From assembly GCF_900111485.1 (NCBI RefSeq), contig NZ_FOIC01000016.1:1-64000 (forward strand): a stretch of 64,000 nucleotides of DNA. Direction: 5' to 3'. Origin of the DNA: Natrinema hispanicum. Its GTDB lineage: Archaea; Halobacteriota; Halobacteria; Halobacteriales; Natrialbaceae. The notes below the pieces were generated by a model. The model was given only the letters and a program-made list of their open reading frames with translations, ran no database searches and had not been told where the DNA came from. Position 1 is the first letter of the stretch. Every line of letters begins with the position of its first letter. This document shows positions 1 to 64,000 of this stretch, in pieces. The position numbers and the translations under genes are program-made.

Positions 1-309
1 AACGCGGACGACCTGCAGTCCGTGGTTGCCGACAACGCGTTCCAAGACTGGCACACTGAGTACGAAATCTCCGCACTTGACGTTGAGTACCTTGTTCACT
101 ACCGCGGCTCATCACCGAATGCAGTCATGAACAACGCGCTCATCCGGGCAAAAGGATACTCTCAGCGCTGGATGGCCGAAACCTCGTACTCAACAACGAA
201 GCGCTCGCTCGGCGACGCCGTGCGAGCGCTGGGCTGGTATCGCCAGTTCCGTGAAATTGTCTTGATGTTCGCCCTCATCAATATAGAATCGCTGTGTGAG
301 CCGCTGTAA
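1..309 (+). CDS. IS5-type transposase, C-terminal fragment (cut by window edge)
   Basis: The reading frame is open from base 1 to the stop at 307-309, so the gene begins outside the window. The end of the protein, with a GDAVRALGWYRQFREIV segment, resembles the C terminus of haloarchaeal IS5-family DDE transposases, where the last catalytic acidic residue precedes an R-x-WY-x-FRE-type stretch. Such enzymes cut and paste their own insertion sequence. Just downstream, at 326-337, lies ATTCAACAGAGC, which looks like the terminal repeat of some haloarchaeal insertion sequences. The other end is not visible, so completeness cannot be judged. The family call rests on these C-terminal motifs only. 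Confidence 0.7.
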   Translation, partial: NADDLQSVVADNAFQDWHTEYEISALDVEYLVHYRGSSPNAVMNNALIRAKGYSQRWMAETSYSTTKRSLGDAVRALGWYRQFREIVLMFALINIESLCEPL

Positions 310-484
310 CCGTGATTCAGCATCTATTCAACAGAGCACTTTGCTGGATAACTGGATAGGCGGGTGACGAGTGTGCATTGTTCTCCGTGAAATCGGTTCG
401 CAGACCGTCGAGAAAGAGACAAGCGGATTCGTGTCGGCGATATGACTGAGAACGATATTATAGGACGGTGATGACGTGACAGAT

Positions 485-592
485 ATGGAACTAACCGAAC
501 TCGTAATCGCCCTCCTGATGTTGATCGTTCTGTACAGACTCGTCGAGGGAATATACGAGGGACTGCGGGGGTATTTCGACGGAAGGCAGTGA
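485..592 (+). CDS. small hypothetical membrane protein
   Basis: A 35-residue reading frame starts at ATG 485, or 3 codons earlier at GTG 476. The first half is strongly hydrophobic (LVIALLMLIVLYRLV) and could form one membrane helix. The rest is short and charged, ending in a YFDGRQ tail. It lies between the transposase remnant and the end of gatD. No family is recognised. It may be a real small protein or a chance frame, and there is no independent support for translation. Confidence 0.3.
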   Translation: MELTELVIALLMLIVLYRLVEGIYEGLRGYFDGRQ

Positions 593-623
593 GGCGTGGT
601 TTCTCGCTCGGACGGCCCGTCGC

Positions 624-1880
624 CTACTCCCAGGGTACCGACCGCACCTGAAGCTCGCCCGCAAGCGACGTTTCCATCGCCTCTTCGACGTCCGCGCTGT
701 TTTCGAGTGCCCACATCAGCTTGACTTTGGCCGTTCCCGGCAGCGTATCGCCGGCTTCGATGACCCCTGCCTCGAGCAGGTCACGACCCGTGTCGTAGAC
801 CCGATCACAGACCCGGCCCTCGAGACACTGGCTGGTCATGACGACCGTCGTGCCGTCCGCGATCAGTTCCTCGAGTCGCGGGATGAGGTCGGTGTGAACG
901 TGGCCGAGGCCGGTTCCCTCGACGATCAGCCCCTCGCTGCCCTCGGCGATGTCGAGGAACGCAGGGTCCATCCCGGGCGTGAATTTGACGAGTTCGACGT
1001 CGTCTTCGAGCTCGGGTTCGATCGCGAGATCGACAGCGCCGCGCTGTTGGTAGTCGCGTCGGAACGTGATCTCCTCGCTTTCGTAGTCGACTTCGCCGAG
1101 CGGCTTCGCGCCGATGGTCTCGAAGGCGTCCCGGCGCGAAGTATGATTCTTTCGCACGCGAGTCCCGCGATGGAGCGCACAGGCGTCGTCCGATTCGGAG
1201 GCGTGCATACAGACCATGACCTCCGCACAGTCGCTTTTGGCTGCCTCGACGGCCGAGACGGCGTTCATGACGTTGTCCGACGAGGGCCGGTCGGCCGAGC
1301 GCTGCGAGCCCGTAAAGACGATCGGGACTGGCGTCTCGAGCATGAACGCGAGCGCCGACGCGGAGTACTGCATCGTGTCGGTGCCGTGCATGACGACGAC
1401 GCCGTCGGCACCGGCCTCGATCTCCTCGTAGACTGCCTGTGCGAGGTCCTGCCACAGCGGCGGTTCCATGTTCTCCGAGAGAATATTGGCGACGACGCGG
1501 CCGCGGTAGTTCGCCCGGCCTGCGAGGTCGGGAACGGCGCGCAGGACGTCCTCAGCGTCGAACTGTGCTGTCACCGCGCCAGTGCGGTAGTCGACCGTCG
1601 AGGCGATCGTCCCGCCAGTCGAAATCAGCGAGATCGTCGGCAGGTCGTCGTCGAACTCGATTTCGGAACTTTCGCCCTCGTCAGCCCCCGTCGAGTCCGT
1701 CCCATCGATCTCGTAGACGTCTTCGGCGAGGACGTCGACGTCGGCACCGTCGCGATCGACGCCGACGTTGTAGCCGCCCTCGAGTTTCACCACGAGGTGG
1801 TCATCCGTACTCGAGGGGAGCAACACGCCTTCGTACGTGCGATCCGCGCGGTCGACGCGGACGCGGTCGCCTGGGTTCAT
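624..1880 (-). CDS. gatD: glutamyl-tRNA(Gln) amidotransferase subunit D
   Basis: This 418-residue protein is the asparaginase-like subunit of the archaeal GatDE complex, which turns Glu-tRNA(Gln) into Gln-tRNA(Gln) by releasing ammonia from glutamine or asparagine. Residues 1-75 form the small N-terminal domain typical of GatD, followed by an acidic linker. The amidohydrolase core carries STGGTIAS (Thr91), HGTDTM (Thr167-Asp168) and RVRKNH (Lys244), matching the catalytic set of the L-asparaginase family. Start 1880 is chosen because MNPGDRV is the usual beginning; the 32 residues upstream do not look like protein. gatE is not in the window. The N-terminal domain separates it from plain asparaginase. 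Confidence 0.93.
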   Translation of the reverse strand: MNPGDRVRVDRADRTYEGVLLPSSTDDHLVVKLEGGYNVGVDRDGADVDVLAEDVYEIDGTDSTGADEGESSEIEFDDDLPTISLISTGGTIASTVDYRTGAVTAQFDAEDVLRAVPDLAGRANYRGRVVANILSENMEPPLWQDLAQAVYEEIEAGADGVVVMHGTDTMQYSASALAFMLETPVPIVFTGSQRSADRPSSDNVMNAVSAVEAAKSDCAEVMVCMHASESDDACALHRGTRVRKNHTSRRDAFETIGAKPLGEVDYESEEITFRRDYQQRGAVDLAIEPELEDDVELVKFTPGMDPAFLDIAEGSEGLIVEGTGLGHVHTDLIPRLEELIADGTTVVMTSQCLEGRVCDRVYDTGRDLLEAGVIEAGDTLPGTAKVKLMWALENSADVEEAMETSLAGELQVRSVPWE

Positions 1881-2136
1881 AGGGAGGCGTTGCGCGGCGG
1901 CGGACTTGAAGGCACGCTTTCGGCCGGCGTGACCTGACGCCGTCGGGTGGCAGGTCCCACACCAACTGCGTGACACACTGACTGGAGAGCTGTCATGCGA
2001 TCGGGCAGACAGAACTGGTCAGTGGTGACTCTCGATTACTCACCGAACGTCCAGTCCGCGGCAGTGTCGAAACGGCTGCCGTCGAGAAACGTCGTCAAAC
2101 GCAACAAATAAACCGACGACCGTTTACATACGTGAT

Positions 2137-3222
2137 ATGCAAATCGAGCCGCAAGCGTTCGACCGGGTTCTCTCGTCGATGTGTACGGAACCCCACCCGG
2201 CGGCGCGCGACGCGGCCGAGCGGTTTCTCGCGACGAATCCCGGTGATCCAGGCACGTATCCGAACGTCTCGGCGCTCGAGGACGACGCCGTTGCCTTACT
2301 GGGCGAGATCGCAGGTCTCGACGACCCGGCTGGCTACATTACCAGCGGCGGCACGGAAGCGAACATTCAGGCCGTTCGCATCGCCCGCGAGCGGACCGAC
2401 AGTCGGACGCCAAACGTCGTCATGCCGGAGTCCGGCCACTTCAGCTTTCAGAAGGCTGCCGATCTGCTCGGCGTCGAACTCCGGATCGTCCCGACCGACG
2501 ACCGGCATCGAGCCGACCTCGAGGCGGTCCGTGCCAGTGTCGACGAGAATACGGCGCTGGTGGTCGGCGTCGCGGGGACGACCGAGTACGGCCGCGTCGA
2601 TCCGATTCCGGCCCTCGGCGAGATCGCCCACTCGGCCGACGCCATGCTCCACGTCGACGCTGCCTGGGGCGGGTTCGTGCTCCCCTTTACCGACTACGAG
2701 TGGCACTTCGGTCACGCCGCCGTCGACACGATGACCATCGATCCCCACAAGATGGGTCAGGCCGCGGTGCCCTCGGGCGGGTTGCTCGTGCGTTCGCCGG
2801 ACCTGCTCGACGAACTCGCCGTCGACACGCCCTATCTCGAGTCGACCTCGCAGGCGACGCTGACGGGTACCCGCTCGGGTGCGGGCGTCGCAAGCGCCGT
2901 CGCGGCGATCGAAGAACTCTGGCCCGCTGGCTATCGCAGCCAGTACATCCGGTCACAGAACAACGCCGAGTGGCTCGCCGATGCCCTAGAGAAACGTGGC
3001 TACCGGGTCGCCGATCCGACCTTACCGCTGGTCGCGGCCGACGTGCCCCGGTCGACGTTCGACGCACTGCGAGCGAAGGGCTGGCGCATTTCGCGGACTG
3101 CCACCGGTGAGCTGCGGGTCGTCTGTATGCCCCACGTCACCCGCGAGATGCTGGCGTCGTTCGTCGGCGATCTCGACCGGCTCGAGGTGCGGGCGAGCGT
3201 TCCCGTCGCGAGCGACGATTGA
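2137..3222 (+). CDS. mfnA: tyrosine/L-aspartate decarboxylase, PLP-dependent
   Basis: The 361-residue enzyme belongs to the group II PLP decarboxylases of the archaeal MfnA type. MfnA makes tyramine from tyrosine in methanogens and beta-alanine from aspartate in other archaea. In haloarchaea beta-alanine for coenzyme A is the likelier product, which is inference. Visible features are the SGGTEAN cofactor-binding loop (70-76), SGHFSF with the ring-stacking His101, HVDAAWGG with Asp174, and the Schiff-base lysine Lys205 in DPHKMGQA. The start at 2137 follows an AT-rich promoter-like stretch (AAATAAACC, near 2105-2113). It is followed at 3425 by metG on the same strand. Confidence 0.88.
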
Positions 3223-3424
3223 CCGGAGAGACGTCACACGAGCCGCCGAAGTCTATTCTTAGGGACGGCTTGGACCCATAGTGAGCTCTGCGGCCGCTCA
3301 TACTGATACCAAGGGTGGACACGCAGTGTCGACACTACCGCTGCTCGGCAGACCAAATGAGTGCAACCGCAGCCGGACGATCGAAACCGGCGGGTTTTAC
3401 GCCCGCCGTCCCATCGTGACGATC

Positions 3425-5512
3425 ATGAGCAACGACGAGTTTCCGACGGACGAACCCGCCGTCGTGACCTGCGGGTTGCCCTACGCCAACGGCGACCTGC
3501 ACATCGGTCACCTGCGGGGGTACATCGGCGCAGACGCGTTCAACCGCGCACTGCAGACGCTTGGTCAGGACTCGATCTACGTCTGCGGGTCGGACATGCA
3601 CGGCACGCCGGTCGCCGTCAACGCCGAACAGGAGGGCGTCGAGCCCGAGGACTTCGCGCTCGAGTGGCACCACCAGTACGAGGAGACGTTCCCGCAGTTC
3701 AACGTCGACTTCGACAATTACGGCCACACCCACGACGAGACGAACGTCGAGACGACGCAAGATATCGTCCGCACGCTGGACGAAGAGGGTTACATCTACG
3801 AGAAAGAGATTCAGGTCGCCTACGACCCCGATGCCGACCAGTATCTGCCCGATCGCTACGTCGAGGGTACCTGTCCCTACTGTGGCGCAAAAGCCCGCGG
3901 CGACGAGTGTGACGAGGGCTGTCAGCGTCACCTCGAGCCGGGCGAGGTCGAAGATCCAACGAGTACGATCACGGGCAACCCCGCGGAGTATCGCGAGCGG
4001 ACCCACAAGTTCTTCGAGGTCTCGGAGTTCGCCGACTTCCTCACCGACTTCTTAGACGACCTCGAGGGGACCTCGAACGCGCGCAACCAGCCCCGACAGT
4101 GGATCGAAGACGGCCTGCAGGACTGGTGTATCACCCGCGACATGGACTGGGGGATCGACTATCCCGGCGGCGAGAGCGACCTCGTCCTCTACGTCTGGGT
4201 CGACGCGCCGATCGAGTACATCTCGAGTTCGAAGCAGTACGCCGAGCGCGACGACGACTTCGACTGGGAGCAGGTCTGGAAAGGCGACGGCGAGATCATG
4301 CACATCATCGGCCGGGACATCATCCAGCACCACACGATCTTCTGGCCGGCGATGCTCGAGGGCGCAGGCTACAACAAACCGCGTGGGATCGCCGCGACCG
4401 GTTTCATCACGATCAACGGGAAGGGGCTTTCGACCAGCCGGAATCGCGCGATCTGGGCGAAAGAGTACCTCGAAGAAGGATTCCATCCCGACCTGCTGCG
4501 CTACTACCTGACGACGACCGGCGGTCTCCAGCAGGACGTCGACTTCTCGTGGGAAGCCTTCCAGGAGAAAGTCAACGGCGAACTCGTCGGCACCGTGGGC
4601 AACTTCTGGTACCGCTCGCTGCTGTTTGCCTACCGCAACTACGAGGGCACCCCCGACGCGGACGTCTCCGCGGAGGTCGAGGAACATATCGAAGAAGCGA
4701 TCGCCGACGTCCGCGAGCACGTCAACGACTACTCCATGCGCGGGGTCGGCCAGGCAGCGACCCAGCTTGCCCAGTTCGGCAACGAGTACATCCAGCGCAA
4801 CGAACCCTGGAAGCTCACCGACGACGACCCCGAGGAGGCCGCACAGGTCATCCGCGACTGCGTCCAGATCGCCAAGGCCGTCGCCGTCATCCTCGAGCCG
4901 ATCACGCCGGACAAGGCACAGGCCCTGTGGACACAGATCGGCGAGGACGGCGAGATCGGCGATGCCGACCTCGAGGAGGCACTCGCGGCCCCACCACAGT
5001 CCTTCGAGGAACCCGGCGAACTCTTCGCAAAGATCGAAGACGAACGCGTCGAGGAACTGACCGCCAAACTCGAGGAACGCGTCGCAGCCGCCGCAACCGA
5101 CGATGACGACGAGGACGAAACCGAAAGCGACGACACCGCGGCGGGCGAAGCCGACGCTATGACAGACACGGACGACCTCGAGCCGCTGCTCGAGGACCGG
5201 ATCGGATTCGAGGACTTCCAGGAACTTGACATTCGCGTCGGCGAGATCGTTGAGGCCGAGGGCATCGAGGGTGCAGACGACCTCGCGCGACTCGAGGTCG
5301 ACATCGGTTTCGAGACCCGCCAGGTCGTCGCCGGGATCAAGCAACTCCACGATCTCGAGGAACTGCCGGGAACGCGATGCGTGCTGCTCGCGAACATGGA
5401 ACCTGCGGAACTGTTCGGCGTCGAATCCAACGGGATGATCCTCGCAGCGGGCGACGAGGCGGACCTGCTGACGACTCACGGCGACGCCGCGCTCGGCGAG
5501 AAGATCCAGTAA
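3425..5512 (+). CDS. metG: methionyl-tRNA synthetase
   Basis: This 695-residue class I synthetase charges tRNA-Met. It has the HIGH signature (His26-His29), a zinc knuckle with Cys150, Cys153, Cys162 and Cys166, and a KMSKS equivalent written K-G-L-S-T-S-R starting at Lys333. An extremely acidic linker (about 560-590) leads to a C-terminal Trbp111/EMAP-like tRNA-binding OB domain from about residue 590, with the LDIRVGEI motif. The fused C-terminal domain is common in bacteria and also found in haloarchaea. Start 3425 is preferred because MSNDEFP runs straight into the catalytic domain and a TTTTAC box lies about 30 bases upstream. The upstream 48 residues in frame look non-coding. Confidence 0.96.
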   Translation: MSNDEFPTDEPAVVTCGLPYANGDLHIGHLRGYIGADAFNRALQTLGQDSIYVCGSDMHGTPVAVNAEQEGVEPEDFALEWHHQYEETFPQFNVDFDNYGHTHDETNVETTQDIVRTLDEEGYIYEKEIQVAYDPDADQYLPDRYVEGTCPYCGAKARGDECDEGCQRHLEPGEVEDPTSTITGNPAEYRERTHKFFEVSEFADFLTDFLDDLEGTSNARNQPRQWIEDGLQDWCITRDMDWGIDYPGGESDLVLYVWVDAPIEYISSSKQYAERDDDFDWEQVWKGDGEIMHIIGRDIIQHHTIFWPAMLEGAGYNKPRGIAATGFITINGKGLSTSRNRAIWAKEYLEEGFHPDLLRYYLTTTGGLQQDVDFSWEAFQEKVNGELVGTVGNFWYRSLLFAYRNYEGTPDADVSAEVEEHIEEAIADVREHVNDYSMRGVGQAATQLAQFGNEYIQRNEPWKLTDDDPEEAAQVIRDCVQIAKAVAVILEPITPDKAQALWTQIGEDGEIGDADLEEALAAPPQSFEEPGELFAKIEDERVEELTAKLEERVAAAATDDDDEDETESDDTAAGEADAMTDTDDLEPLLEDRIGFEDFQELDIRVGEIVEAEGIEGADDLARLEVDIGFETRQVVAGIKQLHDLEELPGTRCVLLANMEPAELFGVESNGMILAAGDEADLLTTHGDAALGEKIQ

Positions 5513-5530
5513 CGGCGTCCTGTTCGTCGA

Positions 5531-5537
5531 ATTTTTG
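5531..5537 (+). terminator. possible T-tract terminator after metG
   Basis: A run of five T (5532-5536) lies 20 bases after the metG stop. Archaeal RNA polymerase terminates at U-tracts without a required hairpin, so this is a reasonable candidate. It is only inferred from position. Confidence 0.35.
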
Positions 5538-5607
5538 CCGATATCGGACGGGGTCGTCGCGTTAGCCGTGCGGATCGACTAACGTTTGCGCCAACGGATA
5601 GAAATAT

Positions 5608-6396
5608 GTGGGCTGGTATCATGCCTCAGTTGTGCACCGAGGATTCGTTTCCCACCTCGCAGGGCGACCTGTCCTGCGACGGGTGCTGGTCCCGATCGGC
5701 TGTTTCACCGCGGTCGTCGTCGCCGGCATCGTCGGCTTCTCGGTTCTCGGCGGTGTCGGTCTCCTCGAAGCGACGTTCTGGCTGGTCGATCTGACGAGCA
5801 TCGAACTGCACTTCCAGGAGCACGCCGGTGCAGAGCGAGCGACGAAGGCCTACGCCATCGTGGTGACGGCCGGACTCGTCCTCTCGGGGCTGTGGATCGG
5901 CGAAACGGTCGTCACCGAGACGTTCGGCGGGCGGATTCCAACGGAGGTATCACGAGCAACAATGCAACGACGAATCGACGACAGCGACGAACATGTTATC
6001 GTTTGTGGATACGGCATGTTCGGACGAACGATCGCCAACCGGCTGGCCGAGGCCGGCCGAACGGTCGTCGTCATCGAGCACGACGAGGACACCGCGGAAC
6101 GCGTCCGAGCAGACGGCCATCTCCTCGTCGAGGGCGACGCCAGACAGGAACAGACGCTACGGGCTGCGGGCGTCGAGCGAGCGACGAAACTCGTCGCCGC
6201 GATCGACGACTCGAACGTCAATATCCAGATCGCGGTCGTCAGCGGGACGGCGACCGACGCGCCCGAAATCATCGTTCGCGTCGGCGAGGAGATGTACGAG
6301 TCCGTCGCGAAGGAAGCCGGTGCTGACGCAGTCATCATCCCCGAAGTCGTCAGCGGCGAGCGCGTGACCCGGCTGCTCGAGCGGCCGGCGGACTGA
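5608..6396 (+). CDS. two-TM membrane protein with RCK/TrkA-N NAD-binding domain
   Basis: The 262-residue protein has two membrane helices (about 24-52 and 80-103) and then a Rossmann-type RCK_N/TrkA-N domain with GYGMFGR (134-140) and an acidic Glu157 at the end of the second strand, as expected for NAD binding. This is the layout of two-helix potassium channels gated by an RCK domain. However, the stretch between the helices (about 60-75, SIELHFQEH) contains no TVGYG selectivity filter. It may be a channel relative that lost ion selectivity, a regulatory membrane protein, or a partner of another channel. The GTG at 5608 is used as start; no ATG is available in frame before the first helix. 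It converges with the GYD gene. Confidence 0.7.
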   Translation: MGWYHASVVHRGFVSHLAGRPVLRRVLVPIGCFTAVVVAGIVGFSVLGGVGLLEATFWLVDLTSIELHFQEHAGAERATKAYAIVVTAGLVLSGLWIGETVVTETFGGRIPTEVSRATMQRRIDDSDEHVIVCGYGMFGRTIANRLAEAGRTVVVIEHDEDTAERVRADGHLLVEGDARQEQTLRAAGVERATKLVAAIDDSNVNIQIAVVSGTATDAPEIIVRVGEEMYESVAKEAGADAVIIPEVVSGERVTRLLERPAD

Positions 6397-6475
6397 TACG
6401 GTTTCCTGTCACTGGTTTCCGGTGTACCCGCAGGACGATCGTGGGTGCACCGGGACTGACTGACAGCAGACCGTA
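6397..6475. repeat. intergenic double-hairpin repeat, copy A
   Basis: Outer arms 6397-6411 and 6461-6475 are inverted repeats with 13 of 15 matches (consensus ACGGTCTGCTGTCA). An inner pair, 6419-6431 and 6441-6453, matches at 11 of 13. The element sits exactly between two converging genes and might serve as a two-way terminator. Copies B, C and D are at 9075, 42205 and 48788. Confidence 0.6.
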
Positions 6476-6479
6476 CGAA

Positions 6480-6767
6480 TCACACCTCGTCGACGACCTG
6501 TGAGAGGTCCTCAGTCGGGATGACCTCCATCGTCTTCCCCTCGAGGCCGTGGCGGTGGAGCGTCAGTGCCGACTTGAACGCTGCCTCGTTGTCATCGGTC
6601 TCGAAGACGATGAGGAAGTCGTACTCGCCGAGGGCGGCGTAGGCGTCTCGCAGGTCCGCTCCGTGTGTTTCGAACTCCGTTCGAATTTCGCCCCAGACCG
6701 AGGCGAGTTCCTGTGCGTTCTGGATCTCACGGTCGTCGAGATCGACGAGCGTCGCGTAGGTTGGCAT
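6480..6767 (-). CDS. GYD domain protein
   Basis: A 95-residue protein that fits the short GYD family, named for a conserved Gly-Tyr-Asp; here the segment reads ALGEYDFLIVFE (46-57). The fold is a ferredoxin-like alpha-beta barrel dimer. The cellular role of the family is not established. The start at 6767 (MPTYATLVDL) is the usual N terminus of the family, and the long in-frame extension upstream overlaps the pyruvate kinase promoter and is rejected. Its stop codon touches repeat copy A. Confidence 0.8.
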   Translation of the reverse strand: MPTYATLVDLDDREIQNAQELASVWGEIRTEFETHGADLRDAYAALGEYDFLIVFETDDNEAAFKSALTLHRHGLEGKTMEVIPTEDLSQVVDEV

Positions 6768-6901
6768 GTCACGTCGGAAGGGCGATCCGCAAAAAACGGT
6801 TGGCGTGGCAGACGACGGGGTGATGGTCGGCGGGAGATGGACAGCTACTCGAACACGAGTAAGTGACCATCTTTTAGGGGGTGCTGGCGGTAGCTCCCGG
6901 T

Positions 6902-8659
6902 ATGAGAAACGCGAAGATCGTCTGTACGCTGGGGCCAGCGTCGAACGACCGGGAGACGATCCGGGACCTCGCCGCGGCCGGAATGTCTGTCGCACGTCTG
7001 AACGCGAGCCACGGGACTCGCGAGGATCGCGCGGCACTGATCGATCACGTCCGCGCCGTCGATGAAGAGCGAGCCGAACCCGTCGCGGTCATGCTCGACA
7101 CACAGGGACCGGAGATCCGGACCGCACCCCTACCCGAGGGCGAGACCGTGACGCTCGAGACTGGCTCCGAAATCCGGTTCGTCGACGGCGACGAGGCAAC
7201 TCCCGAGACGGTCGGACTCTCGTTGCCGATCGATGCCGTCGAGCCGGGTGACCGCATCCTGCTGGATGACGGTCTGATCGAGACGACCGTCCTCGAGACT
7301 GGCGACGACGGGGTCTGCGCCCGCGTCGACACTGGCGGCGAACTGGGCGGCCGCAAGGGGGTCAACGTCCCCGGTGTCGAACTCGGATTGGATGTCGTTA
7401 CGGAATCTGACCGGAAAGACCTCGAGCTCGCAGCCGAGAAGGGCGTCGACTTCGTCGCGGCGAGTTTCGTCCGGGACGCCGAGGACGTCTACGAGGTCGG
7501 CGAAGTGCTCGAGGACCTGGGGGCGGACATCCCGATCATCGCGAAGATCGAACGCGCTGGGGCGGTCGAGAACATGGACGAAATCATCGACGCTGCCTAC
7601 GGCGTAATGGTCGCACGCGGCGACCTCGGCGTCGAGTGTCCGATGGAGGACGTCCCGATGATCCAGAAACGGATCATCCGCACCTGCCGCGAGGCGGGGC
7701 GACCGGTTATCACGGCGACGGAGATGCTCGACTCGATGGTCCACGCGCGCCGCCCGACGCGCGCGGAGGCCTCGGACGTCGCAAATGCCGTCCTCGACGG
7801 CACCGATGGAGTCATGCTTTCGGCCGAAACGGCAGTCGGCGACCATCCCGTGGCCGTCGTCGACGCGATGGACAGTATCGTCCGACAGGTCGAAGAATCC
7901 GACGAGTACGACGAGTTACTCGAGCAACGCGTTCCCGCCTCGGGCGAGGCGCGAACGGACGCCCTTGCGCGGTCGGCGCGATTCCTTGCGCGGGACATCG
8001 ACGCGGACGCGGTCGTGGCCGCGACCGAGTCGGGCTACACGGCGCTGAAGACGGCCAAGTACCGCCCCGGTGTCCCGGTCGTCGCCTCGACGCCAAGCCA
8101 GGCGGTGCGCCGCCAGCTTGCGCTGAGCTGGGGTGTGACGCCGCTGTACGCCGACGTCTCGGGACAGGGGGCTGACGCCGTCGTCGAAAACGCTGTCCAG
8201 GCCGCTCTGGACGCCGGCGTCGCCGAAAGCGGCGATACCGTCGTCGTCCTCTGTGGAATGATGACCGATCTCGAGGGGGCGAACACGACGAACATGCTGA
8301 AAGTCCACGTCGCAGCCGACACGCTGACCACCGGCCAGGTGGTCGTCGAGGGCCGGGCGACCGGTCCCGTCGTCCACCTGTCGGACGGCGATCTCTCGGT
8401 GGTGCCCGACGGGGCTATCGTCGCACTGCCAGCCGACTTCGACGAGGAGTTTTCGGGCGAGACGAGCCGGCTCGGCGGCATCGTCAACGCCGAACGAGGC
8501 ATGACCGGCTATCCGGCGCTGGTCGCTCGTGAACTGGGAATCCCGATGGTCAGCGATGCTGAGATCTCGGCACTCACCGATGGCGAACCGGTAACCCTCG
8601 ATGCCGAACACGGCGTCGTCTACGGCGGCGATATTGGGGACCGACACGAGCGAGCCTGA
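6902..8659 (+). CDS. pyk: pyruvate kinase with C-terminal mobile domain
   Basis: This 585-residue enzyme converts phosphoenolpyruvate and ADP to pyruvate and ATP, the last step of glycolysis. The N-terminal barrel shows VARLNASHG (31-39), the catalytic Lys215 in AKIERAGA, and VARGDLGVE. After the usual pyruvate kinase C-terminal domain comes an extra segment (about 480-585) resembling the phosphohistidine domain of PEP synthase. Its motif reads GMTGYPALVA where true phosphohistidine domains have a TSHAA core, so the phosphorylated histidine is absent. A TATA-like CTTTTAG lies about 30 bases before the ATG, which supports this start and a leaderless transcript. Confidence 0.95.
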   Translation: MRNAKIVCTLGPASNDRETIRDLAAAGMSVARLNASHGTREDRAALIDHVRAVDEERAEPVAVMLDTQGPEIRTAPLPEGETVTLETGSEIRFVDGDEATPETVGLSLPIDAVEPGDRILLDDGLIETTVLETGDDGVCARVDTGGELGGRKGVNVPGVELGLDVVTESDRKDLELAAEKGVDFVAASFVRDAEDVYEVGEVLEDLGADIPIIAKIERAGAVENMDEIIDAAYGVMVARGDLGVECPMEDVPMIQKRIIRTCREAGRPVITATEMLDSMVHARRPTRAEASDVANAVLDGTDGVMLSAETAVGDHPVAVVDAMDSIVRQVEESDEYDELLEQRVPASGEARTDALARSARFLARDIDADAVVAATESGYTALKTAKYRPGVPVVASTPSQAVRRQLALSWGVTPLYADVSGQGADAVVENAVQAALDAGVAESGDTVVVLCGMMTDLEGANTTNMLKVHVAADTLTTGQVVVEGRATGPVVHLSDGDLSVVPDGAIVALPADFDEEFSGETSRLGGIVNAERGMTGYPALVARELGIPMVSDAEISALTDGEPVTLDAEHGVVYGGDIGDRHERA

Positions 8660-8746
8660 TACTGTCGGTCACCATCGGATTTCCCGCCGCACGTCGCTGC
8701 CGGCTTGGACCGCGGGTTTTTGACGCCCCGGCCAGTATAGCCGCGT

Positions 8747-9073
8747 ATGGTATCCGAGCCGTCCGGACCCGGCGACGACGCCGCCGATCGATGGAACGAG
8801 TCGTCGACGGCGAACCAGGACAGCGGACCGGCGTCCGACTCGAGTCCAGCCGATCGCGTCGAGCGAGCCAACGACGATCGGATCCCGCTCGATCTCTCTG
8901 GGAGCGACGACGATGACGCGGCCGCGACCGAGTCGAACGGATATACACCCGAAGCCAGCTCGACGCCGATCGAACCCGGTGATCCCGACCTCGAGAACGC
9001 GCTGTTCGTCCTGCTGGGTGCGATCATGATGGTGCTCGTCATCGCTCGATTGTTGATGCTGCCGCTCGGCTGA
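8747..9073 (+). CDS. hypothetical protein with C-terminal membrane anchor
   Basis: This 108-residue protein is highly acidic and low in complexity for the first 80 residues, rich in Ser, Asp, Glu and Pro. It ends in one hydrophobic helix (about 84-106, LFVLLGAIMMVLVIARLLML). That predicts a tail-anchored protein with a disordered soluble part. No enzymatic motif is visible. It is followed by repeat copy B and then the nfeD gene. A TTTTTGACG box about 30 bases upstream supports the start at 8747. Function unknown. Confidence 0.7.
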   Translation: MVSEPSGPGDDAADRWNESSTANQDSGPASDSSPADRVERANDDRIPLDLSGSDDDDAAATESNGYTPEASSTPIEPGDPDLENALFVLLGAIMMVLVIARLLMLPLG

Positions 9074-9074
9074 G

Positions 9075-9160
9075 ACGGTCTGCTGTCACGCTGTCCCGTC
9101 GCACCCGCATGACGGGTCGCGGGTGCGCCGAAACTGACTGGGTGGTGCCTGTATGAATCG
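9075..9160. repeat. intergenic double-hairpin repeat, copy B
   Basis: The left arm ACGGTCTGCTGTCA (9075-9088) matches copies A and C. Inner arms GCACCCGC (9101-9108) and GCGGGTGC (9119-9126) are a perfect inverted repeat. The right outer arm has decayed; only CTGACTG and TATGAATC remain recognisable against copy A. The right boundary is approximate. Confidence 0.5.
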
Positions 9161-9233
9161 TCCGGGGAATGGCAGTCACCAACTCGTGGCCGTTCGGCAC
9201 TCGACCGATTATCTCACTTCTTTCGTGCGGTAA

Positions 9234-9243
9234 ACATTTAATC
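9234..9243 (+). promoter_or_regulatory. TATA-like box for nfeD
   Basis: CATTTAATCG lies about 28 bases upstream of the nfeD ATG at 9267, in an otherwise GC-rich stretch. The spacing fits an archaeal TATA box with a leaderless or nearly leaderless message. Confidence 0.5.
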
Positions 9244-9266
9244 GGCACAAGGCCTAATCCCCGCAT

Positions 9267-9884
9267 ATGGTCGAATCCCTCGTCGGGAACATCCCACTGC
9301 TGTTGCTCGTTGTGGGGCTCGTGTTGATGGTCCTCGAGGCCATCTCGCCCGGTGCCCACCTCATCGTCATCGGGATCGCGCTGGTCGGTGCCGGTCTCGT
9401 TGGCATGGTCTTCCCGCCCGCAGCGAGCCCGTTCATCTTGGCTGCATTGACGCTCGTGATCGGGCTCGCTGCGGCCTACGTCTACCGGGAGTTCGACTTC
9501 TACGGCGGGAAAGGAACGGCCCGGACGACGGACTCGGACTCGCTTGCCGGCCGGACGGGCTATGTCACCGAGACCGTTACGGCCCGCGATGGCGAGGTCA
9601 AACTCGACGGCGGCGGCTTCGCGCCCTACTTCAGCGCGCGGACGACCGACGGCACGATCGCGGAGGGAAAGGAGGTCATCGTCCTCGACCCAGGCGGTGG
9701 GAACGTACTCACGGTCGAATCGCTCGAGGCACTCGGTGAAGACGAAATCGATCGTGCGCTCGCACGGATGGACGAGTCGTCCGAGTCCGAGCACGATTCC
9801 GCCGCCCAACTCGATAGTGAACGAACCGACGATGGTGACGACGAGCGAGAGCCCGAAACCGAGACGGAACGGTCGGGAAATTGA
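9267..9884 (+). CDS. NfeD-family membrane protein
   Basis: The 205-residue protein has three to four hydrophobic helices in residues 5-75 and then an OB-fold domain (about 95-155) with AGRTGYVTETV and a conserved FAPYFSAR stretch, the layout of NfeD1b-type proteins. NfeD proteins pair with SPFH/stomatin proteins in membrane microdomains. The next gene, 69 bases downstream on the same strand, is exactly such a stomatin homologue, which supports the call. The acidic tail (160-205) is haloarchaeal in character and probably disordered. Confidence 0.85.
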   Translation: MVESLVGNIPLLLLVVGLVLMVLEAISPGAHLIVIGIALVGAGLVGMVFPPAASPFILAALTLVIGLAAAYVYREFDFYGGKGTARTTDSDSLAGRTGYVTETVTARDGEVKLDGGGFAPYFSARTTDGTIAEGKEVIVLDPGGGNVLTVESLEALGEDEIDRALARMDESSESEHDSAAQLDSERTDDGDDEREPETETERSGN

Positions 9885-9953
9885 GTGACATTCTCGCGCA
9901 TATGTTGCTGAAACAAGGGAACGCTTTTCTCCCCGCCGTCGTAACTCCGAAAT

Positions 9954-11129
9954 ATGGAGATACCATTGGTTCCACTGCAAACCGCCGGCACTGCCCTGTT
10001 GCTCGTCGGTGCCCTCGTCCTCGTTCTCGTTGTCGCTGCGTTGTTGAGCGCGATCGAGATCGTCGACGCCTACGAGAAACGCGCCCTCACGGTCTTCGGT
10101 GAGTACCGCAAGCTCCTGGAGCCGGGGATCAACTTCATCCCGCCGTTCGTCTCGAACACCTACCGGTTCGACATGCGAACACAGACGTTAGACGTCCCCC
10201 GACAGGAAGCGATCACGCGGGACAACTCGCCGGTGACCGCCGACGCCGTCGTCTACATCAAGGTGATGGACGCGAAGAAGGCCTTCCTCCAGGTCGACGA
10301 CTACAAGCGCGCCGTCTCGAATCTCGCCCAGACCACGCTGCGTGCTGTGCTGGGTGACATGGAACTCGACGACACGCTGAACAAACGCCAAGAGATCAAC
10401 GCGCGCATCCGCGAGGAACTCGACGAACCCACCGACGAGTGGGGGATCCGTGTCGAGTCCGTCGAGGTCCGCGAGGTCAACCCCTCGAAGGACGTCCAGC
10501 GCGCGATGGAACAACAGACCTCCGCCGAGCGGAAACGCCGTGCCATGATCCTCGAGGCACAGGGTGAACGCCGCAGTGCCGTCGAGAAAGCGGAGGGTGA
10601 CAAACAGAGTGAGATCATCCGCGCCCAGGGTGAGAAACAGAGCCAGATCCTCGAAGCGCAGGGTGACGCGATTTCGACTGTCTTGCGTGCGCGCTCGGCC
10701 GAGTCGATGGGTGAACGCGCCGTCATCGACAAGGGCATGGAGACGCTGGCCGACATCGGCCAGGGCGAATCGACGACGTTCGTCATGCCCCAGGAACTCA
10801 CCTCACTGGTCGGCCGCTACGGCAAGCACCTCTCGGGCAGCGACGTCGAAGGGGACGGCGCAGAACTCGAGAGCCGCGAGTTCGACGAGGAGACGCGCGA
10901 ACTGATCGGACTCGACGATATCGCCGAGATCATCGGCGAAATCGACCAGGAGGCGGATATGGACGTCGAGGCGATGGAACAGGAGGCCCAAGCCATCAAA
11001 GAAGGCAAGGATCCCGCGGAGATCTCCGATCCCGACGAGGTCATCGAGGAGATGGATCAGGAGTTCCCGGGACAGACCGATGGCGGGACCGACGGTTCGG
11101 TTGACGAGGCGGACGACGCGAGCGAGTGA
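9954..11129 (+). CDS. SPFH/stomatin/prohibitin-family protein
   Basis: This 391-residue protein has one N-terminal membrane helix (about 10-35) followed by an SPFH domain (about 37-210, starting EIVDAYEKRALTVFGEYRK) and a long charged coiled-coil region with AERKRRAMILEAQGER and several GE/GD-K-QS repeats (about 190-240). The C-terminal 100 residues are very acidic. SPFH proteins form large ring assemblies on membranes that organise other proteins, often proteases. The adjacent NfeD gene is its standard partner. There is no protease gene next to it. The ATG at 9954 immediately precedes the helix. Confidence 0.88.
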   Translation: MEIPLVPLQTAGTALLLVGALVLVLVVAALLSAIEIVDAYEKRALTVFGEYRKLLEPGINFIPPFVSNTYRFDMRTQTLDVPRQEAITRDNSPVTADAVVYIKVMDAKKAFLQVDDYKRAVSNLAQTTLRAVLGDMELDDTLNKRQEINARIREELDEPTDEWGIRVESVEVREVNPSKDVQRAMEQQTSAERKRRAMILEAQGERRSAVEKAEGDKQSEIIRAQGEKQSQILEAQGDAISTVLRARSAESMGERAVIDKGMETLADIGQGESTTFVMPQELTSLVGRYGKHLSGSDVEGDGAELESREFDEETRELIGLDDIAEIIGEIDQEADMDVEAMEQEAQAIKEGKDPAEISDPDEVIEEMDQEFPGQTDGGTDGSVDEADDASE

Positions 11130-11476
11130 GCGGCCACGTCATGCTGTGACCGGCTGTCCCGTGTTGCCGGTTCGTGCGTGTCCCCTCGCTTAGATCGGTT
11201 CGCACTACTCCGTTTTCGCCGCTGTCTCGTCGCTCTCGTCGATACTCCCAGTGGATTACCGCCAGTAGTAACGGCGTCGGCGCGACGCGAGAGTCTGACC
11301 TCCCTCTCCACACTGTTCGTGTCTAACGCCGGCGCGGAGACACTGGCTGCCGATCCGATCGGCGGTTCAACATCGCTTACCGAAACGCACATGCGACGAA
11401 ATCAGTCACTTTCAGTGAACAAAGCGGAGCGAAACCGGTTTTACGCGCCACCCCGTTCTGGACTATAGGTATCGAA
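11130..11476. other. 347-base gap without a convincing gene
   Basis: No frame here has the codon pattern of its neighbours. The right end carries GGTTTTACGCGCC (about 11437-11449), a TATA-like element roughly 30 bases before the next ATG. The stretch AGCGGAGCGAAAC (11424-11436) resembles short GC-rich hairpin remnants found widely in haloarchaeal intergenic DNA. Confidence 0.5.
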
Positions 11477-12094
11477 ATGACATCGCCCGATGGGGTCGAC
11501 GACGAGAAACGAGCGACCCTGCGCCGGTTTGCCGCTATCGGTGCTGCCTCGCCGCTGATTGGCCGCTCGAGTTCATCGACGGCGAAGATGGGTGAAAGCG
11601 AGGCTCGCGATGCGATCGCGGGCTATCTCTCGACGACACCCGGGGCACACTTCTCGAAGATCCGTGACGATCTGCAACTCGGCACCGGCGAAACCCAACA
11701 TCATCTGCGCCAACTCGAGGACGCGGGCGTCATCGAGCGCTATCGCGACGGCGACTACAAGCGATTCGTCACGGCCGGCCGGTTCGACGAGTTCGAGAAA
11801 CGAGCGCTTGGCTATCTCCGACGGGAGACCCCGCGTGGCATGCTCATCGAACTCCTGTCGAATCCCGACGCCACCGCTGGCGACCTCGCCGAGGCGCTGG
11901 ACGTGTCGGCCCCGACGGTGAGCAAGTACGCTGGCCAACTCGAGGACGCCGGCCTCCTCTCGCGGGACGACGGCTACGCCGTCGAGCGCCCGGAGACGGT
12001 GTTGATACTGGTCGTCGGTCACGCCGACTCCTTCGGCGATCGGGCACGAGCCCTCGCCCGTAACGCAGATCAGTTACTCGACTACCGGGGTTAA
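11477..12094 (+). CDS. double winged-helix transcription regulator
   Basis: The 205-residue protein contains two winged helix-turn-helix domains. The first (about 40-105) shows GAHFSKIRDDLQLGTGETQHH followed by LEDAGVIERYRDG; the second (about 115-190) shows ATAGDLAEALDVSAPTVSKYA followed by LEDAGLLSRDDGY. This tandem arrangement is common in haloarchaeal one-component regulators. The first 35 residues are unusual: they contain RRFAAIGAASPLIG, which resembles a Tat signal motif although the rest is a DNA-binding protein. A second candidate start is the ATG at 11588, just before the first domain, but the TATA-like box position favours 11477. Target genes are unknown. Confidence 0.78.
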   Translation: MTSPDGVDDEKRATLRRFAAIGAASPLIGRSSSSTAKMGESEARDAIAGYLSTTPGAHFSKIRDDLQLGTGETQHHLRQLEDAGVIERYRDGDYKRFVTAGRFDEFEKRALGYLRRETPRGMLIELLSNPDATAGDLAEALDVSAPTVSKYAGQLEDAGLLSRDDGYAVERPETVLILVVGHADSFGDRARALARNADQLLDYRG

Positions 12095-12131
12095 GACGCT
12101 GTTAGAAGCAGTAAGACCGGCTTACAACGAC

Positions 12132-12794
12132 CTATGACTCTCGCTCGTCGATGACCGACAGCACCTCGGTCACCGACTCGAGTTCGTAGGTCGCGTTCAG
12201 TGGGCACTCGCGCTCGCGGTTGTGTGACCGCCGCAGGAACGCGGTCTCGAGGCCTGCCGCTTGCCCGGCGACGATGTCTTTCGGGGAGTCGCCGACGTAG
12301 AGCCCGTCCGAGACGCCAAGGTCGGCAAGTGCCTCCTCGAGATAGTAGGGATCCGGCTTGCGACGTTCGTAGCCCTCGAGCGTCGGCTCGCGCCCGCGAA
12401 CGACATCGAAATCGATCCCGACGAACTCTGCAACGAACGCAGCGGTTTCGTGGCGATTGTTGGTGACGAGTCCGGTCGTGGTTCGGTCGCTTAGTTCACG
12501 GATCGCGTCAACATCATCATAGATGCCACGCTCACCCGACCGAAGGCGGTCGTGGGTGCCACTCGAGGCGTACGTTTCTTTCAGTTTCCAGAACCGCGCT
12601 CGATCGATCCCGAGTTCCTCGCAGTGTGTTCGAATCCGTTCGACGTCGTGATTTCTGAAATCGCGGCGCTGTGATGGCGTCGGCTCGGCGTCGAGTTCGG
12701 CGAGGGCCGCGTCGGAAGCGTCAGCGTACACCTGCGGATCGGTCCGTGGTCCCTCGATGAGAACCCCGTCCATGTCGAACAGTATCGGCGTCAT
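12132..12794 (-). CDS. HAD-superfamily hydrolase, phosphoglycolate phosphatase-like
   Basis: This 220-residue protein has the four HAD motifs: DMDGVL (Asp7, Asp9) with the nucleophile, a Thr/Asn in LVTNN, a lysine in RRKPDP, and GDSPKD. A helical cap (about 18-90) puts it in subclass I with phosphoglycolate phosphatases and beta-phosphoglucomutases. It presumably removes phosphate from a small metabolite; the substrate cannot be read from the sequence. It converges with the winged-helix gene, leaving 37 bases between the stops. Confidence 0.82.
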   Translation of the reverse strand: MTPILFDMDGVLIEGPRTDPQVYADASDAALAELDAEPTPSQRRDFRNHDVERIRTHCEELGIDRARFWKLKETYASSGTHDRLRSGERGIYDDVDAIRELSDRTTTGLVTNNRHETAAFVAEFVGIDFDVVRGREPTLEGYERRKPDPYYLEEALADLGVSDGLYVGDSPKDIVAGQAAGLETAFLRRSHNRERECPLNATYELESVTEVLSVIDERES

Positions 12795-12911
12795 CTATCC
12801 GGATATATGGCGTGTCGCGAAAAGAGGGTTCGGCGTTGCTGGTCGCCGGACGTCTACGACCGAAACGATCGGTAAAAACGAGCTGAAATGGCACCGGGTG
12901 CCGGGGTGGCG

Positions 12912-13145
12912 TTAAACGTCGACTTTCCAGGTGGTACTCGAGGAATACCCCCACTTCTCGATTTCGACGTCGTAGTCGCCCTCCTGCAGGGCGGTGATGT
13001 TCGACCCGACCTCTTTCGCCGTCATCCCGAGTTCCTTGCCGATGAGGCGAGATTTGAAGTACGTCTTCGTCGCCGCATTGTTCCGAAGGTACTCCAGAAT
13101 CCGCTGTTGTTTGCTCGTGAGGTCAGGGGCCATTGCAGTGCTCAT
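12912..13145 (-). CDS. small winged-helix-like protein
   Basis: This 77-residue protein reads as a compact winged-helix domain: LTSKQQRILEYLRNN, then KTYFKSRLIGKELGMTAKEVGSNI as the helix-turn-helix, then a two-strand wing ending in TTWKVDV. It resembles a haloarchaeal family I believe is DUF7123 (not verifiable here). It is probably a DNA-binding protein. The start at 13145 (MSTAMAPDL) is chosen over 13133 because both are ATG and the first is preceded by a promoter-like region; the longer upstream frame has no protein character. Confidence 0.78.
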   Translation of the reverse strand: MSTAMAPDLTSKQQRILEYLRNNAATKTYFKSRLIGKELGMTAKEVGSNITALQEGDYDVEIEKWGYSSSTTWKVDV

Positions 13146-13357
13146 ACACAGATGAACGACAGGAACGGTCTTAGGGGGTTTGGTACGCACAGTTAACTGG
13201 CCGCAGTCGTGCGATTTCACCACCGAGTAAGAGACGAATAATCGGTCGGAAAGCTTTCGTTGGTACGGCCGGTTAAACCATTCGCAACGCTGACACTCGC
13301 CTGGTCGTGATAGTTCTCGACGGGTGAGCGGGTCGATATCACGACCGTCACGCGACA

Positions 13358-13882
13358 TCAGTCGTCGCTGTCGTAATACGCCGTCAGGAAGGGACCGATC
13401 GAACACGCAACTGCCTCGCCGAGCGCCTGCGTTCGGTCGGTCAGTCCAGCCGTCAGCGCACCTGCGGCCCCTTCGGATTCGGCGAGGCCGTCAGTTCCGA
13501 GCAGGTCGTCCATCACCGGCCCCAGTTCCCCACCGGCTTCGACCTGCTCGGCGACACCGTCAGGAAGCCGCAGCGTCGGGCCACTGCCACGCTCAATTCT
13601 GTCGCCGTCGGTCACGGCTCCCCACATGATCAACGAGAGTCCCGGCACGCCCTCGAGTCGCGCAACCCCTCCCTCGAGTCCGACGCCGTAGTCGGCGTCG
13701 GTCGCTGCGAGCGCTCGCCGGGCGCGGGTTTCGGCACCAGTGACGGTTTCTTCGATCGACCACGGCTGTTCGCACACCCCGGAGTCGACGTCGACGGCGA
13801 TGACGGTCGGCTCGTATGACTCGAGGGTTCGCTCGACTGCATCGACCTTGACCGGGTTCGTACTCCCGACTGCAAGTTTCAT
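13358..13882 (-). CDS. inosine/xanthosine triphosphatase, DUF84 (YjjX) family
   Basis: The 174-residue protein begins MKLAVGSTNPVKVDAVE, the hallmark of the DUF84/YjjX NTPase family, which hydrolyses non-canonical purine nucleotides such as ITP and XTP and so keeps them out of nucleic acids. Further support comes from TDADYGVGLEGGV in the middle and the length, typical for the family. It lies upstream of, and divergent from, the TFB gene. Confidence 0.88.
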   Translation of the reverse strand: MKLAVGSTNPVKVDAVERTLESYEPTVIAVDVDSGVCEQPWSIEETVTGAETRARRALAATDADYGVGLEGGVARLEGVPGLSLIMWGAVTDGDRIERGSGPTLRLPDGVAEQVEAGGELGPVMDDLLGTDGLAESEGAAGALTAGLTDRTQALGEAVACSIGPFLTAYYDSDD

Positions 13883-14100
13883 AGCGGCCGTTCGGACGGC
13901 GGGCAGTTGGTGGCTCCGGTTCGAACCGATACTATGCTTTAATGTTTCTATTTATCATACTCTTTTGCCCGAATTACCCGTTTTCGAGGGGTATCTGGGT
14001 GAGATTTCGAAACCCTTATCCTTTGAGTGTCTGAACGTGGGAGGTAACGGATCCGTCCGGGCTTTTGCGATCGGTTCGGCCGGGCAGCACTCGCCATCGT

Positions 14101-15081
14101 ATGACTAACGCACCATCGAACACGAGAGTACGACGTAGCGAACCCCAAACGAACGAACAGGAGACCGAAACCGAGGACGAGGACCTGGTCTGTCCCGAAT
14201 GTGCTGGCCATCTCGTCGTCGACGACGAGCACGGCGAGACGGTCTGTGAAGACTGTGGGCTGGTCGTCGAGGAGGACTCGGTCGACCGCGGTCCCGAATG
14301 GCGTGCGTTCGACGCCGCCGAGAAAAACGAGAAGTCCCGCGTGGGCGCGCCCACGACCAACACGATGCACGACAAGGGGCTCTCGACGAACATCGACTGG
14401 CGCAACAAAGACGCCTACGGCAACTCGCTTGGCTCGCGCCAGCGCGAGAAGATGCAGCGCCTGCGAAAGTGGAACGAGCGCTTCCGCACGCGTGACTCCA
14501 AGGAACGCAACCTGAAACAGGCACTCGGCGAGATCGACCGGATGGCCTCCGCACTCGGCCTCCCCACGAACGTCCGCGAGACGGCGTCGGTCATCTATCG
14601 GCGCGCACTCGACGAGGACCTCCTGCCGGGACGCTCGATTGAGGGCGTCTCGACGGCCTGTGTCTACGCCGCCGCCCGCCAGGCTGGCGTCCCCCGGAGC
14701 CTCGACGAGATCGCCGACGTCTCCCGCGTCGAGAAAAACGAAATCGCGCGCACCTACCGCTATGTGGTCCGCGAACTCGGTCTCGAGGTCCAGCCGGCCG
14801 ACCCCGAGAGCTACGTCCCCCGCTTTGCCTCGGGGCTCGAGCTCTCCGACGAAGCCGAACACCGCGCACGCTCGCTGCTCCAGAACGCCAAGGAGAAGGG
14901 CGTTCACTCCGGCAAGTCCCCGGTCGGCCTTGCGGCTGCCGCGGTCTACGCTGCCGCACTGCTGACTAACGAAAAGACCACGCAGGCTGCCGTCTCCGAC
15001 GTCGCCGACATCTCCGAAGTCACCATCCGCAACCGGTACCACGAGCTCCTCGAGGCCGAGGAGACCATCGGGATGGCGTAA
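14101..15081 (+). CDS. tfb: transcription initiation factor IIB (TFB)
   Basis: This 326-residue general transcription factor recruits RNA polymerase to the TBP-TATA complex. An N-terminal zinc ribbon has Cys31, Cys34, Cys49 and Cys52. It is followed by the B-reader/linker segment (GPEWRAFDAAE, KGLSTNIDW) and two cyclin repeats (about 135-215 and 230-315), with a C-terminal recognition helix in SEVTIRNRYHEL that would contact the BRE element. Haloarchaea have several TFB paralogues, so the number cannot be assigned. The start at 14101 follows a weakly supported upstream in-frame TTG that I reject. An AT-rich region at 13930-13975 lies upstream. Confidence 0.96.
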   Translation: MTNAPSNTRVRRSEPQTNEQETETEDEDLVCPECAGHLVVDDEHGETVCEDCGLVVEEDSVDRGPEWRAFDAAEKNEKSRVGAPTTNTMHDKGLSTNIDWRNKDAYGNSLGSRQREKMQRLRKWNERFRTRDSKERNLKQALGEIDRMASALGLPTNVRETASVIYRRALDEDLLPGRSIEGVSTACVYAAARQAGVPRSLDEIADVSRVEKNEIARTYRYVVRELGLEVQPADPESYVPRFASGLELSDEAEHRARSLLQNAKEKGVHSGKSPVGLAAAAVYAAALLTNEKTTQAAVSDVADISEVTIRNRYHELLEAEETIGMA

Positions 15082-15150
15082 TCGCGGTCGTCGAACTACA
15101 CGTCGCTGGAACGATACCGTTTTTATCGCGCTCGGTCCCAGTCGGTAGCA

Positions 15151-15825
15151 ATGGGACTTGATTTCGACTCGTTCGTACTCACAGCAGCGACGGCGGACCT
15201 CTCGGATGAACCGGCGGCCCGCGAGCACGCCGATGCGGTCGAATTCCGAATGGACCTCGCTGACGAGCCGCTGGCAGCGCTCGAGGCCTACGACGGCGAG
15301 TTACCGATCCTCGCGACGAACAGGGCTGACTGGGAGGGTGGTGAAGCGAAAGACGAGGGTCGACTCGAGGCGCTGGCCGACGCGACCGCGTGTGAGGCCG
15401 TCGAAGCGATCGACATCGAACTCAAGTCGATTCTCGAGGGCGAGGCCGAGGCGCTCCTCGAGACGGCTCGCGAGCGCGACGTGTCGATCGTCGCCTCGGT
15501 CCACGACTTCGAGGGGACGCCGCCCCGGAAAGAGCTGGTGCGGACGCTGACCGAGGCGGGCAAGTACGCAGACGTGGCAAAGCTGGCGGTGACGGCTGAA
15601 TCGAAAGCGGATACGCTCGCGTTGCTGTCGGCGACCGAGCAGCTGACCTCGCATGGGGACACCGTCGCGACGATGGCGATGGGTGAAGTGGGAAGTCACA
15701 CGCGAGCAGTGGCACCGGTGTACGGATCGAAAATTGGGTATGCACCTGTTGACCCCGAAAACGCCACTGCGCCGGGGCAGTACGACCTCGAAACGCTCGC
15801 GGAGCTCGTGGCACACCTCGAGTGA
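15151..15825 (+). CDS. aroD: 3-dehydroquinate dehydratase, type I
   Basis: This 224-residue barrel enzyme turns 3-dehydroquinate into 3-dehydroshikimate, the third step of the shikimate pathway. Visible are EFRMD (Glu31-Arg33), DIELKS, His118 in SVHDF, and the Schiff-base Lys144 in VAKLAVTAES, followed by AMGEVGSHTR near the end. It stands one gene away from 3-dehydroquinate synthase II, which makes its substrate, so the two are likely functionally linked although on opposite strands. A GTTTTTATCG TATA-like box about 30 bases before the ATG supports the start. Confidence 0.95.
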   Translation: MGLDFDSFVLTAATADLSDEPAAREHADAVEFRMDLADEPLAALEAYDGELPILATNRADWEGGEAKDEGRLEALADATACEAVEAIDIELKSILEGEAEALLETARERDVSIVASVHDFEGTPPRKELVRTLTEAGKYADVAKLAVTAESKADTLALLSATEQLTSHGDTVATMAMGEVGSHTRAVAPVYGSKIGYAPVDPENATAPGQYDLETLAELVAHLE

Positions 15826-15992
15826 GCTGCTACTGTCGGACAGCAGTCAATACGAAGTCGATCGCGGATTCGCGGCCGTCTCCACCGGTGACGGCCGTCG
15901 CAGAGCGACCGAGCTTCACACCGTTCTGTCCGGCAGTATGAAAAACAGCCGAAATCGGAATGTTAAGGACAGCGGTCCCCCACTAGCCGACA

Positions 15993-16424
15993 ATGACATG
16001 GCTCCGCGCGATCCTCGCCGCCGGTCTGTCGGTGATCTTACCCGGTGCGGGTCACGTCCTCTCTCGTGACTGGCTTCGCGCCGCCGCTTTCGCTGGTCTG
16101 TTCCTCGCTGCGAGTGCTTTCTTGCTCCCGATCGAGCAACTCGCGGCCGCCGAACCGACGAGTTACGACGAGGCCATCACACAGGCGACCGCTATGGCCG
16201 CGGACGTGGATCCAATGGCACAGTTTTCCCTCTCGTTTATCGCCCTGTTTGCCACGATCGACGCGGCCTTTCGGGCACTCGGCTATCCGTCCGGCGGCGA
16301 CGGAAACACAGACGGGACGACCTGTCCCGAATGTGGGAAAGACGTCGATCCGGACCTCGAGTTCTGTCACTGGTGTACGACGCGACTCGAGCCTGACGCG
16401 CCCGAATCGGAGACAGACAACTGA
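15993..16424 (+). CDS. membrane protein with C-terminal zinc ribbon
   Basis: The 143-residue protein has two or three hydrophobic helices in its first 95 residues (AILAAGLSVILPGAGHVL, AAAFAGLFLAASAFLLP, SLSFIALFATIDAAF) and ends in a zinc ribbon with CPECGK and CHWCTT. This small-membrane-plus-zinc-ribbon design is common in haloarchaea and I believe it belongs to a named DUF, which I cannot verify. Role unknown. Its promoter region contains the recurring motif GTCCGGCAGTAT at 15928-15939. Confidence 0.75.
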   Translation: MTWLRAILAAGLSVILPGAGHVLSRDWLRAAAFAGLFLAASAFLLPIEQLAAAEPTSYDEAITQATAMAADVDPMAQFSLSFIALFATIDAAFRALGYPSGGDGNTDGTTCPECGKDVDPDLEFCHWCTTRLEPDAPESETDN

Positions 16425-16437
16425 GAGAGCCGAGCCG

Positions 16438-17628
16438 TTACTTCTCGATAATACTCTCGTCGACGGCCTCGCCGAAGTGTCGTGCCGTATCCTCGTAGTA
16501 CAACAGGATCTCGTCGCCGGCTTCCAGCTCCGTCACAGCCTTGCGCCCCTCTTTGGCGGCGACTTTGATCGTCTCGGCGTTCTGGAGTAGCGTCTCGACC
16601 CGGTCGCCGTTTTCGGTCTCGAGTGCGACCCGGAACATCGGCCGCTGTTCGATCTTGACCCGGCCGACGATAGCCTCACGGGTGTTGCCGTTGGTGTCGA
16701 CGACCTGTACCTCGTCACCGCTTTGCAGGCCCGCGAGGTACTTCGTTCCGCCGTCGGGCGTCCGGATGTAGGCGTGGACCGCGCCTGCGTTGACCCGGAA
16801 GGGACGCGAGGCGACGTACGGCGATTCTGCCGTTTCGGCGTGGACGAAAACCAGCCCGCGGCTCATCGAGCCGACGAGCATCCCCTCGTCGTGCTCGAGG
16901 AGGTTGCCGGTGTCAACACAGACCCGGTCGGCGCTGCCCGCGCGCTCGACGTCGAGGACTTCGGCGTACTCGAGGTCGAGACTCTCGCGTGCGGCCTCGT
17001 CGCGGACCTCGACCGTCTTGCGGATCTCGTCAGGGTCGTCAGAGTCGAGCAACACGGCGTCGGAGCCGATCTCGAGGGTCTCGAAGGCCGTCTTGGCCTC
17101 CTCTGCGCTGGTGACGCCCGCGACGAGGTCGGTCTCCTCGCCGATACGGGCGATCAGGTTCTCGAGTGGGATGATCGTCCAGTCCTCGCCGACGACGATC
17201 GTGTAGTCGGCTTCATCGGCAGCGGTCTCGGCGAAGTGCTCGTACTCCTTGCCGAGGATGCGGACGTACGCACCACGATCGAGGTCACCATCGCGGCGCA
17301 GCGTCGAGAGGTCCGCCGAGCCCGAAAAGTCCTCCGGCAGATCGATCGTCGCGTCACCTTCGCCGTCTTTGCCGACGACGATGGCGTCAGCCTGTGTCGA
17401 CTGCTCGTCGTCGCTCTCGGCGTCGTCGATGTCGTCGACCAGCGTTACGTCGCCGTCGGTCCGGAACGCCGCAACGTTGATGTCGCCGAGTTCGCGGACG
17501 CGCTCGACATCGTCTTCGTCGACCAGTACCCAGTCTGCACCCGCCTCGAGCGCGGCGGTAATCCGTGCCCGGCGGTCGTCCCAGTCGCCGACGGTGTCGT
17601 CGGCTTTTACCCAAACAGTTCGCGTCAT
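16438..17628 (-). CDS. 3-dehydroquinate synthase II
   Basis: This 396-residue enzyme catalyses NAD-dependent oxidative deamination and cyclisation of 2-amino-3,7-dideoxy-D-threo-hept-6-ulosonate to 3-dehydroquinate, replacing the classical DAHP route in many archaea. The N terminus MTRTVWVKADD and the C-terminal half with GSMSRGLVFVHAET, RPFRVNAGAVHAYI and RVKIEQRPMFRV are family hallmarks, and the length is normal. The start at 17628 is preferred over an upstream in-frame ATG because the added 33 residues are not conserved in character. ADH synthase, the preceding enzyme, is in the trp operon at 24222. Confidence 0.94.
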   Translation of the reverse strand: MTRTVWVKADDTVGDWDDRRARITAALEAGADWVLVDEDDVERVRELGDINVAAFRTDGDVTLVDDIDDAESDDEQSTQADAIVVGKDGEGDATIDLPEDFSGSADLSTLRRDGDLDRGAYVRILGKEYEHFAETAADEADYTIVVGEDWTIIPLENLIARIGEETDLVAGVTSAEEAKTAFETLEIGSDAVLLDSDDPDEIRKTVEVRDEAARESLDLEYAEVLDVERAGSADRVCVDTGNLLEHDEGMLVGSMSRGLVFVHAETAESPYVASRPFRVNAGAVHAYIRTPDGGTKYLAGLQSGDEVQVVDTNGNTREAIVGRVKIEQRPMFRVALETENGDRVETLLQNAETIKVAAKEGRKAVTELEAGDEILLYYEDTARHFGEAVDESIIEK

Positions 17629-17914
17629 AAATCGATCCTCGAAGGGGACCGGCTTGAACGTGGCGAATCGGGCAGGTGCGATGGGTTCCTGCCACGGACT
17701 AGGGATGCACGACACGCCAGCAGGCACACAGCGGTCGACACAGTCGCCCCGTCACGGCCGAGCGAAAACTGACAACAGTTCTGATAGTAACGAAAGTACC
17801 GATACTTTCTCCAAAGTTGATAATATCTGATCGGTCGACCGATACGATACGGGTCAGCGCCACCTCGAGACGCCCACCGAACTGACGATCGACTGTGCCG
17901 CCCACCGACTCGAG
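17629..17914. other. 286-base divergent intergenic region
   Basis: This region separates 3-dehydroquinate synthase II (minus) from an uncharacterised plus-strand gene. It holds the inverted repeat at 17792-17809 and an AT-rich TTGATAATATC element (about 17817-17827). From about 17830 onward the frame of the next gene is open and reads as acidic protein, but has no usual start codon. Confidence 0.6.
17792..17809. promoter_or_regulatory. inverted repeat, possible operator
   Basis: GAAAGTACCGATACTTTC is a perfect 7-base inverted repeat with a 4-base centre, in the divergent region and 8 bases before an AT-rich TATA-like element. Size and symmetry suit a dimeric helix-turn-helix regulator. The regulator is not known. 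Confidence 0.45.
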
Positions 17915-18433
17915 GTGGATGCTGCGGCCACAGTCGCGCGAGCAGCCTTCGAGCATGCAGGCGAGATGGCAACCCTCGAGTACGGACGCCCGGCTGCCGT
18001 CTTGGGTGCCGTCCGGCTCGCCGCCCGTCGCACCGATGTCGGTGAACCCGACCGCGACCGGATCGCGGCGACGTTCGATGTCGATCCGGAGCGTGTCGTC
18101 CACGCCGACGAGTTGTTGGCGACGTATCTGAGTCCGCCTGCCGATGCCGACGAGATCCGCTCGCTTCGGCGGACGCTCATCGTGGCCCAGGAGGTCCTGG
18201 CCGCGGTCGAGCGTGGCCGCAGCGCTGGCCCCGAGCTTCCGGGCTCGTACCTCGCTGACGCCGCGCCCTTCCTGCTCGCCCGCGCGAGCAGCCACCTCGA
18301 CGCCCGCACCGACTGCGAGTACCCGGGGCTCGACGCGGCGGCACTTCGTGACCACATCGACCGACTCGAGGCCGACCTCGAACTCGCCCGGCTCGGCACG
18401 AAACTCTACGGACTGGTGTCTACTGAGAACTAA
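17915..18433 (+). CDS. uncharacterised alpha-helical protein
   Basis: A 172-residue, mostly helical and acidic protein with no catalytic motif. A stretch reading AAVLGAVRLAARRTDVGEPD, then FDVDPERVVHADELL, is faintly reminiscent of a cyclin-like repeat of TFB, but the similarity is weak. The GTG at 17915 is the first usable start. The frame upstream remains open to a stop near 17828 and continues in the same style without ATG, GTG or TTG, so the annotated start may be too late or the true start may have been lost. Codon use is like its neighbours. Function unknown. Confidence 0.6.
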   Translation: MDAAATVARAAFEHAGEMATLEYGRPAAVLGAVRLAARRTDVGEPDRDRIAATFDVDPERVVHADELLATYLSPPADADEIRSLRRTLIVAQEVLAAVERGRSAGPELPGSYLADAAPFLLARASSHLDARTDCEYPGLDAAALRDHIDRLEADLELARLGTKLYGLVSTEN

Positions 18434-18442
18434 GCGAGCCGC

Positions 18443-19300
18443 TTACCGGATGTAGTTGGCCTCGTCGCCGAGTTTGTGTCGGAACGCCCGGTAGGCGTTT
18501 TCGCCGCGCTCGGTCAACTCGACGACGCGCCGACGGCCGACGGACTCGATCGTGACGTAGCCGTCATCGGCCAGCGGCTCGAGGACGTGGGTATCTAGCA
18601 CCCGAAACGCACCCTTGTCATCGCCGGCGCGCTCGTCGGGTGCGCGACGGTCGGCCATAAACGAGAGGTTCCGGTCGCGAGCGTACTCGATGAGGTCTTT
18701 CTTCTTCGGTGGGCTCGTCCGATCGTCGTGATATCCCTCCCACGCGTCAGGATCGGCCAGAAACTCCATGATCGCGACCTGATCGCGTGTCGGCGACTCG
18801 ATCGGGTAGGTCGGAATCCCCTCGATCTCGTCGACCCCGAAGGAGCCGGGTTCGGTCGTCCCGTCGTGGGCGTACGTCGACGGGTCGACGTAGTATGCGT
18901 GGGCGTCAGTCGAGACGTCCATACACGCAATCGTCGCGCCGATCGCCGGGATCGTCCCCGCTCCTGATACATTGACGTACACCTGGTCGTCGGCGTGTTT
19001 CGCGGCGATCGTCGTCACGTCTCCGAGGACCGCATAGACGTCCGTCAGATCGCATTTCCAGGTCCGAACCTCCGGGACGATCGACTCGAGTTCGTCGCGT
19101 AACTCGTCGTGATACTCGGCTGTCGCGGTTGCGTTTCGCTCGATGTGGCCATCCTGTCGATCGCTGTCCCCATGGTCGTGGACCGCGTGATCGTCCTCGA
19201 GCAGATAGACGAGATCGGCTCGCTGGTCGCGAATCGGCTCGAGGATCCGATCGAACTCGTAGCCAAGCGGGACGACGTGGACGCGCTTGACGATATCCAT
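18443..19300 (-). CDS. CARF-like domain and winged-helix regulator (HFX_2341/DUF6293 type)
   Basis: The 285-residue protein has an N-terminal Rossmann-like domain (about 1-165) with VHVVPLGYEFDRI, DLVYLLEDD, and a glycine-rich VYVNVSGAGTIPAIGATIA. This matches the CARF-like sensor domains that bind nucleotide ligands. The second half (about 185-285) is a winged-helix domain containing KKKDLIEYARDRNLSFM and LEPLADDGYVTIESVGRRRVVELTERG. I recognise it as the haloarchaeal HFX_2341/DUF6293 family. Such proteins probably read a small nucleotide signal and bind DNA. No CRISPR or nuclease gene is nearby, so the ligand and targets are open. Confidence 0.78.
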   Translation of the reverse strand: MDIVKRVHVVPLGYEFDRILEPIRDQRADLVYLLEDDHAVHDHGDSDRQDGHIERNATATAEYHDELRDELESIVPEVRTWKCDLTDVYAVLGDVTTIAAKHADDQVYVNVSGAGTIPAIGATIACMDVSTDAHAYYVDPSTYAHDGTTEPGSFGVDEIEGIPTYPIESPTRDQVAIMEFLADPDAWEGYHDDRTSPPKKKDLIEYARDRNLSFMADRRAPDERAGDDKGAFRVLDTHVLEPLADDGYVTIESVGRRRVVELTERGENAYRAFRHKLGDEANYIR

Positions 19301-19535
19301 ATCCCGAGAGGTGTGTCAGGAAAAAATAACAACTCCGGAATCGATGGTCGTGACTCGAGTCGAACCCGACCGACCACTGGCACGTTCGGCTATCCGACTG
19401 TTCTATCTTCGGGGTGGGAGTGAAAGGGACGACAAGGCTTTCAACGTATTCTCGATGGCGGTGGGGGTAACAGTAATACCTTGTTGACACACTCGGCGAA
19501 ACGTTGAGAACGCCCGCCGCCCTACGTCGGAACAG

Positions 19536-20210
19536 ATGGCCGCCTACGACGCGATCTGTTTCGATCTCGACAGCACCCTCTGTGAGCCGACTCAGGACGC
19601 CACCGACCTGCTCGCGTCGACGTTCGAGCGCGCCGGCTACGAGCAGTTCTGTACGCCGGCAGAGCTGCGGGCCGCAGTCCCCGACCTGCCGACCGCCGAG
19701 ACGGATCGCGAGTTCTACGAACACCTCTTTGCCGAAGTCGCAACTCGATCTGGCGTCGAGACGGAGATCGCGCCGACGCTCGCCGCGGAGTACCTCGAAG
19801 TGCGAGATCCAACCGCCGTCGAGTTCCGTCCCGGCGCGCAAACCGCGCTCGAGCACGCCCGCGACCGAGGGCAGGTCGGCCTCATCACGAACGGCGGTCG
19901 GCCGACACAGACCCAGAAGCTCCGGACGCTCGGTATCGAGGATGCCTTCGACGTGCGGGTGTTTACCGAACCGAGCGCCGGCATCGCTCCCAAACCGAGC
20001 GCGGCACCGTTCGAACACGCGCTGACCGAACTCGAGGTCACGCCGGATGCGGCGATCCACGTCGGCGACTCACTCCACGCCGACATCGCGGGTGCAAACG
20101 CGATGGGGCTCGATTCGGCCTGGCTCGATCTCGGCCGCGAGGACGGCCCCGGCGATCACGTGCCGACCTACGAACTCGCGTCGCTCGAGGGGCTCGAGAC
20201 GATCGTCTGA
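19536..20210 (+). CDS. HAD-family hydrolase
   Basis: This 224-residue protein carries DLDSTL (nucleophile Asp10 and Asp12), LITNGG, a lysine in APKPSAAPFE, and HVGDSLHADIAGA, the full set of HAD motifs, with a helical cap between motifs one and two. The DLDSTL and THGD-like ending resemble haloacid dehalogenase/pyrimidine nucleotidase types. The substrate is unknown. The TTGTTGACAC stretch upstream (19482-19491) is a weak promoter candidate. Confidence 0.82.
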   Translation: MAAYDAICFDLDSTLCEPTQDATDLLASTFERAGYEQFCTPAELRAAVPDLPTAETDREFYEHLFAEVATRSGVETEIAPTLAAEYLEVRDPTAVEFRPGAQTALEHARDRGQVGLITNGGRPTQTQKLRTLGIEDAFDVRVFTEPSAGIAPKPSAAPFEHALTELEVTPDAAIHVGDSLHADIAGANAMGLDSAWLDLGREDGPGDHVPTYELASLEGLETIV

Positions 20211-20224
20211 GCAACTGGCCTGGG

Positions 20225-20758
20225 CTAGTTTTCGGGCAGGAGGTCCGTATGGACCAGCGCGCGGTACTGCGTATCGGTTCCCTCCTCGAGGCGCTTGAGC
20301 AGCGCCGCCGCATCGGTGAAGCTCTCGGGGAGTTCGAACGGATCACTGTCGTCGTCGTCGCGTTGTTTACAGAACTGGACGAACGCCAGCAGGTTCTCGT
20401 GGGCACCGATGCGAGCGTAGACGACGCCGATGTCTTGGTCGACCGCGTCCTGCCAGGTCTCGATCATCGGTTCGACCGCCTGCCGGGGTTTGCGCAGTTG
20501 CTCGGCCAGTTCCGTCGCGTCGACGCCGCCCTCACCGACCAGCCCGTCGAAGACCGACTGGAGGTCGTTGCTGGCGTCTGTAAGCGGCGGCGCGTCCGCT
20601 TCGGCCTCAACGAGCTCGGCGAACGCCTCCAGTTCATCGCGCCGGACCGCGACGGGATAGACGAAGTCGTGTGTCTCCTTCGGGAGCGTGTACGATTGCC
20701 CTTCGATGCCCTGCTCCCCAGGGCTCGTCTTTCCCAGCATTAGATCGAGGATTCCCAT
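20225..20758 (-). CDS. conserved-looking haloarchaeal protein of unknown function
   Basis: The 177-residue protein begins MGILDLMLGKTSPGEQG and is acidic and mostly helical, without membrane segments or cysteine clusters. A middle segment (LEAFAELVEAEAD) and a C-terminal one (FTDAAALLKRLEEG) could form helical bundles. I do not recognise the family. It converges with the HAD gene, 14 bases between stops. Codon usage and the clean boundaries make it a real gene. Confidence 0.68.
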   Translation of the reverse strand: MGILDLMLGKTSPGEQGIEGQSYTLPKETHDFVYPVAVRRDELEAFAELVEAEADAPPLTDASNDLQSVFDGLVGEGGVDATELAEQLRKPRQAVEPMIETWQDAVDQDIGVVYARIGAHENLLAFVQFCKQRDDDDSDPFELPESFTDAAALLKRLEEGTDTQYRALVHTDLLPEN

Positions 20759-20888
20759 ACCCGAAACAGGTGTCGTGAGGCGAATAAGTGTTCCGCGGTC
20801 AACTCGAGATGTCTTCGATTACGATCGCTCTTCGGTGAGCAATCGAGATGCTATCGACGACCGAAACGGGCCGGCTCACGCTGTCGTG

Positions 20889-21461
20889 CTACCAATCGTC
20901 GCCAAGTGCCGCCTTCGCGCCGCCGTAGCCGCTTGCCGTCGTCCACGTGCGATCGCTTGCTACGTGTTCGACCTCGTACCCACCGCCGCAGGCCCCACAG
21001 CGGTACTGGTCGGGTGTCTTCACCGGTTTCGAGGCCCGGTGGCGTTTCGCGCGCCAGTCGCAGTCGGCCTCGAGACACCGGAGGACGTACCGTGGCTCCA
21101 CGAACGTCTCGCAATAGCGCGGGGCCTCGAGCGCGGCCGCTCGCTTTCGAAACCGGTCGCCGTGACCGGACTCGCCGAACTGCTGGAACTCCCATGCGTG
21201 AACGAGTTCGTGGCGGACGATCCCTGCGAACGCGGGCCACTCGTAGCGCTCGTAGGCCCGTCGGGCGAGGACGATCGTCGCCACCTCGCGATCGGCGTGC
21301 CACCGACACGCGCCCGCCCGGCGGCGCGCTCGCGTCGAGACGGCCCACTCGATGGCTCCGAGGTCGATCGCGAGCTCATGTTCGTCGCGTACCTCGCGGG
21401 CGTGAATCCGAGCGCGGGCGACGATTTCATCGTCGAGCGTGGTCGTCTCGCCGTCTGTCAC
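20889..21461 (-). CDS. SprT-like zinc metalloprotease
   Basis: The 190-residue protein contains HELVHAWEFQ (His84, Glu85, His88) and a downstream HGDRF with His100, the HExxH and third-ligand pattern of SprT/Spartan-type metalloproteases. A C-terminal zinc ribbon follows, with CLEADC and CGAC pairs. In eukaryotes Spartan degrades DNA-protein crosslinks; the archaeal role is inferred to be similar but unproven. The GTG at 21461 is chosen because the family usually starts shortly before DDEIVARARIHA. A longer version from a TTG at 21551 would add 30 residues of no clear character. Confidence 0.8.
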   Translation of the reverse strand: MTDGETTTLDDEIVARARIHAREVRDEHELAIDLGAIEWAVSTRARRRAGACRWHADREVATIVLARRAYERYEWPAFAGIVRHELVHAWEFQQFGESGHGDRFRKRAAALEAPRYCETFVEPRYVLRCLEADCDWRAKRHRASKPVKTPDQYRCGACGGGYEVEHVASDRTWTTASGYGGAKAALGDDW

Positions 21462-21588
21462 GACCTCGAAAAGGGAGACCGTCGCCGAAATTCTTCCGGT
21501 GATACGACCGTGCACCGATCGAACTCGAGACACTGCCGCAGGTGTTAGCAATTTAGCTGAAGAATTTTGTTAAGGTTACTAGTCTATA

Positions 21589-21606
21589 GGCTGCTTAATA
21601 GCAGCC
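21589..21606. promoter_or_regulatory. inverted repeat upstream of the zinc exporter
   Basis: GGCTGCTTAATAGCAGCC is a perfect 6-base inverted repeat around an AT core, 36 bases before the CDF start, inside a locally AT-rich stretch (21551-21640). TTAATA could itself serve as TATA box, so a bound repressor here would block initiation. A metal-responsive regulator is the obvious guess but is not shown. Confidence 0.45.
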
Positions 21607-21642
21607 GAATTAATAAGCTAGACACACCGAGTTCGACTATCG

Positions 21643-22617
21643 ATGAGTCACAACGAGTCGGCGCACACCCACGACGACTCACACGACGGCCACGATCACG
21701 ACCACGGTGGACATGGGCACGGACACGGCCACGGCCACGGTGGCGAGTCGACGAGCAGCCGCAAGCTTGCCGCCGTCTCGCTGATCAACGTCGTCGGCTT
21801 TCTCGTCGAACTCGTGGGTGGGCTGGCGTTTGGCTCGGTCGCGCTCGTCAGCGACGCCGTCCACATGCTGTTCGACGCGCTCGCGTACGTGATGGCCTTC
21901 GCCGCCTCCTACGTCGCCGAACACTACGGCGACGATGAGCGCTGGTCGTACGGCCTCCACCGCCTCGAGCCGTTTGCTGCCTTCCTCAACGGCCTGTTGC
22001 TCCTGCCGATGGTCGCGTTCATCCTCTGGGAGTCATACCAGCGGTTTCTCGAGCCCATCGCTATCGGGACTGGGCCGACGATCGCTATCGCTATCGGCGG
22101 CCTCCTGGTCAACGTCGGTTCAGTCTTCGTCCTCCATGGCGACGCGATGAGTCTCAACGAGAAGGGCGCGTTCTACCACCTGCTGGGCGACGCTGGCGGC
22201 TCGGTCGCCGTCATCGTCTCCGTGGTGGCGATCGACGTAACCGGAATCAGCGTCATCGACCCGATTGCTGCGGCGCTGATCGCCGTCGTCGTCACCTGGT
22301 CGGCGATCACGGTGTTGCGTGGCAGCGGCGAGATCTTCTTCCTCAAAACGCCCCTCAAGAGCGACGAGATTCAGTCGCACATCCGCGAGATCGACGGCGT
22401 CGATGCGGTCGACGACTTCCACGCCTGGCAGATCTGCAGTCAGATCACGGTCGCGACGGTCCACGTCGAAACAGACGTCGAGACGATGCTCGAAGCCGAG
22501 TCGGTCACGCGCCGGGTCCACGACGAACTCGCCGGCCACGGCGTCGATCACGCCACCGTCGAACTCTCGCCGCGCTACGACGACCGCGACCTTCATCTGG
22601 ATACGCACTGTCACTGA
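21643..22617 (+). CDS. cation diffusion facilitator (zinc exporter)
   Basis: The 324-residue transporter has a very His-rich N terminus (residues 8-34, alternating His-Gly and His-Asp) followed by six membrane helices and a cytoplasmic C-terminal domain. The metal site is seen as SDAVHMLFDAL in helix 2 (HxxxD) and HLLGDAGGS in helix 5, as in CzcD/ZitB-type zinc/proton antiporters. The C-terminal domain has DDFHAWQICSQ and repeated HVE elements. It expels zinc or a related ion. The His-rich arm probably binds metal. An inverted repeat sits in its promoter. Confidence 0.92.
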   Translation: MSHNESAHTHDDSHDGHDHDHGGHGHGHGHGHGGESTSSRKLAAVSLINVVGFLVELVGGLAFGSVALVSDAVHMLFDALAYVMAFAASYVAEHYGDDERWSYGLHRLEPFAAFLNGLLLLPMVAFILWESYQRFLEPIAIGTGPTIAIAIGGLLVNVGSVFVLHGDAMSLNEKGAFYHLLGDAGGSVAVIVSVVAIDVTGISVIDPIAAALIAVVVTWSAITVLRGSGEIFFLKTPLKSDEIQSHIREIDGVDAVDDFHAWQICSQITVATVHVETDVETMLEAESVTRRVHDELAGHGVDHATVELSPRYDDRDLHLDTHCH

Positions 22618-22725
22618 GGACCCAGTGGTTCGGGGTCACAACGTCTCTCGATCGAGTCTCCATCGGTCGGATCTCGAGTGAGCAGCCACCCGGACCTTTA
22701 TCATCTCGAACCAATTCGATGGTTT

Positions 22726-24168
22726 ATGCACATTGACACCATCTCGTCCGCGCGGGAACTCGCGGACGCGATCCGACGCGGAGAGCGATCCTCGCTGGCA
22801 GTTGTCGAAGCCCTCCTCGAGCGGATCGAGGCGGCAAGCGACCTGAACGCCTACGTGACGCTCATCGCGGACGCGGCTCGGGAGCGTGCTCGCGAAGCCG
22901 ACCGCGCGGCAGCGGCCGGCGAGGATCTCGGCCCGCTACACGGGGTTCCGGTCGCGATCAAGGATCTCCGGGATCGAAAAGCGGGCGTCCGAAACACGAT
23001 GGGGCTAGCTCCGCTGTCGGACCACGTCGCCAGCACGGACTCGATCACCGTCGAGCGACTCGAGGCGGCTGGGGCAGTGATCGTCGGCACCACCAACACG
23101 CCGGCGCTTGCTCACACGATCAAGACCGACAACCGTCTCGTCGGGGCGACGGCGACGCCGTTCGACCTCGAGCGGTCGGCCGGCGGCTCCTCCGGTGGCT
23201 CCGCGGCGGCGGTCGCGGCCGGCCTCACGACGTTCGCCACCGGCTCGGACATCGGCGGCTCCCTTCGGGTGCCGGCGTCGTGTTGTAACGTCGTCGGCCT
23301 CAAACCCAGCTTCGGGCGCGTGCCGGCCGGTTCCCGGCTCGATTCTTTTGGCACACACACGCCGTTCATGATTGGCGGGCCGATCGGTCGGTCGACCGAA
23401 GACGTCGCGCTCGCGTTCGACATTCTCTCGGGACAGGACGACCGCGATCCGCTCAGCGTGCCGGACGGCGACGACGTGCTCCCGGCGACGGATCGGCTGG
23501 CAGACGACCTCTCCATCGGGTACAGCCCGAATCTGGATCTACAACCTGTCGACCCGACCGTCCGTGCGATCGTCGGCGACGCCGTCGACGACCTCGCGGC
23601 TGCGGGCGTGGCCGTCACCGATGTCGACGTCTCGCTGCCGGACTACGAACCGCTGCGATCGGCGTATTACACGCAGGTCGGCGGCTACTTCGCTGCGCTC
23701 GCGGCCCGAGTCGAGGAGCGGTTCGGGATCGACCTCGAGACTGCCGACGTCGAGGAAACACTTCTGTCAACGATCGCGCTGGCAAACGACACGAGTGCGG
23801 TCGAGGAACGACTCGCGAACGGCCTCCGGACGCAGGCCTACGACGCGATCGAGGACGCGCTGGCGGGCCACGATGCGCTCGTGACGCCGACGCTGACGGT
23901 ACCTCCCTACGGGAAACGACTGGCCGACCGGTATCCGACGACGATCGACGGACAGGACGTCGACGGGATTCCGACCGATGCGATGCTCACCTGGATATTC
24001 AATCTGACCGGCCATCCGGCCGCGTCGGTCCCCGCAGGCCTTACAGACGATGGCCTGCCGGTCGGCCTGCAGATCGTCGGCCGCCGATATGCAGAGGCGG
24101 ACGTGCTCGCGGTTGCTGCGGCCCTCGAGCGGGTCCGGCCGTGGACTGGCCACTATCCGGATAGCTGA
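22726..24168 (+). CDS. amidase (amidase signature family)
   Basis: This 480-residue enzyme hydrolyses an amide, substrate unknown. The Ser-cisSer-Lys triad is visible: Lys79 in VAIKDL, cis-Ser155 in GGSSGG, and nucleophile Ser179 in GSDIGGS. Unlike GatA it lacks the neighbouring gatB and gatC genes, and the C terminus (DGLPVGLQIVGRRYAEADVL) is generic for the family. The start at 22726 gives the standard amidase beginning and has a CTTTATC TATA-like box about 30 bases upstream; the in-frame upstream ATG... GTG region is rejected for that reason. Confidence 0.88.
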   Translation: MHIDTISSARELADAIRRGERSSLAVVEALLERIEAASDLNAYVTLIADAARERAREADRAAAAGEDLGPLHGVPVAIKDLRDRKAGVRNTMGLAPLSDHVASTDSITVERLEAAGAVIVGTTNTPALAHTIKTDNRLVGATATPFDLERSAGGSSGGSAAAVAAGLTTFATGSDIGGSLRVPASCCNVVGLKPSFGRVPAGSRLDSFGTHTPFMIGGPIGRSTEDVALAFDILSGQDDRDPLSVPDGDDVLPATDRLADDLSIGYSPNLDLQPVDPTVRAIVGDAVDDLAAAGVAVTDVDVSLPDYEPLRSAYYTQVGGYFAALAARVEERFGIDLETADVEETLLSTIALANDTSAVEERLANGLRTQAYDAIEDALAGHDALVTPTLTVPPYGKRLADRYPTTIDGQDVDGIPTDAMLTWIFNLTGHPAASVPAGLTDDGLPVGLQIVGRRYAEADVLAVAAALERVRPWTGHYPDS

Positions 24169-24221
24169 ACGGCGGTCCAAAACGGACCGAGCAGAGAGCC
24201 TGACAGCGAAAAGTCAGTTGT

Positions 24222-25016
24222 TCAGGCCTCGAGTGCGAGTCCCGCTTCGGCCAGTGCGTCCTCGGTCGAGAGATCGTCGTGGACGACGCCGGCGACCGCG
24301 CGGGCGATCGCTTCGGGGTCTTCGTGTTGGAAGATCGACCGGCCCATCGAGACACCGGCACCGCCGGCGTCCATCACGCCACGGACCATCTCGATGGTCT
24401 CGCGGTCGGTTCCCTTCGAGCCGCCGGCGATGACGACCGGCAGCCGGGTCGACTCGACGACGTGCTGGAAGCTGTCGGCGTCGCCGCTGTAGCCCGTTTT
24501 GACGATGTCGGCACCCAGTTCTTCGGCGAGGCGAACAGCGTGGCCGAGCGCGTCGGGGTCTTCGGGGTCGACGCCCGGGCCGCGGGCGTAGGCCATCGCG
24601 AGGACCGGCATCCCGAAGCGGTCTGCTTTCTCGGTGACCTCAGAGAGCTGGGTGAGCTGGTCGGGCTCGTGGTCCGAGCCGACGTTGATGTGGAAGGAGA
24701 CGGCGTCGGCACCGGCACGGATCGCCTCCTCGACGGTGCCGGTCATGCGCTTGTCGTTCTCGTCGGGGCCGATCGTCGTCGAGCCATTGAGATGGACGAT
24801 GTAGCCCTTGTCGTTCTTGTTGTCGTGGACGCGCGGCGCGATCCCCTTCTGTGTGAGAACCGCGTCCGCGCCACCGCTGGTGACGCCATCGATTGTCGAT
24901 TCGATGTCTTTCAATCCCTGGACGGCACCGATTGTGATGCCGTGGTCCATTGGGACGATTACGTACGATCCGTCTGTCCCGATTCGATCGAGTCGTGCGT
25001 CAGTTCCGACAGTCAT
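24222..25016 (-). CDS. 2-amino-3,7-dideoxy-D-threo-hept-6-ulosonate synthase
   Basis: This 264-residue aldolase of the FbaB/DhnA type makes ADH, the first dedicated intermediate of the archaeal route to 3-dehydroquinate. Key features are VPMDHGITIG (Asp24-His25), AYARGPG and the Schiff-base Lys173 in DIVKTGYSGD. It follows trpA by 24 bases on the same strand, so precursor supply and tryptophan synthesis are likely co-transcribed. A class I fructose-bisphosphate aldolase is the alternative reading, but the trp context and DHQ synthase II nearby favour ADH synthase. Confidence 0.88.
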   Translation of the reverse strand: MTVGTDARLDRIGTDGSYVIVPMDHGITIGAVQGLKDIESTIDGVTSGGADAVLTQKGIAPRVHDNKNDKGYIVHLNGSTTIGPDENDKRMTGTVEEAIRAGADAVSFHINVGSDHEPDQLTQLSEVTEKADRFGMPVLAMAYARGPGVDPEDPDALGHAVRLAEELGADIVKTGYSGDADSFQHVVESTRLPVVIAGGSKGTDRETIEMVRGVMDAGGAGVSMGRSIFQHEDPEAIARAVAGVVHDDLSTEDALAEAGLALEA

Positions 25017-25040
25017 TGCGGGAGTGTAGCAAGCTTGCAG

Positions 25041-25904
25041 TTATGGCTGTTCTGGTTCCGGTGCCACTTCCTCGTCTGCCTCGTTCTCGGTCCCACGGCG
25101 TGCGCCGCGTTTGAGTTCCGCGGCTTTGGCCTCGAGCGCGTCGATCGCGTCGCTTGGATCGTCGCTCGAGGCGATCAGATCGATGAGTGCGCTGCCGACG
25201 ATGACGCCGTCAGCGCCGGCCTCGATGATCTCGGCGGCGTGGTCGCCCTCGCTGACGCCGAAGCCGACTGCCTTGGGGACGTCGTACTCGGAGAGGCGTG
25301 CGAGACTGTCGTGGGTCGCTCCGGAGACGTTCGCGCGTGCACCCGTCGTCCCGAGCCGGGCCTGTACGTAGGCAAAGCCCGAAACCTGCGACATGATCGT
25401 CTCGAGGCGCTCGCCCTCGGTCGTCGGCGCGACGATGAAGACGAGATCGAGCCCATGATCGTCACAGGCCGCACGGAGCGGTTCGGACTCCTCGGCGGGC
25501 AGGTCAGGGACGATGATCCCCGAGAGCCCGGCTTCGGCGGCTCGCTCCACGAATGGCTTGACATCAGGCTCGGAGCCATACTGCAGGATCATGTTGTAGT
25601 AGGTCATCACCAGCAGCGGTGCCTCGGTCTCTATGTCATCGACCAGTTCGAAGAATCCCTGGGGGGTCGTTCCAGCATCGAGCGCGCGGTTGATCGCGGC
25701 CTGAATCGTCGGCCCCTCGGCGATCGGCTCCGAAAACGGGAGGCCGAGTTCGATCAGGTCCGAGCCGCCGCGATCCAGCGCCTCGACGTATTCTTTGGTA
25801 TCCTCGAGCGAGGGGTCACCCGCCGTAATGTAGGTGATCAGGGCAGGGTGGTTCTCGCGAATGGCGGCTTCGATGTCGCTCTCGATCGATGTCTCGTCGC
25901 TCAC
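25041..25904 (-). CDS. trpA: tryptophan synthase alpha chain
   Basis: This 287-residue barrel subunit cleaves indole-3-glycerol phosphate and passes indole to TrpB. It has the catalytic Glu52 in [10 protein letters not shown] and the phosphate-binding [11 protein letters not shown] and GVIVGSAL stretches. The residue equivalent to catalytic Asp60 of the Salmonella enzyme is Glu63 (PIAEGPTIQ instead of PLADGPTIQ). The C-terminal tail is acidic and variable. It starts with GTG overlapping the trpB stop by 4 bases (GTGA), showing translational coupling. Confidence 0.95.
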
Positions 25905-27217
25905 TGGTCGAACACCTCCACGTCGGGAGCGGCCGCGAGATCGCGTTTTTCGGTCTCCTCGAGCACCGTCTCTAAGTCCTTGTCGCCACGGCCGGAGACG
26001 TTGACGACGACGAGATCGCCGAGGTCTTCGTGGGCCTCTTCAAGGAACCCGAGGGCGTGACTCGACTCGAGTGCGGGGATGATCCCCTCGAGTCGCGAAA
26101 GTCGGTGGAAGCCGTTGAGCGCGACCTCGTCGTCGACGCTGGCTGGCGTCACGCGGCCCGTCTCGACCAAATGGGAAAGTTCCGGACCGACGCCGGCGTA
26201 GTCGAGCCCCGCGCTGACGCTGTGGGATTCCATGATCTGGCCTTCCGTACTCTGGAGGAGCTTCGTCATCGCGCCGTGGAGAACGCCGTCAGTGCCCGTC
26301 GACAGCGTCGCGGAGTTGGGCGCAAGTCCTTCGTCTTCGTCGATCTCGAGGCTCGAGCCGCCGGCCTCGACGGCATAGAGGTCGACGTGCTCTCGCGGGC
26401 TTTGCCCGCTCGAGTCATCCGCGGAGCGTGGCTCCGCGCTCTCCTCGTCTGGAACGAACGCGTGGAAGGTCCCCATCGTGTTCGAGCCGCCGCCGGCGCA
26501 AGCGACGACGCTGTCGGGCAAGCGGCTGGCCTGCTCCTGAATCTGTTTCCGGGCTTCCGTGCCGATGACCGACTGGAAGTCCCGGACCATTTTCGGGAAC
26601 GGGTGTGGACCGACGACCGAGCCGATCACGTAATGCGTTCGCTCGACGGTGGTCGCCCAGTCGCGCATCGTCTCGTTAATCGCCTCCTTCAGAGTGCCGC
26701 TGCCGGCCTCGACCGGGTTCACCTCGGCCCCGTTCATCCGCATCCGGTAGACGTTGGGCCGCTGGCGGTTGACGTCGGTCCGGCCCATGTAAATCTCACA
26801 GGGCATGTCGAGATGGGCGGCGGCCATCGCCGTCGCGGTGCCGTGTTGGCCCGCACCGGTTTCGGCGATGATCCGCTCTTTGCCCATGTACTTCGCGAGC
26901 AGCACCTGTCCGAGCGCGTTGTTCAGCTTGTGAGCCCCGCCGTGGAGCAGATCCTCGCGCTTGAGGTAGATCTCGCGGTCGTAGCGCTCGCTCAGCCGAT
27001 CCGCACGCTGGAGCGGCGTCGGTCGCCCGCCGAACTCTCGCATCCGCTCGCGGAATTCGTCCATGAAGCCATCCTCGTTTTCGAGGACGTAGCGCTCGTA
27101 GGCGTCCTCGAGTTCCTGAACGGCTGGCATCAGCGCCTCGGGGACGTACTGGCCGCCGTAGTCGCCGAACGTTCCCGTTCGACTGCTCTTTCCGTCGCGT
27201 TCGCGTTCCGTGCTCAT
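25901..27217 (-). CDS. trpB: tryptophan synthase beta chain, with an acidic insert
   Basis: This 438-residue PLP enzyme joins indole to serine. Lys97 in HGGAHKLNN is the Schiff-base lysine; [19 protein letters not shown] and GRGDKD are the other family motifs. Residues about 259-277 (starting EESAEPR and ending PREHV) form an extra hydrophilic segment between the FHAF strand and the VEAGG strand. The DNA of that segment carries two GC-rich hairpins (26395-26438), so it looks like an in-frame insertion of a small palindromic element. trpC ends 2 bases before this start; trpA overlaps its end. Confidence 0.95.
26395..26438. repeat. two GC-rich hairpins inside trpB
   Basis: GCGGGC-TTT-GCCCGC (26395-26409) and an 8-base stem with a 3-base loop (26420-26438, core GCGGAGC-GTG-GCTCCGC) lie 10 bases apart in the coding sequence. 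They match exactly the extra acidic segment of TrpB. Their composition resembles the small palindromes seen between haloarchaeal genes. Confidence 0.7.
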
Positions 27218-27219
27218 AT

Positions 27220-28014
27220 CTAACAGTCTCCGTCGTGGTCGCTTGATTTCGCATCTACCAGTCGGCGCGTGTTCCCGGTCACGTCGCTGTCGCCTGCGCC
27301 GTGGTCCATGATGGCGCTGCCGACGAGCAACGCGCCGGCACCCGCTTCGCGCATCCGTCGCACGTCGGCCGGCGACGAGATTCCGCTCTCGGCGATCAGT
27401 GTCACGTCATCCGGTACCTCGGTTGCCACTGACTCGAAGGTTTCGAGGTCAACCTCGAGTCGGGCCAAATCGCGATTGTTCACGCCGATAATTTCGGCCC
27501 CTGCCTCAAGGGCGGTCTCGAGTTCCGCCTGATCGTGAACCTCGACCAGCGGCTGAAAGCCGCGCTCGCGGGCGGCGGCGATGAGTCCCTCGAGGTCGTC
27601 GACGAACCGCGCGATCAACAACAGAAGGTCGGCCTCGACGATATCCATCCCGGCTTCGTCGAGGACGAAGTCCTTGCGCAAGACGGGAACATCGACGGCC
27701 TCACGAATCCGACTCAGCGCGTCGGGCGAGCCGCCGAAATGGGTCGGCTCGGTGAGGACCGACAGCGCCGCCGCGCCGCCGTCGACCATCGCCTGCGCCA
27801 ACGCGACTGGGTCGTCGTCTCGTGTCCCATCGGCCGTCGGACTCGTCGGTTTTACCTCCGCGATCACTGGGACTCGCCCCGCGGCCTCGGCGTCGGCCAG
27901 CGCGTCGGGCAGCGAGCGCGCGTCGACGGAAACGACGCCGTCACCACCCGACCGCTCCCGTGCCGCCTCGAGAATCGACTGCACCGCGGGAGCGAGCTCC
28001 GTTTCGGAGTTCAT
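27220..28014 (-). CDS. trpC: indole-3-glycerol phosphate synthase
   Basis: This 264-residue barrel enzyme closes the indole ring from carboxyphenylaminodeoxyribulose phosphate. Motifs are AEVKPTSPT (Glu53, Lys55), [20 protein letters not shown] (Lys114), and the late ESGI and LVGSAIM phosphate site. It is the first gene of trpC-trpB-trpA-ADH synthase, with a strong AT-rich promoter and inverted repeat at 28019-28042. trpD, trpE, trpF and trpG are not in the window. Confidence 0.95.
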
Positions 28015-28018
28015 TATT

Positions 28019-28042
28019 GTACATCGACGTACTCATATGTAC
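28019..28042 (-). promoter_or_regulatory. trp operon promoter with inverted repeat
   Basis: Arms GTACAT (28019-28024) and ATGTAC (28037-28042) flank a 12-base centre with a further GTAC-like core, ending only 4 bases before the trpC ATG. On the minus strand the sequence TTATGTACATATG would act as the TATA region. Overlap of repeat and promoter suggests repression by a dimeric regulator. Confidence 0.5.
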
Positions 28043-28164
28043 ATAAGGCTTGCGCCATCGTGACGCAATCGCGGGTCTCACGAGTTCGTCGTCGGCAGGA
28101 CTGACACGCTCGAACCTAACGAGTTTTGGCGAAGAGAAGGGCGGATGGGATACGGGTGAGGACG

Positions 28165-28572
28165 CTACCGAAGCTGGAACGAGTCGCTCTCGTCGTCTAA
28201 CTCATCCAGGAGGAGCACTTCGTCTTCCTCGTCCTCGAGTCGGTCCTGGAGCTCGTTGACGTAGCCTTTGTACTCGTCGAGTTGTTCCCGAAGGTGCTCG
28301 GCCTCGAGTTCCAGCCGCTCGTGCTCGCGGATGAACCGTTTTGGCACTTCGACGGTCGGCGGGAACGAGACCTCGTCGTTGTCCTCGCTCGTGCGAGCCT
28401 CGAGATCGGCTTCAGGGACGACCTCGACCTGTCCGTCGTGTTCGACGAGCTGGTCGACGTAATCCCGGAAGACCGCAGACAGCGAGATATCGCGCTCGGC
28501 GGCGATCTCCTGTAGCGCCTCGAACGCGTCCTCATTCACCCGAAACGAGATGGTCTTGTTCTTGTTCCCCAT
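28165..28572 (-). CDS. ribbon-helix-helix protein with coiled coil
   Basis: The 135-residue protein starts with KNKTISFRVNEDAFEALQEIAAERD, a ribbon-helix-helix DNA-binding domain in which the ISFRV strand contacts DNA. From about residue 80 it turns into a long charged helix (HERLELEAEHLREQLDEYKGYVNELQDRL is the region, about 83-111), a likely coiled coil, with a very acidic tail. It resembles plasmid-partition or regulator proteins conserved in haloarchaea. The start at 28572 begins exactly at the RHH domain; the 12 upstream residues are rejected. Confidence 0.75.
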   Translation of the reverse strand: MGNKNKTISFRVNEDAFEALQEIAAERDISLSAVFRDYVDQLVEHDGQVEVVPEADLEARTSEDNDEVSFPPTVEVPKRFIREHERLELEAEHLREQLDEYKGYVNELQDRLEDEEDEVLLLDELDDESDSFQLR

Positions 28573-28726
28573 CGATGTCCCTAGTCGTCGTTCACGGAAC
28601 TTAATCATTCGTCAGACGACCGGCTCTGACCGGGTTGGCGACTCTCCACACTTGCGTGTCGACGGCCACATCGTCGCGATGGGTCCGACCCGACAGGCTA
28701 TCCGCACGGGGCACCAACACTACGTG

Positions 28727-29683
28727 ATGCTGACAGACACGCCGGGACTCCACCACGTGACGGGGATCGTCGGGGACGCCCAGGATGCTATCGACTTCTA
28801 CAGCGGCGTGCTTGGCCTTCGCCTCGTCATCCAGACGGTAAACTTCGAGGACATCCTCCAGCACCACCTCTACTTCGGCGACGCCGCCGGCACGCCGGGA
28901 ACGGTTCTGACGCAGTTTCCCGACCCCCACGGCGACCCCGGCCGGCACGGGTCGCCGCAGGTCGAATCGGTGTCGTTCGTCGTCCCGTCCGGCACGCTCA
29001 CACACTGGCACGCGCGACTCGAGGCCCACGATCTCGCTGTCGAGGGGCCACTCGAGCGATTCGGTGACCGAGTACTGCGACTCGAAGATCCTGCAGGAAC
29101 GCGGATCGAACTCGTCGCTGGCCCGTCGGTGCCGAGCGATATCGACCCCTGGACTGCGGGATCTGTCCCGGCGGCAGACGCGATTCGAGGACTCCACGGC
29201 GTGTCGACACTCTCTACCAACCCCTACGCGACGGCCGGGCTACTCGAGACGCTGGGGTTCGAGTACGAGACGGAAACCGACGATCGGGTTCGGTACCGAG
29301 CACCCGGGACGCGAGCTACAGTCGTCGACGTGCTCGACCGCGACGTTCCGTTCGGTCGCGAAGGAGCGGGGACGCTCCACCACGTTGCGGTTCGAGTCGA
29401 GGGCGAAGCCGACCTCCACGAGTGGCGGACGCTCTTCGACGACCGCGACTACGACGTCTCGCGGGTCAAAGACCGCCACTTCTTTCACTCGCTGTACGTC
29501 CGTGAGCCAGGTGGAATCCTCTTCGAGTTGGCGACCGAAACCGACGGCGTCGCGGCGAGTGACGATGCGGGCGCTCCCGGCGAGTCGTTATACCTGCCCG
29601 ACCGATTCGAGGCCGACCGCGACCTGATCGAGAGCCAGCTCCCAACGTTGCGGGTTCCGACGGGACGAGACAAGTATCGATGA
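28727..29683 (+). CDS. VOC-family ring-cleaving dioxygenase, MhqO-like
   Basis: The 318-residue protein contains two pairs of VOC (glyoxalase/bleomycin) modules. Metal-ligand candidates are His9/His10 in LHHVTGI, HHLYFG, and in the second half LHHVAVRV and ILFELATE with its glutamate. This is the pattern of ring-cleaving dioxygenases such as MhqO of Bacillus subtilis, which opens hydroquinones. The following esterase gene starts within its stop codon (ATGA), the same pairing seen with MhqD. The ATG at 28727 starts directly before the first module. Substrate in this organism is unknown. Confidence 0.8.
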   Translation: MLTDTPGLHHVTGIVGDAQDAIDFYSGVLGLRLVIQTVNFEDILQHHLYFGDAAGTPGTVLTQFPDPHGDPGRHGSPQVESVSFVVPSGTLTHWHARLEAHDLAVEGPLERFGDRVLRLEDPAGTRIELVAGPSVPSDIDPWTAGSVPAADAIRGLHGVSTLSTNPYATAGLLETLGFEYETETDDRVRYRAPGTRATVVDVLDRDVPFGREGAGTLHHVAVRVEGEADLHEWRTLFDDRDYDVSRVKDRHFFHSLYVREPGGILFELATETDGVAASDDAGAPGESLYLPDRFEADRDLIESQLPTLRVPTGRDKYR

Positions 29684-30363
29684 CGGGGTCGGGAGGGTAT
29701 CGGTCGATGGACTCCGTTTCTGGCCCCCATGCCGGTCAGCCGTTGCTTACGGCCGGTGCACCTGCACTGGCCGCCAACGCTGCCCTCGTCGCCTGTCACG
29801 GCCGCGGCGCGACTGCACAGGGCGGTATCAACCTCTTCGACCCGGCCTCCCGACACGGCGTCGCCGTCTTCGCGCCACAGGCCGACCGAAGCCGCTGGTT
29901 CCCGCGACCCGCGAGTGCATCCCGGTCAGCCAACGAGCCGTGGCTCTCCTCGAGTGTCGACTGTGTCGCGGCCGCACTCGAAGCCGCCCGGGCGATCGAC
30001 GTGCCGTCCGAACGGACCGTCCTCGTCGGCTTCTCACAGGGTGCGTGCGTCGCCGCCGAGTTCGTCCGACGCAACCCGGCTCGCTACGGTGGTCTCGCCC
30101 TCCTCTCGGGGACACTTCCGGGGACGATCGACGAGCTTGGCTCGACGTCGATCGATGGCTCGCTCGCGCGAACACCAGTCCTGGTCGGCTACGGCAAAGC
30201 CGATCCGCACGTCGACCGCGCGGGCGTCGCCGAGACGGTTCGTACGTTCGAGCGAGCGGATGCCGTCGTCGACGAACGGTGCTATTCCGACACCAGACAC
30301 GAGGTTACCGACGACGAGTTCGCGGCAATCGGCACGCTCCTCGAGGAGATACTGAACGACTAA
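29680..30363 (+). CDS. alpha/beta hydrolase (carboxylesterase), MhqD-like
   Basis: This 227-residue protein shows GFSQGACVA with nucleophile Ser, an acid in GYGKADPHV and a His in DTRHEVTDDE, the triad of phospholipase/carboxylesterase-type hydrolases, with ACHGRGATAQGG as oxyanion region. It overlaps the dioxygenase gene by 4 bases, so both are co-translated. In Bacillus the paired MhqD/MhqO proteins detoxify quinones and hydroquinones, and an equivalent role is the best guess. A second in-frame ATG at 29707 is possible. Confidence 0.85.
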   Translation: MTGSGGYRSMDSVSGPHAGQPLLTAGAPALAANAALVACHGRGATAQGGINLFDPASRHGVAVFAPQADRSRWFPRPASASRSANEPWLSSSVDCVAAALEAARAIDVPSERTVLVGFSQGACVAAEFVRRNPARYGGLALLSGTLPGTIDELGSTSIDGSLARTPVLVGYGKADPHVDRAGVAETVRTFERADAVVDERCYSDTRHEVTDDEFAAIGTLLEEILND

Positions 30364-30415
30364 CTCACGACTCGGCCGGTATCGATCGAACCGCGAAAAA
30401 TCGAGACAGGCGAGC

Positions 30416-31057
30416 TCAGACCGTCGCTTCCGCGTCGTCGTTTCCGATGGTCTCTAAGCTCTCGAGTGCCTGAATCACGTCGTTACGGTAGTTGACCACC
30501 GGCGAGTCGTACTGCTCGCGGGCCATCTGGGCGTACTCGTTCGTCGGTGCGGTCGAGGCGCTTTCGGGAGCCTCCTGTTCGCTTTCCCACGCTTCGAACG
30601 CCTCAATGCGGTCAAGCGTGCGCTCGGCGGTTTCGACGACCCACCGATCGCGCGTCTCGTCGTCGACGACCGAGATCGATTCGGGTCGCAGGGAGACGTT
30701 GATGGTGCCATCGTCGGTCTCGTATGTGCGGGGTTTACCGACAATGGAGACGTACGCCGGCGGTTCCGTCTCTCGCAGAACCGAGGCGGCCTCGGGCTGG
30801 TACTGCCCGGCGTAGACGAAGAACGTCCCCGTCGGGTCGACGACCCGGCCGCGCCAGTATTCGCTTTCCTCGCCGACGTCTTCGGTTTCGGTCAAGGTCC
30901 CGGAAACGAACACGCGGTTCGCGCGATCGCCCGTCGGGAGCAATGCGTAGTTCGGCGCGCGCTCGTCGTCGCTCTCTTTGAAGGCGTACGTCGAATCGTT
31001 GAATTCCGATGCGAAGACGCGGCGGGCGACTTCGCGGGTAAGTTCAGACTGGCTCAT
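30416..31057 (-). CDS. RPA-associated protein (COG3390)
   Basis: This 213-residue protein, with an N-terminal ELTREVARRVFASEF and an OB-like domain (about 45-130, containing RVFVSGTLTE and YVSIVGKPR), fits the COG3390 RPA-associated family. It follows the RPA gene by one base on the same strand. In Haloferax volcanii such proteins form complexes with the RPA encoded next to them and are needed for its function. The set is most like the rpa3-rpap3 pair because the RPA has a single OB domain. Confidence 0.87.
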   Translation of the reverse strand: MSQSELTREVARRVFASEFNDSTYAFKESDDERAPNYALLPTGDRANRVFVSGTLTETEDVGEESEYWRGRVVDPTGTFFVYAGQYQPEAASVLRETEPPAYVSIVGKPRTYETDDGTINVSLRPESISVVDDETRDRWVVETAERTLDRIEAFEAWESEQEAPESASTAPTNEYAQMAREQYDSPVVNYRNDVIQALESLETIGNDDAEATV

Positions 31058-31058
31058 G

Positions 31059-31988
31059 TTACATCGACCTCGCTTTGATCAGCAGTTCCTCTGGATCCGC
31101 TGGCCCGCCGAGTTCTTCGACGTCGTCGGCCAGGACGTACCGGCCGAACGTCGGCCCCTCGATGTGGTAGTAGGTACCGACGATATCCTCTCTAATCTCG
31201 TCGGCGACGATGGTCGTATCCAGCGCGTCCATCGCCATCTCCTTTGCTTCCTCGAGACTGAGCCCGGTCAACTCCTCGGTGGCGTCCTTGTCGAAGATGA
31301 CTTCGTGGGCGTCGATGCCGTCGTCGACGACGGCTTTGATCCGGAGGTCGAACTCGCCTTCGACCTCACCGTGTTCGTTACAACGGCCGTTCTGGAGGAC
31401 GCGGGTACAGTCGTCCTCCGGGCAGCGCTTGATGAGGCCACTGCCGCGTTGCATGTCGACCAGTGCGCCTTCGACCTCGCTGGTGTCGTTGCCGACCTCT
31501 ATGTCCTCGTCGAGTTCCTCGATCACCGTCGTCGAGTTGAGTTTGACCGAGTACCGGCCCTGGTACTCGTCAGTGACGACGTTGCGAAGTTCGTAGACGC
31601 CGCCCTCCTCGAGTGCGGGGAGCTCTGATTTCGCCCACTTGGTGAACTTGATCGTCCCGGTCGGGTCGCCCAGCAGACCGACCTGCGCGACCGAGTCGCT
31701 CCGTGGGTCCCAGAGTTCGATGACCTTCGCGGTGAGGTCGATCCACTCTTCGGGTTCGTCGACATCCTCGATTTTTGCCGCCTCGCTGTCGCCACCCGAG
31801 ATGTCCTCACGCTCTAAGCCGGCTTCCTCGAGGTAGTGATTCGTGACGCTCCGGCGTGCCTCGTCCATCGGCACTTTGTACTCGTCGACGAGCGTCGTCA
31901 GACGTTCTTCGACGTCCTCGATGTCGACGTCTATATGATCCGAAAACTGCGCATGTATGTCGTCCGCGTGCTGTCGTACGTCGCTCAT
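31059..31988 (-). CDS. replication protein A (single-stranded DNA-binding)
   Basis: The 309-residue protein binds single-stranded DNA in replication and repair. A helical N-terminal part (1-60) precedes an OB fold (about 75-150: EEWIDLTAKVIELWD, VGLLGDPTGTIKFTKWA) and a zinc-finger region (about 185-215) with CPEDDC and CNEH. Size and one OB fold match the Rpa3 type of haloarchaea. It is transcribed with the COG3390 gene. Start 31988 is chosen because it gives the family N terminus MSDVRQHADD and lies 34 bases below the expected transcription start of the box at 32047-32057. Confidence 0.9.
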   Translation of the reverse strand: MSDVRQHADDIHAQFSDHIDVDIEDVEERLTTLVDEYKVPMDEARRSVTNHYLEEAGLEREDISGGDSEAAKIEDVDEPEEWIDLTAKVIELWDPRSDSVAQVGLLGDPTGTIKFTKWAKSELPALEEGGVYELRNVVTDEYQGRYSVKLNSTTVIEELDEDIEVGNDTSEVEGALVDMQRGSGLIKRCPEDDCTRVLQNGRCNEHGEVEGEFDLRIKAVVDDGIDAHEVIFDKDATEELTGLSLEEAKEMAMDALDTTIVADEIREDIVGTYYHIEGPTFGRYVLADDVEELGGPADPEELLIKARSM

Positions 31989-32046
31989 AGTGTCTCGCCT
32001 CCTCTTTGGTTTCACTGGGAGGCATACCGCTGTTCGCGCCCCATCG

Positions 32047-32057
32047 TATTTAAAGTG
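32047..32057 (-). promoter_or_regulatory. TATA box of the rpa operon
   Basis: On the minus strand the sequence reads ACTTTAAATAC, one of the clearest TATA boxes of the window. A start about 26 bases downstream would leave a leader of roughly 30 bases before the rpa ATG. Confidence 0.6.
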
Positions 32058-32159
32058 AGGGGAGCGGAGTGAAAGTGAATCGCGGCGAAAGAAACCGCCA
32101 GCGGGCGTCGAGGGACATCTCGAGACCGTGGTCGTCGCCCATCGAGACACTGATCTGTC

Positions 32160-33050
32160 CTACTGCTCTGTGACCGCGAGTGCAGACTCGAGCGCGTCGC
32201 CGATAGCCTCTCTGCCGGCATCGTCGACGGCAACCAGCGGCGGGCGGACCGCGTCGGAGGGAATGACGCCGCGTTCGGCCAGTGCCGTCTTCGTCGCCGG
32301 GGCGAAATCGTGGGTCGTACACGCGTCGAACAGCGGTGCGATCGCGTCCCGCTGGAGTTCTCGCCCGCGCTCGTCGTCGGCGTGGTCGAATGCCTCCCGC
32401 AGTACCTCGGGGATGACGTTTGACAGGGCGTTGATCCCCCCATCCGCGCCCATGCGAAGCGCGGGCACCAGCAACGCGTCATACCCCTGTAGACACAGGA
32501 ACTCGTCGGGCGTCCCCTCGAGCACCGAGAGGAAATATTCGAGATCGCCACTCGAGTCTTTGATCCCGACGACGTTGTCGTGTGCTACGATGGCGGCGAC
32601 GGTCTCGGGTTCGATGCGCTGGCCCGTACACTGCGGGATGTTATACAACAGGACGGGCAGCGACGCCTCGTCGATGATGGCCTCGAAGAACCGCCGGTTG
32701 CCCTCGGGCGCGTTCGCGGTCGTGAAATACGGCGCGACGATCGCGGCGGCGTCTGCTCCCGCATCGGCGGCGCGGTCGATCGCGGTGACCGTCTCATCGA
32801 CGCTTGTCGCACCAGCACCTGCGATGACCGGAACCTCGGCGTGGTCGACGGTCGTTTCGACGACGTGACGGTGCTCGTCGGCTGTCAAACTCGGATACTC
32901 GCCGGTCGTTCCGCAGGGAAAGACGGCGTCGATGCCGCCGTCCTGGAGGTGTGCGAGCACGTCGACGAGTGCCGATTCGTCAACCGAGCCGTCGTCGAAC
33001 GGCGTCACCATTGGACAGGTAATTCCCTGCAGCGCGTTGCGAAGTGCCAT
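32160..33050 (-). CDS. DapA-family aldolase/lyase
   Basis: The 296-residue barrel enzyme belongs to the dihydrodipicolinate synthase/N-acetylneuraminate lyase family. It has PCGTTGEYPSLT (the GTTGE loop), LYNIPQCTG with the catalytic tyrosine, and the Schiff-base lysine in VGIKDSSGD. Reactions in this family include lysine/diaminopimelate synthesis and 2-keto-3-deoxy sugar acid cleavage. Specificity cannot be assigned; there are no lysine or sugar genes next to it. The start at 33050 gives the normal length. Confidence 0.85.
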   Translation of the reverse strand: MALRNALQGITCPMVTPFDDGSVDESALVDVLAHLQDGGIDAVFPCGTTGEYPSLTADEHRHVVETTVDHAEVPVIAGAGATSVDETVTAIDRAADAGADAAAIVAPYFTTANAPEGNRRFFEAIIDEASLPVLLYNIPQCTGQRIEPETVAAIVAHDNVVGIKDSSGDLEYFLSVLEGTPDEFLCLQGYDALLVPALRMGADGGINALSNVIPEVLREAFDHADDERGRELQRDAIAPLFDACTTHDFAPATKTALAERGVIPSDAVRPPLVAVDDAGREAIGDALESALAVTEQ

Positions 33051-33181
33051 GTCCGTGTTCGACGTGCGACCACGTCAAAATCGTTGCCATCGGTGACCCA
33101 CGACCACGACGGGTAGCTGTAGTGTGACCGCTGCGTCGATCCGTCCGACAGTATATGTGTCCGGCAGTCGAACGAACGCAT

Positions 33182-33493
33182 ATGGCGGATCGGCGTCGGC
33201 TCGAGCGATTCGTGCGCTCGACGCTGCAGGGCGCAGGCGAGCAGTTCGAGGAGCTTCGCAGATCGACCGACGAGCAACTCGAGGAGGCCCGCGAGGCATA
33301 CGAGATGGCGAAACACGCACGTCAGTTGCCGACCGATGAGGCGGGACGGGCGAAAATCGTCTGTCGGCGCTACGCCCAACAGCGGGCGGCGAAGCTCGAC
33401 GACGAGTACCGACCGGCCTGTTACGAGGCGGGTCATCCTGACTGTGAGGGGTGTGCAGAAGACGTCCGCAACGGCCGAATCGAGACCTGGTGA
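33182..33493 (+). CDS. small conserved haloarchaeal protein with Cys cluster
   Basis: This 103-residue helical protein (LEEAREAYEMAKHARQLP) ends in CYEAGHPDCEGCAEDV, a compact possible metal site with Cys at about 87, 95 and 98 plus His. I believe it corresponds to a haloarchaeal DUF (DUF7091) but cannot verify. The next gene begins one base after its stop, indicating an operon with the guanylyltransferase. The ATG at 33182 is preferred over one at 33155 because the TATA-like CAGTATATG lies about 30 bases before it. Confidence 0.75.
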   Translation: MADRRRLERFVRSTLQGAGEQFEELRRSTDEQLEEAREAYEMAKHARQLPTDEAGRAKIVCRRYAQQRAAKLDDEYRPACYEAGHPDCEGCAEDVRNGRIETW

Positions 33494-33494
33494 G

Positions 33495-34523
33495 ATGGAT
33501 CGTCCCGTCGTCGCCTGCGTGCTGGCCGGCGGGCTCGGGAGTCGACTCTATCCTGCGAGCCGACGTGACCGACCCAAACAGTTGCGGTCGCTCGTCGGCG
33601 AGCGCTCGTTGCTCGCACGGACGATGGACCGAACGGCGTTTGCCGACGAACAGTACGTCCTGACCCGCGAGTCGTTCGCCGACACAGTCTCCGAGCACGC
33701 ACCACAAGCGGGCGTGCTGGTCGAACCGGCCGGGAAAGACACCGGACCGGCGCTGGTCTATGCGGCCTGGCGGCTCCGCAAGCAGTTCGACACGGAGCCG
33801 GTCTTGATCTGTCTCCCCAGTGACCACTACGTTGCCGACGACGCGGCGTTTGCAACACGGCTCGAGCGCGCCGCCGAGATCGCCGTCGAAACAGGCGGGC
33901 TGGTGACGGTCGGCGTCGAACCGACGCGGCCGTCGCCGGGCTATGGATACGTCGTTCCCACCGACGGACTCGAGGCCGACACCGACGACTACGCAGCCGT
34001 CACGCAGTTCACCGAGAAACCCGACCGCGAACACGCACGCGAACTCATCGATGCCGGTGCGTACTGGAACGTCGGCGTCTTCGCCTGGAAACCCAGTGCC
34101 CTGTTAGCCGCGGCGCGAAACTCACCGCTCGCGCCGCTGGTCGAGTCACTCGCAGCTGGCGACCCCCGCGGCGGCTTCGAGGCTGTCGAGGCCAGCAGCG
34201 TGGATTACGCAATCATCGAGCGCGCGACAAACGTCTTCGTGACGCCGCTATCGGTCGGCTGGGACGACCTCGGGACGTGGGACGCGGTTGGCCGGATCCT
34301 CGAGCGAGCGGGCGACGAGTCGAACGACGTCGTCGCAGGAAGGGTTCTCGCGATCGACGCCACTGGGAACGTCGTCGCTGCACCCGACGCCCACGTCTCG
34401 CTGCTCGAGGTCGACGATCTGATCGTGACGGCGTTCGGGAATCGACTCCTTATCGCTCCGCGGGATGCGTCGCAACGGGTTCGTGACGTGGTCGATCGCT
34501 TGCGCCATCGGGACGCCTTCTAA
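33495..34523 (+). CDS. mannose-1-phosphate guanylyltransferase
   Basis: This 342-residue nucleotidyltransferase makes GDP-mannose (or a related NDP-sugar) for glycan synthesis. The signature LAGGLGSRLYPASRRDRPKQL is at residues 10-30, FTEKPDREHA lies near the middle and WNVGVFAWK binds the sugar. The length suits ManC-type enzymes lacking the isomerase domain. The preceding small gene ends one base before. GDP-mannose feeds N-glycosylation of archaeal surface proteins. Confidence 0.87.
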   Translation: MDRPVVACVLAGGLGSRLYPASRRDRPKQLRSLVGERSLLARTMDRTAFADEQYVLTRESFADTVSEHAPQAGVLVEPAGKDTGPALVYAAWRLRKQFDTEPVLICLPSDHYVADDAAFATRLERAAEIAVETGGLVTVGVEPTRPSPGYGYVVPTDGLEADTDDYAAVTQFTEKPDREHARELIDAGAYWNVGVFAWKPSALLAAARNSPLAPLVESLAAGDPRGGFEAVEASSVDYAIIERATNVFVTPLSVGWDDLGTWDAVGRILERAGDESNDVVAGRVLAIDATGNVVAAPDAHVSLLEVDDLIVTAFGNRLLIAPRDASQRVRDVVDRLRHRDAF

Positions 34524-34627
34524 TGCATCTGGCAACACGCCACACATCGGCTACGCTCGAGCGGTGATCGAGTGGTTCTGACTGCTGTTTGGCAATAAAA
34601 ATCGAAGTTAGAATTCGCTCGCGACTA

Positions 34628-34828
34628 TCAGGCTAGCTTGGCCTCGGTGTCACCGTTTGACGGCCACATCGCCCAGATGAGGACCGCAACGATGAGTGCC
34701 AGTCCCAGTGCGCCCGTCTCCACGACGGACAGCCTGATACCGAACCACGAGAGCACCGTTCGCAACTCGACGATCAGTGGCGTCAGGAACGCCATGATGA
34801 CGAGGAGTCCGCCCTTCGAGATACGCAT
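34628..34828 (-). CDS. cbaC: small subunit of ba3 oxidase operon, CbaC-like
   Basis: This 66-residue protein has two membrane helices (about 6-26 and 39-56). It starts one base after the end of the oxidase subunit I gene and is the last gene of the operon. Small two-helix proteins at this place are found with ba3 oxidases of Natronomonas pharaonis (cba genes). The name is given by position and topology, not by a motif. Confidence 0.6.
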   Translation of the reverse strand: MRISKGGLLVIMAFLTPLIVELRTVLSWFGIRLSVVETGALGLALIVAVLIWAMWPSNGDTEAKLA

Positions 34829-34829
34829 A

Positions 34830-36566
34830 TTAGGGCATCACCCCACGCACGGACTCGAGGACGAGACTCGGGTCGACGACGACGCTTGGCTTCCAGGGGT
34901 CGATGCCGGGGCCGAACAGCCCACCGGCGTCGATGATGCTCGCAAGCGGGAGCGAGTAGGCGATGATCACGAGGACGACGGCGATCGAAGTCCAGAGCTT
35001 GAGGTTGTCGATGATCGCTGGCGAGTCCTCGGGGCCCGAGAGCGTGCCGGCATAGGTGTTGTCCGGAATCGCATCGCTGGTGGAGCCACCGATGGTCGTC
35101 AGGACCATGTTCGTGATGAACAGGTACACCGAGAGGGTCAGCAACGCCGCGCCCAGAGCGACCTGTGCGTCGATCTCAGCGACGGTGCCGACGGCGGGAT
35201 CGAAGCTAAAGCCCTCGTACTGCGGTTCAGCAGTCCGACGGGGTATCCCGAACAGCCCGGCCCGGTGCATCGCGTTCGACATGAACGTCATGCCGATGAA
35301 CCACAGCACGACCTGGACCAGCCCGAGCGAGCGGTTCCAGATCTCTTTGCCGGTCAACTGTGGGATGAACCAGTAGGACGCCGCCATGAAGGTCAACGCG
35401 ACGGCGGTGCCGACTGTGAGGTGGAAGTGACCGACGACCCACCAGGAGTTGTGAACGAGGTAGTTGATGCTCAGGCCGGCGTTGATCATGCCGGAGAAGC
35501 CACCGGCAGCGAACATGAGGCCGGCAAGCGCCATCCCGGTAAATGCCGGGTCACGCCATGGAAGTGCCTTGAGCCAGCTGAGGTAGCCCTCACCGCCGCG
35601 CTGGCGCGCGCCGTGTTCCATGCTGGCGACGACGGTAAACGCGGTCAGCAGGCTTGGCAACAGCAGGAACATCGTGTTCGTCATCGCGATGAACTTGAAC
35701 CCTTCCGCGATGCCGGGATCCAGATACTGGTGGTGGATCCCAACCGGCGTCGACAGGATCAGGAACAGCACGAAGACGACACGTGCGAGCGGATCGCTGA
35801 ACAGCTTGCCACCGGAGAGCTTCGGCAGCATGGTGTACCACAGCATGTACGCCGGCATCAGCCAGAAGTACACGACTGGGTGGCCGAAGAACCAGAACAG
35901 CGTCCGGGTGAGCAGCGGGTTAACGGAGTCGATGATCCCCAGCGACCACGGGAGCAGGAACGCGAGGATCGAGATGGCGACACCGATCGAGCTGAGATAC
36001 CAGAACAGCATCGTCGTCAACGCCATGAACGTCGGCAGCGGGATCCGTTCGTCGGGATTGTCCTTCTTCCAGGCCCACCATGTCCGGAACCAGTCGAAGC
36101 CAGCGAGCCAGGTCCCGACGACGAACAGGACGAAGCCCACATAAAACGCCGGATGCGCCTGGAACGGCGAATAAAACGTATACAGGACGTCGGCGTTCAT
36201 CGGAATCTGGTCGACGACGCCGCCGAGGATCGAGACGCCGACCAGGAGCGTTCCGAGCGACATCATTGCGTACCAGCCCCACGTAAAGCGGATGTCTTTG
36301 ACACCGCGATCGAGGCTAGTCGTTACTGCCCAGGTGAAGATCCCCACGAGGAAGAAGATCGTGAACGTGATCACCAGCAACACGCCGTGGGCAGTCAACA
36401 CGGTGTAGTAGTCCTGCGAGGGGATGAACCGCAAGACGTTCGTTCGGTGCAGGCCCTGAATGAGCCCGAGCGTCCCGCCGATCATCAGCGCGAGGAAGGA
36501 ACTCCAGAGTGCGGCTCTGATTACGCGTGCCTCCTCTGGGAACTGGTCGATGTAGGCGTTACGCAT
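34830..36566 (-). CDS. cbaA: ba3-type terminal oxidase subunit I
   Basis: This 578-residue, 13-helix membrane protein is the catalytic subunit that reduces oxygen to water. Visible heme and CuB ligands are in TAHGVLL (low-spin heme), FFGHPVVYFW (CuB His with the Tyr of the cross-linked pair), STPVGIHHQYLDP (two CuB His) and VVGHFHLTVG (heme a3 and b His). It resembles the B-type (ba3) oxidases. The second ATG (36566) is used as start because a perfect SD, GGAGGTGAT at 36571-36579, is placed properly for it; the gene overlaps the end of subunit II by 8 bases. Confidence 0.95.
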   Translation of the reverse strand: MRNAYIDQFPEEARVIRAALWSSFLALMIGGTLGLIQGLHRTNVLRFIPSQDYYTVLTAHGVLLVITFTIFFLVGIFTWAVTTSLDRGVKDIRFTWGWYAMMSLGTLLVGVSILGGVVDQIPMNADVLYTFYSPFQAHPAFYVGFVLFVVGTWLAGFDWFRTWWAWKKDNPDERIPLPTFMALTTMLFWYLSSIGVAISILAFLLPWSLGIIDSVNPLLTRTLFWFFGHPVVYFWLMPAYMLWYTMLPKLSGGKLFSDPLARVVFVLFLILSTPVGIHHQYLDPGIAEGFKFIAMTNTMFLLLPSLLTAFTVVASMEHGARQRGGEGYLSWLKALPWRDPAFTGMALAGLMFAAGGFSGMINAGLSINYLVHNSWWVVGHFHLTVGTAVALTFMAASYWFIPQLTGKEIWNRSLGLVQVVLWFIGMTFMSNAMHRAGLFGIPRRTAEPQYEGFSFDPAVGTVAEIDAQVALGAALLTLSVYLFITNMVLTTIGGSTSDAIPDNTYAGTLSGPEDSPAIIDNLKLWTSIAVVLVIIAYSLPLASIIDAGGLFGPGIDPWKPSVVVDPSLVLESVRGVMP

Positions 36567-37386
36567 CGCCATCACCTCCTTCGGTCGCGTTGGTGACCGT
36601 GAGCGTCCCACTTCCCTCGTGGCCGTCGACGGTCACCGTCCAGTCGTGATCGCCTGTTCCAAAGTCAGTCGTGTCGACCGCGAACTCGAGGGTTTCGCTG
36701 CCGTGTGCGGGCACCGTGACGTCCTGCTCGACGGTCTGATCCTGCTCGACGGTCTGATCCTGCTCGACGGTCTGATTGCCGATCTCGAGGGTTGCGGTCG
36801 TTTCGAGGTCGTAATTCATATCGTTGCTGACGGTGGTGTTGATCGTCGTCTGGTTGCCGAGCTGGGCCTCGTCGGGGGCCTCAGTCGACAGTTCGGTCAG
36901 ATCGAACTCGTCTTCAGGAACGACGTTCAGTTTGCCTTCCATCGTGTGGTGGTATGCACCACAGTACTCGTTGCAGAGAATGCCGTACTCGCCGGGTTCG
37001 TCGAACTCGACGGTCATCTCTGAGACTTGTCCAGGGACGACCATCGTGTTCACGTTCGTCCCGGCGACAGTATAGCTGTGTGTCACGTCCCGGCTCGTCA
37101 CGTAAAACGTCACGGTGCTGTTCGCCGGCACCGTGATCTCGCTTGGCGTGTACGCCCACGCCTGAGCGACGACGGCCGCCTCGTATTCGTTGCCACCGAC
37201 GTGTGTGACGCCAGGGTCACTGAACCGCTCGTCGTCGTTGATCGTGTCCGGATCGATGGTGCCGCCATCGTCGTCGATCATGGCGATGCCGGGCCCGACC
37301 GCGCCGTACGTAATCGTCGCGATAAAGCCGACGATCAGCACCATCGCGACGGCCAGCCAGGTCTTTTCGTAGGTGTGAATGTTCAT
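36559..37386 (-). CDS. cbaB: ba3-type terminal oxidase subunit II with CARDB-like extension
   Basis: The 275-residue protein has one membrane helix (about 8-32), a cupredoxin domain (about 65-155) and the CuA site: His in DVTHSY and GILCNEYCGAYHHTM with two Cys, His and Met. It accepts electrons from a copper protein such as halocyanin. After the cupredoxin domain comes an unusual extension (about 180-265) with NMNYDLETTATLEIGNQ, resembling a CARDB-like beta sandwich, that contains a three-fold repeat VEQDQT. This is longer than ordinary subunits II. Its ATG overlaps the preceding stop by 4 bases. Confidence 0.93.
   Translation of the reverse strand: MNIHTYEKTWLAVAMVLIVGFIATITYGAVGPGIAMIDDDGGTIDPDTINDDERFSDPGVTHVGGNEYEAAVVAQAWAYTPSEITVPANSTVTFYVTSRDVTHSYTVAGTNVNTMVVPGQVSEMTVEFDEPGEYGILCNEYCGAYHHTMEGKLNVVPEDEFDLTELSTEAPDEAQLGNQTTINTTVSNDMNYDLETTATLEIGNQTVEQDQTVEQDQTVEQDVTVPAHGSETLEFAVDTTDFGTGDHDWTVTVDGHEGSGTLTVTNATEGGDGDA
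36571..36579 (-). promoter_or_regulatory. perfect Shine-Dalgarno site for cbaA
   Basis: GGAGGTGAT on the minus strand is fully complementary to the conserved 16S 3-prime end. It lies inside the last codons of cbaB, 4 bases before the second cbaA ATG. It decides the start at 36566 rather than 36572, which it overlaps. Confidence 0.75.
36723..36776. repeat. 18-base tandem repeat, three copies, in cbaB
   Basis: CCTGCTCGACGGTCTGAT occurs three times head to tail (36723-36740, 36741-36758, 36759-36776) with no mismatch. Translated on the minus strand it gives three repeats of the residues V-E-Q-D-Q-T in the extension of subunit II. Perfect copies suggest recent slippage and possible length variation. 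Confidence 0.85.
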
Positions 37387-37610
37387 GCAAGCCCCACCAC
37401 CGTCAACAGCACCCCGGTGACGGTCGGCCCGTTACCGAGGAACTCGATGAAGTACATGAATATCCACAGTGCCACCAGTATGAGAAAGTAGATCCCAACC
37501 AGAATCGCTGTTCCGATCGGATCGTACTCGTCGTGATCGAGTTCACGAACCTGATCGGTCTCATCAGTGGGATGCTTCCCATCCACCCCTTTTTCGATAG
37601 CCGAACTCAT
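37383..37610 (-). CDS. cbaD: small subunit of ba3 oxidase operon, CbaD-like
   Basis: The 75-residue protein has a charged N-terminal half rich in His and Asp (about 1-35), then a strong membrane helix (about 37-60, TAILVGIYFLILVALWIFMYF) and a hydrophobic end. It is the first gene of the oxidase operon and overlaps the start of subunit II by 4 bases. One-helix small subunits of this kind are known from the ba3 oxidase of Thermus and as CbaD in haloarchaea. Assigned by place and topology. Confidence 0.65.
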   Translation of the reverse strand: MSSAIEKGVDGKHPTDETDQVRELDHDEYDPIGTAILVGIYFLILVALWIFMYFIEFLGNGPTVTGVLLTVVGLA

Positions 37611-37711
37611 ACGGAGTGGTAGGGAAAGGGCATGACTTACTGCCAATCATCATTCCCGGCCACTGGGAACGGGTTGGGGAATTAAGCTATCCACCGTCTA
37701 AACCAATGTGT
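37611..37711. promoter_or_regulatory. shared promoter region of the oxidase and copper genes
   Basis: About 100 bases separate the divergent operons. It contains TTCCC-N7-GGGAA (37647-37663), a weak inverted repeat, and GGAATTAAGC (37678-37687), a TATA-like element for the plus-strand genes. Co-regulation of oxidase and copper handling is inferred from this layout. Confidence 0.4.
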
Positions 37712-37924
37712 ATGAGCCTCGAGACACTCCAACCTCGACACGCGGCAGCTGTCGGGTTGCTTGCGTTGATCCCGCTTATCGTCTATGGAATCACGGATTC
37801 GGTATTCGCCGGTGGCGTCAGCATGCTCAACACTGGCCTCATCTACGGCTCGCTGTATCTCGCCATGTCACCGGTCGAGACGTCCCACGGCCACCATGGT
37901 GACGGCAGCGGCACCCTCGGCTAA
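37712..37924 (+). CDS. small two-helix membrane protein, CbaE-like
   Basis: This 70-residue protein has two membrane helices (about 10-30 and 34-53) and a His-rich tail with SHGHHGDGSG that could bind copper. It is divergent from the oxidase operon and 14 bases before the TauE/SafE gene. An alternative start 2 codons earlier at 37706 is possible. In related haloarchaea a short protein at this place is annotated as an oxidase subunit; I cannot confirm that here. Confidence 0.6.
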   Translation: MSLETLQPRHAAAVGLLALIPLIVYGITDSVFAGGVSMLNTGLIYGSLYLAMSPVETSHGHHGDGSGTLG

Positions 37925-37938
37925 CGCTTTCAGTTCAG

Positions 37939-38817
37939 ATGACCCTCGTTTCATCCGTATCGAGCCCGCTCTCGACCGCTCTTCCGCTTGAGTCCGGCGT
38001 CCACTCACTGATCGTACCGCTGATGGGTGCGTCGGTACCGTCGGGTGCCGTCCTCGAGCGCGTGAACCTGCTTTTGCTGTTCGTCGTCGGACTGCTGGCT
38101 GGCGCACACTGTTTGGGGATGTGTGGCCCACTGGTGACGGCGTATGCCGACCGGATCGGTGCGGCGAGCAGTAAACGCCGCGACGACACGCTCACCGGCT
38201 ACGAGGTGCGCCAGCATGCGCTGTTTAACCTCGGTCGGACGGCCAGCTACGCTGTGGTCGGCGGCCTGTTCGGTCTGCTCGGGGCGATCACGATCGCCTC
38301 GAGCGAGGCCGTCGCCGCCATCGGCGACAGCGTCAGGGGCGTGACGGGAATCCTCGTCGGGATCGCGATCGTCACGAGCGGCCTGTACTATCTCCGGGGG
38401 CAAACTGCCGTTCCCGGTCACGGACTGCCGATCATCGGAACGGCCTTCCGCCGACTCTCCGATCTCCTCTCGAGCCGGATCGACCGCTACGCGACGTCGC
38501 CGGGGATTTTCGCACTCGGTGCGGTTCATGGCCTCATGCCGTGTCCGATCATCTATCCGGCGTACCTCTATGCGTTCGCGCTCGGCTCACCGACGCGCGG
38601 AGCGCTCTCACTCGCCGCTCTCGGGCTGGGGACGATTCCCACACTGTTCGCCTACGGGACCGTCCTGAACACGATCGGGCCCGACACGCGCGTTCGACTC
38701 CATCGTGGACTGGGGGCTGCGTTCGTCGTGCTCGGCTACATTCCCCTCTCACACGGGCTGATGCTGTACGGCATCCATCTGCCACACGTCCCGCTCCCGT
38801 ACATTAACCTGTTCTAA
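37939..38817 (+). CDS. TauE/SafE-type membrane protein of the oxidase cluster
   Basis: The 292-residue protein has about six membrane helices and two Cys-bearing motifs: GAHCLGMCGP (His57, Cys58, Met61, Cys62) and HGLMPCP (His197, Cys202). Proteins of this UreH/SafE-like group often stand next to cbb3 oxidase maturation genes and copper ATPases and are thought to move copper or reducing power across the membrane. The Cys-Met-His pattern fits copper. It ends 2 bases before the ATPase start, so the two are surely co-translated. The exact cargo is not established. Confidence 0.8.
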   Translation: MTLVSSVSSPLSTALPLESGVHSLIVPLMGASVPSGAVLERVNLLLLFVVGLLAGAHCLGMCGPLVTAYADRIGAASSKRRDDTLTGYEVRQHALFNLGRTASYAVVGGLFGLLGAITIASSEAVAAIGDSVRGVTGILVGIAIVTSGLYYLRGQTAVPGHGLPIIGTAFRRLSDLLSSRIDRYATSPGIFALGAVHGLMPCPIIYPAYLYAFALGSPTRGALSLAALGLGTIPTLFAYGTVLNTIGPDTRVRLHRGLGAAFVVLGYIPLSHGLMLYGIHLPHVPLPYINLF

Positions 38818-38819
38818 CG

Positions 38820-41267
38820 ATGGGTGAGAATCCACAGCAGTCCGCGCAGTCGCCCGCGGCGGCAGCCAATGCAGGAACTGCGAACCCAACCGGCAACGGG
38901 TCACCGGCCGAGCCCGAGGCCGACACCGATACCTGCGACCTCTGTGAGCTGCCGACTCCGCCGACTCCGATCACCGAGCCCGACGTCGACGGCTCGTTTT
39001 GTTGTCAGGGCTGTCTCGAGGTCGCTCGGACGCTCGAGCGAACCGACGGCCCCGACGAGGCGGAGCTACAGTCACGACTGGACGACGACGGTCCCGACCT
39101 CGATGAGCTCGAGGGTGAGGACGCCTTCCTCGCGGTCGATGGGATGCACTGTTCGACGTGTGAAGCGTTCCTCGAGACGACCGCCGAACGCGAAGCGGGC
39201 GTCCGTGGCGTAACGGCCAGTTACGCGACGGACACGATCCGAATCGTCTACGATCCCGACGAACTCGCGGCTGACGAGCTTCCTGACATCGTTTCCGGCT
39301 ACGGCTATACTGCGTCAGACCGCTCGAGTGCCGACGATGAAGACGCCGATGATCGGCTCGGTGCGCTCCTGTTCGGGGCCTTTTTCGGCATGATGGTCAT
39401 GACGTGGTACATCCTGTTTCTGTACCCGACTTACTTCGGTTTCGAGCCGATCGCCGACTTCGGCGGCTATGACGGCATGTTTCTGACGGCGAACATCTGG
39501 GTGTTTACCTCGTTCGTTCTCTTTTATACCGGCTATCCGACCCTCCGCGGGGCGTACGTCAGCCTCCGGGCGGGTCGACCGAACATGGACCTGCTCGTTG
39601 CGCTCGCCGCACTCGGGTCGTATAGCTACAGCGCGATCGCGACTCTGCTAGGGCGGACCCACGTCTACTTCGACGTGACCGTTGCGATCATTATCGTCGT
39701 CACCGCGGGCACCCACTACGAGCAGGCGGTCAAACGCCGTGCGACCGGCCTCCTCTCTGAACTGACCGAACAGCAGGTCGACGAGGCCCGCCGTGAGAGC
39801 GGCGAGACGGTCCCCCTCGAGGACGTCGATCCCGGCGATCGCCTGCTCGTCCGTCCCGGCGAGCGGATCCCGCTCGACGGCAACGTCGCTGAAGGCTCGG
39901 CTGCCGTCGACGAGTCGCTCGTCACCGGTGAATCGCTGCCCGTCGGCAAGACGCTGGGTGATCCGGTTCGGGGTGGCACCGTCGTTACCGACGCCCCGCT
40001 CGTTGTCACCGTCGGCGACGAGGCCGAAAGCACGCTCGACCGGCTCGTTTCGCTGCTCTGGTCGATCCAGAGCGCCCGTCCAGGCGTCCAGCGACTCGCC
40101 GACAAGCTCGCGACGGTGTTCGTCCCGCTTGTCGTCATCCTCGCGGTCGGGACAACCGCCGTCTTGCTCGCGACCGGCTCGAGCGTCTCGCGGGCGCTGT
40201 TGATCGGGCTGACAGTCGTGATCGTCTCCTGTCCGTGTGCGCTTGGGCTCGCGACGCCGCTTGCGATCGCCGCGGGGATTCAGTCCGCCGCCGAGCGGGG
40301 GATCGTCGTCGCCGCGGAGACGATCTTCGAGGACGCCAGAGACGTCGATGTCGTCGTCCTCGACAAGACGGGGACGCTCACGACTGGGACGATGACCGTC
40401 GAAGACGTACACGCCGTCGATGACGTCGATGCCGACGAACTGCTCCGGCGGGCTGGCACCGTCGAGGCACTCTCCGAGCATCCGATCGCAGCCGCCATCG
40501 CGGACGCAGCATCCGAGTCTGCGACCGAGGACGCAACGACCGCCGTCGACGAGTTCGAGCGGGCCGACCGCGGTGTCAGCGGCTGCGTCGACGGCGACCG
40601 CGTCGTCGTCGGCCACCCCGACTTCCTCCGCGAGCACGGGCTCGCCGTTCCCGAGGCGCTCGCGTCTCGAATCACCGAAACCCGTGACGCGGGTGATGTA
40701 CCGGTCGTCGTCGGCTGGGACGGGCAGGCTCACGGCGTGATCGTCGTCGGTGACTCACCGCGTGACGAACTCGATGACGCGCTCGAGACCCTCTCGTCGG
40801 GCCGCGACGTCGTCGTTCTGACTGGCGACGAGGGCGCGGCGGCCGATCGGTTCCGCGCGCTCGAGGGTGTCGACGAGGTCTTTGCCGGTGTTCCGCCGGA
40901 GGCAAAAGCCGAGACCGTCGACCGGTTGCGGAGTCGAGGGACGGTCGCGATGGTCGGCGACGGGAGCAACGACGCGCCCGCGTTGGCAACTGCGGACGTC
41001 GGAATCGCGATGGGCAGTGGGACAAAACTCGCGACTGACGCAGCCGACGCGGTGATCGTCGGCGACGACCTCGGTGCCGTCTCCGAGACGTTCGATATCG
41101 CGACGAGCACCCATCGGCGAATCCGGCAGAACCTCGGCTGGGCCTTTGCCTACAACGCGGTCGCGATCCCGCTGGCGGTGCTCGGCCTGTTGAACCCATT
41201 GTTCGCCGCCGTCGCGATGGCTGCCAGTAGCGCGCTGGTCGTCCTCAACTCCTCGCGGTCGATGTAG
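38820..41267 (+). CDS. copper P-type ATPase, CcoI-like
   Basis: This 815-residue pump exports copper for oxidase assembly. It has an N-terminal cysteine module (Cys39, Cys42, then FCCQGC with Cys61, 62, 65) typical of CcoI/FixI-like ATPases, one HMA domain with GMHCSTC (Cys111, Cys114), membrane helices, the CPC transport motif (471-473), the phosphorylation site DKTGT (Asp515), SEHPIAAA, and GDGSNDAPAL. The first 35 residues are a disordered Pro/Ala-rich stretch. The neighbours and N-terminal module make delivery of copper to the oxidase likelier than general detoxification (CopA). Confidence 0.9.
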   Translation: MGENPQQSAQSPAAAANAGTANPTGNGSPAEPEADTDTCDLCELPTPPTPITEPDVDGSFCCQGCLEVARTLERTDGPDEAELQSRLDDDGPDLDELEGEDAFLAVDGMHCSTCEAFLETTAEREAGVRGVTASYATDTIRIVYDPDELAADELPDIVSGYGYTASDRSSADDEDADDRLGALLFGAFFGMMVMTWYILFLYPTYFGFEPIADFGGYDGMFLTANIWVFTSFVLFYTGYPTLRGAYVSLRAGRPNMDLLVALAALGSYSYSAIATLLGRTHVYFDVTVAIIIVVTAGTHYEQAVKRRATGLLSELTEQQVDEARRESGETVPLEDVDPGDRLLVRPGERIPLDGNVAEGSAAVDESLVTGESLPVGKTLGDPVRGGTVVTDAPLVVTVGDEAESTLDRLVSLLWSIQSARPGVQRLADKLATVFVPLVVILAVGTTAVLLATGSSVSRALLIGLTVVIVSCPCALGLATPLAIAAGIQSAAERGIVVAAETIFEDARDVDVVVLDKTGTLTTGTMTVEDVHAVDDVDADELLRRAGTVEALSEHPIAAAIADAASESATEDATTAVDEFERADRGVSGCVDGDRVVVGHPDFLREHGLAVPEALASRITETRDAGDVPVVVGWDGQAHGVIVVGDSPRDELDDALETLSSGRDVVVLTGDEGAAADRFRALEGVDEVFAGVPPEAKAETVDRLRSRGTVAMVGDGSNDAPALATADVGIAMGSGTKLATDAADAVIVGDDLGAVSETFDIATSTHRRIRQNLGWAFAYNAVAIPLAVLGLLNPLFAAVAMAASSALVVLNSSRSM

Positions 41268-41297
41268 CCACGTGAGCCGACTCGGTTCGGCTGCCGG

Positions 41298-41537
41298 TTA
41301 CTCCACTGTATCCTCGTCAGTTGTGACGACCCGCTCGAGTTCCCGGCGCTCGCCGTTTTCGTAGACGTAGGTCGTCTCCGCGTCCTCGTCGCGTGTCCGT
41401 CGATGACTGCCGTCACAGAAGGGAAACGACCCCGACAGGCCGCACTGACAGACCGCGATATCACCGTTTTCGTCGTCGATATCGGACGGCTCGAGTTTTC
41501 GTGGCCCCGTCGCCTCGAGTTCGACAAGTCGTGACAT
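41298..41537 (-). CDS. CDGSH iron-sulfur domain protein
   Basis: This 79-residue protein has VCQCGLSGSFPFCDGSHRR with Cys30, Cys32, Cys41 and His45, the three-Cys one-His ligand set for a 2Fe-2S cluster. Such proteins take part in iron or redox handling; the specific role is unknown. ATG 41537 is chosen since it gives the usual short N terminus; an upstream in-frame start would add 36 residues with no such features. It converges with the copper ATPase. Confidence 0.9.
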   Translation of the reverse strand: MSRLVELEATGPRKLEPSDIDDENGDIAVCQCGLSGSFPFCDGSHRRTRDEDAETTYVYENGERRELERVVTTDEDTVE

Positions 41538-41686
41538 GACTTCGTCTCGGATCGCCGGCGACAAAACCTTTCGCTCGCATCGGGGGTCGTCGAACGGACG
41601 ACTACGCCCGTTGCTGTCATACTGCACGGGTTCCGGGAACGGCAAGGTTCTTGGTATGGCTCTCGAATATCGGGGTACGCACAGCT

Positions 41687-41977
41687 ATGTCGTCTCCTGC
41701 GGCAATGCCGACGGCGGTCGCACTCGCGGTCGTCAAAACGCTCGTCCTCATCGTCGGCGGCGTTATCACGTCGTTTGCGTACAAGGCCTATCGGCGAACC
41801 CGGCAGCCAGCCCTTGGCTATCTCACACTTGGGTTCGGACTCGTGACGCTCGGGCTGGTGCTCGCCGGCATGCTCTATGAGTTGCTCACTGTTCCGTTAA
41901 TGACAGGCATCCTTTTCGAGAGCCTGCTAGTTCTGGCTGGCTTTCTCGTGATCGCGCATTCGCTGTACGTCACCTGA
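41687..41977 (+). CDS. three-helix membrane protein of unknown function
   Basis: The 96-residue protein has three hydrophobic segments (about 12-31, 42-63, 70-92) and a basic loop YKAYRRTRQPAL between the first two. This matches a small haloarchaeal membrane family often next to HTH regulators (I believe DUF7521, unverified). No regulator gene is adjacent here. The ATG at 41687 is preferred; other in-frame ATGs at 41651 and 41705 are possible. Function unknown. Confidence 0.68.
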   Translation: MSSPAAMPTAVALAVVKTLVLIVGGVITSFAYKAYRRTRQPALGYLTLGFGLVTLGLVLAGMLYELLTVPLMTGILFESLLVLAGFLVIAHSLYVT

Positions 41978-42041
41978 CGTCTATCGGACGTCGATCGAAC
42001 GCGAGATACGATCAATCACTCACGGACTGGTGTCCGGCAGT

Positions 42042-42075
42042 ATACGAACCCAAACTGTTTTGGGATCACTCGTAT
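42042..42075. repeat. nested hairpin in the intergenic gap
   Basis: Outer arms ATACGA and TCGTAT (42042-42047, 42070-42075) surround inner arms CCCAAA and TTTGGG (42049-42054, 42059-42064) with loop CTGT. It directly follows the GTCCGGCAGTAT motif, sharing its last bases. It could be a terminator-like or binding structure. Confidence 0.5.
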
Positions 42076-42204
42076 GCGTGATCGGGCAATACGTCGGCAC
42101 GCGGCAGGGAAATCTAGTAACTACTGAACGTCACTGCACACCTGCTTGCACGACTGCTGTGCGATCGGTGTGACTCGGTTCAGTTGGGACTAGCGAGCAT
42201 TGAC

Positions 42205-42280
42205 ACGGTCTGCTGTCAGTGTCGGTGGGACCGCGACCGTCTTGGGGTCCTCCCGGTACCCAACAACAGGAAACCGTATG
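42205..42280. repeat. intergenic double-hairpin repeat, copy C
   Basis: Left arm ACGGTCTGCTGTCA (42205-42218) is identical to copy B. The right arm AACAGGAAACCGT (42265-42277) is the reverse complement of the left arm of copy A. The inner stem is degenerate. Ends with TATGAACC like copies A and B. Confidence 0.5.
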
Positions 42281-42435
42281 AACCATGGCGCTCCGCCCTG
42301 CCGTCGTACCCCCTTCTTTCCGACAGACTTCCCGAGATGATCGTCGACGAACGAGCAGCATCCGGGGCGGCCCAGCTGGTCGCGAACCTGCCGTAACCAC
42401 CCAGACGTAAGTAGACAGCATCACGAGTGATGGGT

Positions 42436-42525
42436 ATGAGCGGCGATCCCGTCTACGTAAGACCGACGTGGAGACGTGTTTCGAGTTGTCTGTATCGACT
42501 CCTCTCGACGAGTGATCGGCCATGA
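42436..42525 (+). CDS. possible short upstream frame before the FAD oxidoreductase
   Basis: A 29-codon frame starting MSGDPVYVRP ends with a TGA that overlaps the next ATG (ATGA). Such coupling is common in operons. Its C-terminal half is basic and Ser-rich, unlike haloarchaeal proteins, so translation is doubtful. Confidence 0.2.
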   Translation: MSGDPVYVRPTWRRVSSCLYRLLSTSDRP

Positions 42526-43718
42526 ACGACGCCGACGACCCGGAACTGGCCGTCGGTGCTGACGCGTTCACGGACCAGGGTGCCGGTCTCGAGGTCGCGA
42601 TCGTCGGCGCGGGTGCCATCGGTGCGACGACGGCCTACGATCTCGCACGTGAGGGTGCTGACGTAACGCTCTACGACCGCGGCAGCGTCGCAAGCGGTGC
42701 GACCGGCCGGGCCGCAGGGATCTGCTACGATGCCTTCGCGGATGGGCTCGACGCCGAACTCGCTGGCGAGGCGATCGAGCGCTTTCGCACACTCGCAGGC
42801 GACGATACCTTCCCGTTCATTGAATGTCCGTACGTCTGGCTCGCCCGCGAGGGCGACACCGGCCGGGCCGACGCGATTCGCGATCAGATACAGCGGATGC
42901 AGGACAACGGTGTCGTCGCTCTCGAGATGGACGGCAACGCACTCGCCGACCGGTTCCCGGCTCTGCGGACGGACGACGTTGCAGTCGCCGGCATCGCCGG
43001 CGCGGCAGGGTATGCCGATCCGGCCGCGTACACCGCCTGTCTCGCGGCTGCGGCTACCGGTGCCGGGGCGACCCTCGAGACCGACACGCCGGTCGACGTT
43101 CGAACCGACCCAGCGCGCGTCATCCGTCCGGATGGGACAGCCCACGACGTCGACGCAGTGGTCGTTACAGCAGGTGCACGCACGAAGGCGCTGCTCGCGG
43201 ATGCGGGCATCTCCCTTGCCGTCAAACCCTATCGCGTGCAGGCGCTGATCGCTGCCGGCGATCTCACGGAACCGATGTGTTACGACGCGACGGGCGGCTT
43301 CTATCTGCGACCCCACGCGAACGGCGTCCTCGTGGGCGACGGCACTGAGAATCGCGAGGCGGACCCTGACAGCTACGACCGCGACGCTGATTCGACGTTC
43401 ACTGCCGACATCCGTGATCGAGTTGCCCACCGGGTTCCGGGTCTCGCGGACGGCGGCCTCGAGCGGGCGTGGGCTGGCCTCTGTACGGCGACACCGGATC
43501 GAGATCCGCTCGTCGGCGCGGTCCGTGATGGGCTGTATGTCGCGACCGGTTTCCAGGGGCACGGCTTCATGCGTGCGCCGGCGATCGGACAGCGGCTTGC
43601 GGCAGAAATCTGTGGTCGCTCGGGGATCGACGCTTTCGACCCGACGCGGTTCGACGGCGACGAGTCGTTCGACATCGTCGATGGGATGTCGCTCAAGCAG
43701 CGCTATCGTAACAACTGA
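42522..43718 (+). CDS. FAD-dependent oxidoreductase (DAO family)
   Basis: This 398-residue flavoprotein has the dinucleotide-binding motif VAIVGAGAIGATTAYDLA (25-42), a second flavin segment with SGATGRAAGICYD, and a C-terminal GLYVATGFQGHGFMRAPAIG, all typical of glycine/sarcosine oxidase-like enzymes. It oxidises an amine or amino acid, with FAD, releasing ammonia and hydrogen peroxide or passing electrons on. The substrate is unknown. The first 23 residues are a hydrophilic extension before the Rossmann strand. Confidence 0.88.
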   Translation: MNDADDPELAVGADAFTDQGAGLEVAIVGAGAIGATTAYDLAREGADVTLYDRGSVASGATGRAAGICYDAFADGLDAELAGEAIERFRTLAGDDTFPFIECPYVWLAREGDTGRADAIRDQIQRMQDNGVVALEMDGNALADRFPALRTDDVAVAGIAGAAGYADPAAYTACLAAAATGAGATLETDTPVDVRTDPARVIRPDGTAHDVDAVVVTAGARTKALLADAGISLAVKPYRVQALIAAGDLTEPMCYDATGGFYLRPHANGVLVGDGTENREADPDSYDRDADSTFTADIRDRVAHRVPGLADGGLERAWAGLCTATPDRDPLVGAVRDGLYVATGFQGHGFMRAPAIGQRLAAEICGRSGIDAFDPTRFDGDESFDIVDGMSLKQRYRNN

Positions 43719-43749
43719 AACTGTTCACACGCTGCTCGCACAGCCAGTC

Positions 43750-44223
43750 TCACTCGTTGTCGACGGCGACCGGCTCCGCGTTCGAATCCGGGTCGGCGTC
43801 GTCGGATGTGTCGAGTCCTGCCTCCGTTTCGGTCGTGTCCCCGATCGCAGACGCCTTCGGGATTTCGACGCTCAGTGTCCCGGTTTCGGAGAGGCGCGCC
43901 GTCCCGGCATCCGGATCGACGACCGCGTCGGCCGGTAACTCGGCGTCACCGGATAGCGACATCCCCCGCCCGGGAAACTGCATCTCGTAACCCTCGTGAA
44001 ACTGCCGGAACCGGTCGATCTGGATCCTGACGGTGCCATCGAGATAGCGGACCTGTACGTCGTCCGATTCGGCACCAGGCGCATCGAAGACGACGCGATA
44101 GGCGGTGTCGTTCTCGAGAATATCGACAGGAAGCGATCGGTGGTTCTGTACGCGACCGCTCGCACGGCCGACCTGACGGTAGAGGGCGTTGCCGAGCGAC
44201 TTTCCGAGATCGTTGAACCTCAC
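43750..44223 (-). CDS. Hsp20/alpha-crystallin-like protein
   Basis: The 157-residue protein has an alpha-crystallin-like beta-sandwich (about 28-130): LPVDILENDTAYRVVFDAPGAESDDVQVRY and GTARLSETGTLSVEIPKA are the strand regions, with a final IPK in place of the IxI motif. Small heat-shock proteins hold unfolding proteins in solution. The C-terminal 27 residues are acidic and disordered. It converges with the FAD oxidoreductase. Assignment is by fold pattern, so a divergent member. Confidence 0.75.
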   Translation of the reverse strand: MRFNDLGKSLGNALYRQVGRASGRVQNHRSLPVDILENDTAYRVVFDAPGAESDDVQVRYLDGTVRIQIDRFRQFHEGYEMQFPGRGMSLSGDAELPADAVVDPDAGTARLSETGTLSVEIPKASAIGDTTETEAGLDTSDDADPDSNAEPVAVDNE

Positions 44224-44388
44224 AGGGCGTCACCTCGGACGGTGCGTGCGGCGTGGGCGGCGGTTACGGAGACCGAGAGAAGGGCCTGACAGTACATGGC
44301 AGACATGACCGTGTGAACGGTTATGATCGCCCCGTAGATATCCCTTTTGTTCCGTACAAAAGAAACGTCTGACATGTGGATAGTTCAC

Positions 44389-44547
44389 TTACAGTTCGAC
44401 CCGCTCGAGGCAGTCAGTGCCGCCACAGACCGGACACGAAAGCTCCGAGAGCTCGACGTCGTCGGGCACGTCGTAGGTGTAATGATTCTCGAACAGATCG
44501 AGAAAACAATCCTCGTTGGTACAGACGAACTCTTCTGTCGCTGGCAT
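44389..44547 (-). CDS. small zinc-ribbon protein
   Basis: The 52-residue protein has CTNEDC and CPVCGGTDC, which give four or five cysteines for one zinc ribbon, separated by an acidic LFENHYTYDVPDD stretch. Such small zinc proteins are abundant in haloarchaea and mostly without a known role. Start 44547 begins MPATEEFVC; the 11 residues before it in the longer frame look non-coding. Confidence 0.78.
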   Translation of the reverse strand: MPATEEFVCTNEDCFLDLFENHYTYDVPDDVELSELSCPVCGGTDCLERVEL

Positions 44548-44658
44548 AGCAGTGCCTAACGCTACGACGCCTATCAACACCGGGGTGGCGGAAAACTGGC
44601 GATGGGTTCGCTCGCGCGTGTAGTCACCGTTTTACCACTCGAGGCGCTACCGGGAGTC

Positions 44659-46386
44659 ATGACTGACCCCGAGACGCTGTCGGTGACAATCGTCGACGGC
44701 TACGTCGACGAGCCCGCTCACTTCGGGGTGCCGCCGTACATCTCGACGTATCCCCGGTATACGGCCGGGGCGCTCGTCGACGCGGGGGTTCCCCGCGAGC
44801 AGATCACGTACCATACGATCGACGGGCTTCGCGACGATCCCGACCGCTGGCGGGATGTCGACGAGGCCGATCTCATGATCTATCTGGGGGGTATGACCGT
44901 CCCCGGAAAGTACGTCGGCGGCACGCCGGCCGAACCCGACGAGGTTCGCAAGCTCGCCTGGACCGCAAGCGGCACGAGCCTGATGGGTGGCCCCGTCAAG
45001 TTCGGCGTCGGCGACGAAAACGCCGGCGCGACCGAGACCGAACGGCAGGACTTAGACTTCGATTTCGTCGCCAAAGGTGACGTCGAGGCTGCCGTCTTCG
45101 ACCTCGTCGAAAACGGCCTCGAGGGATTCAACAACCGCATGCGCGATGTCGACGAGGTATCGCGGTGGGCCCGGGAGGGTGCGTTCGTCGTCGACCAACA
45201 CCCGAATCATCCCGATCACCTCATCGCCGAACTCGAGACCTCCCGTGGCTGTGCCTACCGGTGTTCGTTCTGTACGGAACCACTCTATGGCAATCCCTCG
45301 TTTCGGCCGCCACCGACCGTCGTCGGCGAGGTCGACGCGCTCTCCGATCACGGCGTGAAACACTTCCGGATCGGCCGCCAGGCCGACATCCTCGCCTACG
45401 GCGGCGACGGCGAAGCGCCCAACCCCGACGCCTTGCGCCAGCTCTACAGCGGTATCCGCGAGGTCGCCCCCGACCTCGAGACGCTGCATCTGGACAATAT
45501 GAACCCCATCACGATCGTCGAGTGGCCCGAACAGAGCCGCGAGGGGATCCGGATTATCGCCGAGCACAACACGCCCGGCGACACGGCCGCGTTCGGCCTC
45601 GAGTCGGCCGATCCGGTCGTCCAGGAGGAGAACAACCTGAACGTTTCCGCCGAAGAGTGTTTTGAAGCGGTGCGGATCGTCAACGAGGAGGGCGGCTGGC
45701 GACCGGGCGAAGACCCCGATGACGCGCCGACGTTCGGCGACGACGCGCCACGGCGACTCCCCAAACTGCTGCCCGGAATCAACCTCTTGCACGGCCTCAA
45801 GGGAGAACGTGAGGAGACCTACGAGCGCAACATGGCATTCCTTCGGCGGGTCTACGACGAGGGTTACATGCTCCGGCGGATCAACATCCGGCAGGTGATG
45901 GCCTTCGACGGCACCGACATGTCCGATACCGGAGCCGAGATCGCCAACGAACACAAGAAGCTATTCAAACGCTACAAGAAGCAGGTTCGCGAGGAGATCG
46001 ACAACCCGATGCTCGAGCGGGTCGCTCCCCCCGGCACTGTCCTGCCGGACGTTCATCTCGAGTATCATCAGGACGGAACGACCTTCGGCCGCCAGCTCGG
46101 TACCTATCCGTTGCTCGTCGGCATACCAGGAGAGCGCGCGCTCGGCCAGACGATCGACGTCGCGGTCGTCGATCACGGCTACCGCTCGGTGACGGCCGTC
46201 CCCTATCCGCTCGATCTCAACGCGGCGTCGATGGACGAACTCACCGCCATCCCCGGTATCGGCTCCAGTACCGCCGGTGATATCGTCGTTGATCGCCCCT
46301 ACGAGTCGGTCGCCGACGCCGGGCTCGACACGACGGTCGATCTCTCCCAGTTCGTTACAACCCGGCCGCTCGAGCGTGTGAACTGA
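44659..46386 (+). CDS. radical SAM protein with C-terminal helix-hairpin-helix
   Basis: The 575-residue enzyme binds a 4Fe-4S cluster through CAYRCSFC (Cys198, Cys202, Cys205) and uses S-adenosylmethionine radical chemistry. Residues 1-150 form a Rossmann-like domain (VTIVDGYVDEPAHFG, MIYLGGM) resembling a cobalamin-binding fold, but with no clear His ligand. A helix-hairpin-helix pair lies near the end (LNAASMDELTAIPGIGSSTA, about 527-546), pointing to nucleic acid contact. Such proteins are conserved in Euryarchaeota; a role in nucleic-acid or tRNA modification is plausible but unproven. The start at 44659 gives MTDPETLSV. Confidence 0.85.
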   Translation: MTDPETLSVTIVDGYVDEPAHFGVPPYISTYPRYTAGALVDAGVPREQITYHTIDGLRDDPDRWRDVDEADLMIYLGGMTVPGKYVGGTPAEPDEVRKLAWTASGTSLMGGPVKFGVGDENAGATETERQDLDFDFVAKGDVEAAVFDLVENGLEGFNNRMRDVDEVSRWAREGAFVVDQHPNHPDHLIAELETSRGCAYRCSFCTEPLYGNPSFRPPPTVVGEVDALSDHGVKHFRIGRQADILAYGGDGEAPNPDALRQLYSGIREVAPDLETLHLDNMNPITIVEWPEQSREGIRIIAEHNTPGDTAAFGLESADPVVQEENNLNVSAEECFEAVRIVNEEGGWRPGEDPDDAPTFGDDAPRRLPKLLPGINLLHGLKGEREETYERNMAFLRRVYDEGYMLRRINIRQVMAFDGTDMSDTGAEIANEHKKLFKRYKKQVREEIDNPMLERVAPPGTVLPDVHLEYHQDGTTFGRQLGTYPLLVGIPGERALGQTIDVAVVDHGYRSVTAVPYPLDLNAASMDELTAIPGIGSSTAGDIVVDRPYESVADAGLDTTVDLSQFVTTRPLERVN

Positions 46387-46499
46387 CCGCAATCGCGTCT
46401 GATTCGCCCCATGAACGGACGCTTTTTCCGTCAATTGGCAGTTCTGTGTCGGTAGTTCTATTATGGATGGGAATCAGAGGTGAAATAGAGGGTCTACCT

Positions 46500-46910
46500 G
46501 TGGAGATCTCTGAAAAATTGTTGTGTCTGTTCAGTACGGACGTATCGGAGGAGGAGGATCGCTACGTCATCGAGGTACCGCGGCAGGAAGTCGAGACCGG
46601 CGACATCGACCCCGGCGAGGTCTATCGTGTCGCGCTTATCTCGCGCGAAGACGAAACGAGCGGCGACGAAGGGACGACGACTACGACACCCAAAAGTGCA
46701 CCATCGGAGCCCCAGCCGCCGGTCGACGTCGGCGAAACGCGCTACGTCGAGATCGAAGACATCGGCAAACAGGGCGACGGGATCGCCCGCGTCGAACGCG
46801 GCTACGTTATCATCGTACCCGGTGCTGACGTCGGCGAACGCGTCAAGATCGAAGTCACCGAAGTCAAATCGAACTTCGCTGTCGGCGAGATCATCGAAGA
46901 GACGTTCTAA
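46500..46910 (+). CDS. TRAM domain RNA-binding protein
   Basis: This 136-residue protein ends in a TRAM domain (about 75-136): GETRYVEIEDIGKQGDGIARVERGY is the region of the first strands and GADVGERVKIEVTEVK the later ones. TRAM proteins bind RNA and act like RNA chaperones in archaea. The N-terminal part (EISEKLLCLFS, then EVPRQEVETG) is the conserved partner segment in haloarchaeal versions. The GTG at 46500 fits the family start, MEISEKLL-like, with TTCTATTATGG about 30 bases upstream as a TATA candidate; the 18 residues upstream are rejected. Confidence 0.87.
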   Translation: MEISEKLLCLFSTDVSEEEDRYVIEVPRQEVETGDIDPGEVYRVALISREDETSGDEGTTTTTPKSAPSEPQPPVDVGETRYVEIEDIGKQGDGIARVERGYVIIVPGADVGERVKIEVTEVKSNFAVGEIIEETF

Positions 46911-46918
46911 TAACGACC

Positions 46919-46923
46919 TTTTT
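46919..46923 (+). terminator. possible T-tract terminator after the TRAM gene
   Basis: A run of five T starts 9 bases after the stop. It fits an archaeal U-tract terminator by position only. Confidence 0.35.
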
Positions 46924-46992
46924 CGACGGGGACATCGGCCGGCGTCGAAGACGCCAGCCGCAATCCCCGTCAAAACATCTCGATCAAAAAGA

Positions 46993-47042
46993 CCGAGCGC
47001 GAGCGGAGCGAGCGCTCGGTGAAACGGCGCGCGAAGTGCGCC
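46993..47042. repeat. GC-rich palindromes between convergent genes
   Basis: CCGAGCGC (46993-47000) pairs perfectly with GCGCTCGG (47012-47019), and GGCGC (47026-47030) with GCGCC (47038-47042). The loop GAGCGGAGCGA is of the common haloarchaeal palindromic type. It lies between the TRAM and cysteine-cluster genes, which converge here. Confidence 0.55.
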
Positions 47043-47118
47043 CCACAGAAGCGTTTCCTGCCGTTCGGTACTGTCGGTTCTCGTTTCGCTACCCGAGTCG
47101 CGGCGATACGGATTCGTC

Positions 47119-47838
47119 TCAGTCCTCGAGCGGCGTTCCATCCATCCGTTTCGCCCCTTCAGAGTCGTGGACGACGACCTCCCCGGGACCGGGATCGGCG
47201 GGCCGGTAGCGATCTCGGACGGCGATTGCTTCCTCGAGTTCCCGGACCGCGCGTTCTTTCAGCGCTCGAGCCAGCTCCTCGGCGTCGTCGCGGGAGATGT
47301 CGCGGCCAAGGCCCTCACACTCGTGGGCACGGACGATGCCTTCTTCGTCGCCGGCTTCGCCGGCTTCCCGTTGCGCTTCCAGCGCAACGCTCTCGACAGC
47401 TTCACCCATCGGCTGGCTGGTGCCTGCGAGCGCAACACTAAACGGATACGTCTGGCAGATGAGTGGGCGGTCGTCGTGAGCGATGCAGGCACCATGTCCC
47501 GCCTCGTCTTCCTCGTAGAAGACGCAGTCGCCACAGCCGTCGGTCTGGAGCGCCCACTCGAAGGTCTCGCCCTCGAGGTCGCCGTTCTCGGATTCGGCAA
47601 GTCCGTAGGGCATCGGGCGGGCGATGTCGCGCCAGTCGCGTTCGTCGTCGGTCGTGGTCGTCTGCTGGAGATCGCGTACCTCGTCTGGAAACACCGTCGC
47701 GGTGTGATCGTCTTCACCGTCAGCCGTACAGCAGGCCCCACAGCGGGTACACTCGAAGCCGATCGACTCGATCGCGTCGGCGAGATCGGCAACGGCGAGC
47801 TGGCGAGCGGTGTCGAGTTCATCCTCGAGCGATTGCAC
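47119..47838 (-). CDS. YkgJ-type cysteine-cluster protein
   Basis: The 239-residue protein has CTRCGACC near residue 30, CGDCVFYEE near 105, then C-x-x-x-D and CQTYPFSVA, the cysteine pattern of the YkgJ/Fe-S-or-zinc cluster family. The metal and function are not known. The C-terminal half is a charged helix-rich region (DAEELARALKERAVREL). The GTG at 47838 is chosen because VQSLEDEL starts the conserved helix; the longer frame overlaps the MBL gene. Confidence 0.8.
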   Translation of the reverse strand: MQSLEDELDTARQLAVADLADAIESIGFECTRCGACCTADGEDDHTATVFPDEVRDLQQTTTTDDERDWRDIARPMPYGLAESENGDLEGETFEWALQTDGCGDCVFYEEDEAGHGACIAHDDRPLICQTYPFSVALAGTSQPMGEAVESVALEAQREAGEAGDEEGIVRAHECEGLGRDISRDDAEELARALKERAVRELEEAIAVRDRYRPADPGPGEVVVHDSEGAKRMDGTPLED

Positions 47839-47867
47839 ACCTGATGGTCGGTGTCGATGGAGAAAAG

Positions 47868-48689
47868 TCAGTCGTCCGCGAACGGCGATACCGGCCGGCC
47901 GTCCCACGTAACGTGTCCTTCGACGGCGAGTTTCTCGAGGTGGGCGGCGACAGTCGCCCGCGCGAGGTCGCGCACGCCCGCGAGGTTTTTGTCGTATGCC
48001 GTCTCGATTATTTCCGCGATCGTATCGGCACCAGTCGCGGCTGCCTCCTGCACTCGCTGCTCGCGCTCGGCCCGGTGGGAAAGCAGACGCTCGAGGGTCG
48101 TACGAGGGGCCTCGATTGCGGGGCCGTGACCGGGATACAACGTCGGTGGGTCGATCGCCCGGAGTCGACGCAGCGTCGTCATGTACGCGCGCATATCTCC
48201 CTCTGGCGTGCCGACGACGACGCTGCCCTCGCGGATGGCGCAGTCGCCACAGCAGATCGGGCCGCCGCGACCGGCCTCGAGCGCGACGTGGTCGGGGGCA
48301 TGCCCTGGCGCGTCCAGAACCCGGACGCGCTCGTCGCCCAGCGGGATCGTCGTGTCGGGTGTGAACGTGCAGTCGGGCTCCCGATCAGTCGCGTCCCGAA
48401 ACCGATCGGTGCGACCGTCGCGAGCCCACACCGTCGCGTCAGTTGCGGCCGCGTATGGCTCGACGCCGCCGACGTGGTCGGGGTGGGTGTGCGTAACGAG
48501 GATGTGGTCGACGGTGTGTGCCTCGAGCAGTCGGTCGAGCGCGTCGGTTTTCGCCGCAGGATCAACGAGTATCGCGGGCTCGCGGCCAGCCTCGTCGCGT
48601 CGTGTCTCGCTCGCGCTGACGAGGTAGGCGTTGGTCTCTCCACCCGGTGCACGCGTCGCGACCGGGATCGGACACCGCGTGACGTGCAT
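47868..48689 (-). CDS. MBL-fold metallo-hydrolase
   Basis: This 273-residue hydrolase has THTHPDHVGG (the H-x-H-x-D-H zinc motif), an aspartate/histidine pair in LDAPGHAPDH, and YPGHGPAI late in the sequence. That is the pattern of the LACTB2-like group of metallo-beta-lactamase-fold enzymes, with a C-terminal winged-helix-like end (LARATVAAHLEKLAVEGHV) as in that group. Substrates include RNA and thioesters in relatives; here unknown. Start 48689 is chosen by the HVTRCPIPV beginning. Confidence 0.85.
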   Translation of the reverse strand: MHVTRCPIPVATRAPGGETNAYLVSASETRRDEAGREPAILVDPAAKTDALDRLLEAHTVDHILVTHTHPDHVGGVEPYAAATDATVWARDGRTDRFRDATDREPDCTFTPDTTIPLGDERVRVLDAPGHAPDHVALEAGRGGPICCGDCAIREGSVVVGTPEGDMRAYMTTLRRLRAIDPPTLYPGHGPAIEAPRTTLERLLSHRAEREQRVQEAAATGADTIAEIIETAYDKNLAGVRDLARATVAAHLEKLAVEGHVTWDGRPVSPFADD

Positions 48690-48787
48690 ATCTCGACAGT
48701 GTGAGCGGGTCAAAAAGGATCTATCGACGCCGGGTGCTCTCTGACACAGGACCGTCCGTGCTCGTCGAATGTGTGTGCGAGCCGATC

Positions 48788-48868
48788 AGACGGACTCCTG
48801 TCAGCCAATGCCGGTGGGACTGTGACTGCCTTGGGACCCCACCGGTAACTCGTGACAGCAGCCCGTCT
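48788..48868. repeat. intergenic double-hairpin repeat, copy D
   Basis: Outer arms 48788-48803 and 48853-48868 are inverted with 14 of 16 matches; inner arms CCGGTGGG (48811-48818) and CCCACCGG (48838-48845) are perfect. The right arm reaches the last bases of the HTH gene. It is the best preserved of the four copies together with copy A. Confidence 0.6.
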
Positions 48869-49149
48869 CAGTGGTTGAGGTAGTAAACCTGCTTGCGTGC
48901 ATCGCGGAAACTGTACCGCGAGCCGATGAGGCCGACGTCCTCGAGTCGGTTGAGCGCGTAGCGAACGGTGCGATCGGGCAGCAGCGATTCCTCGGCGAGT
49001 TGGCCCTGCGAGAGCGGCGAGTCGGTCTCTAACACTTTCGCGACGAGCTTCGCACTCGGTGGCAGGTCACGGAGTCGGTCACGGTATTCCTCCTCCGAGA
49101 GGAGTTCCTCGGCAGCAGTGGCACGGTCTTCGGCTGTACTCATGCTCAT
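48868..49149 (-). CDS. MarR/winged-helix transcription regulator
   Basis: The 93-residue protein is one winged-helix domain: PPSAKLVAKVLETDSPLSQGQLAEE, then LPDRTVRYALNRLEDVGLI and a wing ending KQVYYLNH. It likely binds DNA as a dimer. The upstream region (49150-49260) is strikingly AT-rich with several TATA-like boxes, and is shared with the divergent methyltransferase gene, which could be its target. A second ATG 2 codons in, at 49143, is possible. Confidence 0.83.
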   Translation of the reverse strand: MSMSTAEDRATAAEELLSEEEYRDRLRDLPPSAKLVAKVLETDSPLSQGQLAEESLLPDRTVRYALNRLEDVGLIGSRYSFRDARKQVYYLNH

Positions 49150-49164
49150 ACTCGAGCCAGCGCT

Positions 49165-49260
49165 GTCGTCGGTGGTAAAGCTTCCCTATATGTGGATACG
49201 GATACTGAAGTTTGTATAAGGGATATAAATAAGGTATTAACACAGGCATATAGTTCGGCT
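49165..49260. promoter_or_regulatory. AT-rich divergent promoter region
   Basis: The stretch contains direct repeats GGATAC-GGATAC (49194-49205 region) and TATAAGGGATATAAATAAGG (49216-49235). These give TATA boxes for the minus-strand HTH gene and possible regulator sites. The methyltransferase has its own box CGTTTTATCC (49324-49333). Confidence 0.45.
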
Positions 49261-49359
49261 TTCGGCAACGATGGTCACGCAAGATAGCAGTACAGAGCCG
49301 GGTTCGTCGGCTGGACTCCAGTATCGTTTTATCCCAGCACGACAGTAGATTCGCCCAGT

Positions 49360-50067
49360 GTGAAAGGACAGGAGTGGTACCAGGCCGACGACGTCGCCGA
49401 GGAATACGACGACAAGCGCTTCTCCCGGGGCGGACAGCTGATCGACCGTCGGGAGAAAGAAGCCGTTCTCGAGGCCATCATGCCAGTCGAGGATCAGAAG
49501 GTCCTCGAAATCGCCTGTGGTACCGGGCGGTTTACGGTCATGCTCGCTCATCAGGGAGCCGATGTCGTGGGACTGGACATCTCGGCAGCGATGCTACAGC
49601 AGGGACGACGAAAAGCACAGAACACCGAACTCGCAGGCACGCTCGAGTTTCTCCGGGGCGATGCGGGCCGATTGCCGTTTCCGGACGATCACTTCGATAC
49701 CGTCATCGCGATGCGGTTTTTCCACCTTGCGGACGATCCGGAGGCGTTCTTAGAGGAGATGCGCCGCGTTTCCCGTGATCAGATCGTCTTCGATACGTTC
49801 AACCGCTTTTCGGCTCGCAGCATCTACAACTGGGCGCTGCCGATGGGATCGCGTCTCTATTCGAAAAGCGAAATCGCGGTCCTCCTCGCGAAGACGGACC
49901 TGACGCTCGTCGACGTTGAGGACGATTTCCTCCTTCCCTACGGGCTCTATCGATCGATCCCCAACTCCCTCGCGTCACCGCTTCGGACGCTGGACAAGGC
50001 GATCAGTGAGTTGCCGACCACCGACCACGTCGCATCGGTCTCGTACTGGAACGCACGTGTTCGCTGA
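49360..50067 (+). CDS. class I SAM-dependent methyltransferase
   Basis: The 235-residue enzyme has the SAM-binding motif LEIACGTGRFT (49-59), VVGLDISAAM (motif II), a post-motif RGDAGRLPFPDDHFD and MRFFHLADDPEAFLEEM, typical of UbiE/type 11 methyltransferases. The substrate cannot be read from this. It starts with GTG at 49360, 27-30 bases after a TATA-like TTTTATCC, so it is probably leaderless. The next gene is a glycosyltransferase 49 bases downstream on the same strand, which suggests methylation of a sugar or lipid carrier. Confidence 0.85.
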   Translation: MKGQEWYQADDVAEEYDDKRFSRGGQLIDRREKEAVLEAIMPVEDQKVLEIACGTGRFTVMLAHQGADVVGLDISAAMLQQGRRKAQNTELAGTLEFLRGDAGRLPFPDDHFDTVIAMRFFHLADDPEAFLEEMRRVSRDQIVFDTFNRFSARSIYNWALPMGSRLYSKSEIAVLLAKTDLTLVDVEDDFLLPYGLYRSIPNSLASPLRTLDKAISELPTTDHVASVSYWNARVR

Positions 50068-50116
50068 TCCGATCGAAATCCAACCTATTTACTACGAGGG
50101 TCTCCTATAGGAAGGT

Positions 50117-51064
50117 ATGGAGCTCTCGGTGGTCGTCTCGACGCTCAACGACCGAGAGCGATTAGTGTCGTGTCTCGATGCACTCGCCAAGCGAACGCCG
50201 AGCGAAACCGAGTGCATCGTCGTCAACGGCCCCTCCTCGGACGGCACGACTGGCGTCGTCCGCGACCGCGACGACATCGACGTGCTCGTCGAAATCTCAG
50301 AGCGCAATCCGAACGTCTCCCGCAACGCCGGCCTCGAGCTCGCGACGGGCGAGGTCGTCGCCTTCCTCGACGGCGAGTACGCGATCGACCATAGCTGGTA
50401 TTCAGCCATCGACGAGTCAATGACTGATGGGACCGATGTCGTCACCGGTCCTGTGACCGGTCATCCCCTTCACGCCGGTCAGTCGTCCGACGCCGTCGCT
50501 GGCCGGACTGTAACCCATTTCCACGGGGACAACGCTGCATTCGATCGCTCCGTCCTCGATGCGCTGGATGGCTTCGACGAGTATCTCACAGAGGCGGGTG
50601 AGCGCGACTGTGCACATCGGATCGCGAGCCTCGACTTCGAGGTGTCGTGGAACGCGGCGATGGCTGCTCGCTGTGAGGTCAGAACCGATTGCGACGCGGT
50701 GATCGACTCGCAGGAAGCTTCGTCGGAACTTCGTTCTGACGGTGGCCGCACCGATCCTGACTGGGGGGCGGCCTATCGATCGCTGTCGTACCGGCTGGCG
50801 AAAAACTACGGGCTGCGGCCGAACGTTCTCGCACGGACTGCCGGCAGTGCGCTGCGAGAGGGGGCTGCCGGCGTCTGCCGGCTGGCGGCCGGCGAGGCGA
50901 CACCGACGGGCTGGCTCTCTGATGGAACCGATGTCGTCAGGAACGTCACACGCGGCCTGTGGGATGGCGTTCGTGCTCGGTACAATGATCGCTCGCCTCG
51001 CCGTAACCCCAACGGGCTCTCACAGCGACACGATCGCGCAGTGCAGGTCTACGACTGGCGCTAA
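50117..51064 (+). CDS. glycosyltransferase family 2
   Basis: This 315-residue protein starts with LSVVVSTLNDRERLVSCLDAL and EIVVNGPSSDGT-like CIVVNGPSSDGTT (the GT-A fold with its DxD-like site LDGEYAIDHSWY in place of a strict DxD). NVSRNAGLELATGEVVAFLDG fits GT2 enzymes. HGDNAAFDRSVL and ERDCAHRI follow. There is no membrane helix. It likely transfers a sugar in surface glycan synthesis. Its own TATA-like CTATTTACTA (50084-50093) lies 30 bases upstream. Confidence 0.85.
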   Translation: MELSVVVSTLNDRERLVSCLDALAKRTPSETECIVVNGPSSDGTTGVVRDRDDIDVLVEISERNPNVSRNAGLELATGEVVAFLDGEYAIDHSWYSAIDESMTDGTDVVTGPVTGHPLHAGQSSDAVAGRTVTHFHGDNAAFDRSVLDALDGFDEYLTEAGERDCAHRIASLDFEVSWNAAMAARCEVRTDCDAVIDSQEASSELRSDGGRTDPDWGAAYRSLSYRLAKNYGLRPNVLARTAGSALREGAAGVCRLAAGEATPTGWLSDGTDVVRNVTRGLWDGVRARYNDRSPRRNPNGLSQRHDRAVQVYDWR

Positions 51065-51269
51065 CTGCCGGTCTCAAAAGCGACACTCGAGCACGTCAGT
51101 TCGTTCGGCGACATCGACGATCGCGCGGGCGATCTGGTGGGTCATTCGCGTCACTCACGCTACTGATCATACTGGTCAGCTTTCCAGAATGTCTTCGCCT
51201 GTTGGGATACGTCAAATGAACATTTCAGTCTAAGGTACTTTTATCCCCATCCCCGACCGTCGATGAGGT

Positions 51270-52040
51270 ATGGATCGACGACAGTTTCTGGCGGCCTCGA
51301 GCATCGGACTCACAGCAGCGGCGGCGGGCTGTCTGGGTAGTCCGCTCAGCAGTGAGAATCCCGAACCCGGTTCCGAGGCCGACCCCGGAGCGGAATCGGA
51401 CATGACGGCACAAGACGGTGAGATCACTGTCAGCGCCAGCGGCGAAGTCGAAACTGAGCCGGATCAGGCAGTCATCGACGTCGGTGTGGAGGCGTCCGGC
51501 GAAAGCGCAGCCGCCGTCACCGAGGAACTCTCGACCGGCGCTGACGAGTTGCGGACGACGTTCGACGACCTCGGGATTCCCGAAGAGAACATCGAGGATG
51601 GACGATATCGGGTTCATGAAGCACATGGTCGAACTGCAACCGGCTACGAGGGGGTACACTCCTTCGAGGTGACGGTCACCGACGTCGACCGCGTCGGCGA
51701 GATTATCGATGCAGTGACCGAAGCCGGTGCGGACGACGTGGGTCACGTTCGCTTTACGCTCCGTGAGGAGACGCGATCCGAACTGCGAAACGACGCGATC
51801 GACGATGCACTGGCAAACGCCGACGAGGAGGCATCCCACATCGCGGACAACCGTGGCGTCGAACTCGAGGGGACGACGGCCGTTTCGACCGGTGACGTAC
51901 GGGTTCACCCGGTCCATCTCGAAGCCGAAGCCATGACGAGCGCTGACGCGGCAAGCGGTGGGGCACCGCAGACGGAAATCGGGACGGAGCCGGTTCGCGT
52001 GAGTGCCAGCGTGACGATCACGTACGCGTTTACAGCGTAA
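51270..52040 (+). CDS. SIMPL-domain Tat lipoprotein
   Basis: The 256-residue protein begins DRRQFLAASSIGLTAAAAGC: a twin-arginine signal with a lipobox (Cys21), so it is exported folded and anchored by lipid. Then comes an acidic linker and a SIMPL (DUF541) domain (about 45-256) with EITVSASGEVETEPDQAVID. SIMPL proteins form periplasmic or outer-surface oligomers of uncertain role. The ATG at 51270 follows TACTTTTATCC (51237-51247) by about 25 bases. Confidence 0.87.
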   Translation: MDRRQFLAASSIGLTAAAAGCLGSPLSSENPEPGSEADPGAESDMTAQDGEITVSASGEVETEPDQAVIDVGVEASGESAAAVTEELSTGADELRTTFDDLGIPEENIEDGRYRVHEAHGRTATGYEGVHSFEVTVTDVDRVGEIIDAVTEAGADDVGHVRFTLREETRSELRNDAIDDALANADEEASHIADNRGVELEGTTAVSTGDVRVHPVHLEAEAMTSADAASGGAPQTEIGTEPVRVSASVTITYAFTA

Positions 52041-52223
52041 ACGGCGACTGTGAGGGTGGCTGACCGCGATCGGGACAGTATAGTCGACGAGTGATCAGAT
52101 CACCGCCCGAAAGCAGCCATCACCTTCGTTTTCTGCTGTCGGACACTCCGAGTAGTCTCCAAGAAACAGGTGTCACTGCGTGGGTGACGCACGAAAGACG
52201 AAACGCTCAGTCAGCAGTCGTCG

Positions 52224-53303
52224 TTAGTCGTCGGCTGGAACCGCTCGCGAGTCAGCTCGCCCGGAAGCCATGGCGAGCACGTCGTCGAAGAAGTCGAGGG
52301 TGTCTTCGGGACCGGGGTTCGCTTCGGGGTGGTACTGGCGGGTGATCACGTCGTACTCGACGCCGTCGATTCCCTCGGGCGTATCGTCGTTGACGTTGAT
52401 CTGGGTGACCTCGAGATGGTCACCCGGTTCGGCGACCGTGTAGCCGTGGTTCTGGGTGGTCATGACGACCTGCCCGGACTCGAGATCGAGCACGGGCTGG
52501 TTGACGCCGCGGTGGCCGAAGTCCATCTTCTCGGTCGAGCCGCCGAGGGATTCGGCGACGATCTGCTGGCCGAGACAGATGCCGGCGACGGGCGTGTCCT
52601 CGACGAACTCCTCGACGAGCGTGATGGCTTGCTCGAAGTTGACCGGGTCGCCGGGGCCGTTCGAGATGAAAAGGACGTCCGGCTCGACGGCCGCGACGTC
52701 GTCGACGGTCGCGTTGTAGGGGAACACGTGGACGGTCGCGTCACGCTCGAGCAGCGAGTCGATGATCGAGCCTTTCGCGCCACAGTCGATAAGCGCGACG
52801 GTCTCGCCGTCGTTGTCTTCGCCGTGGACGACGGGCTCGTCGACGCTGACCTGTGTGCCGATGTCGGTGTGGTCGCTCATGGCCTTGCACTGTTCGAGTT
52901 CGGCCAGTGCGTCTTCCTCGGTGACGTCCTCGCCGACGGCGATACCGCATTTCATCGCGCCGCCGTCGCGGATGTCAGTGACCACATCACGCGTATCGAG
53001 GTGGTCGACTGCCGGGACACCTTCGCTTTCGAGCCACTCGGCGACATCCTCAGTGAGTTCCTTCGCGAGCACCGCACGTGGGTGGACGCGGTCGGACTCG
53101 AACCGCTCCTCTCGGACGCCGTAGTTGCCGATCAACGGGTACGAGAAGGTCAGGACCTGCTCCTCGTAGGAGGGGTCGGTCAGACTCTCCTCGTAGCCTG
53201 TATATGCTGTTGTGAAAACGAGTTCACCGCGGGCCGTACCTGACGCACGACCACGTCCCTCGAGTACGTGGCCGCCTTCCAGTGCGACGTAGGCTTCCGT
53301 CAT
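52224..53303 (-). CDS. carA: carbamoyl-phosphate synthase small subunit
   Basis: The 359-residue glutaminase subunit supplies ammonia to CarB to make carbamoyl phosphate for arginine and pyrimidines. It has an N-terminal CarA domain (FTTAYTGYEESLTDPSY) and a class I glutamine amidotransferase domain with nucleophile Cys243 in GICLGQQ and His325/Glu327 in RQYHPEANPGP. carB is not adjacent and not in the window, unlike most bacteria. It is divergent from an Lrp/AsnC gene with an inverted repeat between them. Confidence 0.95.
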   Translation of the reverse strand: MTEAYVALEGGHVLEGRGRASGTARGELVFTTAYTGYEESLTDPSYEEQVLTFSYPLIGNYGVREERFESDRVHPRAVLAKELTEDVAEWLESEGVPAVDHLDTRDVVTDIRDGGAMKCGIAVGEDVTEEDALAELEQCKAMSDHTDIGTQVSVDEPVVHGEDNDGETVALIDCGAKGSIIDSLLERDATVHVFPYNATVDDVAAVEPDVLFISNGPGDPVNFEQAITLVEEFVEDTPVAGICLGQQIVAESLGGSTEKMDFGHRGVNQPVLDLESGQVVMTTQNHGYTVAEPGDHLEVTQINVNDDTPEGIDGVEYDVITRQYHPEANPGPEDTLDFFDDVLAMASGRADSRAVPADD

Positions 53304-53354
53304 TACGATCTACGTATCGGATGGATGCTCATAAGTGTTGTCTTCGAAGCTCAG

Positions 53355-53369
53355 TTACGATTTTCGTAA
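53355..53369. promoter_or_regulatory. inverted repeat between carA and lrp
   Basis: TTACGATTTTCGTAA is a perfect 6-base inverted repeat with a TTT centre. It is placed in the 102-base divergent region, 36 bases before the lrp ATG and 52 before carA. It fits an Lrp/AsnC operator and could control both genes. Confidence 0.55.
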
Positions 53370-53405
53370 TCGGTAAGTGCACGTCGAGTATAGGTACGCA
53401 TCTCT

Positions 53406-53819
53406 ATGGACGACCTGGACCGACAGATCCTCGATATTCTCCGGCGTGACGCCCGAACGCCGTATACGGAGATCGCAGACGAGGTCGGGACGAGCGAGGG
53501 GACCGTGCGCAACCGTGTCGAACGAATGATGGACGACGACGTCATCGAGCGCTTTACCATCTCGACTCGGACGGGGAACGTCCAAGCGATGCTCGAGATC
53601 AGCGTCGCGGTCGACGTCGATACCAAGGGGGTCTCCGAGCGGATGGCGGAGTGGGACGAGGTCGACTTCGTCTGGATGGTCTCGGGCGAGCAGGACATCG
53701 TCCTCGTCGTCGACGCCGCGGACACGCGCGGGGTCAACGATCTCATTACGAAGGCCCGGGATCAGGACGAGGTTGTCAGCACGAAGACGCGGCTGATCTT
53801 AGATGAAGAACTCGGGTAA
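53406..53819 (+). CDS. Lrp/AsnC-family transcription regulator
   Basis: This 137-residue regulator has an N-terminal helix-turn-helix (DDLDRQILDILRRDARTPYTEIADEVGTSEGTVRNRV region, about 2-40) and a C-terminal RAM ligand domain (about 65-135) with VWMVSGEQDIVLVV. It binds DNA as dimer or octamer and senses amino acids. Its location next to carA points to glutamine/arginine-linked control; inference. Haloarchaea have many paralogues, so no name is given. Confidence 0.9.
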   Translation: MDDLDRQILDILRRDARTPYTEIADEVGTSEGTVRNRVERMMDDDVIERFTISTRTGNVQAMLEISVAVDVDTKGVSERMAEWDEVDFVWMVSGEQDIVLVVDAADTRGVNDLITKARDQDEVVSTKTRLILDEELG

Positions 53820-54038
53820 GCGTGGTCTTGGGTCGACTTGAGCGACCTGATACTGCCGCACAAAACGACGTGACGCCGGGCGAATTCGCGGCCGTCCTCA
53901 CACAGGCGATGGCCGCATGTCTGCGACCGGCGTCGTCGTGACTGCTGGCTAGGAGTCTGGGGTCCGGAGTACGTCGGTATTCTCAGTGCGTTGGAAAACC
54001 TCGATTCCTTTTTCGAGTTGGTTTCACATTCACAACTA

Positions 54039-55910
54039 ATGACTACTGGGGAGAAGCCTGCCGAGCAACCCGACTCGGCAGTGTCCTCCGATCGCTGGAC
54101 ACGGTCGGATCAGGAGCGTTCGACGACGCTCGAGGAGTACGAAACAATATTCGACACCGTCGAGGACGCCGTTTTGCTCCTCGATGTCGATCGAACGGCT
54201 GACGATCGCACGTACCGATATCGACGCGTCAATCCCGCCTACGAGACGATCACCGGCCTGACCGACACGGAGATCCGTGGACGGACACCGGCCGAGATCT
54301 TCAGCACAGAAACGGCGGCTGCCGTCACTGAGCGATACGACGCATGCGTCGAACAGGCGGCGACGATCGACGACGAGACGACGCTGTCGCTTCCCGCCGG
54401 CGAACGCACGCTCGAGACGAAACTGACGCCGACTGTCGAAAACGGAACAGTCGAGCAGCTCGTCGGGATCGTTCGTGACGTCACCGCGCAAACGCGAACA
54501 GAACGTGAACTTACACGGAGTCGCGATCTCCTCGAGAAAGCGGAGCAGCTCGCGGCCGTCGGTGGGTGGGAACTCGATTTGCGGTCGAACGACCTCCGGT
54601 GGACCGATGGGACACGCGAGATATTCGAGGTCGATGCTGGATACGACCCGACGCTGTCCGAGGCACTCGAGTTCTATCACCCTGCCAACCGGGACCGAAT
54701 TCGCTCGTTCGTCGAGACGTGTCGAGACGGCGGCGAGCCATACGACGTGGTACTGCGAATCATCACCGCTGCGGGGAACGAACGATGGGTCCACACTGTC
54801 GGCGAGCCGGTCGCCGATGGCGATGAGGTCGTCGCGTTACGCGGCGCTGTCAGAGACGTGACGGCGCGAAGGGAACGCGAACAGGAGCTTCAGCTCTTTC
54901 AGAAGGCGGTCGAACAGGCCGGTCACGGGATCGTAATCACGGACCGCGAGGGAACGATCGAGTACGTCAATCCGGCCTACGAGCGAGACAGTGGCTATTC
55001 CCACACGGAAGCTGTCGGTCGGAATCCACGGCTGGTCAAATCGGGCAAACACGACGCGACGTTTTACGAGACGCTGTGGGAGACGATCTGCTCGGGCGAG
55101 GTCTGGGAACACGAACTCATAAACCGCCGGAAATCCGGGGAACTGTACCACGTCGAGCAGACGATCGCGCCGATTACCGATGACAACGATGCAATAACGC
55201 ATTTCGTCGCGATCGAGTCCGATGTCACCGAACAACGACTGCGCGAACAACGACTCAACGTGCTCAACCGGATTCTGCGACACAACATCCGAAACGGGGT
55301 GAACGTCATCCAAGGGAACGCAACGCGGCTCCGAAATCTCACCGACGACGAGCGAGACGAGGCGCTGACTGCGATCGAAGAACAAGCCGCCGAGTTGTGC
55401 AAGATTAGCGACAACGCCGCGGCCGTGCGGGACCTGTTCCAGCGTGACCGCCATCCCGATGCCACCTGTGACGTCGGTGCGATGCTCTTGGGGCTGGCGA
55501 CTGACTTCGACGACGACTATCCGGACACAGACATCACGGTGACCGCACCCGACCCCGTCACGGCCCAGGCCGACGACCGACTCGAGACGGCGATCCGGAC
55601 GGCCGTCGACAACGCCATCACCCACACCGATCGGGCAGTGCCCGAGATCACCGTCAGCGCGACCCCGGTCGACGGACCCGACACGGGCGACTGGGTCGAC
55701 GTTTCCATCGCCGACAACGGGCCGGGGATTCCGCCACAGGAACGACCGATGGTTGAACGCGAAGCAGAGACACAACTCGTCCACGGGACCGGCCTCGAGC
55801 TGTGGCACATCTACTGGATCGCCAAGAGCTTCGGCGGCGAGATGCGGATCACGGACAACGATCCGCGGGGCAGTGTCGTTACGCTCCGTGTTCCGGCAGG
55901 CACAACGTAA
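54039..55910 (+). CDS. PAS-domain sensor histidine kinase
   Basis: The 623-residue cytoplasmic kinase has three PAS-type modules (about 30-145, 165-285, 285-405; the third containing YVNPAYERDSGYSHTEAVGRN), then a kinase core with H-box RILRHNIRNGVN (His415), N-box DNAITHTD and G-box DNGPGIP. It has no membrane helix, so it senses an internal signal such as redox state or light via PAS ligands. No response regulator is adjacent. The start at 54039 is preferred over an upstream in-frame TTG at 53991. Confidence 0.9.
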   Translation: MTTGEKPAEQPDSAVSSDRWTRSDQERSTTLEEYETIFDTVEDAVLLLDVDRTADDRTYRYRRVNPAYETITGLTDTEIRGRTPAEIFSTETAAAVTERYDACVEQAATIDDETTLSLPAGERTLETKLTPTVENGTVEQLVGIVRDVTAQTRTERELTRSRDLLEKAEQLAAVGGWELDLRSNDLRWTDGTREIFEVDAGYDPTLSEALEFYHPANRDRIRSFVETCRDGGEPYDVVLRIITAAGNERWVHTVGEPVADGDEVVALRGAVRDVTARREREQELQLFQKAVEQAGHGIVITDREGTIEYVNPAYERDSGYSHTEAVGRNPRLVKSGKHDATFYETLWETICSGEVWEHELINRRKSGELYHVEQTIAPITDDNDAITHFVAIESDVTEQRLREQRLNVLNRILRHNIRNGVNVIQGNATRLRNLTDDERDEALTAIEEQAAELCKISDNAAAVRDLFQRDRHPDATCDVGAMLLGLATDFDDDYPDTDITVTAPDPVTAQADDRLETAIRTAVDNAITHTDRAVPEITVSATPVDGPDTGDWVDVSIADNGPGIPPQERPMVEREAETQLVHGTGLELWHIYWIAKSFGGEMRITDNDPRGSVVTLRVPAGTT

Positions 55911-55984
55911 TCTGATAACTTCGGTGTCACCTAGTAAAGTGCCTGTCCGCAAAGACACACATAGCAAACGCACCAACGTCGTGT

Positions 55985-56824
55985 ATGACGGACACGCCGG
56001 TCATTCCAGAGACCGCACGCATCGGTCGTACTGCACTGCTCGTTTCGGATCTCGACGAGATGATCGACTTCTATCGAGACGTCGTCGGCCTCACGGTACA
56101 GACGCGACGTGCGACGGTGGCGACACTCGGTGTCGATGAGACACCGTTGCTCGTCTTGAACCGTGCCGAAGACGTCTCGCCTCGCGGACGGGCGCAGGCA
56201 GGACTGTTCCACACCGCGTTCAAGGTCCCCTCACGCGCTGCGTTGGGGGCTGCACTCGAGCGGATTCGCGACCGCTGGCACGTCGATGGTGCATCGGACC
56301 ACTACGTGAGCGAAGCGCTGTATCTGACCGATCCCGAAGGCAACGGCGTCGAAATCTATACGGATCGGCCACGGGAGGAGTGGCCACGCGCAGCAGACGG
56401 GACGGTCGAGATCGGGACCGTTCCGCTCGACCTCGATGATGTCGCTTCCCAGTCCGACGGCAGCGCTGGCGCACCGCCCGGCACGACGGTCGGACACCTC
56501 CATCTAGAGGCGACCTCACTCGAGGCAGCACGCGAGTTCTACGTCGACACGCTGGGACTGACCGTCCAGACCGAGGCACAGTCGGCATTGTTCCTGGCAG
56601 CCGGCGACTATCATCACCATCTCGGCGTGAACACGTGGCACGGTCGGTCACAGCCGGCAGGCGGGCGTGGACTGGCGTGGTTCGAGGTCGTCGTCTCGGA
56701 CGACGAGACGCTCACGACGGTTCGACGGCGACTCGAGGACGCCGACATCACGGTCAGTGACTGGGACGAAGGAATCGAACTCAGCGATCCGGACGGGATC
56801 ACGATCCGAGTCCGTGCGGTGTAG
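55985..56824 (+). CDS. VOC-family dioxygenase, CatE-like
   Basis: The 279-residue protein has two VOC modules. GRTALLVSDLDEMIDFYRDVVGL begins the first; GLFHTAFKVPS, YLTDPEGNGVEIY and VGHLHLEATSLEAAREFYVDTLGL follow, with His and Glu metal-ligand candidates. This is the pattern of CatE-type catechol 2,3-dioxygenases. Ring cleavage of a catechol is likely but not certain. It is 74 bases after the histidine kinase; the ATG follows a CATAGCAAACG promoter-like stretch. Confidence 0.82.
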   Translation: MTDTPVIPETARIGRTALLVSDLDEMIDFYRDVVGLTVQTRRATVATLGVDETPLLVLNRAEDVSPRGRAQAGLFHTAFKVPSRAALGAALERIRDRWHVDGASDHYVSEALYLTDPEGNGVEIYTDRPREEWPRAADGTVEIGTVPLDLDDVASQSDGSAGAPPGTTVGHLHLEATSLEAAREFYVDTLGLTVQTEAQSALFLAAGDYHHHLGVNTWHGRSQPAGGRGLAWFEVVVSDDETLTTVRRRLEDADITVSDWDEGIELSDPDGITIRVRAV

Positions 56825-56927
56825 TCGCCGGTCCGACTGTCGGTCGATTCCGTCTCCGAGCGTCACTGCATGACGGTCGCGGAGACGCCGGCACTGACGG
56901 CCAACCGGGTCGGATTGGACGACGCGC

Positions 56928-57635
56928 TCAGTTCTCATCCGGTGGGCTCCCGACACCGGGCGTCTGCCCCGTGTGCGTGTCGAGTTCCTCTTTGTGGCGA
57001 TGGATTTTCCGATATCCTCGCCGGAGGAGCCGATCGAATCCCGTCCGGCAAACGCGTGCCTGGACCCGTCCGTCACGGATCGCAGCAACGACTGTCTCGG
57101 GCGTGAGCCGGTCAGCCTCGATAACCGTGTACGCCCGGCCCACCTCGAACGGATAGTGAGCATCGCTCCCGCCAACCAGCGGCAGCCCACGGTCGTCTGC
57201 TAGCTCCTCGACGAGCGGCCGTGAACGGGGATGTTTTCCATTGACTTCGATCGCATCGAACAGGATCCCCTCGAGTTCTCGGACGGAACTGTTTCGAAAC
57301 GGGTGCGCAACGATCGCGGCACAGCCGCGATCGTGTGCCAGTGCGACTGCGTCCGCCGGGGAGAGCGCCCCCGGCTTCGTCTCTGCGGGCGGGTCGGGGC
57401 CGACGACGAGGACGTGGCCGCGGTCGGTCGTGATTTCGATCCCCGGGATGAGTTCGACGGGTCCAGTCGGCGTCAATGGCGTGTAGTAATCGTGATTCGT
57501 TGTCGCGACCCCGTCGAGGCCGCGCCGGTCAGCCATTCCGGTGAGTAGACGGACGCCCAGCGGGTCGAACCGATCGCCGAGCCTCCGATAGCCATGAAAG
57601 AACCGCGTGTGTGCGTGCAAATCGACGGTATACAC
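56928..57635 (-). CDS. PHP-domain phosphoesterase
   Basis: This 235-residue protein has the metal motifs of the PHP family: VDLHAHTRFFHG (HxH) at the start, ATTNHDYYT, GIEITTDRGHV, VAHPFRN and GGSDAHYPFEVG. Such enzymes cleave phosphoesters, for example 3-prime,5-prime-nucleotide bisphosphates or histidinol phosphate; the short single-domain type is common in archaea. The GTG at 57635 directly precedes the first motif and is taken as start; the longer frame overlaps the divergent DagK gene. Confidence 0.83.
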   Translation of the reverse strand: MYTVDLHAHTRFFHGYRRLGDRFDPLGVRLLTGMADRRGLDGVATTNHDYYTPLTPTGPVELIPGIEITTDRGHVLVVGPDPPAETKPGALSPADAVALAHDRGCAAIVAHPFRNSSVRELEGILFDAIEVNGKHPRSRPLVEELADDRGLPLVGGSDAHYPFEVGRAYTVIEADRLTPETVVAAIRDGRVQARVCRTGFDRLLRRGYRKIHRHKEELDTHTGQTPGVGSPPDEN

Positions 57636-57689
57636 GGGAACGCATACGCCAGCGAGGCCCTTTTGCCCTCGGCTGGCGTGTTCCAGATC

Positions 57690-58637
57690 ATGTGCCCGGA
57701 GGGGACAGCCGGCGGTCGCGTCGATGGCCGCGTGCTCATCCTCAACCCCGTCAGCGGCAGTCAATCCCACGTCGACACCGTGGTCGAACTGGGGACCGAG
57801 CATGACTTCGATGTCCGAAAAACCGAGAAACGCGGCGACGCGAAACGGTTCGCCCGCGACGCTGCACCCGATGCCGGCCTGATCGCGGCAGGCGGCGGCG
57901 ATGGCACGGTGAACAAAGTGGTTAACGGGATCGCCGCCGCGAACGAACTCGAGACGACGACAGTCGCCGTGGTCCCCGCAGGGACGGGCAATAACTTCGC
58001 GACGAATATCGGAATCCAAGGGATCAACCACGCGTTTCGGGTGATCGAGGAGGGACGACGGCGCTGGATCGATCTCGGCACTGCGAACGATCAGATCTTC
58101 GTCAACTCCTGTGTCGGCGGCATTACCGCCGAAGCAAGCAGCAAGACGGAGTCAGAGAGCAAGGCGAATCTGGGCGTGCTCGCATATGTCAAAAGTATGC
58201 TCGCGACGATGGGGTCGTTCGACTCGCTGCCGCTCCAGGTGGAGACGGCTTCAGGATCGAACGGGAACCGGTCACAAGCCTGGGACGGCCGGGCCATGTT
58301 CGTTCTCATCGGAAACTGTCGACGGTTCACTGGCGCTCGAACGGCACAAGCCAACGTCGAGGATGGGCTGCTCGAGGTAACGATCGTCGAGGACGCCGCG
58401 GCGATGAACCTGCTCAGCGATGCGGCTCTCCAGCGGCTGTTGGGACGCGATAGCAACTACGTCGTTCGTCGGCGCGCCCCGTCGCTCGTGATCGAGAGCA
58501 ATCGGGATGCGATTACATACAGCCTCGACGGCGAGATACTCGAGGCCCACTCGCTGCGCCTCGAGACGGTCCCGCGGACGCTCCAGATCGCCGTCGGCGA
58601 GAACTATCAATCCGACCCGGATACTGGGATATTCTAA
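57690..58637 (+). CDS. diacylglycerol kinase-family lipid kinase
   Basis: The 315-residue protein has LILNPVSGSQS, GGGDGTVNKVVNGIA and PAGTGNNFATNIGI, the DagK/YegS/sphingosine kinase catalytic motifs, and a C-terminal beta sandwich. It transfers phosphate from ATP to a lipid such as archaeol or another isoprenoid alcohol; the lipid is unknown. It is divergent from the PHP gene with 54 bases between starts. The ATG at 57690 is used; a start a few codons later before VDGRVLILNP is also possible. Confidence 0.87.
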   Translation: MCPEGTAGGRVDGRVLILNPVSGSQSHVDTVVELGTEHDFDVRKTEKRGDAKRFARDAAPDAGLIAAGGGDGTVNKVVNGIAAANELETTTVAVVPAGTGNNFATNIGIQGINHAFRVIEEGRRRWIDLGTANDQIFVNSCVGGITAEASSKTESESKANLGVLAYVKSMLATMGSFDSLPLQVETASGSNGNRSQAWDGRAMFVLIGNCRRFTGARTAQANVEDGLLEVTIVEDAAAMNLLSDAALQRLLGRDSNYVVRRRAPSLVIESNRDAITYSLDGEILEAHSLRLETVPRTLQIAVGENYQSDPDTGIF

Positions 58638-58809
58638 CGACCGATGATCGACAGTGGACACTCGATCGTACGACCGTCATGCGATTGATGTGACCTCGAG
58701 TGTCGGTCGGACTGTGTGACCCTCGAGCAGTCGCGGTGCGTTCGCGTATCGCGGTGACCCGACTTCATGAGGCGATACTGGTTTTACGAGTCGACGTAAT
58801 TGTGGTTCT

Positions 58810-59370
58810 ATGAGCACGCCACAGGAGGACGTCCAACACGAGAACGCCGGGCAAGACGTGATTGCCGTCGACGCCGACGACAACGAAATCGAGCTCGTCA
58901 ACCGGCTGGACGCCCATACAGGCGACGGAATCCGCCATCGCGCGTTCACCTCGCTGGTCTTCGACGGCGAGGGCAACATCTTGCTTGCCCAGCGAGCGCC
59001 GGAGAAACGCCTCTGGGGGACCTACTGGGACGGCACCGTCGCCTCCCACCCTGTCGCGGGCCAGAGCCAGGAGGAAGCGACCCGACAGCGACTCGAGGAA
59101 GAGCTCGGAATCACGCCCGACCAGTACGACGACCTGCGGCTGACCGATCGCTTTGAGTACAAACGCTACTTCGAAAACGAGGGCGTCGAACACGAGGTCT
59201 GTGCCGTTTTGCAGCTAACACTGACTGATCGCAGCCTCGAGCCCGACGAGACAGAGGTTGCCGGACTGATGTGGGTTCCCTACGAACGACTCCACTCGCA
59301 TCCGGAGTGGTACCGACAGCTTCGGCTCTGTCCGTGGTTCGAGATCGCCATGCGCCGGGACGTCCGGTAG
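58810..59370 (+). CDS. idi: isopentenyl-diphosphate isomerase, type 1 (Nudix fold)
   Basis: The 186-residue enzyme interconverts isopentenyl and dimethylallyl diphosphate for archaeal lipids and carotenoids. It has HRAFTSLVF, the Nudix-like SQEEATRQRLEEELGI, FEYKRYFENE, EHEVCAV (Glu129) and CPWFEIAM. At the position of catalytic Cys67 of the E. coli enzyme (TNSVCGHP) it has Ala78 (DGTVASHP). This could change chemistry or mean another residue acts; otherwise the family features are intact. It has a TTTTACG TATA-like box upstream. Confidence 0.88.
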   Translation: MSTPQEDVQHENAGQDVIAVDADDNEIELVNRLDAHTGDGIRHRAFTSLVFDGEGNILLAQRAPEKRLWGTYWDGTVASHPVAGQSQEEATRQRLEEELGITPDQYDDLRLTDRFEYKRYFENEGVEHEVCAVLQLTLTDRSLEPDETEVAGLMWVPYERLHSHPEWYRQLRLCPWFEIAMRRDVR

Positions 59371-59581
59371 GTATCGTCGGTCGGTAGCGCGCTTGCGATC
59401 GTACTGATCGCCTTGCCCTTGGTGTCCCCGACATGGGTCTCGAAACGCCGTGTCGCTGCAGCGACTGCTGTCCCGGTAAAAATACGATTACGCTGCAACT
59501 ATGGGGTACGGTAACAAGGCTTATTACGTTCCTGTTCGTAGCGTTGTCTGAGGACCGACGAAACAGGTCCCGTGTGACGAA

Positions 59582-59893
59582 ATGAGCTCCTCACCACCGG
59601 AAACCGAGACGTACGAAGTCACGCTCTCCAGAGACGAGCAATGGGTCGCCCATCACGCGCTCTCGAACCACCTCGACGCGGCCCTCGACGCCGATGAGAA
59701 ACCACCAGAGTGGACACTCGAGGTACTCGAGACGATCGAAGCCGACGGCGACACGGAGCGGCTCACCGGGTCGCAAGCCGACCGGCTCTATGACACGCTG
59801 GCGACGTACGTCAACCGTGAGGAGACACCAGCAAGAGACGTCAGTGACGCCACGACCGTGCTTGCGCGACTCGAGGACGTTCGTACCGACTGA
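59582..59893 (+). CDS. small conserved haloarchaeal protein
   Basis: A 103-residue acidic, helical protein with LSRDEQWVAHHALSNHLDAAL in the first half and a Thr/Leu-rich C-terminal helix. No metal site or membrane helix. It resembles a haloarchaeal domain of unknown function (I believe DUF7853, unverified). It has an AT-rich AGGCTTATTACG promoter-like element (about 59516-59527) some 60 bases upstream. Function unknown. Confidence 0.7.
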   Translation: MSSSPPETETYEVTLSRDEQWVAHHALSNHLDAALDADEKPPEWTLEVLETIEADGDTERLTGSQADRLYDTLATYVNREETPARDVSDATTVLARLEDVRTD

Positions 59894-59955
59894 CCAGACG
59901 GTCACAGGTCGGTTTTTTGCAGTCGATTATACAGCGCCAGCGAGCCGTCGCTATC

Positions 59956-60270
59956 TCAGGGCCGAGTCGTCGCCCAGACGGCCGTAATCGCGAGCAAAAC
60001 GGCTGGCGCAAGCGGTAGAATCAGCAACGCGAACCGGTATCCCTCTCCACCGGGTGGGACCAGATAGATCGCAACTGGAGCGATGACAAATGCAAAGACG
60101 ATAACGCCGATGAGAAGCCAGCCGCGCCAGTCGAACTCCCGGTCGACCGCATCGGGGTGGGTCGGCTCGAGACCTCCGCCACCGCCGGCTGGCTCCTCGG
60201 CCCCCTCTTCACCGTTTGCGTCGAACGCCGCTGGATCGTGGACGTAGCCGCCGTCGTCGCTCGAGGTCAC
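59956..60270 (-). CDS. small two-helix membrane protein
   Basis: The 104-residue protein has an acidic, Gly-rich N-terminal half (about 1-45, with GGGGGLEPTHPDAVDREFDWRG region) and two membrane helices (about 50-69 and 80-102). GTG 60270 is used as start, ahead of TSSDDGGYVHD. It is preceded by the MDR reductase gene in the opposite direction of reading, so it may be transcribed alone. No function is visible. Confidence 0.62.
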   Translation of the reverse strand: MTSSDDGGYVHDPAAFDANGEEGAEEPAGGGGGLEPTHPDAVDREFDWRGWLLIGVIVFAFVIAPVAIYLVPPGGEGYRFALLILPLAPAVLLAITAVWATTRP

Positions 60271-60342
60271 TATCGGACGTATCGAGCGCGTCGTGAAAGC
60301 CCTCACGGTTCCGGCACCCGGGCGTGGCCGGCCCGTAATCGG

Positions 60343-61368
60343 CTACAGCTCGCTGTCCGGTCGGACGACGACCTTGCCGAATCCTTCCCGGTTCTCGATG
60401 ATCTCGTGGGCGCGGGCGGTCTCGCTCATCGGCAGGACCTCGCGGATCGCGGGCTCGAAGGTGCCGTCCCAGACGAGTTCTAGCACGTCGTCGACCTGGT
60501 CAGGCGTGGCCATCGTCGAGCCGATGATCTCGAGTTGGTTCCAGAAGATGCGCGGAATGTCCGTCTCGGGGTTGCCACCGCCGGTGCCACCGCAGGTGAC
60601 GAGTCGGCCGCCCTTGGTCAGACTCTTCAGCGAGTCCTGCCAGGTAGGCGCGCCGACGTGTTCGACGACGACGTCGACCCCGCGGCCGCCGGTTTCCGAG
60701 AGCACCCAGTCGGCGAAGTCCTCCTCTTCGTAGTTACAGACGTGGTCTGCACCGTGTTCTTCGGCGTACTCGAGCTTCTCTTCGCTGCTGCCGGTCGCGT
60801 ACACCTCCGCACCCGCGTAGTCGGCGATCTGGAGCGCAGCGTGGCCGACGCCGCCGCTTGCACCGAGGACCAGTACGGATTCGCCGGCTTTGAGCTCAGC
60901 ACGCTCGATGAGCATCCGCCAGGCGGTCTGGAAGACCAGTGAGGCCGAGCCGGCGACCTCCCAGTCGACGTGCTCGGGGACGGGGATCAGGTTGTCTTCG
61001 GGGACCGCGGCGTACTCGGAGTGAACGCCGGTGACGTGCTCGCCGATGATGTGGAAGCGCGGGTCGAGCGTCGGGTCGTCCATCCGGAGATCACCGACAC
61101 CAGCCGAGACTGCGACGTGGTCGCCTTCCTCGAACCGGGTGACGTCCTCGCCGACCTCTTCGACGACGCCGGCCCCGTCACTGCCCGGAATGTGGGGCAT
61201 CTCGAGGTCGATTCCCGGCATGCCACGGCGGGTCCAGATGTCCAGATGGTTGAGCGCGGCCGCCTTGATGTCGACCAGTACCTCGTCCCGATCGATCTCA
61301 GGGTCGGGGTACTCGCCGTACTCGATGACATCCCTGTCGCCGTGTTCCGTGATCTTGACTGCTTGCAT
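60343..61368 (-). CDS. MDR-family zinc-binding dehydrogenase/quinone reductase
   Basis: This 341-residue medium-chain dehydrogenase has a GroES-like half (MQAVKITEHGDRDVIEY, HIPGSDGAGVV) and a Rossmann half with VLGASGGVGHAALQIA (NADPH site). The Cys of catalytic zinc are largely missing, so it is likelier a quinone or enone reductase than an alcohol dehydrogenase. Start 61368 lies about 25 bases after the TATA box at 61388-61397, so it is probably leaderless. It is divergent from the moaB gene. Confidence 0.85.
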   Translation of the reverse strand: MQAVKITEHGDRDVIEYGEYPDPEIDRDEVLVDIKAAALNHLDIWTRRGMPGIDLEMPHIPGSDGAGVVEEVGEDVTRFEEGDHVAVSAGVGDLRMDDPTLDPRFHIIGEHVTGVHSEYAAVPEDNLIPVPEHVDWEVAGSASLVFQTAWRMLIERAELKAGESVLVLGASGGVGHAALQIADYAGAEVYATGSSEEKLEYAEEHGADHVCNYEEEDFADWVLSETGGRGVDVVVEHVGAPTWQDSLKSLTKGGRLVTCGGTGGGNPETDIPRIFWNQLEIIGSTMATPDQVDDVLELVWDGTFEPAIREVLPMSETARAHEIIENREGFGKVVVRPDSEL

Positions 61369-61387
61369 AGTGCTCTCAACGAACAGG

Positions 61388-61397
61388 CTATATAAAA
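61388..61397 (-). promoter_or_regulatory. TATA box of the MDR reductase gene
   Basis: On the minus strand TTTTATATAG stands about 20-30 bases before the ATG, the ideal distance for a leaderless message. Confidence 0.65.
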
Positions 61398-61535
61398 TCG
61401 TGATGGAAGGGGCAAGCACGTCGAACCAGGGTACGTCAATTGACGAAATCACTGCGGGCGCGACTGGTCCGATCGCTGACTGTGGGATGTAATCGACGGG
61501 GACCGTTTTTCACGTCAGCGTCCCAACCACGACCC

Positions 61536-62051
61536 ATGAGTGACTCGACAGACGAGCCCGATGTGGTCGGCGCGGCTGTCGTCACGGTCTCGTCGGACTC
61601 CTCGCTCGAGGAAGACGACGCGGGCGAAGCGATCGTGGCAGCCTTCGAGACGGCAGGCCACGAGATCGTGACGCGGGAACTGATCCAGCGGGACCACGAC
61701 AACGTTCAGTCGAAAGTGTCGCGGCTCGTCGACCGCGACGATGCGGACATCGTCGTCACAACCGGCGGCACGGGTGTCGAACCGCGGGATGCGACCCTCG
61801 AGGCGGTTCGGCCGTTGCTCGACAAAGACCTTCCGGCGTTTCTCGATCTCTTTCATGCCCTCTCCTACGATGAGCGGGGGACCGGCATCGTCTCGAGCCG
61901 CGCCTTGGGCGGTATCTCCGAGGGAGTCCCGATCTTCTGTCTCCCCAATGATTGTGAGGCCATACGGATCGCTTGTGAGTCGATCATCGTCCCCGAGGCA
62001 CAGCGACTTGCAACGCTCGCGAACGGCGGGACCGACACCGACGAGGAGTGA
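61536..62051 (+). CDS. moaB: molybdenum cofactor biosynthesis protein MoaB
   Basis: The 171-residue protein has VTVSSDSSLEEDDAGEAI, DIVVTTGGTGVEPRDATLEAV and SRALGGISEG, the MoaB/MogA molybdopterin-adenylyltransferase motifs. It adenylates molybdopterin before metal insertion. The start at 61536 gives the usual short N terminus; upstream in-frame residues include a promoter-like GACCGTTTTTCACG region and are rejected. It precedes a cyclo-ligase-like gene with 135 bases between. Confidence 0.9.
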   Translation: MSDSTDEPDVVGAAVVTVSSDSSLEEDDAGEAIVAAFETAGHEIVTRELIQRDHDNVQSKVSRLVDRDDADIVVTTGGTGVEPRDATLEAVRPLLDKDLPAFLDLFHALSYDERGTGIVSSRALGGISEGVPIFCLPNDCEAIRIACESIIVPEAQRLATLANGGTDTDEE

Positions 62052-62186
62052 CAGTCGCCGACGGCGGGTGATGCGATCATCGCGCTGGCCGTCGTGGCCG
62101 TCGGTGCGTACTTGGCTGCAAGAGCTGAGAGGGGTGTGTTCTTCCATTCAGTTGCTACTATAGGGCCGAGCCACCACGGGGAGAAC

Positions 62187-62912
62187 ATGGAAAAACAGGC
62201 GCTTCGCGAACGCGTGTGGAACGACCTCGAGGAAAGCGGCGTCGCCCGCTTTCCGTTCCCACCCCACGGCCGGATTCCGAACTTCGCCGGAGCGAGCGAG
62301 GCCGCCGACCGGCTGGCCGCACAACCGGAATGGGAGTCAGCGACGACGATCAAAGCAAACCCCGACGCGCCACAACTCCCCGTGAGACGGCGCGCGTTGC
62401 GCGATGGAAAGACGGTCTACATGGCGGTTCCCCGCCTTCGCGACGAGAAGTGCTTCCTGAAACTCGATCCCGACGAACTCGAGGACTACGACGCGGCGAC
62501 GACGGTCTCGGGGTCGTCGACACACGGCGAGCAGCTCGGCCCGGACGAGATCGACCGCGTCGACCTGATCGTCTCCGGTAGCGTCGCGGTCACAAAGGAC
62601 GGCGGTCGCATCGGCAAGGGCGAGGGGTACAGCGACCTCGAGTACGCCGTTCTCCGGGAACTCGGGCTGGTCGACGAGACAACGCCGGTTGCGACGACGG
62701 TCCACGACCGGCAGCTCATCGACGAGGCCGTCTCGCTTGCGGCCCACGACGTTGCGATGGATCTCGTCGTCACGCCTGAACGACTGGTGCGACCCGAGGG
62801 CAGCGACCAGCCGGCCGGGCTCGACTGGGACCTGCTCGATGACGAGCGGCGCGACGAAATTCCGGTGCTACGGCGACTCGAGGAGGACGCGGTGGACGCT
62901 CGAGACCCATAA
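62187..62912 (+). CDS. 5-formyltetrahydrofolate cyclo-ligase-like protein
   Basis: This 241-residue protein starts KQALRERVWNDLEESGVARF and carries GRIGKGEGYSDLEY, the phosphate/folate-binding loop of the cyclo-ligase (MTHFS) family, with a typical DLVVTPERL end. It would convert 5-formyl-tetrahydrofolate to 5,10-methenyl-tetrahydrofolate using ATP. Haloarchaea do use folates, so this is reasonable, but a related ligase is possible. ATG 62187 is used; an upstream in-frame start would add 31 residues without family likeness. Confidence 0.82.
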   Translation: MEKQALRERVWNDLEESGVARFPFPPHGRIPNFAGASEAADRLAAQPEWESATTIKANPDAPQLPVRRRALRDGKTVYMAVPRLRDEKCFLKLDPDELEDYDAATTVSGSSTHGEQLGPDEIDRVDLIVSGSVAVTKDGGRIGKGEGYSDLEYAVLRELGLVDETTPVATTVHDRQLIDEAVSLAAHDVAMDLVVTPERLVRPEGSDQPAGLDWDLLDDERRDEIPVLRRLEEDAVDARDP

Positions 62913-63323
62913 CTCACTGTCGGAGTGGACGGTCGACGTATTCCTGACCGAGATTGTGTCTCGAATACTAAAACCGCAGGGTGTGACGCGAGCCGGTGGG
63001 GCGGGCCCGCGTCACAAAGAATCGATTGGCAGTGGTGGGGAAGGGTGCTGTGGTGGGGTTGCTGGAAGTCGCGGGAGCAGGTGGTGGGTGCCATCGGTGG
63101 GGTCTGCCCGTCGACCTCCACACGCGGCTACCAGCGACTCCCACTTGAACGGGGGTGATGGTATACGGGTCTTACGCCGAGTTCCGCCAAATTTAAATCG
63201 GATTTAGACTGCCTCTCTCGGCTTCGAGAACGTTTATCCACGGTAAATCTGAATTCGACCCGAAAACGGAGGGATGGTCGGTGTCGGTCGTCTCTGTGCG
63301 TCGTCAGCACAGGGTGGTGGGGG
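62913..63323. other. 411-base gap between convergent genes, possible RNA locus
   Basis: No accepted protein gene. Contents: a strong inverted repeat (62982-63016), a G-rich stretch (63017-63100), a TATA-like AAATTTAAATC (63189-63199) that reads both ways, and a second AT-rich element GTTTATCC (63231-63238). Short frames here are rich in Trp and Cys and do not look like haloarchaeal protein. A non-coding RNA on either strand is possible. I do not recognise RNase P RNA or SRP RNA. Confidence 0.5.
62982..63016. repeat. 9-base perfect inverted repeat after the cyclo-ligase gene
   Basis: TGTGACGCG (62982-62990) and CGCGTCACA (63008-63016) pair completely around a 17-base GC-rich loop. Position about 70 bases after the stop could fit a terminator-type structure or the foot of a structured RNA. 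Confidence 0.6.
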
Positions 63324-63653
63324 TTAGTCGATCAGTTCGTCGGCGACGACGCTTGCGTCCATCAGCTGCGGATCGATCGCGAGGTCGAGCTGTCCCTTGA
63401 TGAACTCCGGGATCGTATCGCGAGCGTAGACGACGGTTCGAAGCTCATCGTTGAGATCGCAGGCGATCGGAATCGTCGTCGCCTGGCCGACATCGGTCAG
63501 GACGTACAGCTCGGCCGCGACGATGCCAGCCTCCTCGAGCTGGGGTCGCGTGATGACGCCGTCAAGACGGGTCACGTCGACGCCCGCGGCCTCGAGCGCC
63601 GGGGCAATGCCGTCGTCGTCGGGGCCGGCGACGATCGCAGTCGTCGTGCTCAT
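63324..63653 (-). CDS. small conserved haloarchaeal protein downstream of guaA
   Basis: The 109-residue protein reads as a small Rossmann-like domain: [30 protein letters not shown], then [31 protein letters not shown]. It has no catalytic motif that I recognise. It overlaps the end of guaA by 4 bases, so it is co-translated with GMP synthase and may assist purine metabolism or its control. I believe it belongs to a haloarchaeal DUF (DUF7126, unverified). Confidence 0.72.
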
Positions 63654-64000
63654 TCGTACTCGATGGTCGCGGGCGGTTTGTGGGTCACGTCGTAGACGAC
63701 GCGGGCGACGTTGTCGTTCTGGCCGGTGATCCGAGATTGGATCCGCTGGAGGGTGTCCCAGTCGATCTCCTGGGCGCGAGCGGTCATGCCATCACGGGAC
63801 TCGACCGAGCGCACGGAGACGACCCAGCCGTGGACGCGGTTGTCGCCTTTGACACCCGTCGCTTTGCCGATAACGGCCGCAAGCGCCTGCCACGGCTCGT
63901 ACTCCTCGAGTTCTTCTTCGACGACGTGACACGCGTGGCGGGCGACCTCGAGTTTCTCTTCGGTGACTTCGCCGATGACGCGCACGGCGAGGCCGGGACC
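63650..64000 (-). CDS. guaA: GMP synthase, C-terminal part (cut by window edge)
   Basis: The frame is open to the window end, so the gene starts outside. The visible part, from [21 protein letters not shown] to the final TIEYE, is the C-terminal dimerisation domain of the GMP synthase ATP-pyrophosphatase subunit, including [27 protein letters not shown] as the typical end region. GMP synthase turns XMP into GMP using glutamine-derived ammonia and ATP. In archaea the two subunits are separate genes; which type is here cannot be told from the fragment, but the ending matches the synthase subunit (GuaAb). Confidence 0.92.

Follow-up and report, generated by a model that had tools for sequence, protein, structure and literature searches.

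The locus described here raises the question of how copper reaches the haem-copper oxidases of haloarchaea. The window, i.e. the whole stretch of 64,000 nucleotides that was analysed (G000:C45), belongs to the 4.0 Mb genome of Natrinema hispanicum (92 contigs) and contains an operon for a ba3 oxidase that faces an operon encoding a small membrane protein, a SafE-like protein and a Cu(I)-type ATPase. The initial annotation proposed that these facing genes deliver copper to the oxidase and derive from a maturation module that serves cbb3 oxidases in bacteria. Globally, the linkage between the two operons is real and stronger than first supposed, and it suggests a dedicated copper-loading route in haloarchaea, while reuse of a cbb3 module as its origin is not established. 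A literature search found no earlier description of a ba3 oxidase associated with a P-type ATPase in haloarchaea, and no described pathway of archaeal copper loading into haem-copper oxidases was found in the literature searched. The accessible part of a copper inventory of H. mediterranei assigns exporter or chaperone roles to the annotated P-type ATPases and mentions no link with ba3.

Two facing operons

ORF and family searches recovered, on both strands of 34628-41267, the seven genes initially annotated there, each at its coordinates, and also the promoter region that the two operons were thought to share. The features are the following:

34628-34828, minus strand: small oxidase subunit of one or two helices in the CbaC position (66 aa; ORF, cbaDBAC order)
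34830-36611, minus strand: CbaA, ba3 oxidase subunit I (PF00115, E=1.9e-85; GHPVVY, HH and HFH motifs)
36559-37386, minus strand: CbaB, ba3 oxidase subunit II (PF00116, PF13473; CuA motif CNEYCGAYHHTM)
37383-37610, minus strand: CbaD small subunit (75 aa; ORF)
37611-37705, no strand: divergent promoter region common to both operons (gap of about 95-100 bases; sequence)
37706-37924, plus strand: small two-helix membrane protein (ATG at 37706 or, alternatively, 37712)
37939-38817, plus strand: SafE-like DsbD_2 protein (PF13386, E=1.6e-48)
38820-41267, plus strand: Cu(I)-type P1B ATPase (TIGR01511 Cu ATPase, 437 bits; motifs)

The minus operon has the features of a B-type cba oxidase, namely a COX1 protein with GHPxVY, a subunit II with CuA, and the small CbaC and CbaD proteins. 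The true start of subunit I is likely an internal ATG near 36566-36572, and the C-terminal extension of subunit II carries a tandem VEQDQT repeat (36709-36780). In the plus operon, 14 bases separate the small protein gene from the SafE-like gene and only 2 bases separate the latter from the ATPase gene.

Other haloarchaea display variations of the oxidase operon. In some of them, CbaD is fused to halocyanin domains (two such domains in L100:6545-7804), and the accessible part of an earlier account includes a halocyanin-cbaD fusion from Halobacterium (PMC2674319). The ba3 loci with such a fusion also encode, after subunit I, a protein of about 190 aa made of a helix and an Ig-like part (L079:6044-6616 and homologues). 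A DUF7546 membrane protein with a CVSCTAP motif is recurrent near ba3 operons (L097:8713-9393 and homologues). Annotated cba genes are also known from Haloferax volcanii (HVO_0943/HVO_0945).

Association with ba3 across haloarchaea

For the three main proteins of the locus, the survey covered 145 genomes of the class. Subunit I of ba3 was found in 100 of them (114 copies), and position lists place the ATPase at 8 kb or less from ba3 in at least 95 of these 100 genomes. The tabular survey had indicated no ATPase near ba3 in four genomes (G043, G061, G098 and G076); this was an artefact of E-value and other cut-offs, as reading of the locus DNA revealed the ATPase beside ba3 in all four. Lists and DNA reading together place the ATPase at the ba3 locus in 99 of the 100 ba3 genomes, in 95 of these 99 with the divergent arrangement of the window, which excludes chance adjacency. 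The same gene order recurs in ten family codes. The sole ba3 genome devoid of a linked ATPase (G124) carries it elsewhere (L078), yet this ATPase belongs to the ba3-linked clade, where it groups with the linked one from the genome carrying L100, whose ba3 subunit I is likewise the nearest relative of that of G124.

Co-occurrence gives the same picture. Indeed, the ATPase family is present in 100/100 genomes with ba3 versus 13/45 without it, and the SafE family in 100/100 versus 12/45; the corresponding Fisher values (about 1e-22) exaggerate the strength of this association because the surveyed genomes are related. The proposal that both genes go with ba3 is therefore borne out, and the contrary case, an ATPase usually found apart from any oxidase, is contradicted by the linkage in 99 of 100 ba3 genomes. 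COX1 proteins of any kind are encoded by 141 of the 145 genomes, and most genomes without the ATPase family keep another COX1 type; therefore, the pump tracks ba3 and not oxidases generally. The association of the SafE-like gene is looser at the level of the locus: although present in every ba3 genome, it lies at the locus for roughly half of the ba3 copies only, among the matches listed (10 kb or less from at least 60 of the 114).

At least 14 second copies of ba3, including one in the host genome (C84), have no linked ATPase. Those from Natrialbaceae (family code f1) group in a single clade, and the genomes that harbour unlinked copies carry another, linked one. Therefore, the ba3 oxidase does not require the ATPase in cis. 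The second operon of the host (G000:C84:5074-8290, L104) has no ATPase in the 15 kb analysed and has a small two-helix gene downstream of cbaC.

The small two-helix protein of the window, first described as a His-rich membrane protein, is indeed a membrane protein, but its histidine tail is not conserved among homologues, and a role as conserved His-rich copper binder was rejected on this ground. Homologues are found at most ba3 loci. The conservation of the two-helix form, together with the position of the gene 3' of cbaC in several second ba3 operons, suggests that it may be an oxidase subunit or an assembly protein.

The SafE-like protein matches PF13386 (DsbD_2, TauE/SafE-like) with 165.7 bits for a cut-off of 24.9. 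An alignment of 34 sequences reveals the invariant motifs HCxGMCGP and PCPxxYP and the invariant residues H57, C58, M61, C62, H93, H197 and C202 (numbering of the window protein). Searches of the PDB by sequence and by fold (model pLDDT 79) gave no significant match and hence no support for a CcdA-like fold. Of the copies located away from both ba3 and the ATPase, at least 23 of 62 are beside SCO, and others are beside NosD/NosL (L089, L093, L094) or an unusual CuA enzyme (L077); each of these settings concerns copper delivery or CuA.

The latter locus, in G104, encodes a COX1 protein (L077:13883-15688) that has a CuA-type partner and carries GHGTQQIN in place of GHPxVY; SafE, CcdA-like, TlpA-like and SCO genes adjoin it. 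This protein presumably resembles the eNOR-type nitric oxide reductases. In G002, a genome without ba3, a SafE-ATPase pair lies by an A-type COX1 gene, all on one strand (L080:6576-12206). The host genome itself harbours two copies of a SCO-TlpA-CcdA operon (L260:3696-5674 and L261:5538-7531), one of them near cydAB-like genes; a similar operon of H. mediterranei is induced in denitrification (PMC11218638).

The ATPase lineage and a candidate copper route

The ATPase of the window displays the motif set defined for Cu(I) P1B-1 pumps (PMC8475189), i.e. CPC in TM4 (SCPCALGL), YN and MxxSS in the last helices (AYNAVAIP, MAASS), DKTGT, and an HMA domain (MHCSTC). Its N-terminus also carries CDLC...FCCQGC. 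Nearly all ba3-linked ATPases share this CxxC...CCxGC site, an extra CcoI-like cysteine site that precedes the CopZ-like one; a PF12156-like N-terminus gives a weak match in 12 of 20 members, the window ATPase being below the Pfam cut-off. This site is not diagnostic of CcoI, because the alphaproteobacterial FixI proteins compared differ there and ba3-unlinked paralogues possess the motif.

In a tree of 73 rows, for which the pSymA FixI was located by tblastn, the haloarchaeal ATPases cluster together in a single clade (100*), distinct from both FixI/CcoI and the CopA/PacS-side pumps. A tree of 34 rows gives the same separation from FixI/CcoI; forcing the haloarchaeal ATPases and CcoI together, the latter represented by only three alphaproteobacterial sequences, costs 1.7 log units, so that the test gives a sister relation no support but does not reject it either (AU p=0.39). 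Within the family, the ba3-linked ATPases of the 73-row tree form two clades separate from the unlinked copies (2 label changes versus 24 in shuffles), and the ba3-linked clade is nearly exclusive to ba3 loci. A related clade paired with SafE also occurs without any oxidase nearby, so the pair serves something else as well. The distances between CoxA proteins and between ATPases are correlated (r=0.82, 0/5000 permutations), in part because both follow species descent. In both the ATPase and the ba3 trees, L108 (family f3) falls among f1-side sequences, which is consistent with transfer of the locus between families as a block.

The divergent plus operon is probably dedicated to supplying the ba3 oxidase with copper (probability of roughly 0.7). 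The ATPase would take cytosolic Cu(I) through its CxxC/CCxGC and HMA sites and export it across the membrane through CPC, YN and MxxSS, at low capacity and for protein maturation, as in a CopA2-like role, thereby placing copper next to the site of ba3 assembly. The SafE-like protein might then move electrons or Cu(I) through the membrane by means of its invariant His, Cys and Met residues, and in this way reduce and load either the cysteines of CuA or a SCO partner; CuB of subunit I would be the other likely target. The SafE step is the weakest part of this model, since the fold search gave no match.

Three other explanations of the linkage have to be weighed. The ATPase could be a copper-detoxification exporter with a CopA1 role, located beside ba3 only because both respond to a common copper/oxygen signal. 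Its transport motifs are indeed those of CopA, and TIGR01511 and CopA models score well. However, a general detoxification pump should not track ba3 so exactly nor split phylogenetically by oxidase linkage, and the same genome encodes another CopA, from the CopA1-side clade, beside an Lrp/AsnC-like gene. This one is the likelier detoxification pump, because the described detoxification pump of Halobacterium, yvgX, is under an Lrp-family regulator (PMC3551603). A detoxification role for the ba3-linked ATPase is thus unlikely. A more general role, in which the pump and SafE would serve secreted cuproproteins of several kinds (halocyanins, NosZ, aa3) and ba3 would be just the commonest neighbour, is judged about as improbable, if not slightly more so. 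The paralogous SafE/ATPase pairs found away from ba3, the SafE genes near Nos genes and SCO, and the pair of G002 that adjoins an A-type oxidase all speak for such a broader role; however, of the 32 genomes lacking the ATPase, most keep other COX1 types, which therefore do not require it, and the near-exclusivity of the ba3-linked clade points the same way.

The linkage could also be an inherited neighbourhood or the result of joint horizontal transfer, without functional dependence. The gene order is old in the class, the L108 locus apparently moved between families as a block and plasmid-borne copies exist. However, the linkage endures while CoxA identity drops to about 60% and flanking genes change, and the ATPase is gained and lost jointly with ba3, so that this explanation appears very improbable. 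The best reading is that the ATPase would be a CopA2-like pump of haloarchaea, dedicated to the supply of copper to ba3. A more tentative extension, with odds somewhat below even, is that haloarchaea evolved this route separately from CcoI: a ba3-dedicated ATPase lineage would export cytosolic Cu(I) and a SafE-like thiol/copper carrier would assist insertion, with no PCuAC involved and, in some species, no SCO either.

Comparison with known copper-loading systems

Bacterial pumps of the CopA2 type export the Cu(I) used in oxidase maturation (PMC8475189, PMC12617631). CcoI/FixI, the CopA2-type pumps of cbb3 clusters, resemble the ATPase of the window in that a P1B Cu(I) ATPase gene lies beside a haem-copper oxidase (PMC8475189, PMC12617631), and share with it two N-terminal cysteine sites and the CPC, YN and MxxSS motifs. 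However, the haloarchaeal ATPase belongs to a separate deep clade and its partner is a B-type oxidase with CuA. Furthermore, the module that accompanies ccoNOQP, ccoGHIS, has no complete counterpart here: CcoS/FixS and the cbb3 subunit FixO were each detected in 0/145 haloarchaeal genomes, the Caulobacter control being positive. The idea of a reused CcoI-type module therefore stands for the Cu(I) motifs and the CcoI-like cysteine N-terminus but not for the phylogenetic position of the ATPase, outside the FixI/CcoI clade, nor for the partners expected of such a module. The literature search found no paper that ties SafE-like proteins to cbb3.

A scan with a bacterial ba3 profile retrieved 80 loci, which belong to Deinococcota, Chloroflexota, Proteobacteria, Actinomycetota and other groups. 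In their flanks (up to 8 kb per side), a haloarchaeal query, which very distant homologues could escape, detected no SafE; a P-type ATPase was found in two loci, about 7-8 kb away, and SCO in ten. Among the groups tested, haloarchaea were thus the only ones to show the ba3/ATPase/SafE pairing.

Among archaeal systems, the minus operon displays the same cbaDBAC order and small subunits as cytochrome ba3 of Natronomonas pharaonis, as far as the accessible part of its description goes (PMC8305020). In their accessible parts, this account and that of the Halobacterium halocyanin-cbaD fusion deal with the oxidase only, without a facing copper operon (PMC8305020, PMC2674319). The yvgX/CopA exporter of Halobacterium is also a haloarchaeal P1B Cu ATPase (PMC3551603), but the presumed yvgX-type pump of the host, recognized by its Lrp/AsnC-like neighbour, belongs to a different clade and has no oxidase linkage.

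A candidate pump and its partner can now be named, with a near-perfect genomic association with one oxidase class. Moreover, PCuAC, which donates copper to this type of oxidase in bacteria, is missing in haloarchaea (0/145 genomes), and a probable maturation ATPase is set apart from a presumed detoxification ATPase in one genome. The question of copper loading thereby becomes testable genetically. As haloarchaea have no cbb3, CcoS or PCuAC, their copper delivery cannot follow the schemes known from bacteria. SCO was undetected in 7 of the 100 ba3-bearing genomes. A bacterial case for comparison is the ba3 oxidase of Thermus, of the same type and with both CuA and CuB, whose CuA is assembled by PCuAC, the CuA donor, and Sco1 (PMC7558416, PMC6696091), whereas haloarchaea instead possess a linked ATPase and a SafE-like protein.
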